Part shown: positions 1 to 26,151 of the stretch, piece after piece
Position numbering within the stretch: the first letter of the stretch is position 1
How the letters are laid out: the number at the start of each line of letters is the position of its first letter
Virus record (IMG/VR): IMGVR_UViG_3300046028_000151
Location: 1-26,151 of that record
DNA: 26,151 bases
Direction: 5' to 3' (one strand)
From: a virus
Notes under the pieces: generated by a model
Database searches by the model: none
Told to the model about the DNA's origin: nothing
What the model saw: the letters and a program-made list of their open reading frames with translations, nothing else
Program-made: the position numbers and the translations under genes

Positions 1-695
1 AGTTGTTCAGCTTCACGACTTCTTGCACCTTTGGTAAGAGTGACAGGAACAGGCAAACTCTCAGCAGTAGTTTGTCTGACTAACTCCATAGGAGTAGCCG
101 CAGCACCGCCACTAGCACGACCAGTAGTTATTGCTGGAGGAGGTAATGCATCTCTTGCTGCCGCTCTTACATCAGCAGTAACTTGTCTGATTGCGGGAAC
201 AACTTGACCCTTACCGCCAGAAAGTAAGCCAGATGGCAATACTGGCTGTAATGGCACAAGTTCAGCACCTATCTCGCCAAGTGCTTTAACTTGCTCTTGA
301 CCAGCTTGAGTCCTTGGTGCATAAGTGTATTGCTGACCACCCAAAGCGGCTCGTTCTTCAATGCGTCTAGCGGCCTCTGGAGTGCCAAACTGACCAGTCT
401 TGGCCTCCTCATAAGCACCAGTTAAAGCGCCTCCAACAGTGCCTAAAAGACCTGTAGTTCCACCAGTCAACAAGGTTAAGCCTGTCTCTCCAGCACCAAT
501 AATTTGCTCACCAAAAGTAGGTGATTTATATGGTGTTGTTTGAGTTTGCGGCTCCCTATCAACCATGCCAAGAACAGTAGCGAAATCCTCTCTAGTGGCA
601 AGACCAGCTTGAATGGCTTTAGCCATGATTTGAGATTGAGTCGTACCCTCAGGAATATCCTGAATCACTACACCATTTGGCAGTTCAATATCCAT
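1..695 (-). CDS. Probable ejected/internal virion protein, N-terminal part (cut by window edge)
   Basis: The frame is open from ATG at 695 to the left edge, giving 231 codons; the C-terminus lies outside the window. The start is supported by AAAGGT seven bases upstream. The protein opens with MDIELPNGVVIQDIPEGT, a short beta-rich N-terminal motif (polar-G-x-x-I/V-x-x-x-P-x-G-T) common in large structural or ejected proteins of podoviruses. Residues about 60-95 are glycine-rich and hydrophobic (GLTLLTGGTTGLLGTVGGAL), which could insert in a membrane. The rest is Ala/Gln/Arg-rich. It follows two other probable internal virion genes and a tail module, the place where T7-like phages keep ejection proteins. 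The role is inferred from position and composition. The missing C-terminus could carry an enzymatic domain such as a transglycosylase. Confidence 0.6.
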   Translation of the reverse strand, partial: MDIELPNGVVIQDIPEGTTQSQIMAKAIQAGLATREDFATVLGMVDREPQTQTTPYKSPTFGEQIIGAGETGLTLLTGGTTGLLGTVGGALTGAYEEAKTGQFGTPEAARRIEERAALGGQQYTYAPRTQAGQEQVKALGEIGAELVPLQPVLPSGLLSGGKGQVVPAIRQVTADVRAAARDALPPPAITTGRASGGAAATPMELVRQTTAESLPVPVTLTKGARSREAEQ

Positions 696-704
696 GATTG
701 ACCT

Positions 705-2093
705 TTAATTAGTAGGAAGATCAGACCACTTGATAACAGACTTACCTTGTGGCTTTGGTTGAGTTTTAGCGGCTGGTTGTGTCTGTTGTCTGCCAGTTGG
801 GATTTGATTGACAACTTCAGATGGTGTTGCCTTAATCAAACCTTGATATGGGTTCAAGATGTCTTCTTCAGCACCACCTAAAGTTTTTGCTTTGTTAATG
901 TATTGCTTGCGGTACGTTTGAAGTTGAGACTCACGACCTTTAATCAAATTTGTTCCAATTGCCAGCAAATCGTTACGCTGTTCTGGGGTCAAGCTACCAC
1001 CTTCAAAAACTCGTTGTGCATAACCCTTGATCTTTTGCGGAATTGATGGATTGCCAAGAATGGTGTTTTTGTCACCTTCTTGAACAGCACCAGATGGGTC
1101 ATAAATCTTGCCAATGTTGAAGATTGTTGCGCCATCAGCAGTTGGGTTTCCACCTTGCGCTAACGCAACTGAAGATTGCAAAGCCTTAAATCTGCTTGCA
1201 ACTTCAACATCACCGCCAGACTTCAAGAACCCTTCCCATTTACCCATTACATCAAGATTAGCTTTCGCAACTGCTGTTGGGTCACTCATATTGACTTCAA
1301 TTTTCGGAGATTTCAAACCAGCCACTGCTTTTGCTCTTGCGGCAACAGCATCAAGTCCAGCCTGACCATGCTTCTCAAAAATCTTTACAGGGTCATTTGT
1401 GCGATACAAAATAAGAGCCGCATTTGACTCATCACCTGTAAATGGGATTGGTTTAGGAGCACCAGTTAAGAGTGGCTTAAATTCCTGACCCGGCAATGTT
1501 GGCTTCTGATAGATGGTCTCACCTTCTTTAGCAGTGATGGTTTCTGGCACTAATGACTTGAGAACTGCCCTTCCTTGCGGGAAAGATTGCAATCTTGCAA
1601 GTACATCGTTATTGATAGTCCCATCAGCATTTTGCAACTGACCAGCCAACTCATTAGCTACATTAACAAGGCCACGCTCTTGCATACCTAATCCACGCTC
1701 AGTCAAGTAGTCTTGAGTCTTGAGTTGATTCAACTGCTGATTTTGAGCCTGTTCCTTCACCTTCATCATCTCATTACGCAACAGGAAAGCAGCTTCTTGG
1801 TCACCTGTTTGCAATGCGGCTTGAATGGCTTGACCATACGAATCAGGGTTTGCAGGGTCAATCATGCCAAGGATTTGCTGACGCTGTGTGATCTTCTGCA
1901 ACTGTGGGTCAACACCACCCAAAGCACCGCCGATAGCACCAGCCAAACCATAAGCACCTTGACCAATAGCAGCACTTGCTTGTTGGAAAGGGTCTAGTCT
2001 TGCAAACTCCATTGCTCTAGAACGAGCAAGGTCTTGTTGTTGTTGTTGGTACTGTTGTGGGCTTGTGAACAAACCTAAGATTTCTGATGCCAT
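705..2093 (-). CDS. Probable internal virion (ejection) protein, 462 aa
   Basis: No catalytic motif is visible. The N-terminus is Gln-rich with a run of five Q near residue 16. It is followed by a glycine/alanine hydrophobic stretch at about 45-60 (GAYGLAGAIGGALGGVDP), a helical Gln-rich segment at about 65-125, and a mixed C-terminal half ending in a Pro/Gln/Thr tail. This layout resembles the helical ejected proteins of podoviruses. The SD is AAGGA, formed across the stop codon of the gene before it (TAAGGA at 2105-2100). Only 9 nt separate it from the upstream stop and 9 nt from the next start, so it belongs to the same operon as its neighbours. The role comes from position and composition only. 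Confidence 0.6.
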   Translation of the reverse strand: MASEILGLFTSPQQYQQQQQDLARSRAMEFARLDPFQQASAAIGQGAYGLAGAIGGALGGVDPQLQKITQRQQILGMIDPANPDSYGQAIQAALQTGDQEAAFLLRNEMMKVKEQAQNQQLNQLKTQDYLTERGLGMQERGLVNVANELAGQLQNADGTINNDVLARLQSFPQGRAVLKSLVPETITAKEGETIYQKPTLPGQEFKPLLTGAPKPIPFTGDESNAALILYRTNDPVKIFEKHGQAGLDAVAARAKAVAGLKSPKIEVNMSDPTAVAKANLDVMGKWEGFLKSGGDVEVASRFKALQSSVALAQGGNPTADGATIFNIGKIYDPSGAVQEGDKNTILGNPSIPQKIKGYAQRVFEGGSLTPEQRNDLLAIGTNLIKGRESQLQTYRKQYINKAKTLGGAEEDILNPYQGLIKATPSEVVNQIPTGRQQTQPAAKTQPKPQGKSVIKWSDLPTN

Positions 2094-2102
2094 GACTTTT
2101 CC

Positions 2103-3146
2103 TTATGGATAAAATGCTGTTGGTTGGTTGTAATAACCTTCATAAGCACTTGGGCTAATGTTGTATCCAGCCGCACCAGATGGAGTGCCTCCACTAAACA
2201 AGTTACCAAACGCATTTTGTAACTGAGGATTCTGTGCGCCTGACATCAATGCTTGTGCAAATGGGTTGTAAGCATTTGCTTGACCTCTTAGTTGAGCAGC
2301 ACTCGTACCACCAGCAAGCAAAGCATTGGCAGCACTAGGACTCATACCTTTAGCGCCCAAGTTAATGCCAATATCCAAAGGCTGTTGACCAACACCTTCA
2401 ATAGCTTTCTCTTGGCCAAAATAAGCCTCAAATGGACGCAAAGCACCAACTTGACCAGTCTGATACTGATCTAACAAGTTAGAGCCAACACCAAACAAAC
2501 CAGCACCAAACTTCAATTGCTCTTGTCCAGCTTGTTGAGCTTGAGCAGCCAACTGTGCATCTTGTTGCGCCAATGCGTTGTAGTAGGCTTCCATCTCAGG
2601 AGTAGTAGCACCCAAACCAGCACCACCGCCCGGACGCATACCTGTAGCACCTACAGACAATCCACCACGACCAGTTTGGAACAACTGATTCTGCAACTGA
2701 GACATTTGACGCTCACGGCTAGGAGCCAACAAGTCTTGTTGACGAGCCATGTATTGAGCCGCAACCTGTTCAGGACTTTGAGCTAGATACTGCTGACCAA
2801 GGCCATACAAGCTACTAGCCGCACCAGTCAAAGGAGCATACTGTTGACCAGCCTGTTCTGCCTGACTCAAAGCACCGCCAGATAAAGACCTTAACCTATC
2901 TTGATAGGCTTGCAGTTCAGGACTAACTTGGTAAGAAGCGCCAGAAACACGGCCAGACTCGTCAGTTTGGAACTGAGAGCCACCAAAGCGTGTGGTAACA
3001 CCTACAGGTCGAAAACGAGCTTCTTCAGCCGCTAATTTAGCCGCTTCTATCTCAGCGTTTGCTTGAGTACGAGCCGCTCGTTCAGCAGACTTGCCCTGCA
3101 TAAATCCACCAAGTAAACTAGCACCAGCTAAAAGTAAAGGAACCAT
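2103..3146 (-). CDS. Probable internal virion/structural protein with N-terminal hydrophobic segment, 347 aa
   Basis: The protein starts with a short hydrophobic Gly-rich segment (VPLLLAGASLLGGFMQG) followed by an Ala/Glu/Arg helix at about 18-45. A conserved-looking patch (RFRPVGVTTRFGGSQF) is followed by a long Gln/Ala/Gly-rich helical middle and a Gly/Asn/Tyr-rich end. The SD is AGGAG upstream of ATG 3146. Proteins of this build sit beside tail genes in many aquatic podoviruses and are usually listed as structural. It may be a DNA-ejection protein like T7 gp14, which also has an N-terminal hydrophobic stretch, but no homology can be shown from sequence reading alone. Confidence 0.55.
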   Translation of the reverse strand: MVPLLLAGASLLGGFMQGKSAERAARTQANAEIEAAKLAAEEARFRPVGVTTRFGGSQFQTDESGRVSGASYQVSPELQAYQDRLRSLSGGALSQAEQAGQQYAPLTGAASSLYGLGQQYLAQSPEQVAAQYMARQQDLLAPSRERQMSQLQNQLFQTGRGGLSVGATGMRPGGGAGLGATTPEMEAYYNALAQQDAQLAAQAQQAGQEQLKFGAGLFGVGSNLLDQYQTGQVGALRPFEAYFGQEKAIEGVGQQPLDIGINLGAKGMSPSAANALLAGGTSAAQLRGQANAYNPFAQALMSGAQNPQLQNAFGNLFSGGTPSGAAGYNISPSAYEGYYNQPTAFYP

Positions 3147-3147
3147 C

Positions 3148-3387
3148 TTATTTCTCCTGTTTCATTAAAGTCACGCAGATTTTTTTGTTCATCTGGTTAA
3201 ACTCATCTTTGCTCATTACCTTGGAAAAGAAAACTTCATAGCTTTTGTTTATGTTGCAAACAAGTGGTCTTTCCTCATAAATACTGCACAAATTGTCTTT
3301 AGTCAGGTGCATACAATTTACTTTCTTGCAACATAGTCCACACTTTTCACATTCAAACGAATTCATACAAAATAACGCCGTTAGCAA
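3148..3387 (-). CDS. YkgJ-type cysteine-cluster protein, small
   Basis: The motif CxxCGxCC (C13, C16, C19, C20) is followed by C25, C34 in LCSIYEERPLVC, and C44. This is the pattern of the YkgJ / zinc-or-iron-chelating cysteine-cluster family (CxxCGxCC ... C-x-I/V-Y-x-x-R-P-x-x-C). The family is thought to bind a metal; its function in phages is not established. The start is uncertain. TTG at 3387 has AAGAG five bases upstream, while ATG at 3366 (giving 72 aa) has only a weak site. Both starts retain all the cysteines. It lies between the S74 tail fibre gene and the internal virion genes, one base from the next start, so it is co-transcribed with virion genes. Confidence 0.75.
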   Translation of the reverse strand: MLTALFCMNSFECEKCGLCCKKVNCMHLTKDNLCSIYEERPLVCNINKSYEVFFSKVMSKDEFNQMNKKICVTLMKQEK

Positions 3388-3401
3388 TCATGCTCTTATT
3401 T

Positions 3402-4250
3402 TTATTGAGACTCAAGTGCGGCAATGCGTACTGCTTGTGCATCAACCAATGCCTTAAGCTCTTGAATTGCTTTAATCAAACGAGAAGCATTTTTATCTAA
3501 ACCAGACAAAGATAAATATCCATCAGCGTTTTCTGAAATTAAGTCGGGATAAATTTGTTGAACTTCTTGTGCAATAAAACCAATTTGGTGGCCTTTGCTT
3601 GCTTTGTAATCAAACTCTACAGGGCGCAACGCCATGATGTTTGAAAGTTGTGAAGGCAAATCTACAATGTTTTCTTTTAATCTAGCGTCAGAAGTTGTGT
3701 AAAACGCAGCTTGTGAATCACCATTGCCTGAAATCCCACCATTCCCATTGCTACCTGAGTTGTAAGAGAACGATGCATAGAGTTGAGATGTACTGGCTGT
3801 TGAACCAGCTTTTATGAGGGTTAAAACAACAGATGAGTCTGCCGTTGTGCTATTTCCCAGAACAAGAGCAGGTTTAGCCGCCGCAACAGTAAATGTATTG
3901 GTGCTAAGAGTTGCAGCCGTAGTTCCTACTAAGAAATTGCCAGAAGAATCTTTTCCTATTTGTCCAGAGCCAATATTAATAACTCCAGTACCTCCAGTTA
4001 ACGTACCTGTATAGGATGGGTTAGATGCCGCTAGAGTACCCAAGTTGGTTCGTGCATCTGCCGCTGATGTTGCCCCTGTACCGCCATTAGCTACTGCTAT
4101 GGTGCTTGAAGAATCGTACTTAGTTGCTACAGCAGTTGCAATGTTATTGAACTCAGTATCAATCTCAGTTCCCTTAACAACTTTGTTAGCATCGCCAGTT
4201 GTTAGTGAGTCCTTGGCTGCAAAGTTTACTGTTTTCGTGTAGTTTGACAT
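3402..4250 (-). CDS. Tail fibre/spike protein with C-terminal S74 intramolecular chaperone
   Basis: The N-terminus (residues 1-45, TVNFAAKDSLTTGD then KGTEIDTEFNNI) matches the virion-attachment segment common to podovirus fibre proteins. A fibre-shaft motif VANGGTGATSAADARTNLG lies at 53-71. From residue 187 the protein has the Peptidase_S74 signature S-D-A-R-L-K-E-N, with S187 and K192 at the spacing of the Ser/Lys pair used for self-cleavage in the endosialidase chaperone family. GFIAQEV at 224-230 and a C-terminal helix (about 255-281) that would form the trimer coiled coil also fit. The chaperone domain is expected to trimerise the fibre and then cut itself off. The receptor-binding middle part (about 75-185) is short. 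SD AAGGAG overlaps the stop of the upstream gene (TAAGGAG). Confidence 0.88.
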   Translation of the reverse strand: MSNYTKTVNFAAKDSLTTGDANKVVKGTEIDTEFNNIATAVATKYDSSSTIAVANGGTGATSAADARTNLGTLAASNPSYTGTLTGGTGVINIGSGQIGKDSSGNFLVGTTAATLSTNTFTVAAAKPALVLGNSTTADSSVVLTLIKAGSTASTSQLYASFSYNSGSNGNGGISGNGDSQAAFYTTSDARLKENIVDLPSQLSNIMALRPVEFDYKASKGHQIGFIAQEVQQIYPDLISENADGYLSLSGLDKNASRLIKAIQELKALVDAQAVRIAALESQ

Positions 4251-4259
4251 GATTGCTCC

Positions 4260-5894
4260 TTATGCAAGTTTGCCTGTTTTGGTTTGAATCTCAATCTTTT
4301 GGAATGAAATTGGTGACCCGTTAATGTTAATCTCAAATCCTGTTTGAACGACTTTTCCTGACCCGCTGCCGTATGCAGTTAATTCTTCCAAAATTATGCC
4401 CGTTGCATATTCTGCAATGTTGTATTCGCCAATGCCATACTCAGAAACAGCTTGCGTTGGTATAGAAATTGTCTGCGATTGGTAACTTGATGAAAAATCG
4501 TAGCCCCAAAATACTGATACCGCTTGGTTACTACCACCTACAACAAGAACCTTAATTCTCTTGATGATTGAGGTTTGCCCATCATTGCCCAAGTCAGCAT
4601 TGTTTGTGTAATATTCCATTCGGTAAGACGAAGTGTCATCTTGGTAGCCAGTGTATTTTGCTACAAAACCAGTTTTACCCAAGAGCAAATCACCATTACG
4701 GCGAGAGCAAAAACTTTGCGGAGTAATGTTGTCCCATATCGTTACACGATAAGAACCATCTTCCAAAGTTGTCTTTGTATCAAAGCAAAAAACTTTGTTT
4801 GCAGTAGGGCAAGTCAAGAGGTAAAAACCGTTCTGCTCAGAATAGACCGACCTCAATTGCGTGTCTGATTCACTTGCAACTATGCCTAAGAAATCATTTC
4901 TAATATTCTTTGACAAGTCGCCTAAAGGAGCAGATTTCTCTTGCACTGTTCTCAAAACTGAACGCAATCCGCTACCACTTAAAAAAACTACATCCTTGCC
5001 TGTATTTTGAATTGTGTCTCGTGCTATACAACCAACACTTGAAATTGTGTCGGAAAGCGTCATAGTTGATGGAGTTGTGGCGTTTGCATAAACCAAGATT
5101 TGCCGTCTACCAAAGATAAACAAAAATCCGTTATGTGCTGCTAGCCCAACTATTTCATCAGCGCCGTTAGACCAAACACGAGAAACATCTAACGATCCTG
5201 CCGTACCAGTAGACCAGACATGGCCTGACAACAAATCGCTAAACGATACTGTTGTGTTGTTAGTAGTTGTATTAGCCGCCCAAATACGTCCATAAGCAGA
5301 GATAGCCACGTTTGCTTTTGGCACAGTACCAGCGTAACCTGACTTTTCAGAAACTCTGCGATAAGTTGTGGTGGATACAGCAGGGTCGTAAATGATTGGG
5401 TCGTTATTTATCTGAAAGAAATACACTACGTTGTTAAGACTTGCGGCTTGCCAATTTCCTGCATTAAATGTTGGCGCAGTACCACCACCGCCATAAGTCA
5501 ATTCAAGAACAGTACCTAACCCTGCAATGCCTTGCGTGTATTCAGCAAGAGGTGAACCGTTAGAGCCATATTCAGCAATGTTGTATTCAGCCACAGCACC
5601 AGCCGTAGACAAACCCAACTTAAACAGCTTGCCATTACCAAAAAACAATACAGTAAGTGTGCCATCTGTTTGAATCAACTCATGGATGACTGTGACTTCA
5701 TTTGCGCCTAACGTTCCGCTAGATGTGTTGATCTTTTGGTATCCTTGTCTTGCACCTACTCGACCAAACTTGTCAATCACACAATTTAGTGCAATACCAG
5801 CAAACCCATTCGATATTTCTAACGATGGGTCTTGTGTATTCAACCCCAAAAAACCTGGGGCCGATACGCTAGAGACTTGGAGGGCTTTACTCAT
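4260..5894 (-). CDS. Tail nozzle / stabilisation-type protein (T7 gp12 or P22 gp10 role)
   Basis: A 544-aa beta-rich protein. It opens with an APGFLGLNTQD segment and a following NCVIDKFGRVGARQGYQKI segment, a familiar N-terminus of podovirus tail proteins beside the adaptor gene. Repeated blade-like strands with aromatic and Gly residues fill the rest. The motif AEYN/YGIGEYNIAEYATG occurs near the C-terminus and similar EYNIAEYGSNGSPLAEY near residue 80. It overlaps the adaptor gene by 4 nt (ATGA), as in tail modules where the adaptor and nozzle form the short tail. The structural assignment rests on gene order and N-terminal resemblance; biochemical identity is inferred. Confidence 0.7.
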   Translation of the reverse strand: MSKALQVSSVSAPGFLGLNTQDPSLEISNGFAGIALNCVIDKFGRVGARQGYQKINTSSGTLGANEVTVIHELIQTDGTLTVLFFGNGKLFKLGLSTAGAVAEYNIAEYGSNGSPLAEYTQGIAGLGTVLELTYGGGGTAPTFNAGNWQAASLNNVVYFFQINNDPIIYDPAVSTTTYRRVSEKSGYAGTVPKANVAISAYGRIWAANTTTNNTTVSFSDLLSGHVWSTGTAGSLDVSRVWSNGADEIVGLAAHNGFLFIFGRRQILVYANATTPSTMTLSDTISSVGCIARDTIQNTGKDVVFLSGSGLRSVLRTVQEKSAPLGDLSKNIRNDFLGIVASESDTQLRSVYSEQNGFYLLTCPTANKVFCFDTKTTLEDGSYRVTIWDNITPQSFCSRRNGDLLLGKTGFVAKYTGYQDDTSSYRMEYYTNNADLGNDGQTSIIKRIKVLVVGGSNQAVSVFWGYDFSSSYQSQTISIPTQAVSEYGIGEYNIAEYATGIILEELTAYGSGSGKVVQTGFEININGSPISFQKIEIQTKTGKLA

Positions 5895-6538
5895 ATCGCA
5901 ACAAACTCCTGATTCTCAGGATAGCGAGTTCCTTCCAAAGCAATGTAATCAGACAACATGGATTTGTACAACTGATATGCCTCAGATGAATTCATACCAC
6001 CATCTTCACCACGCTCAATCAAAGCACGAGCATAAGCATTCTGGACAACCAAAACGTCAGGAACGGCTACAACAGTAGAGTCGCTAGACAAAGTAGCTTG
6101 TGGCACTGTCAGGCTGAATGGGATGCTATACACGCCATCAGGACGAGGATACAGCGTTACCTTGGTGTCATAGCTACCATCAACACCATCAAAAGCATAA
6201 TAGGATGGAATACCGTTAACAGGGGTAGAAAAGTTCTGATAACGATTCATCGTAGCAAAGTCCACATTTGTCATTTGGAGATTGCTAGTTACGTTCAACA
6301 CATCAATAACTTGGAACTTCTGACCTGAACCAGTCAGAGAGTAAGAGTATGTGCCTGATGTTGTTGACAGAGTGATTGTTGTGCCAAGCACATTCCAAGC
6401 AAAAGCATCTTCAATCTGACGCTTTGCATCATTGACAAACTTGCCAATCAGGGAGGAATACGAATTGAGAGTAACAGTTGTTACTGTTGGCTCACGCAAA
6501 CGGATTAAAACGTCATTTACAAGTTCAAGGTAGGTCAT
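5891..6538 (-). CDS. Head-tail adaptor / tail tubular A-like protein
   Basis: 215 aa beginning MTYLELVNDVLIRLREP, a helical N-terminus typical of podovirus adaptor proteins (T7 gp11 or P22 gp4 role). The core helix KFVNDAKRQIEDAFAWNVL is followed by a beta-rich middle (FDGVDGSYDTKVTLYPRP) and a helical end. These proteins join the portal ring to the nozzle. It overlaps both neighbours by 4 nt, with ATGA at each junction, so it is translationally coupled to the genes on each side. Similarity is judged by eye from the N-terminal motif and the order adaptor, nozzle, fibre. Confidence 0.72.
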   Translation of the reverse strand: MTYLELVNDVLIRLREPTVTTVTLNSYSSLIGKFVNDAKRQIEDAFAWNVLGTTITLSTTSGTYSYSLTGSGQKFQVIDVLNVTSNLQMTNVDFATMNRYQNFSTPVNGIPSYYAFDGVDGSYDTKVTLYPRPDGVYSIPFSLTVPQATLSSDSTVVAVPDVLVVQNAYARALIERGEDGGMNSSEAYQLYKSMLSDYIALEGTRYPENQEFVAI

Positions 6539-6870
6539 GTTCTTGTCAACCCTTCTTCTTCAAATGTTGCTATAAAACTGAATGAACTTGAAGACTCAGT
6601 AGTAATTTTGAGCTTATCGCCTTCTTCTAAAACAATGTACGCACCACCATCAAATTGAAGATAGGCTTTTGATGCAAGCGTGTATGCAGTCAATATATCA
6701 AGAGTGGTATTAGCACTTGCGTCAAACCATTGAACAGTTATGTGCTTGGTATTGCCGCCTGTATTGTGTATATACATCACCCTAAATTTAGAGTAATAGC
6801 CAGTCGGACAGGTATAGACTGTAGTGTCTACTGCCGCTGTGGGACTAACTCCAACTGATAATGCTCTCAT
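6535..6870 (-). CDS. Small beta-rich virion-associated protein, 111 aa
   Basis: The sequence is made of alternating hydrophobic strands (TTVYTCPTGYYSKFRVMYIHN, KHITVQWFD, AYIVLEEGDKLKITTES), consistent with a small beta-sandwich. It overlaps the adaptor gene by ATGA at 6535-6538 and the upstream basic-protein gene by ATGA at 6867-6870. Proteins of this kind in phages are often head-completion, decoration or receptor-related pieces. I do not recognise a named family. Its setting in the head-tail joining cluster suggests a structural part. Confidence 0.65.
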   Translation of the reverse strand: MRALSVGVSPTAAVDTTVYTCPTGYYSKFRVMYIHNTGGNTKHITVQWFDASANTTLDILTAYTLASKAYLQFDGGAYIVLEEGDKLKITTESSSSFSFIATFEEEGLTRT

Positions 6871-7169
6871 TTCGCCTTTGCCTTATTCCTTGCGGAGATA
6901 GCTTTAGCTTTTGCCTTTGCGTCAGCCTTTGAGGTTGCACCCCATGCTTTTAGCGAAAGAAGCAGTCTTGTTGGTTCACCATCCTTGTACTCTGCACCAG
7001 CCATATTGCCCATGCGAGCCAAGAAACTTGCTCTGCGAGGGTTGTCCCCCGACTTCACTGGAGGCTTCAGATTGCCACCAGTTTCTGCATTATAAGATGA
7101 TCTACCTTTGGCATTCAAGCCGCCTTTTGGATTTTGACCAGCTTTTGTTTGCCAAGTGGGTGTTTTCAT
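6867..7169 (-). CDS. Small basic phage protein with NPKGGLN motif, 100 aa
   Basis: The N-terminus contains WQTKAGQNPKGGLNAKGRSS, then SGDNPRRASFLARMGNM and a Lys/Ala-rich C-terminus (KADAKAKAKAISARNKAKAK). The NPKGGLNxKGR and RRxSFxARM elements mark a family of small basic proteins common in phages of aquatic bacteria whose function is unknown. The charge suggests nucleic-acid binding or packing with DNA. The start ATG 7169 directly abuts the stop of the upstream gene (7170) and uses SD AAAAAGG inside that gene. The 3' end overlaps the next gene by ATGA. Confidence 0.72.
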   Translation of the reverse strand: MKTPTWQTKAGQNPKGGLNAKGRSSYNAETGGNLKPPVKSGDNPRRASFLARMGNMAGAEYKDGEPTRLLLSLKAWGATSKADAKAKAKAISARNKAKAK

Positions 7170-7328
7170 CTACTTTACCTTTTTAGGCTTCTTTGCAGTC
7201 TTTGCTGCTTGTTTGAAGTCAGCGGCAGTAGGTGCGGCTTTAGACCCCACCTTGTTCATCTTCTCACCAGACCCTGCCTTGATACGAGCCTGTTTTGCGT
7301 TAATGTTGGCGTAGAGTCCTTGTTTCAT
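7170..7328 (-). CDS. Tiny Lys-rich phage protein (LYANINAK...AGSGEKM type), 52 aa
   Basis: The translated frame begins MKQGLYANINAKQARIKAG, then SGEKMNKVGSKAAPTAADF, and ends in a Lys-rich tail. The LYANI-xAK-x-x-RI-x-AGSGEKM-x-x-GSK pattern is a recurring small protein of phages and some bacteria; its function is unknown. The ATG at 7328 overlaps the stop of the upstream DUF6496-type gene (ATGA, 7325-7328). The stop ends directly against the next start. Tight coupling on both sides and the conserved motif support it as a true gene despite its length. Confidence 0.72.
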   Translation of the reverse strand: MKQGLYANINAKQARIKAGSGEKMNKVGSKAAPTAADFKQAAKTAKKPKKVK

Positions 7329-7486
7329 TTCTTTTTCTTGGACTTGCCAGCCTCACTCAAAGCAATCGCAATAGCCTGTTTTTGGCTCTTGACAACAGGG
7401 CCACCCTTGCCAGAGTGCAAAGTACCTTCCTTGTACTCGCTGTATACTTTGCTTATCTTCTTTTTTTGTTTTGGAGTTGTTTTCAT
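7325..7486 (-). CDS. DUF6496-type small basic protein, regenerated start beside an HNH insertion, 53 aa
   Basis: The translation carries ISKVYSEYKEGTLHSGKGG and PVVKSQKQAIAIALSEAGK, the hallmark of DUF6496-type proteins (EYKEGTLHSG ... KQAIAIALSEAG); the family function is unknown. Its ATG (7486-7484) shares the CATG palindrome at 7484-7487 with the plus-strand HNH start. Its SD (AGAAAGG, about six bases upstream) lies inside the antisense of HNH codons 3-6. A typical family N-terminus (MKMTKAQKKVS) is instead found 500 nt away at 8022, with its own excellent SD. The present N-terminus MKTTPKQKKK looks like a substitute. Either the HNH insertion displaced the original start and supplied a new one, or this is a second, tandem paralogue. 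Confidence 0.78.
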   Translation of the reverse strand: MKTTPKQKKKISKVYSEYKEGTLHSGKGGPVVKSQKQAIAIALSEAGKSKKKK

Positions 7487-7994
7487 GTCAAACCTTTCTG
7501 AAGTTTGGGCAAAAGTGCCTGATTATGAGCAGTTTTACGAAATTAGCAATCATGGTAGATTTGCTAGATTGCGACCAGATGGAAGAATGATTAGAAAACT
7601 TAACTCTTGCACACCATATCTTAGTGTTTCTGTTAAATCTCTGAACAAGATGCCGCAAAAAAGTTTGTACATTCACACATTGGTAGCAAAAGTTTTTATT
7701 GGAGAACGTCCTGATGGATTGGTAATTAGACATCTTGATGGCAATAAATACAACAATCGAGTTGACAATCTTGCCTATGGAACTGTTCAACAAAATCATG
7801 AAGATGTTGTTAAGCATAAAACTCATCGGCACGAAAACAATGGGAGAGCATTGCTTTCTGAAAGATGTGTTATGGCAATCAAATATCTTCATACTCAAAA
7901 ACTTGTTCGTTCAGTAGACCTTGCAAAAGCATTTGACATCACTGATTCAGCAATATGCGCCATTGTTAAAGGAAGAAACTGGAAAGATGACTAA
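7485..7994 (+). CDS. HNH homing endonuclease (NUMOD4-HNH-HTH), inserted on the opposite strand
   Basis: 169 aa. Residues about 5-35 (EVWAKVPDYEQFYEISNHGR) are a NUMOD4 DNA-binding motif. The HNH_3-type core has H64, then I81-R-H83-L-D85-G, N90-N91, and N95-L-A-Y-G-T followed by N104. Residues about 124-168 form a helix-turn-helix (LSERCVMAIKYL ... DLAKAFDITDSAICAIVKGR), as in free-standing phage homing nucleases. The frame is open further upstream to 7134, but that part is antisense to two conserved genes. ATG 7485 has GGAG eight bases upstream and gives the exact NUMOD4 start. It is the only convincing plus-strand gene and looks more AT-rich than its neighbours, so it is very probably an invading element. 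The SD lies in antisense codons of the DUF6496-type gene. Confidence 0.9.
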   Translation: MSNLSEVWAKVPDYEQFYEISNHGRFARLRPDGRMIRKLNSCTPYLSVSVKSLNKMPQKSLYIHTLVAKVFIGERPDGLVIRHLDGNKYNNRVDNLAYGTVQQNHEDVVKHKTHRHENNGRALLSERCVMAIKYLHTQKLVRSVDLAKAFDITDSAICAIVKGRNWKDD

Positions 7995-8022
7995 CCTTTT
8001 TCTGTGCTTTAGTCATTTTCAT
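7990..8022 (-). pseudogene. Orphaned 5' end of a DUF6496-type gene, cut by the HNH insertion
   Basis: ATG 8022 is preceded by AAGGAG seven bases upstream, overlapping the stop of the upstream gene (TAAGGAG). It encodes MKMTKAQKKVS, the usual N-terminus of DUF6496-type proteins. After that the frame runs into antisense HNH sequence and stops at 7966 (18 aa in all). The HNH stop codon (7992-7994) lies within these codons, so the insertion joint is close to 7990. It may still be translated into a useless 18-residue peptide. Confidence 0.75.
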
Positions 8023-8033
8023 AGGGTTTCTCC

Positions 8034-8318
8034 TTAATACATGATTTTGGCGGTAATCGTGCCAGTTACATAAACTGTACAGTTTGCTCGCAAATACTTA
8101 GGAGCATTGGTAACTGTAACGAGTCCATCAGCAGTTAAAGCAGTTCCAAGGGTTGACCAATTTGTGCCATCAAGACTACCTTGCAACACAACAGTGGCAG
8201 AAGTGATACCACTGACTTGCAAGAACGCTGGTTGACCTGCATCAGCTTGAACAGCCTTAGAAGCACCCGTAGCGCCAACAGCACTAAGTAGGGTGACAGG
8301 AGTGGTTAAAGAGGCCAT
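8034..8318 (-). CDS. Small beta-rich structural protein, 94 aa
   Basis: The sequence reads as a compact beta-sandwich: AFLQVSGITSATVVLQGSLDG, NWSTLGTALTADGLVTV and YLRANCTVYVTGTITAKIM. Such small proteins are found beside capsid genes in many phages and may decorate the head or complete the neck. No named family is recognised with certainty. Its start overlaps the stop of the upstream Lys-rich gene by one base (TAATG at 8320-8316). Its stop forms TAAGGAG, the SD for the interrupted DUF6496-type gene, showing the original operon junction. Confidence 0.68.
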   Translation of the reverse strand: MASLTTPVTLLSAVGATGASKAVQADAGQPAFLQVSGITSATVVLQGSLDGTNWSTLGTALTADGLVTVTNAPKYLRANCTVYVTGTITAKIMY

Positions 8319-8506
8319 TATTTACCTCTACTAGACTTCTTCATCATGTTGGTAGCAGTCCTACCACCACGCATAGGCAAACCCATTTTTGGCTTGCCAA
8401 CAGCAACCATAATAGTCACAGGAACACCCTTTTTCTTGCCGTACTCTTTGGCTTCTTTTTCGCCCTTTTCAGAGTAGGGAAACTTCTTTTTTCCGACCAT
8501 AGGCAT
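8318..8506 (-). CDS. Small Lys-rich phage protein with FPYSEKG motif, 62 aa
   Basis: ATG 8506 is chosen over an in-frame upstream start at 8539 because AAGGAG stands six bases before it, and the longer form would overlap the preceding gene. The protein begins MPMVGKKKFPYSEKGEKEA, then KEYGKKKGVPVTIMVAVGKP, and ends in a basic tail (MMKKSSRGK). The KKKFPY-x-x-x-G pattern is a frequent tiny basic phage protein of unknown role. It is one of several cationic small proteins between the capsid and tail genes. Confidence 0.72.
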   Translation of the reverse strand: MPMVGKKKFPYSEKGEKEAKEYGKKKGVPVTIMVAVGKPKMGLPMRGGRTATNMMKKSSRGK

Positions 8507-8516
8507 AGCGTTCTCC

Positions 8517-8720
8517 TTATTTCCAGATACGATCAACAATAAAGGTAACGATACCGCCCATGAAAGAAGCGATAGTCATACCCATCCAAAAACCACCTTT
8601 ACCCTTGTTGGCAAGTTCCAACAGGGATTTGACATCAGCACTCAATAAGTGCATCTCCTTCTGGAGAGCCTCGACTTGAGCTTCTAATTTGCCAAAATCT
8701 CTGGCATCAATATCAGACAT
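8517..8720 (-). CDS. Small membrane protein with coiled coil, holin-like candidate
   Basis: 67 aa. Residues 5-40 (KLEAQVEALQKEMHLLSADV) have heptad-like Leu/Val spacing and would form a coiled coil. Residues 43-64 (GGFWMGMTIASFMGGIVTFI) form one membrane helix, and the chain ends in a short basic tail. This build resembles XhlA/haemolysin-type small phage proteins and class III-like holins, so a role in lysis is possible. No endolysin is seen nearby in the window, which weakens the assignment. SD AAAGGT precedes ATG 8720. The first 8 nt overlap the end of the upstream gene. Confidence 0.65.
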   Translation of the reverse strand: MSDIDARDFGKLEAQVEALQKEMHLLSADVKSLLELANKGKGGFWMGMTIASFMGGIVTFIVDRIWK

Positions 8721-8931
8721 TTGCTACCTTTCGGGGTCTACCCATACGTTTGATTGTGGGGATGACAGGCGCACGAAAGGCGGTATCTGTACGAACAGAG
8801 TCATGAGACTCTATGGTTACTTCTGGCTCATCTACCCTTACATACCCTTGATGACCCTTCATGGACTCAATGTCGTGTGGCAAGGTGAAAGTCACGGTGT
8901 TACCTGACTGAAGACAGCGAAAAGTAGCCAT
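8713..8931 (-). CDS. Small conserved-looking phage protein, 72 aa
   Basis: The sequence MATFRCLQSGNTVTFTLPHD begins with beta strands. DIESMKGHQGYVRVDEPE follows, and the chain ends in a basic tail with GRPRK, an AT-hook-like tripeptide core. I recognise it only as a small protein found near capsid genes in similar phages. AAGGGG lies four bases upstream of ATG. It is the first gene after the hairpin at 8951-8970 and overlaps the holin-like gene by 8 nt. Confidence 0.65.
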   Translation of the reverse strand: MATFRCLQSGNTVTFTLPHDIESMKGHQGYVRVDEPEVTIESHDSVRTDTAFRAPVIPTIKRMGRPRKVANV

Positions 8932-8950
8932 AAAACCCCTTAAATGAGAA

Positions 8951-8970
8951 AGGGGGGACTAGCCCCCCCT
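8951..8970 (-). terminator. GC-rich hairpin after the decoration-like gene
   Basis: On the minus strand the stem is AGGGGGG pairing with CCCCCCT around a 6-nt loop that includes CTAGT. It is followed by TTTCTCATTT. The stem is strong but the U tract is broken, so partial termination is more likely than complete. It lies 4 nt past the end of the 8975-9298 gene and 20 nt before the next start. Confidence 0.55.
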
Positions 8971-8974
8971 ATCT

Positions 8975-9298
8975 TTACAACATTCGAGCAATAACCAAGT
9001 TCAATGTTGTTGAAGCCAAATCCACAGAACCTGCTGTTGGGTTGTAGGTCACGATAGTCACTGTGTTAGCGGCTGAAACATAGGCTCTACGAACCAATCC
9101 AGCTTCACTAACGCCAACTGACATACCAAGAACCATGTCGCCCAAAGCCACGCCCGGAACAGTTACTGTGTCTGTAGCTGTAGCAGTGGTAGCAACTGAT
9201 GCGCTATCCAAAGTACAAGTTACATCCCAAGTGTCTGTAAACAGACCACGGAATTGATCGTTTCCACGGCGGGAAACTACTGCTGTTGCTGCTGCCAT
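8975..9298 (-). CDS. Probable head decoration-type protein, 107 aa
   Basis: The start has AGGAG eight bases upstream. The protein is beta-rich with repeated Val/Thr/Ala strands (VTVPGVALGDMVLGMSVGV, AYVSAANTVTIVTYNPT, STTLNLVIARM). The VPG-x-x-x-GD-x-x-x-G and VSAANTVT pattern is found in small proteins immediately downstream of capsid genes, often proposed to decorate the head. Its position right after the major capsid gene, with its own hairpins before and after, fits a high-copy virion protein. The function is inferred. Confidence 0.65.
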   Translation of the reverse strand: MAAATAVVSRRGNDQFRGLFTDTWDVTCTLDSASVATTATATDTVTVPGVALGDMVLGMSVGVSEAGLVRRAYVSAANTVTIVTYNPTAGSVDLASTTLNLVIARML

Positions 9299-9321
9299 TT
9301 TGATTTCTCCTAATTAAGTTT

Positions 9322-9351
9322 AAAAAGTCCCCCCACCACTAGGGCAGGGGG
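9322..9351 (-). terminator. Intrinsic terminator after the major capsid gene
   Basis: On the minus strand, CCCCC (9351-9347) pairs with GGGGG (9334-9330). A short inner GCC/GGT pairing closes a CTAGT loop. The sequence ends in AC then TTTTT (9326-9322). It lies 12 nt past the capsid stop codon. It probably ends a share of transcripts and keeps capsid mRNA in excess over genes further on. Confidence 0.7.
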
Positions 9352-9362
9352 CGCAACTGCAA

Positions 9363-10346
9363 TTAGCTAGGAACAACCAAAGCAAACATGGAAGAAGACT
9401 TAGCTGCTCCCACGGTAGCGGCATCACGCAAAGCGGCAACGCCGTACAAAGTGTCAGATGTGAACAGAGTAGCCAAATACTCTTGTTTGTACTGAACTTG
9501 TGAACGCACACCAACTTGCTCAACCAGAACCATAGAGTCCTTGTGGCCCATCAAGCAGACACGGGCAATAGCAGTACCAGACGCAGGGAAAGCGGCTGTT
9601 GCAGATGCAGAGTCAGCATTGCTGGAAGTGAACACAGGGATACCATACAGGTTACCGATTTCACCGTTGCGGATAGCATCGCCATTACCGACAAATGCTT
9701 GTTCGGTGTAACGAGCCAGACCCATCAGGGTGTTGCGGCTTGATGGAGGGATGATGAAGAAACGATTGTCCATAGGAGTATCGTTGTCATCCAAACGCTG
9801 AATAGTGCGGCGAATAGCAGCATCAGTCAGAGCAGAAGCGTTACCAGTGTTGGTATTAGCTGTGTAGTCAAAGGTGGTTGTACCGTCACCGCCAATGAAG
9901 GCAGAGCCGTAACGAGCACCAGTAGAACCACCGTTAGCCAAGCGACCCAACTGAATCAAGTCGGTATCAACTTGACGAGACAGGGCGTAGCCAGCATCAG
10001 AAGTGTAGAACTGACGCATAGAGTTCAGAGCTTGAGCTTCAGCAATGTCTTCAATCAAGCGGCTATATTCATAGTGCTTGTTGATAGACACAGTGACTTC
10101 AGACTCGGTAGCAGCAATCAAAGTAACTGCTGTCTCAGCGGCCTTAGCAGAAGCAGAACCACGAGTAGGTGCAGGAATGTGAACGGTGTCACCTTTCTTG
10201 CCCTTGAAGTTCATCTTCATAACAAGGTTAGCAAGAACCAAGTTTTTCTTGTAGGCGGCTACGATTTCATCTGACCAAATCTCAGGGATGAACGTTGCGC
10301 CAGTGGTGGTGGTCACCGAATTGGTGGGGGAAAATGATGTTGCCAT
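9363..10346 (-). CDS. Major capsid protein (HK97-fold type)
   Basis: 327 aa, a usual length for podovirus capsid proteins. Segment FIPEIWSDEIVAAYKKNLVL (about 19-38) is followed by KKGDTVHIPAPTRGSASAKA and by INKHYEYSRLIEDIAEAQAL (about 88-107), which resembles the E-loop/spine-helix region of this capsid group. A QVDTDLIQLG helix and DNRFFIIPPSSRNTLMG complete the familiar pattern. It is preceded by the scaffold gene and followed by a terminator. The SD is GGAG eight bases before ATG 10346. Identity as the capsid protein is strong from motif order and context. Confidence 0.92.
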   Translation of the reverse strand: MATSFSPTNSVTTTTGATFIPEIWSDEIVAAYKKNLVLANLVMKMNFKGKKGDTVHIPAPTRGSASAKAAETAVTLIAATESEVTVSINKHYEYSRLIEDIAEAQALNSMRQFYTSDAGYALSRQVDTDLIQLGRLANGGSTGARYGSAFIGGDGTTTFDYTANTNTGNASALTDAAIRRTIQRLDDNDTPMDNRFFIIPPSSRNTLMGLARYTEQAFVGNGDAIRNGEIGNLYGIPVFTSSNADSASATAAFPASGTAIARVCLMGHKDSMVLVEQVGVRSQVQYKQEYLATLFTSDTLYGVAALRDAATVGAAKSSSMFALVVPS

Positions 10347-10376
10347 GTTTGTATCTCCAAAAAATCAAAAGTTAAG

Positions 10377-11138
10377 TTATTTAACTCGTCCCTCTGCGTA
10401 TGCCGCCATGATTTCATCACTTAAAGCATCGTATCGGTTCGGGTCTTGCATCTTCAGCCGAATTAGGTCAGCCCTTCGATAGACTCTTTTCCCAGATTCA
10501 CCAGTACCGCCAACATCAACTGTAGCGGCTTTAAGGTTAGATTTACGTTGGGTTTCACCCGCATCGCTAGTCTGTTTAGCCTTAACACCCTTCAATTGCT
10601 TGTAGGTACTGAGCAGTTCGTTTGCACTGTCGTAATCATACTCACCATCAGCTTTAGCGTACAAACCAATGCGAACAGGAGAAGATTTCACCCAATTCAC
10701 AAAGTCTGCATCCTGAGCAATCTGACCGAAATCAGGGTGTTCAGCCGCCAGCTTTTGCTGAATCTGCATCTTTTTGAACTCAAGAGCCGCTTGGCGACCC
10801 GCAAGAACATCAGGATGGTTATCAACAGTCTTACGAACAGCCGCCTGTGGATTCTCGAAAAAATCTACTTCTGGCTCCTCCTCTTTAACAAGTTGGGGTT
10901 TACCCGCAAGGTTCTGCTTAATGAGTTCATCCGCTAATTTGCGTACCTCCCCCACCTCTTGAGCTTGCTTTCCAATCAGCTTTTCAGCCTCTTGGTGCAT
11001 TTTGATGATGTCTGACAGTTCTTTACCCCGATACTTGTCGGGAATGTCATCACTCATCGGCTCAACAGTGGAATGAAGTTTCTGCTTTTCAACGACTTCT
11101 AGTTCACTTTGCAACTCGTCTGGGTTATCAATCAACAT
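10377..11138 (-). CDS. Capsid scaffold / assembly protein
   Basis: 253 aa, acidic in the first half and basic at the end, strongly helical. The motif IPDKYRGKELSDIIKMHQEA followed by EKLIGKQAQEVGEVRKLADE is a common N-terminal helix pair of podovirus scaffold proteins (T7 gp9 role). The C-terminal helix (YRRADLIRLKMQDPNRYDAL ... AYAEGRVK) would bind the capsid shell. It lies 30 nt upstream of the capsid gene. The SD is AAGGA before ATG 11138. Scaffold proteins are not catalytic and leave the head after assembly. Confidence 0.88.
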   Translation of the reverse strand: MLIDNPDELQSELEVVEKQKLHSTVEPMSDDIPDKYRGKELSDIIKMHQEAEKLIGKQAQEVGEVRKLADELIKQNLAGKPQLVKEEEPEVDFFENPQAAVRKTVDNHPDVLAGRQAALEFKKMQIQQKLAAEHPDFGQIAQDADFVNWVKSSPVRIGLYAKADGEYDYDSANELLSTYKQLKGVKAKQTSDAGETQRKSNLKAATVDVGGTGESGKRVYRRADLIRLKMQDPNRYDALSDEIMAAYAEGRVK

Positions 11139-11178
11139 TGTTTTTTCCTTTTTCCTGCCACTTTTGGGTTCTAGGAGA

Positions 11179-11204
11179 CACTACGGCATAATGCTTATGT
11201 AGTG
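11179..11204 (-). repeat. Imperfect hairpin over the stop codon of the zinc-ribbon gene
   Basis: Arms CACTAC and GTAGTG pair. On the minus strand ATAA/TTAT extends the stem around a GCA loop, with GCC bulged. No U tract follows, so this is not a standard terminator. It may shape mRNA processing or stability just upstream of the scaffold and capsid genes. Confidence 0.35.
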
Positions 11205-11422
11205 GCTTTGCGTTCAGCAGCCAACTTTTCACGGTGTTTTCGGTCAAATTTCATTGCCGAGCCGGGGAAACTCCCAGACCACCCTTCCAAGTTAATGCTT
11301 GGCGCAGAGATTGTGCGATTGGCTGAACCACCGCACTCACACTGAGTAGATTGCATCTCATAAATGCAATACCGCTCAATCTTGTGTCCGTTTTCACAGA
11401 CGAATTCATACATTCTTTTCAT
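11195..11422 (-). CDS. FmdB-like small zinc-ribbon protein, 75 aa
   Basis: The sequence MYEFVCENGHKIERYCI followed by QCECGGSANRTISAPSI fits the FmdB-type zinc ribbon (Y-x-F/Y-x-C-x-x-x-H ... C-x-C-G-x-x-A-x-R-x-I-S-A-P). Likely zinc ligands are C9, H13 or a nearby residue, C28 and C30. Proteins of this type are widespread in bacteria and phages; some phage copies lie beside capsid genes and their role is unknown. Its start is inside the upstream gene (17-nt overlap). Confidence 0.72.
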   Translation of the reverse strand: MKRMYEFVCENGHKIERYCIYEMQSTQCECGGSANRTISAPSINLEGWSGSFPGSAMKFDRKHREKLAAERKATT

Positions 11423-11645
11423 TCAATTCCTCGTAGGCTCGTTCGCTGACCTCTTTCAAGGTTTTCAGCCAAGTCAAGATGGAAAGTTCTCCTTTACGGA
11501 ACTGTAAGGTCTTTTCATCAGGAATAACGCTTATATTATTGAGGGACTCTATCATATTGTCAATGTCTATGCATAAGTCCTTCCAACCCTCTGTTGACAT
11601 CATGTCAAAGCGGCTTTCGTAATATTTCTGGAGTTCTGGACTCAT
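11406..11645 (-). CDS. Small helical phage protein, 79 aa, function unknown
   Basis: MSPELQKYYESRFDMMSTEG is followed by helical WKDLCIDIDNMIESLNNI and a RKGELSILTWLKTLKEVS helix. Strong amphipathic helices but no catalytic motif are visible. A protein of this pattern sits between tail-chaperone or terminase genes and capsid genes in similar phages; I cannot name its function. It overlaps the tail-assembly gene by ATGA (11642-11645) and the zinc-ribbon gene by 17 nt, so it is coupled to both. Confidence 0.68.
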   Translation of the reverse strand: MSPELQKYYESRFDMMSTEGWKDLCIDIDNMIESLNNISVIPDEKTLQFRKGELSILTWLKTLKEVSERAYEELNEKNV

Positions 11646-12136
11646 GGTGCTTCAGGCCACTCAATAGTCCAAGGGAAACCAGCCTGAGATGGCACATCAC
11701 GCAAGGCTTGGCAGTAATCCTTCCACTCCTGTGATGGTGTCATGTCACTGCGGAAACGCCAGTCAGTCTCAGACAGCTTGGTGTCCCTAGTAGCCCGAAC
11801 ACTCTTGGCTTGCTCTGCATCTTTGGCGGCTTTGTAAGCAGCTTCATTCTGAGCAGCAGTGGTGACATTGCCTTCAGCGTCTTCAGTGTCAAAGAACGAT
11901 GGGCCTAGATTCCATTTGGTGTACCACTTGCCATCGACTTGCTCAATGCCGCCATAGACTGAAGTCTGATAGACAGTGCCACCTGTGGCTTGTGGGCCTT
12001 CAAAGATTACATCAGCACCCAAGGCTTCTAGCACCTCAGTTGTTGTTGTGTCCCATGTAGGGCCACCATTGGCTTTTGTGTATGCACGAAACTCTGATTC
12101 GCACATTACTTGCCCGTCATTAGTTCTGATTTGCAT
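11642..12136 (-). CDS. Tail fibre assembly chaperone-like protein
   Basis: 164 aa. The C-terminal third (RATRDTKLSETDWRFRSD, then EWKDYCQALRDVPSQAGFPW and IEWPEAP) is the signature of the phage tail-assembly chaperone family (R-x-x-RD-x-K-L-x-x-x-D-W ... W-x-x-Y-x-Q-A-L-R-D-[IV]P). Such proteins help fibres fold or attach. The N-terminal part contains a VYGGIEQVDGKWYTKWNLGP element that seems specific to this phage type. It lies directly after the two large fibre-like genes, the expected place for their helper. Confidence 0.82.
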   Translation of the reverse strand: MQIRTNDGQVMCESEFRAYTKANGGPTWDTTTTEVLEALGADVIFEGPQATGGTVYQTSVYGGIEQVDGKWYTKWNLGPSFFDTEDAEGNVTTAAQNEAAYKAAKDAEQAKSVRATRDTKLSETDWRFRSDMTPSQEWKDYCQALRDVPSQAGFPWTIEWPEAP

Positions 12137-12144
12137 ATAAGTCC

Positions 12145-14124
12145 TTACGCTATTGCTAGTCCAATGTAGGTTGCAGAAGAAACATTCACATTTGTTGCTG
12201 AAACTTGATTGACTACAAAACCAGTTGATTCTGTGTCAATGGTGTCATCTGTTGTTACTTCAGCGGCTGTTGTGTTGAGGCTAATGTGCGGATCGTTACC
12301 AGACACAATACCCCTAGCCGTGTCCCAAACATACCAGTCACCTGCGGAGTCGGTGCGCCTGATAAGGACAAACCTTGCGCCACCTGTAAAGCCACAGTTG
12401 ATAGTTTGTGATGAGCCATTCCCTGTGTAGGAAAAAACTTTACTTACACCAGCGCACGTTGCAAAAAGGTAGGCAACATGAGTTCCACCAGATTGGCTTA
12501 AATAACTACCCACAGTAAATTGTGTTGATGTGGGAGTTGTATCGTTCCAAATGTTTATCCAATAATCTGGCACTGCTGTAGCGTTTAAAACTACATATCC
12601 AGTGTTGCCAACAAAAGACGTATATACAAACCAAGACCCCGCTGTTGATGAATCTCTACGCTTCACAATCATTAACTCAGGCACTGCCGCAAGGTTATGG
12701 CTCACAGTCCTTGCAGAACCCGTCCCCGTGTAGCAAACGACATCCATAAACGATGGGGCGCGTCTGAAGAACCAGTTAATTATTGCTTGACCATTTAAAT
12801 TCATATTAAGCTGGTCAGGAATACCTAAAGAAATACCATCATTTCCAAAAGCAGTTGTATCACCAACAGTAGCACTAGTTTCGGCTGCTGTAATGGAAGT
12901 TACAAGACCTTGTGTTTTTCCACGCAATTTATCAACTACTCCTTGATATACATTTGCTCCTGTTCTTGGAGTTGCAATATACATATCAGGTGCAAAACCA
13001 ACTCCTGTGACAGTTGCGGTTGTTCCTGTTCCTGTTCTAGCAATAGCGTTATAAACACTCGTCCCAGTCGTAGGCACTTTCATCGGGCCACGGCGTATGG
13101 CTATGTAGATGTAGGTTGAGCCTGAAGCGTTGGTTGTACTACCGCCTCCATTTGCATTAAAACCTGTTGCAGTAGGTGCAAGAACACAAGATGCTGAAGA
13201 AGCAGATTCTGCATCTGAAACATTTGGCTCTAAAAACGCATAAGAAGTATTGCTAGTCCCACGCATAGTATCGTGAATACTCCAATTTCCTGTAGTGTTT
13301 GTGCGCTTAACCATTACCCACTGTGGTTCATAACCAAGACTTACAAAATTACCATTAGCGCCCGTCCCCGTATAAGACCCACAGCTAATCACATTGTCCG
13401 TACCAGTCAGGCCAAAGCCCCCTGCGTTGTGGGCGAAGATATACGCCACCCAAGTTGAGCCAGAGCCGTTGTAATATGAACTAATAGTAAATGATGTATC
13501 AGTTACAGAAGATATTCCAGAACCTGTCGCAGTAAAGGCCGCTGTTTGGTTAAGAATTCCATAGCTGTCAAAACCATTTGCCCCAGACCTATGAACAACC
13601 CACCATTGATCTGATGTATCAGTTCTCTTTAAAATAATACAACCTGTAGTGCCATTTAACGCCGTAGTAATTGTTCTAGAACCACCTGTGCCAGTCCACG
13701 TTTGAATGTCGAACATCTTTGGCTGCTTGCGGAATGTCCATGAGGCGTAAGTTCGTGGGCTTACGTTTGCACCAAAAGATGCAGAATCATCCTGCATTGA
13801 AAAACCGTTTGTATTAAACGATGTCAATGTCTTAGGAGTGTTTGATGTATACGCTGCGCTAGTGTTTTCTGAAGACAGTGGGCCGTTTGCTATACCCCTA
13901 ACTGTGTCATATAAATAATGACCTACACCAAGACTTCTGCATTTAAGCCAAACCATCCCACCTTTGGTAGACAGATCAATGCCGTTGACGATGTTCTGTG
14001 TAGAGTCATTACCCGTATACAGCCAAGTCGAGAACACATCCTCAATATATGTAGGCACAACAGCTACACCATTACCACCAAAGGCATCCTGAGAAGCCGC
14101 ACCAGATGTTGCTTGTAATGGCAT
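12145..14124 (-). CDS. Large adhesin-like virion protein with six beta-sandwich repeats (DUF7483-like)
   Basis: 659 aa, made almost wholly of six related units of about 100 residues. The units start near 36, 143, 251, 363, 465 and 566, each at (Y/W/R)TG(N/T)(D/G). Each unit has a strand ending in K/R-R-x (ILKRTDT, MVKRTNT, IVKRRDS, LIRRTDS), then W-x-(V/I)-x-D/H-T-x-R-G or a relative (YLYDTVRG, WSIHDTMRG, WYVWDTARG). Most end in an aromatic strand such as YASWTFRK, WVAYIFAH, IINWFFRR or HVAYLFAT. This looks like tandem lectin-like domains. The name DUF7483 is from memory and should be checked. A receptor-binding or decoration role is inferred from the fibre gene before it and the tail chaperone after it. 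SD AAGG is eight bases upstream. Confidence 0.75.
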   Translation of the reverse strand: MPLQATSGAASQDAFGGNGVAVVPTYIEDVFSTWLYTGNDSTQNIVNGIDLSTKGGMVWLKCRSLGVGHYLYDTVRGIANGPLSSENTSAAYTSNTPKTLTSFNTNGFSMQDDSASFGANVSPRTYASWTFRKQPKMFDIQTWTGTGGSRTITTALNGTTGCIILKRTDTSDQWWVVHRSGANGFDSYGILNQTAAFTATGSGISSVTDTSFTISSYYNGSGSTWVAYIFAHNAGGFGLTGTDNVISCGSYTGTGANGNFVSLGYEPQWVMVKRTNTTGNWSIHDTMRGTSNTSYAFLEPNVSDAESASSASCVLAPTATGFNANGGGSTTNASGSTYIYIAIRRGPMKVPTTGTSVYNAIARTGTGTTATVTGVGFAPDMYIATPRTGANVYQGVVDKLRGKTQGLVTSITAAETSATVGDTTAFGNDGISLGIPDQLNMNLNGQAIINWFFRRAPSFMDVVCYTGTGSARTVSHNLAAVPELMIVKRRDSSTAGSWFVYTSFVGNTGYVVLNATAVPDYWINIWNDTTPTSTQFTVGSYLSQSGGTHVAYLFATCAGVSKVFSYTGNGSSQTINCGFTGGARFVLIRRTDSAGDWYVWDTARGIVSGNDPHISLNTTAAEVTTDDTIDTESTGFVVNQVSATNVNVSSATYIGLAIA

Positions 14125-14127
14125 GGG

Positions 14128-16080
14128 TTAAGCCTTAAATTGTGTGTTGCTTGCCAAGACTGTGAAAGTTGCACTACCTGTTTTGATAATTAGATAGCGG
14201 TAACTATCAATGCCACTAGCATTACCAGCAGTAGGCGCACCACCAAACCATCTAGTAGTCACACCCGATGTAGTGCCATCAACTTGCACAGCACTGTTGT
14301 AGTAAGCAGTAGAACCCTGAGTTACCAAGAAAGCCACAGTCATTGATTCGCCTGTAGCCATCAACGTATTGAGTGATGTACCGCTAGAGGCTCTGAAGTT
14401 AACTGTCCAGTTGGCAGATGCGTTACTGGTGTAGTACAGCACAGACTGAGTGGTGATGTCATAGTTGATAGTGCCAGTAGCTGCTGTTGCAGATACTGTT
14501 GCTACTTCAGCCGCATCGTTCAGAACAATCGCTTTGGCTGATGATGTGCCTGAGAATGTTTGTGTGCCTGTGAAGGTGTTGGCTACATTGACAACAGCAA
14601 TATTAGCCGCCGCAAGTGTTGTAGCACCTGTACCACCATTAGCAATTGGCAACGTACCAGTGACATTTGTTGCAGCATTAACAAAAGTAGTTGATGTACT
14701 TCCAGTACCACCATTGGCGATAGGAAGCGTACCTGTCACACCAGTAGACAATGGCAAGCCAGTTGCGTTTGTCAGTGTTGCACTTGTTGGAGTACCCAAT
14801 ATAGGTGTAACAAGTGTGGGGCTTGTTGACAATACATTATCGCCAGAACCAGTAGAAGTTGTTACTCCTGTACCACCATTAGCCACAGGCAAAGTACCCG
14901 TTACGCCTGTAGACAAAGGCAAACCAGTTAAGTTAGTTGCAGTGCCACTAGATGGAGTGCCTAAAGCACCCCCATTTACAACAGCAGCGCCAGCAGAACC
15001 CACGTTTACAGCTAAAGCCGTTGCTACACCAGTGCCAAGACCAGATACGCCAGAAGAAATTGGCAAACCAGTTGCATTTGTCAAAGTACCGCTTGTTGGT
15101 GTACCAAGAGCAGGGGTAACCAATGTAGGGCTGGTATCAAGAACCATCTTGCCAGTACCTGTAACGCCATTATTAAGCGTCACACCACCATAGGTCAGTT
15201 CACCATTCATTGACAATGTGCCAACACCAGACATATTGCCTGTTGTATCAGCAACAGTTACAACGCTGTTTTGAATTAACTTGCCAGTAGTGCTGTCAAA
15301 GCGAACCAAGGCATTGTCTGTTGCAGATGCTGGGCCAACTACATCTCCTGAACCACCACCACCAGATGCCGCAATCGTTTGATTAGGCCAAGTGCCAGTT
15401 ACTGTGATGTTTGTTCCAGCAACAATGCTAGGAGTAGCAGTGCCAGTACCACCATTAGCAACTGCCAATGTGCCAGCTAATGTGATTGTTCCAGATGTGG
15501 TGATTGGGCCACCACTTGTAGTCAATCCAGTTGTGCCACCAGAAACAGCAACACTTGACACAGTACCACTACCGCCACCACCACCTGCGCCACCGCTGGT
15601 AATAACTTTGATGCGGTCTTGTAGGTCTGACGAAACCACTTCACCTACGTTGATCTCTCTACCATCAGACAAAGCAATAATCAAAGAACCATCAAAATCG
15701 ATGTTGGCATTGGAAACTGATACGCCATCAATACCATCTACACCATCTTGACCTTTTGGGCCTTGTGGCCCTGTCTTGCCATCTTTGCCATCTCGTCCAT
15801 CTTTGCCGTTTTTACCGTCCCGCCCATCTTTACCATCAATACCATCACGACCATCTTTAATAGTGACGATGCGCTTTTCAAGGGCAGTGGTTACGTTGTC
15901 ATACTTGTCACGAATGTCGGTGTCGATCTTTTTGAGGGACTGGACAACCATTTGAGCATTTTCAGCGGCCTTGCGCTGTTGCATCTGCTTAACTTCGGAC
16001 ACAGAATTGTTAACAGCATTAAAGATATTATCTGCAATGCCATCAACATTATTATCATTGAAGATTTTATCGATTGCCAT
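14128..16080 (-). CDS. Tail fibre protein with collagen-like stalk
   Basis: 650 aa. Residues 1-75 are helical and charged (coiled-coil trimer start). Residues about 77-121 are about 15 Gly-x-y triplets (DGRDGKNGKDGRDGKDGK, then TGPQGPKGQDG), a collagen-like stalk. From about 170 to 500 come shaft repeats of the phage-fibre kind (LPLSTGVTGTLPVANGGTG occurs in several versions, with LVTPxLGTPTSxTLTNATG). The C-terminal 115 residues (from INYDITTQSVLYYTSNASAN to VLASNTQFKA) form a tip domain seen at the end of many fibres. It follows the portal gene with a 14-nt overlap and SD AGGAG inside it. Receptor specificity cannot be read from the sequence. Confidence 0.88.
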   Translation of the reverse strand: MAIDKIFNDNNVDGIADNIFNAVNNSVSEVKQMQQRKAAENAQMVVQSLKKIDTDIRDKYDNVTTALEKRIVTIKDGRDGIDGKDGRDGKNGKDGRDGKDGKTGPQGPKGQDGVDGIDGVSVSNANIDFDGSLIIALSDGREINVGEVVSSDLQDRIKVITSGGAGGGGGSGTVSSVAVSGGTTGLTTSGGPITTSGTITLAGTLAVANGGTGTATPSIVAGTNITVTGTWPNQTIAASGGGGSGDVVGPASATDNALVRFDSTTGKLIQNSVVTVADTTGNMSGVGTLSMNGELTYGGVTLNNGVTGTGKMVLDTSPTLVTPALGTPTSGTLTNATGLPISSGVSGLGTGVATALAVNVGSAGAAVVNGGALGTPSSGTATNLTGLPLSTGVTGTLPVANGGTGVTTSTGSGDNVLSTSPTLVTPILGTPTSATLTNATGLPLSTGVTGTLPIANGGTGSTSTTFVNAATNVTGTLPIANGGTGATTLAAANIAVVNVANTFTGTQTFSGTSSAKAIVLNDAAEVATVSATAATGTINYDITTQSVLYYTSNASANWTVNFRASSGTSLNTLMATGESMTVAFLVTQGSTAYYNSAVQVDGTTSGVTTRWFGGAPTAGNASGIDSYRYLIIKTGSATFTVLASNTQFKA

Positions 16081-18133
16081 TTGCCAACTCCTGATTTAAG
16101 TTTTGTAGAAACTCGTTTTCCATGTCTACTACGTTGCTTTTGGCATTATTCATCTGCAATTCAACAATCTTAGACTTGTTTTTGATGTCTGCTTCTTTCA
16201 GCATCAATTCGGCAATCTTAACTCGCTTGTCAAACTCACGAGATGCTTGGTCATCCTGATTAGGAAGATTCTTAGTCATTGCCGCCATGTTCTTAGACTG
16301 TACTTCTTGAGGCAACAACTGCGCCTCAACAGACAGTTTTGTAGCTTCAGCACGATTTTGTTCAGCCTGAGTGGTAGAAACAGCAATCTGAGCCTGTGCC
16401 GCTTGCAGTGCCAACTGTTGCTGAACCTGTTCCATCTGCTGTTGTTCAGGATTAGGCTTCATCATCTCATCCAAAGCCGCAATCAACTCAAATCTGTTGG
16501 TCAGGCTAGAGTTTTGCATGATTCCTTTGAGAATCAGAGGCAGAACAGGGGTGTTAGGGCCAAGAGTCTGCAACAAACCAATGAATTGCTGTTGTTCGTA
16601 CTCACGAGCAATGATGCCCAAGGTGGCAGTTGGCACAAAGTTCATATCCACAGAAGGATAACGCTCTGGGTCAAACTGCATAAAGCGGAAAGCAGCCTTC
16701 TTGATGAACGGAATCAGGAAGTCTTCTTGGAAGTTGACCAAAGTGCGCTTGTACTTCTTGATAATGGTAGCTACAGCAGTAGACATACCAGAACCATCAC
16801 GAGAAGCGTTACTAACCATGCCCTGAGAATCCAATGTTCCAGTGGCTTGCAACAACATACGCTCAAATTCCTTGGCAGTATTGAGGTTGTTCAGGCTGGT
16901 TTCACCAAACTTGAATGGGTAAATAATCTCAGAAGGTGCGCCATTGGTAAGAACTGCCTTGCCCGGCTTGATCTCAAACTTCATACCCCTTGGCAAACGA
17001 GTAGCATCCATTGCAATCATGGGGCTAGTAGTCAATGCCAGTGAATCCAAGTGGCTGCGGGTCTGGGCATCAATAGCTTTTTGCATATTGAAGGCTTTTT
17101 CCACAGTGCCACGACCTAACAAACGGTTAGGAATCGTGTCATCTTGGTAACTCAATACAGGACGATCTTTCATCATGTATGGGTTTTCTTCAGCTTTCAA
17201 CAACAAGCCATCGTTGGCAATGACCACAATGGCCTCAACCATGTCGGTGTAGTCTTCAGCCGCTGAATTCTCAGGGAACAACTCAACAATGTCCTTGTTT
17301 TCTTCCAAGTTGTTCAGGTACTCACGAGGCACAAGACCGTAGTAGGTTAACAACAGTACCTTTTCATCCTGATACTGAGAAACTTCTTGGGTTGGCTCAA
17401 GATCAGTGTCTTCATAGGTAGGGGTGATGTCAACCTTTCGGTAGATACCACGTTCAATACCTTGTACAACCTTATGAATTGAGACATACTTCTCAATAGC
17501 CACACCCATACAGTCATCAATGCTTGTCCCGTTGGGGTCAAACAAGAAGTTCTTAGGGTTGACAGGCATGATCTTGACCGCAATACGGTCTTTTTCAGTC
17601 ACGCCAATAGCGGCTTGCCCAACTTGGCCGGGGATTGCCTTGGTTGTTGGGATGTACTCTTTTTCAGTCTTGACGATGATCTCGCCAATGCCTGTTCCAT
17701 AGATTTCAGCCATCAACTCGATCTGATCGATAGCTTTTCTGATTTTGTCTTTCTTGAAGTCTTCCATCATTTGAGCCTTGATTAGCTCAACATCCAATGG
17801 ATTACCGTCTACATCTTGAAGATCGTCTTCAATGTCGAAGAAGTCGCCTTGACCAAAGATAGCTTCCATGATCTCGGCATGGCGGGTTTCTACGGCTTGT
17901 TGGGTAGCGGGGGTGACGATGCGGCTACGCTCAGATTCACGAGTCTTGTCTTCAGAAGCCCATTGACCACGGAAGATGCGTTCGTACTCTAGCCAGTCAG
18001 GGAGGAAGTTGACATCTCGGTAGTCACGCCACCGTTGGCAATGGTCAACGACAAAGGCAGTGATTTCTTTGTCAGCCTCTGTTGGCTGATAAAACTCGTT
18101 TTGCTCTAATTTCACTTGTTTGTCTGTTGCCAT
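16067..18133 (-). CDS. Portal protein
   Basis: 688 aa, within the size range of P22-type portals. The N-terminal segment RDYRDVNFLPDWLEYERIFR is followed by RSRIVTPATQQAVETRHAEI, a typical portal element. The middle holds IMPVNPKNFLFDPNG and NRLLGRGTVEKAFNMQKAID, which correspond to conserved portal segments before the crown. The C-terminus is a long Gln/Ala/Glu helical part that would line the barrel or tunnel. It lies between the large terminase and tail genes. The portal is the dodecameric DNA gate to which terminase docks. The assignment is strong by motifs and order. Confidence 0.9.
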   Translation of the reverse strand: MATDKQVKLEQNEFYQPTEADKEITAFVVDHCQRWRDYRDVNFLPDWLEYERIFRGQWASEDKTRESERSRIVTPATQQAVETRHAEIMEAIFGQGDFFDIEDDLQDVDGNPLDVELIKAQMMEDFKKDKIRKAIDQIELMAEIYGTGIGEIIVKTEKEYIPTTKAIPGQVGQAAIGVTEKDRIAVKIMPVNPKNFLFDPNGTSIDDCMGVAIEKYVSIHKVVQGIERGIYRKVDITPTYEDTDLEPTQEVSQYQDEKVLLLTYYGLVPREYLNNLEENKDIVELFPENSAAEDYTDMVEAIVVIANDGLLLKAEENPYMMKDRPVLSYQDDTIPNRLLGRGTVEKAFNMQKAIDAQTRSHLDSLALTTSPMIAMDATRLPRGMKFEIKPGKAVLTNGAPSEIIYPFKFGETSLNNLNTAKEFERMLLQATGTLDSQGMVSNASRDGSGMSTAVATIIKKYKRTLVNFQEDFLIPFIKKAAFRFMQFDPERYPSVDMNFVPTATLGIIAREYEQQQFIGLLQTLGPNTPVLPLILKGIMQNSSLTNRFELIAALDEMMKPNPEQQQMEQVQQQLALQAAQAQIAVSTTQAEQNRAEATKLSVEAQLLPQEVQSKNMAAMTKNLPNQDDQASREFDKRVKIAELMLKEADIKNKSKIVELQMNNAKSNVVDMENEFLQNLNQELANGNR

Positions 18134-18142
18134 TTATTTACC

Positions 18143-19402
18143 CTATACACCTGAAATGATGTCAACTGGTTGCCACTCGTCTTCATCATCTGCCTCAAAG
18201 TAAGAGGTTATAGACAACTGATCTATATAACTAAGGGAGTCCGGCAAGTCATCCTGAACACCCTGCGATGGAAACATCAGCAGTTGATCTAGGAACTCTG
18301 TCCAGTCTTCTTCCTTATTAAGCACTATTCTGCCATGCTCAAACCGTCCCTGCAATGCCCAAATCACCCTGTCTGACTTCTTCTTGTTCCCATGCGTCAA
18401 ATCCACAATATGAGCATATATGTTCGATTTTCGCATTAAATCAGACAAATAGGGAAGTACCGCATTTTTCAACGCTCCACGCTCAATCCCAATACTCAGC
18501 GGCTTGTAGTCCCGAATCGCCATCAGAATGTTCACAGCCGTAGTCCGAATGTCCCACCGACCATGCTCAATCTTCTCTACATACCACTTACCATCATCAG
18601 TGACCTTCACTACAGATATAGCCGTTTGATCTAACCGCTTCTTAGAGTTAGCAGCCTGTTTAGCCACCTCCTCAAATCCAGCCAAGTCAACCGCAATGAA
18701 ATAAGAACCCCTCTCAGGGATTTCCCCATACTTAATCCACTCCTCCTTGAAGACATCAGAGCCAGCATTGTCAAAACTAGCCATATATTCTTGCTTGAAC
18801 GCAAAGGAAGATAAGGTCTTCTTGGCACTCTCAATCTCAGCCTCGTCAATCAAAGGGTTGTCCTTGGTGGTGAAATGCCATGACTTCCAGTCAGGGTCTT
18901 GCTCCTCTTGCCCCAAGTTGTACAGGTCATAGAACCAATTCCTACCCTTTGGCGTACCAATAAACATGGCACGACCACGTTTGTCACTCAATGAAGCCCG
19001 AATCACCTGTTCCCAAGTCTCAGGCTTAATGTCAGCTACCTCGTCCAAGACTGCATATGTCAGACTGACACCCCGCAAAGTGTCAGGTCTATCCGAACCC
19101 CTCACATATATCTTGGCCCCATTAATCAAGGTCACTTCCATGTTGTTTACATGGCTAGACTGGATAATCTCACGACCTACATCCAAGAGAACATCCCACA
19201 CAATCTGACGAGCCTGACCTTGGGTGGGCGCAACGTACAGCACCGCCGAGCCACTTGGACAGCTAAGACCCTCAATCAATAAGGTGGTCACGGCTAGGCG
19301 TGACTTACCACAGCGCCTGCCAGCAACCACAACCTTGAACCTCGTCTTATCAGCATACACCTCTTGCTGCCACGGCAATAGCGCAAAGTTCAGATCAGCC
19401 AT
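18143..19402 (-). CDS. terL: Terminase large subunit (ATPase-nuclease)
   Basis: 419 aa. Walker A is AGRRCGKS (residues 27-34) and Walker B is YAVLDEVAD (116-124, D120/E121). The coupling motif MFIGTPKGRNWFYDLY is at about 146-161. The C-terminal RNase H-like nuclease has D239 in FIAVDLAG, E307 in SIGIERGA, and an acidic pair in DDLPDSLSYID (about 384-394) as likely metal ligands. It packages DNA into the prohead using ATP and cuts the concatemer. It overlaps the small-terminase candidate by 8 nt and ends 10 nt before the portal start. Complete, with no missing motif. Confidence 0.95.
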   Translation of the reverse strand: MADLNFALLPWQQEVYADKTRFKVVVAGRRCGKSRLAVTTLLIEGLSCPSGSAVLYVAPTQGQARQIVWDVLLDVGREIIQSSHVNNMEVTLINGAKIYVRGSDRPDTLRGVSLTYAVLDEVADIKPETWEQVIRASLSDKRGRAMFIGTPKGRNWFYDLYNLGQEEQDPDWKSWHFTTKDNPLIDEAEIESAKKTLSSFAFKQEYMASFDNAGSDVFKEEWIKYGEIPERGSYFIAVDLAGFEEVAKQAANSKKRLDQTAISVVKVTDDGKWYVEKIEHGRWDIRTTAVNILMAIRDYKPLSIGIERGALKNAVLPYLSDLMRKSNIYAHIVDLTHGNKKKSDRVIWALQGRFEHGRIVLNKEEDWTEFLDQLLMFPSQGVQDDLPDSLSYIDQLSITSYFEADDEDEWQPVDIISGV

Positions 19403-19820
19403 TCTTAGCCTCGATGTCTTCTATATCTTCTGGCTCAATTGTCGTTGTGGCAACTGTAGGTGCGCCTATGCCTGAAATAGTGATATTGACCGCACTCCTC
19501 TGGCTCTTATCCTTCTCAAACATGGATACAGGCAGGGTACGGTCAACGCACATCTTGATAGCCGCCATTTGTGCAGGGTGATTGTCATTCAACGCAATGG
19601 AAATCATCTTCTCCACGACATCCTTACCGCTAGACTTGATAAGCATATCCTTCAACTCTTTTAACCGCTGATGGTCAGTCTTGGGCAACGCTAAAGCAGG
19701 ATTCCTAGCGTACTCCTGTATCTGCCGCTTTAGGCCAAATGTGCCTTTGGGTCTACCAGCCTTCTTCTTCTGCGGCTCTGGCTCGTCATCCTGAATGTCA
19801 TCAATGTGCTCTATGTTCAC
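19395..19820 (-). CDS. Probable terminase small subunit
   Basis: 141 aa. GTG at 19820 is the chosen start, with AAGGA five bases upstream. The acidic N-terminus is followed by KKKAGRPKGTFGLKRQIQEY (about 18-37), whose GRPKG resembles an AT-hook. A helical core (KDVVEKMISIALNDNHPAQM ... AAIKMCVDRTLP) follows, and the acidic tail ends DIEDIEAKNG. Position directly before the large subunit with an 8-nt overlap, small size and a DNA-binding motif support recognition of the packaging site. Small subunits are poorly conserved, so the name rests mainly on context. Confidence 0.72.
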   Translation of the reverse strand: MNIEHIDDIQDDEPEPQKKKAGRPKGTFGLKRQIQEYARNPALALPKTDHQRLKELKDMLIKSSGKDVVEKMISIALNDNHPAQMAAIKMCVDRTLPVSMFEKDKSQRSAVNITISGIGAPTVATTTIEPEDIEDIEAKNG

Positions 19821-19891
19821 GATTGTCCTTGGGGGTTGTGGGCGTGATGTCGGGGATTATGGCTTTTTTTCACGCAATATGATAGATTTGT

Positions 19892-19980
19892 GTTGCTGGC
19901 GCAAAGTAACCGAATGATTCCCTTTGTGGTTATCTAGTTAATATTCGGGGCTCCCTGCGTCCAGCAACCCCCTTTTTTTT
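19892..19980 (+). other. Long inverted repeat with T8: candidate structured RNA or attenuator
   Basis: On the plus strand, GTTGCTGGCGC (19892-19902) pairs with GCGTCCAGCAAC (19957-19968) with one bulged T. Inside it, CCGAAT (19910-19915) pairs with ATTCGG (19943-19948). An alternative stem of GGGG (19947-19950) with CCCC (19969-19972) would sit directly before T8 (19973-19980), like an intrinsic terminator. The two folds exclude each other. It points away from the small-terminase gene, against the general gene direction. A tRNA was considered and rejected. Confidence 0.45.
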
Positions 19981-20100
19981 CAAATTGGGATAGTGGTTTG
20001 TTGGGATTTTGCTAGTTTTGTTTTTGGTGAGGGGCGGAGGCTCCCACAATTATCACGACCAGACCCGACCCCCTCCCCCCCCATCTCTAAAACAGACCAG

Positions 20101-20133
20101 TTATCCACAGGCACTTGTGGATACTGTGGATAA
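20101..20133. promoter_or_regulatory. DnaA-box-like cluster 1
   Basis: TTATCCACA on the plus strand at 20101-20109 matches the DnaA consensus TTATNCACA exactly. TGTGGATAA at 20125-20133 is the same box on the minus strand. TGTGGATAC at 20116-20124 is a one-mismatch copy directly beside it. The three sites lie in 33 bp, next to AT-rich DNA. Recruitment of host DnaA is inferred. Confidence 0.65.
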
Positions 20134-20290
20134 CATCTGCAAGTCGTTGATTCTATTGATGTTTTTATAGACGCTTACAAGTTGCTGACATATCTGGCTT
20201 TATACGATGTCCATTATGTTAACTAATAATATCTGAAAGCATTACACGCAATGGGTGAATGAAACGCAATCTGTAACCAATCGGCAAGAT

Positions 20291-20322
20291 TGTGCATAAC
20301 TTCGCCATCTGCCTGTGGATAA
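20291..20322. promoter_or_regulatory. DnaA-box-like cluster 2
   Basis: TGTGCATAA at 20291-20299 (minus-strand box TTATGCACA) and TGTGGATAA at 20314-20322 (TTATCCACA) both fit TTATNCACA exactly. They share orientation, with starts 23 bp apart, about two helix turns. They lie 158 bp from cluster 1, with AT-rich DNA between. Confidence 0.6.
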
Positions 20323-20336
20323 CTCGGCCGATCGGC

Positions 20337-20376
20337 GGGTTGGCAGCTGGCGGGGGCGGAGAGGGAGAGAGGCGGG
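20337..20376 (+). other. G-rich tract, possible G-quadruplex
   Basis: Four G runs of at least three (20337-20339, 20352-20356, 20363-20365, 20374-20376) lie on the plus strand in a purine-rich stretch. The loops are 12, 6 and 8 nt, so a quadruplex would be only moderately stable. It directly follows DnaA cluster 2. Confidence 0.35.
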
Positions 20377-20511
20377 TGGTGCTTTATTGGGGTACTAACC
20401 AAACTTTTAGCCATAAGACTTTTAAGTAGTAACAGATTCATTTGTTAGACATTTCAATTATTAAAAGATAAAAGACTCAAAGCATCCAGATAATCCGCAA
20501 GCCAATGCCAT

Positions 20512-20754
20512 TTAAACGCCACCAAAGGGGTCAGGAACGCCATCAATAGCGTCTTGCATGGTGTAGGTTACATCAACGCTTTCAAGCGGCATAAACGGCC
20601 TGTAACCCAAACTCCAAACATGGACGTAAACCCGCTGAAGTTCCAGCCAACCTTCGGTAATGTTTCCCTCGCCAGCTTGAAGCAACAGCACTAACTCCTC
20701 TGGCGTTAACTTGCGCTGGAAGTATTTGGTATCTCTCTTGGTCGGCCTCGCCAT
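20512..20754 (-). CDS. Small protein of unknown function, 80 aa
   Basis: MARPTKRDTKYFQRKLTPEE followed by LVLLLQAGEGNITEGWLELQ and a Trp/Tyr-rich middle (VYVHVWSLGYRPFMPLESVD). No known domain is recognised. GGGGAG upstream of ATG 20754 is formed by the last codons of the preceding gene, so the two are translationally coupled (2 nt apart). It is the last gene before the non-coding DnaA-box region. Early regulatory or replication roles are possible but unproven. Confidence 0.65.
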   Translation of the reverse strand: MARPTKRDTKYFQRKLTPEELVLLLQAGEGNITEGWLELQRVYVHVWSLGYRPFMPLESVDVTYTMQDAIDGVPDPFGGV

Positions 20755-20756
20755 CT

Positions 20757-21401
20757 TTACTCCCCAATCTTCTTGTACTTAGGCACATAGTCGCCATCAC
20801 CTTCAAAGGCGTGAAGGTCATCAGCCAAGTCTTCAAACCCTGAACCCTTACCAAACCCTTCACCAGCTTTAAAGCTAATGACCTTGGCTGTTGGGTCAAA
20901 GGCTTTGACCTTGATGATGGCTTGCACCAACTCATCATTGAGGATGACTTCCATCTCCTCCATGCTCCAGATCGTCAGGTCTTTGCGGCTGGCTTGTAAG
21001 TTGACCGCATCGTTGACGGTTTGGCAAACCGCATTGCGGACACCCTTTTGGTTCATCCATTCCACGAACCTGATCGGTGGGTTAGGGTCAACCTCATTTT
21101 CCACAGCCCACTTCTCCAAAGCGTCATAACCTTTGACCATGCCTTGAATCGCTCGGGTTAACCGATCAAGGTCTTGAAAGTCCAGAGCATCCCAAACCCT
21201 ACCCATTTGACCCCAAAACTTCGTCCTAAACTCACTGTCAACTAAAGTAATCAATCGGTCAACACCCCATTTTTCCCAATGTTGCTCCTTGCGCCTGTCC
21301 AACTCAACCAGCAGCGAGTTAGACGCAATCTCAAAATCCGTTGCCTTGCGCTTCGGCACTTGCAAATCCGGAACTTCCTTACGTGACAATTTTCGAACCA
21401 T
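20757..21401 (-). CDS. Unrecognised protein, 214 aa, probably replication-associated by position
   Basis: The basic N-terminus (MVRKLSRKEVPDLQVPKRKA) is followed by long helical stretches: ELDRRKEQHWEKWGVDRLIT, FWGQMGRVWDALDFQDLDRL and RAIQGMVKGYDALEKWAVEN. A VKAFDPTAKVISFKAGEGFG segment and an acidic tail follow. There is no membrane segment or catalytic motif that I can name. SD AAAGG is six bases upstream of ATG 21401. Placement right after the iteron-like array and before the DnaA-box region suggests an origin-linked function, which is inference only. Confidence 0.7.
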   Translation of the reverse strand: MVRKLSRKEVPDLQVPKRKATDFEIASNSLLVELDRRKEQHWEKWGVDRLITLVDSEFRTKFWGQMGRVWDALDFQDLDRLTRAIQGMVKGYDALEKWAVENEVDPNPPIRFVEWMNQKGVRNAVCQTVNDAVNLQASRKDLTIWSMEEMEVILNDELVQAIIKVKAFDPTAKVISFKAGEGFGKGSGFEDLADDLHAFEGDGDYVPKYKKIGE

Positions 21402-21430
21402 TTTGAACCTTTACAAAAAAAACAGACAAC

Positions 21431-21537
21431 AGACAAACCGACAGTGGACAAACCTCTTGTTCATAGACAAGAGGTGGTTTGTCCACATATACTCGGACAG
21501 ACAATTTGGACATTTGTCCGGTTTGTCCGGTTTGTCC
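21431..21537. repeat. Iteron-like array of GGTTTGTCC
   Basis: The 9-mer GGTTTGTCC is found exactly at 21476-21484, 21520-21528 and 21529-21537, and as its complement GGACAAACC at 21446-21454. Near copies are CATTTGTCC at 21511-21519 and AGACAAACC at 21431-21439. The three copies at 21511-21537 are head-to-tail. This resembles initiator-protein iterons or a repressor operator. A one-mismatch DnaA-like box (TTATCCACT, minus strand) follows at 21539-21547. Confidence 0.65.
21444..21486. repeat. Large hairpin within the iteron array
   Basis: GTGGACAAA (21444-21452) plus CCTCTTGT (21453-21460) pair with ACAAGAGG (21467-21474) and TTTGTCCAC (21478-21486). The loop is TCATAG and TGG is bulged on one side. 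It has 17 base pairs, so it would fold in either RNA strand. On the minus strand an eight-T run follows only about 22 nt later, so it is not a classic terminator. It could be an origin cruciform or an mRNA 3' protection element after the primase gene. Confidence 0.6.
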
Positions 21538-21559
21538 AGTGGATAAACATACAGTAGTG

Positions 21560-23584
21560 TCATCCTCCGAACTTCTCGGAGTCCACCTTCAACCATACAA
21601 AACCAGACCCAATTACAACCTTCTTAGCGTCAACAAGTCTCTCCCTTGCCCTAGTCCAAGCCTTCTGAAACGCTGCCTTATCATCCTCAGTACACCCTTT
21701 CATAGACCAGAATTCAGCCTTCCAGTCCTCCAAGTTCACACCATAGCGGGTAGTACCTTCCACTTCACGATATGATGCTTTACTCTTAATGACTTTCATC
21801 AAAGAATCCAACTCCAAACGCTGATTTCCACCACTTCCAGCATTGTTTTTAGCGTTCTTCTTTGTGTTCTGCACGATGTCTTGGTTGGCCTGAACAGCCA
21901 AAGATGTCAGGCTTTCAAACCCCAAGGCTGATGTTGATACATCAATTGCTACGACATCAAATCCAATTGCGATGTCATCTGACCCATCCTTTTGCTTGGT
22001 AACGGTGATAGTTCCCGACCCTCTAACTGAGGGGTCACCAGTGTTGATGACTGAATCCAGTCTGTTTATCTCAAGTTCTGTGTCCACGGCTCCAAGCAGC
22101 GAACTATGGCCTCGCAGTCCCTTAGTGACATCCTTGCCGCTGTGATGGATGACCAGCAAGGCACATTCATATAGTGCTTGAAGTTTCCCTGCTTGGGTGA
22201 TGAAGCCACCCATGTCCTCTGAGGAGTTCTCGTTAAAGCCTCCACCAGACATCCTCATTAGCGTATCTAGAACGATCATTACAAGTGGTTCACCAATTTC
22301 CTCTAGCAAGTCGTTGATTGCTTTGAGTAAATTGTCAAAGTCCTCTTGTGATGATCTAAGGTTAATTTGCGCTCTGATGACGTACAGGGGTGACCCATCA
22401 GGGCTGTTGTTCTTGATCTTGCAAGCCTTAATCCTTGCGCCTAGTCCTCCATGCCCTTCACCTGCGATATACAGAACCACGCCGGACTGCTTGACTTTCT
22501 TGCCCATCCAGTCACGTCCTGTAGCTACCGCCTCAGCCATATCCAAGGCTATAAACGACTTATAGCTGGCTGGTGGTGCATACAAGGCTACAAACGCCTT
22601 CTTTGGGATGATGTCCTCAATTAGCCACTCTACTGGCTCATCCTTGATAGAGTCCCAAGACTCGACCAGAAAACGTGACTTCTGGGCAGATTCAGATTGT
22701 TGTGCTTCAACTTCAGGCACATACATGGCTAGTCTTTGCGGCAGCCAAACTTCATCTATCGACTTGATAACGACACAGGCTTTAGCCATCTGAGCCAATG
22801 TCTTCCTGTCGCCACCATACTTATTAACCCACTCATGAGCATCCTCTTTGGGGTGTTTAAGGTCTAAATCCAACACCCTGATGCTCTTTGCGACTGGTAG
22901 GAGTGCCTCCACGACCTTTTGGGCATAACTCCACCCTGCTGTATCGTTATCCGGCACGATCACCACATTAGCGCCAGCAAAGTACTGGTTGAGTTCTGGA
23001 CTCCAGTTGCCTGAACCAGCGTGAGATGTTGTAGCCACGACCCCAAGGCTGCCTAAAGCATCTGCCGCCTTTTCTCCTTCAGTCACATAGACAACCCGAC
23101 CTGCGGCAGTTGCTTCTTGCAGATCGGGGAGCCTGTAGGGGACGATGCGGCAGTCTCCTAGCTTGCTTTGCCTAGAGTTGTCGGGCATGACTCTGAGGGT
23201 CTTGTATGTTTTTCCTTTAGCGTCATTGGTCTTGAATCTTTGCTTCACAAACAGGCTGACACCATCTTCATCTGTGTAGTGCCACTCCTGTTGGAATGTC
23301 GGTGTCTGGATGTAGGGTAGGGGTTTGATGCTTGAGAGGTATTCAGTGCGTTCAGGGAGTGATGGGAGGAGTCCCATATCTCTAATTGTTTGGAACACGG
23401 TGTGCTGATCGCAACCGCTAAAGCATTTGAATAAGTAGTTGCCATCATCATTCATTGCGATGTGAAGGCTAGGGTTTTTGTCTCCATTGCCTTGACCGTG
23501 ACTAGGTACAGGGCAACTAGCTAGGTAACCATTACCTGTCTTTTTGGGGTGTCCCAACGCAGTGGCTAGTTCTTGTGCTGACAT
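21560..23584 (-). CDS. Primase-helicase fusion (zinc finger, TOPRIM, RepA-like ATPase)
   Basis: 674 aa. Residues about 20-60 form a CHC2-like zinc finger (C24, H29, C54, C58). The TOPRIM core has VTEGEKAADAL (168-178, E169/E171) and VIVPDNDTAGW (208-218, D212/D214). From about 320 a RecA/RepA-type ATPase follows: APPASYKSF (336-344) is its P-loop, with K342-S343. Walker B is VMIVLDTL at 435-442, and VIHHSGKD (478-485) is a characteristic following motif. It would prime and unwind phage DNA; the same bifunctional logic as T7 gp4 but with a RepA-like rather than DnaB-like helicase. It lies between the SSB-like gene and the iteron array. No strong SD is visible before ATG 23584. Confidence 0.88.
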   Translation of the reverse strand: MSAQELATALGHPKKTGNGYLASCPVPSHGQGNGDKNPSLHIAMNDDGNYLFKCFSGCDQHTVFQTIRDMGLLPSLPERTEYLSSIKPLPYIQTPTFQQEWHYTDEDGVSLFVKQRFKTNDAKGKTYKTLRVMPDNSRQSKLGDCRIVPYRLPDLQEATAAGRVVYVTEGEKAADALGSLGVVATTSHAGSGNWSPELNQYFAGANVVIVPDNDTAGWSYAQKVVEALLPVAKSIRVLDLDLKHPKEDAHEWVNKYGGDRKTLAQMAKACVVIKSIDEVWLPQRLAMYVPEVEAQQSESAQKSRFLVESWDSIKDEPVEWLIEDIIPKKAFVALYAPPASYKSFIALDMAEAVATGRDWMGKKVKQSGVVLYIAGEGHGGLGARIKACKIKNNSPDGSPLYVIRAQINLRSSQEDFDNLLKAINDLLEEIGEPLVMIVLDTLMRMSGGGFNENSSEDMGGFITQAGKLQALYECALLVIHHSGKDVTKGLRGHSSLLGAVDTELEINRLDSVINTGDPSVRGSGTITVTKQKDGSDDIAIGFDVVAIDVSTSALGFESLTSLAVQANQDIVQNTKKNAKNNAGSGGNQRLELDSLMKVIKSKASYREVEGTTRYGVNLEDWKAEFWSMKGCTEDDKAAFQKAWTRARERLVDAKKVVIGSGFVWLKVDSEKFGG

Positions 23585-23610
23585 TTGTTGTGGTTTCTTT
23601 TATAGGGGAC

Positions 23611-23643
23611 AAAAAAACCAGAGTCTTCCCCCGAAAACTCTGG
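23611..23643 (-). terminator. Strong intrinsic terminator after the SSB-like gene
   Basis: On the minus strand CCAGAGT pairs with ACTCTGG, extended inward by a U-G pair and TTC/GAA around a GGGG loop (11 pairs). TTTTTTT (23617-23611) follows at once. It stands 20 nt past the SSB-like stop codon and before the primase gene, so primase expression needs read-through or its own promoter. Confidence 0.85.
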
Positions 23644-23663
23644 TGCTGTGAGTTGTGCAGTTA

Positions 23664-24260
23664 TTAGCTGAACATCTCGTCATCACTCATTGCTGGTGAT
23701 GGTGCTGGCTTGGCAACTGGTGTAGGTGCTGGTTTAGAGGCTTGCACTGGTGCTGGTGTTGAAAAGTCAGGCTCTGCACCTGCACCGTCTGCCAGTGCTG
23801 GAGGACGAGGAACCCATCCTGTCACCTCAAACATTGGGACTCTTGTGGAGCCTTTGCCAACCTTCTCGGGGCGTGAACCCTTGTACTCCACGACTGGCAA
23901 CTTACCAGCATTGGCTGGCGCTTGCGCCTGTACTTGCTTGTATAGAGCCTCAAGTCCCATATTAGAACCCGCACCATTTGCACTCCACTCTGCAACTCCC
24001 ATTGCTTTGTTGAAGAACGTGACCTTGAAGCCACGTTTGTGTTCTGGAGATGGTTGTGCGCCTTTGCGACCCAAAGAGTCATCGGGCGCAAATTCAAAGA
24101 TGCCAGTTGCGATGAGCATCCATCCAGTCTGAATGTTCTCGATGTCGAAAACAAACTTTTCCATTTGGAATTCGCCATCTTGATTTGACCATGCGTTTGC
24201 TTGTGGGCTGAATCGGATGTAGTTACCGTTACCGCCGCCACCTGAGAGATTTAAGTTCAT
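23664..24260 (-). CDS. SSB-like single-stranded DNA-binding protein
   Basis: 198 aa. A Gly-rich start (LNLSGGGGNGNYIRFSPQAN) is followed by a beta-rich OB-like middle (WSNQDGEFQMEKFVFDIENI, MLIATGIFEFAPDD, FKVTFFNKAMG). A Pro/Ala linker and the acidic tip SDDEMFS follow, the layout of SSB proteins whose C-terminal tip recruits partners. Its place beside primase-helicase and recombination nucleases fits. The OB fold is inferred from strand pattern rather than from a unique motif. SD AGGAA lies five bases before ATG 24260. Terminators flank it on both sides, suggesting a separately controlled, highly expressed gene. Confidence 0.75.
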   Translation of the reverse strand: MNLNLSGGGGNGNYIRFSPQANAWSNQDGEFQMEKFVFDIENIQTGWMLIATGIFEFAPDDSLGRKGAQPSPEHKRGFKVTFFNKAMGVAEWSANGAGSNMGLEALYKQVQAQAPANAGKLPVVEYKGSRPEKVGKGSTRVPMFEVTGWVPRPPALADGAGAEPDFSTPAPVQASKPAPTPVAKPAPSPAMSDDEMFS

Positions 24261-24281
24261 AATGTTTCCTGTTTAAAGTTG

Positions 24282-24302
24282 AAAAAATGTGATTTGCATC
24301 AC
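24282..24302 (-). terminator. Short intrinsic terminator after the PD-(D/E)XK nuclease gene
   Basis: On the minus strand GTGAT pairs with ATCAC around a GCAA tetraloop and is followed by A then TTTTTT. The stem is only five pairs, so termination is probably partial. It lies 23 nt past the nuclease stop codon. Confidence 0.5.
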
Positions 24303-24325
24303 GGTCGGGGGAATTGGGGTTGTGA

Positions 24326-25414
24326 TTATTGAGTCAAACCTTTGTCTCTTGCAAGCGTTAATCCACTTGATATGCGAGAAGTTAACGGTTCAATTGCGGC
24401 CTTAAGGTCTTTCGGTAACAGTTTTTCTGCTGCCGCTGGTGTTACCAGTTCTTGTTTCACGATCTGATCTATGGTGAGTCCCATGCCCAAGAGTGCAGGG
24501 ACAACTTCAGAATCCTTTGTCCATGAACGCAATGCTCTTTTCGGCGACAACTGCCAACCCGCAATGACATCGCCTTGCTCCATGCGTTTTAAGGCGTGAT
24601 CTCTCACAGCCTTGATGTAGTCCTCAACCATATCAAATTGCGTCAGCAAGACGCTAATCTGCTGCTCTGACAACATCTCTATTGGCGGTGCATTGCTCAC
24701 CACTTCAACAATCTGTTGCTGTGCAGGGCAAATAGTCTTGGCTGGACAGTACTGGCAAGCAGAGTCTGATGGCACAGGTGGGAATGCAGGGTTCAAAGCA
24801 TTTTCAATTGCGGGAGTAAGAACGTAATGCTCCCAATCCACCAACTCTTGAGTTGTCATTGTGTGCTTGCGAGTCTCACCGTGATGGGGCTGGATAATCC
24901 ACAACTCAACAGTTGAGATGTCTTGGTACAAGTTGTTAGCGTTCAAGGCAGACAGGGCATATAACTTCAACTGGTCACTGTCTTCAGAGACAAAACCCCT
25001 TCCAGTCTTCAAGTCCGCAATGATGAGTTTGCGTTTTTCCTTAGAGATACCAATGACATCAGTTGTGCCGCCCACCTTGCAAACTTGTGTGTCTTGGTAG
25101 GGGATGAACTGCTCGACAGTCACTGACCCTGCACCCAACTCATCTTCAATCTTCCAAATTGCTTTCAAGTGTTCTAGCGCAAACTCACAGTTCTCCTCAG
25201 TCATGAGGATGCCTTCAAAGACTTGGCCTTCAAACTTTGTGGGGTCTAAGTCGCCTTTGAAGCAATGCTCTGCCAAGGCATGAATCGCAGTTCCAATCTT
25301 TGCGGCCTCACCACTCTCAACATATGGCATCTTGGCTGACAACCTTGCACTTGCAGGGCAAGCAATCCAACGTGAGGATGCTGATGCTCTAAGGTTCAGT
25401 TGTTTTGTTGCCAT
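24326..25414 (-). CDS. Cas4/AddB-like PD-(D/E)XK nuclease with iron-sulphur cysteines (DUF2800-type)
   Basis: 362 aa. SRWIACPASARLS gives C19. GTAIHALAEH gives H45, GGTTDVIG gives D119, and IIADLKTGRGF gives D134-x-K136; together these are the PD-(D/E)XK active site. SACQYCPAKTICPA gives C220, C223 and C229, which with C19 would hold an iron-sulphur cluster as in Cas4 and AddB. A D-Q-L-K-L-Y-A motif (147-153) completes the core as the QxxxY helix. It probably processes DNA ends during recombination or replication. No CRISPR array or other cas gene is present, so it is not evidence for CRISPR. The start overlaps the small upstream gene by 19 nt. Confidence 0.85.
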   Translation of the reverse strand: MATKQLNLRASASSRWIACPASARLSAKMPYVESGEAAKIGTAIHALAEHCFKGDLDPTKFEGQVFEGILMTEENCEFALEHLKAIWKIEDELGAGSVTVEQFIPYQDTQVCKVGGTTDVIGISKEKRKLIIADLKTGRGFVSEDSDQLKLYALSALNANNLYQDISTVELWIIQPHHGETRKHTMTTQELVDWEHYVLTPAIENALNPAFPPVPSDSACQYCPAKTICPAQQQIVEVVSNAPPIEMLSEQQISVLLTQFDMVEDYIKAVRDHALKRMEQGDVIAGWQLSPKRALRSWTKDSEVVPALLGMGLTIDQIVKQELVTPAAAEKLLPKDLKAAIEPLTSRISSGLTLARDKGLTQ

Positions 25415-25620
25415 GATGATCTCTCAATGTGATGGTTGTTGATTAGAAGTTGGTAGGCGAGTTGCCTTGTCTCATTTGATACTGCATGACCCAAGTCTTC
25501 CGGGTCAAGGATGCGTTTCATGAACACTACTGTTGATTGGTTTTGCTTGCGTTCTTGTTCAAGCTGAAGGGAAAGCCAAACAATGTGTTCACGCATGATT
25601 TGACGTTCTTTATCATCCAT
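25396..25620 (-). CDS. Small helical protein of unknown function, 74 aa
   Basis: ATG 25620 is chosen because GGAG stands six bases upstream; an in-frame TTG at 25641 lacks support. The protein (MDDKERQIMREHIVWLSLQL ... QERKQNQSTVVF ... AVSNETRQLAYQLLINNHHI) is mostly charged helix with no known domain. It overlaps the resolvase gene by 8 nt at one end and the nuclease gene by 19 nt at the other, so all three are coupled. A partner role in recombination is a guess. Confidence 0.65.
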   Translation of the reverse strand: MDDKERQIMREHIVWLSLQLEQERKQNQSTVVFMKRILDPEDLGHAVSNETRQLAYQLLINNHHIERSSWQQNN

Positions 25621-26086
25621 TTGCGACTCCAAAAGCGGCAATCAGTGCGGCATCTGCTCTGCCATCGTCTTTGACACGTTTGAACATTTGAGCCTGTTCG
25701 GGGAACAAGTCCATTGCTCTTGCCCTTGACCCGTCCTTTCCACCAGTCACAGCCATACGCTTTTGCCATGTTTGCGGGGTGATGAGAGTAGTCTTGATCT
25801 TCATGGTTGTGAGGACTCCTTCGACCACGCCAAGAGAACGACCAAAAGAGAAGACAGATGTGACTCCCTGACCCGCCATAGCAAAGACCTTCTCTACATA
25901 GGCATCTGTCGGGTCAAAGTCCTTAACAATCTGAACCAACTCAGGCACAGACACCTGACGCTTGGCTTTGCCATTGCGGTCAAGGGTGACTGTTGGCATA
26001 TCTACAACACTCACCAACTCACCATCCACCACAAGGGCGATAGCACCATTAAGACCAACGTCAATACCCAAGGTGCGTTTAGCCAT
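25613..26086 (-). CDS. RuvC-like Holliday junction resolvase
   Basis: 157 aa, the usual length. TLGIDVGLNGAIALV gives D9 in the first RNase H strand. AYVEKVFAMAGQGVTSVFSF gives E65 and the loop typical of phage RuvC relatives. KVKTTLITPQTW-like strand (about 97-107) follows, and VKDDGRADAALIAAFG gives D141 and D145 as the last metal ligands. It would cut four-way or branched DNA before packaging. The gene begins inside the end of the upstream gene (8-nt overlap). All catalytic positions are present. Confidence 0.88.
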   Translation of the reverse strand: MAKRTLGIDVGLNGAIALVVDGELVSVVDMPTVTLDRNGKAKRQVSVPELVQIVKDFDPTDAYVEKVFAMAGQGVTSVFSFGRSLGVVEGVLTTMKIKTTLITPQTWQKRMAVTGGKDGSRARAMDLFPEQAQMFKRVKDDGRADAALIAAFGVANG

Positions 26087-26151
26087 TTTGACCCCCTTGC
26101 AGGGCTGTTAAACGGCTCTGAATCAGGGAATCTACCGATTCTTCTAGCCGT
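26079..26151 (-). CDS. C-terminal end of an upstream gene (cut by window edge)
   Basis: The last 23 codons are open and read RLEESVDSLIQSRL then TALQGGQNG before TAA at 26081-26079. The helical, heptad-like pattern suggests a coiled coil. The stop overlaps the resolvase start by 8 nt, and the GGGGG run near 26096-26092 could serve as the resolvase SD. Function cannot be judged from this fragment. Confidence 0.6.
   Translation of the reverse strand, partial: RLEESVDSLIQSRLTALQGGQNG

Follow-up and report, generated by a model that had tools for sequence, protein, structure and literature searches.

A candidate replication origin downstream of a phage primase-helicase gene, with iterons that co-vary with the helicase C-terminus

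The 158-nt gap that follows the primase-helicase gene in a phage genome record is very probably an origin of DNA replication (we put the probability at roughly 85%, judging from sequence comparison), and its short repeats, or iterons, would be bound by the winged helix predicted at the C-terminus of the adjacent primase-helicase. This reading is adopted because of the repeats themselves, a layout that is kept among relatives, co-variation of the repeats with the C-terminal domain of the helicase, and the exclusion of a neighbouring 214-aa protein as the determinant of the repeats. It proposes replication origins for a widespread and mostly uncultured phage group, cultured roseophages included, and offers a natural set of initiator–origin pairs in which DNA-recognition specificity is readable from sequence and directly testable.

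The gap, its iterons and its hairpin

The window (the whole stretch of DNA analysed here, a virus record of 26,151 bases) carries almost all of its genes on the minus strand. The genes around the gap are all on this strand, which places the gap past the 3′ end of the primase-helicase gene, downstream of it, and ahead of the 5′ end of the 214-aa gene. The features of the locus are listed here by position in the window.

21560–23584, minus strand: primase-helicase gene, 674 aa, with a DnaG/TOPRIM-like primase region, a RepA-like AAA_25 helicase and a predicted C-terminal winged helix
21563–21829, minus strand: C-terminal domain of the primase-helicase, residues 586–674, predicted winged helix (AF2 model, Foldseek)
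21402–21559, minus strand: 158-nt gap, candidate replication origin, with position and layout kept in 106 distinct relatives
21529–21537, minus strand: iteron 1, GGACAAACC on the gene strand, tandem, exact copy
21520–21528, minus strand: iteron 2, GGACAAACC on the gene strand, tandem, exact copy
21511–21519, minus strand: iteron 3, GGACAAATG on the gene strand, tandem near copy
21476–21484, minus strand: iteron 4, GGACAAACC on the gene strand, hairpin arm 1, exact copy
21446–21454, plus strand: iteron 5, inverted, hairpin arm 2, exact copy
21431–21439, plus strand: iteron 6, inverted, AGACAAACC, one mismatch
21444–21486, minus strand: bulged hairpin or cruciform, with a 10-bp outer stem, 3-nt bulge, 7-bp inner stem and 6-nt loop
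20757–21401, minus strand: 214-aa gene, downstream of the gap and kept as a neighbour in relatives

Upstream of the primase-helicase gene lie a DUF2800/PD-(D/E)XK nuclease gene and a RuvC-like gene. Among the genes of the window none was recognised as a polymerase gene, and a non-exhaustive scan found no polymerase family among the scanned genes or other ORFs of a 35-kb relative (G001). The sole sizeable ORF kept on the opposite strand (7134–7994, plus strand) has, by eye, the look of an HNH/NUMOD-type homing endonuclease. A search for the host through bacterial genomes gave a single match, weak and partial.

Within the gap, GGTTTGTCC or its complement occurs four times exactly and twice as a near copy, and the copy positions bear out the initial annotation, which had counted six such copies, three of them tandem, within the 158 nt. 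The tandem run of three extends over 21511–21537 and includes iteron 3, which reads CATTTGTCC on the window strand and has two mismatches to GGTTTGTCC. The significance of the array rests on clustering beyond chance rather than on the window-wide motif count. Four of the window's five exact copies sit in the gap, and in 1000 dinucleotide shuffles of this gap no 9-mer ever arose four times; over the whole window, GGTTTGTCC with up to one mismatch has 13 matches against 7.0 expected, a mild enrichment reached by 4 of 100 shuffles. When 15 records were searched with GGACAAAC, at least two close copies were found solely in the gap of GACAAAC-type phages.

The hairpin spans 43 nt and has 17 bp in total, of which the outer 10 bp are built from both members of an inverted iteron pair; here too the original description of a 17-bp bulged hairpin made from two repeat copies holds. 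Folded as single-stranded DNA, the gap reaches −30.5 kcal/mol, whereas its shuffles average −15.9 (z −5.4; none of the 200 attains the value of the gap). Among 14 distinct clade-1 hairpins, 99.6% of cells are paired and 7 of the 17 pairs show changes on both sides, values that no shuffle attains. Paired changes in the outer stem occur because two iterons pair there. The inner stem, which is not made of iterons, likewise has compensatory changes, and this argues that the palindrome or hairpin matters in its own right. The motif GTCTA is present within 420 nt past the stop codon in 98 of 106 loci, compared with 12 of 61 tiles of equal length cut from the window; in relatives it is mostly found at the hairpin apex, in the majority of repeat classes. 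In the CT, AA and ACG repeat classes and in the roseophages, the apex carries CCCTTTAGGG or CCCTTAAGGG in place of GTCTA.

Co-variation of the repeats with the helicase C-terminus

A TOPRIM primase and a helicase are fused in one polypeptide, which has PHROG matches to primase and primase/helicase, an NCBIfam match to TIGR01391 (dnaG; residues 150–261, 7.9e-8) and a Pfam match to AAA_25 (5.7e-38). Positions 338–496 of the helicase profile match RSF1010 RepA (PDB 1g8y, E 1e-5). The C-terminal domain, for which sequence comparison with the PDB and Pfam gave no convincing match, is likely a winged helix according to its AF2 model (alignment A2; core pLDDT 82–89, moderate confidence). The modelled order is helix, two strands, helix, helix, two strands, and the top Foldseek matches of the model are CRP-type winged helices, matched weakly (E 0.04 at best). 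Residue K641 lies within the third helix and is contained in the predicted recognition helix, at about residues 633–652.

Relatives were gathered by three protein-based scans of viral contigs, giving 106 distinct pairs of C-terminus and gap. Nearly all of the 106 gaps hold direct repeats together with an inverted pair around a short palindrome; that of L219 is interrupted, and no hairpin was obtained from it. The layout is constant, while the repeat sequence switches wholesale, with types that include GGACAAAC, GTTACAAA, GTAACAAAC, GCGACAAA, GAGACAAA, CCTACAAA, TAAACAAA, TCAACGAATGG, ATCAGAA and more. The outcome named in the initial annotation as refuting its reading, gaps of close relatives that lack repeated 9-mers, is not what is seen: repeats are present there, although the 9-mer itself differs between relatives. 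In clade 1, all repeats of L077 and L079 have changed together from the GACAAA to the TAACAAA/TTACAAA type on an otherwise unchanged scaffold, and the distinctive change in the recognition helix of these two loci is K641V. Some gaps (L058, L059, L062, L067, L073 and L075) contain an extra block of iterons and inverted repeats on the gene side of the main array, and L101, L105, L107 and L157 have an inverted iteron pair directly behind the helicase stop codon, apart from the main array. Two distant homologues, MW202711 and Microcystis phage Mae-JY30, are without such repeats at the corresponding position.

The last ~90 residues of the primase-helicase appear to recognise the repeats. All helicase columns were scored for association with repeat class (NMI, uncorrected for relatedness), and the mean score is 0.45–0.51 for residues 586–674 against 0.18–0.21 for residues 1–585; the 214-aa protein has a mean of 0.26–0.27 and a maximum of 0.50. 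The best-associated column of the whole helicase is that of K641 (NMI 0.86, and 0.85 within clade 2 alone). With repeat classes assigned by pattern matching and many of the compared loci being close relatives, residue 641 is K in 51 of 52 xGACAAA loci (Q in the remaining one), T in all 23 TTACAAA loci, and M or V in all 17 TAACAAA loci.

Since the column scores are uncorrected for relatedness, a comparison of pairs and contrasts on a tree were added. Among pairs with 95% or more identity in the helicase body, identity of the winged helix is 88% where the repeats are the same and 47% where they differ, and the 214-aa protein is 91% identical in either case. On a tree of the N-terminal part, G or not-G in the iterons agrees with K or not-K in eight of eight independent contrasts (p 0.008); agreement of T with TT versus TA is found in five of five, a number too small to reach 0.05. 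There are exceptions: L058 has Q at 641 despite a GACAAA repeat, L220 has K with a GTTACG-type repeat, and L172 and L180 have nearly identical winged helices and repeats that differ in their flanking bases. The last pair implies that other residues matter, and the exceptions together mean that the specificity code is not residue 641 alone.

The 214-aa product, named in the initial annotation as a protein that might bind the array, was rejected as the repeat binder. Its sequence does not follow repeat class, searches of Pfam, PHROG and NCBIfam gave no family matches, and its model has no recognised DNA-binding fold.

Four cultured roseophages present the same pairing, with two repeat types matching two winged-helix types. 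The array of one of them is located as follows.

L261, 3018–3203: gap of Roseobacter phage CRP-823 (PV211013.1), an iteron-plus-hairpin array

CRP-823 and CRP-811 have ten copies of ACTACAAA in the corresponding gap, and in CRP-821 and CRP-831 these are replaced by copies of GTATAAA; the hairpin apex CCCTTTAGGG is common to all four. CRP-823 and CRP-821, which differ in their repeats, are 96% identical in the helicase body and 72% in the last 85 residues (the winged helix), whereas CRP-823 and CRP-811, which share theirs, are 89% and 98% identical, respectively. The terms ‘origin of replication’ and ‘repeats’ are both absent from the paper on these roseophages (PMC12629253).

An exact scan for the tandem 18-mer (tandem GGACAAACC) found 29 viral loci, about 12 of which are close relatives, against eight with a reversed-pattern control. 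At L016, L022, L025 and L027, unrelated AAA_25 helicase genes with the same orientation stop 26–111 nt short of the 18-mer; none of the eight control loci has an AAA_25 gene at that position. The 18-mers of L020 and L023 were rejected as origins, being inside long repetitive coding frames, and at L003, L010, L028 and L029 no long gene ends just ahead of the 18-mer. At L008, L011, L012 and L014 it lies 135–139 nt past a long gene, which in L008 is Prim-Pol/DUF3987, another kind of replication protein. By eye, the unrelated helicases of L022, L025 and L027 have K-A-[FY]-x-R-A in common; this motif was kept as a lead and not counted as evidence, because in the L022 alignment it is four residues out of register with K641.

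Proposed initiation and other explanations

The initiator is most likely a self-loading TOPRIM-primase/RepA-like helicase that works in the manner of the P4 and SaPI modules. Its C-terminal winged helix would bind the GGACAAAC iterons, as direct copies on one side and as the inverted pair in the hairpin, and this binding would gather several copies of the primase-helicase at the origin. A ring of the RepA-like helicase could then assemble there, presumably by loading itself, and open the DNA, perhaps aided by hairpin extrusion. The TOPRIM primase of the same polypeptide would subsequently prime at or near the hairpin (its use as a priming site is speculation) and a host polymerase would extend the primers, with the origin firing at the gap.

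The candidate origin put forward in the initial annotation is supported by the kept layout, the co-variation with the helicase C-terminus and the presence of repeat clusters solely at this site in long records. Cumulative GC skew, proposed at the same time as a check, points weakly the same way in five of six contigs, where the detrended minimum is 0.8–1.7 kb from the gap; in the sixth it is 3.5 kb off. The minimum is always displaced towards the helicase gene and is confounded by the near one-strand gene layout.

The co-variation data would also fit binding of the repeats by the primase-helicase mainly for regulation (autoregulation, copy control or incompatibility, as with plasmid iterons) and not for initiation, and the second iteron block or the inverted pair right behind the stop codon in some relatives would suit such a role. 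We regard this as unlikely: there is one cluster per long record searched, a role in regulation only would leave these repeats no other candidate origin, and a 3′ site is unusual for autoregulation. A replication origin read by the winged helix is preferred also over an operator or control region serving either the 214-aa gene or an early repressor, the second of which had been suggested at the outset. The position of the gap between two genes, directly ahead of the 214-aa gene, would be appropriate for an operator; however, the 214-aa protein is without a recognised DNA-binding domain and remains 91% identical despite a complete change of repeats, which track the helicase's own C-terminus. 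The copies occur in one place only, and the longest relative, G001, has a Cro/CI-type HTH (HTH_3) gene elsewhere, making an operator very improbable.

A packaging (pac) site read by the small terminase has a comparably slight chance of being correct. A small-terminase-like gene (19395–19820) lies about 1.6 kb from the gap, ahead of the large terminase gene, but it is the helicase C-terminus that the repeats track. The direct comparison of terminase with repeats covered few different-repeat pairs that have both genes and carries no weight either way. Least probable of all is a function in the transcript, as an RNA structure or a terminator: the hairpin is stable, with compensatory changes and one outer-stem pair that is G-U in 7 of 14 clade-1 relatives, but there is no Rfam match, no intrinsic terminator (a GC-rich hairpin with an immediate U-run) was found at the gap, and the outer stem consists of two inverted iterons whose sequence tracks a DNA-binding helix.

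The odds are about even that, within a large class of tailed phages whose primase-helicases are RepA-like, the origin carries an interchangeable ‘password’, in which winged helix and iterons repeatedly switch together, at least partly by whole-module exchange, and the base that precedes ACAAA is determined largely by residue 641. The pressure for such a password to diverge could come from competing phages, from satellites or from origin-directed nucleases. Diversifying selection on origin specificity, if it operates, would bear on the ways in which phages and satellites infecting the same cell evade or exploit one another's replication; PLE and ICP1 illustrate that antagonists can select for altered origins and exchanged replication modules (PMC8263062).

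Comparison with known initiator–origin systems

The alpha protein of satellite phage P4 is described as a single polypeptide in which a TOPRIM-type primase and a helicase are joined to a C-terminal origin-binding domain, a winged helix that reads repeats (PMC4234260, citing Ziegelin and Lanka 1995 and Yeo et al. 2002). The primase-helicase here resembles it in the fusion of TOPRIM primase and helicase and in a C-terminal winged helix, in this case predicted, that would read repeats. The P4 alpha helicase is of the SF3 class, whereas the helicase here is RepA-like AAA_25; the repeat sequence is different, the hairpin here is armed with iterons, and the host of the module is a tailed phage and not a satellite.

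The Rep–ori modules of SaPIs and other PICIs and Cch2 of SCCmec have a short-iteron origin directly 3′ of the initiator-helicase gene (PMC7581432, PMC6092414), and for SaPI Rep and Cch2 there is experimental evidence that the C-terminal domain recognises iterons placed just past the 3′ end of the helicase gene (PMC7581432). As in the P4 and SaPI modules, an origin-like iteron array lies directly 3′ of the initiator gene in the 106 distinct loci described here. The SaPI and Cch2 helicases belong to the DUF927 or D5/Primase_Cterm kinds, and their primases are archaeo-eukaryotic; the helicase here matches AAA_25 only in Pfam and RSF1010 RepA in the PDB; the combination of TOPRIM primase and RepA-like helicase is therefore not classed within the SaPI Rep family. 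In PICI origins, two sets of iterons flank an AT-rich stretch, whereas here the iterons flank the hairpin and a T-run is on the far side.

Plasmid RSF1010 has iterons read by RepC and hairpins that serve priming (PMC4234260). Likeness to it extends to a RepA-family helicase (1g8y), iterons and a hairpin, but RSF1010 uses three separate proteins, RepA, RepB′ and RepC, while helicase, primase and apparent iteron reader are fused here; the repeat class tracks the helicase's own C-terminus and not a separate RepC-like reader. In plasmid pRN1 and phage BIP-1, the gene for a primase-helicase with a C-terminal winged helix is followed directly, on its 3′ side, by a stem-loop (PMC4234260), an arrangement that recurs here with a predicted winged helix; these systems have an archaeo-eukaryotic primase and an SF3 helicase and are without iterons. 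RepA of the Vibrio satellite PLE and its origin iterons are exchangeable cognate modules (PMC8263062), much as initiator and iterons switch together here. PLE RepA belongs to the RepA_N family and has no predicted primase or helicase (PMC7145576), its DNA-binding domain is unrelated to the present one, and its iterons are ~30 bp. What is new relative to the P4 and SaPI modules is a TOPRIM primase fused to a RepA-like helicase and probably working likewise.
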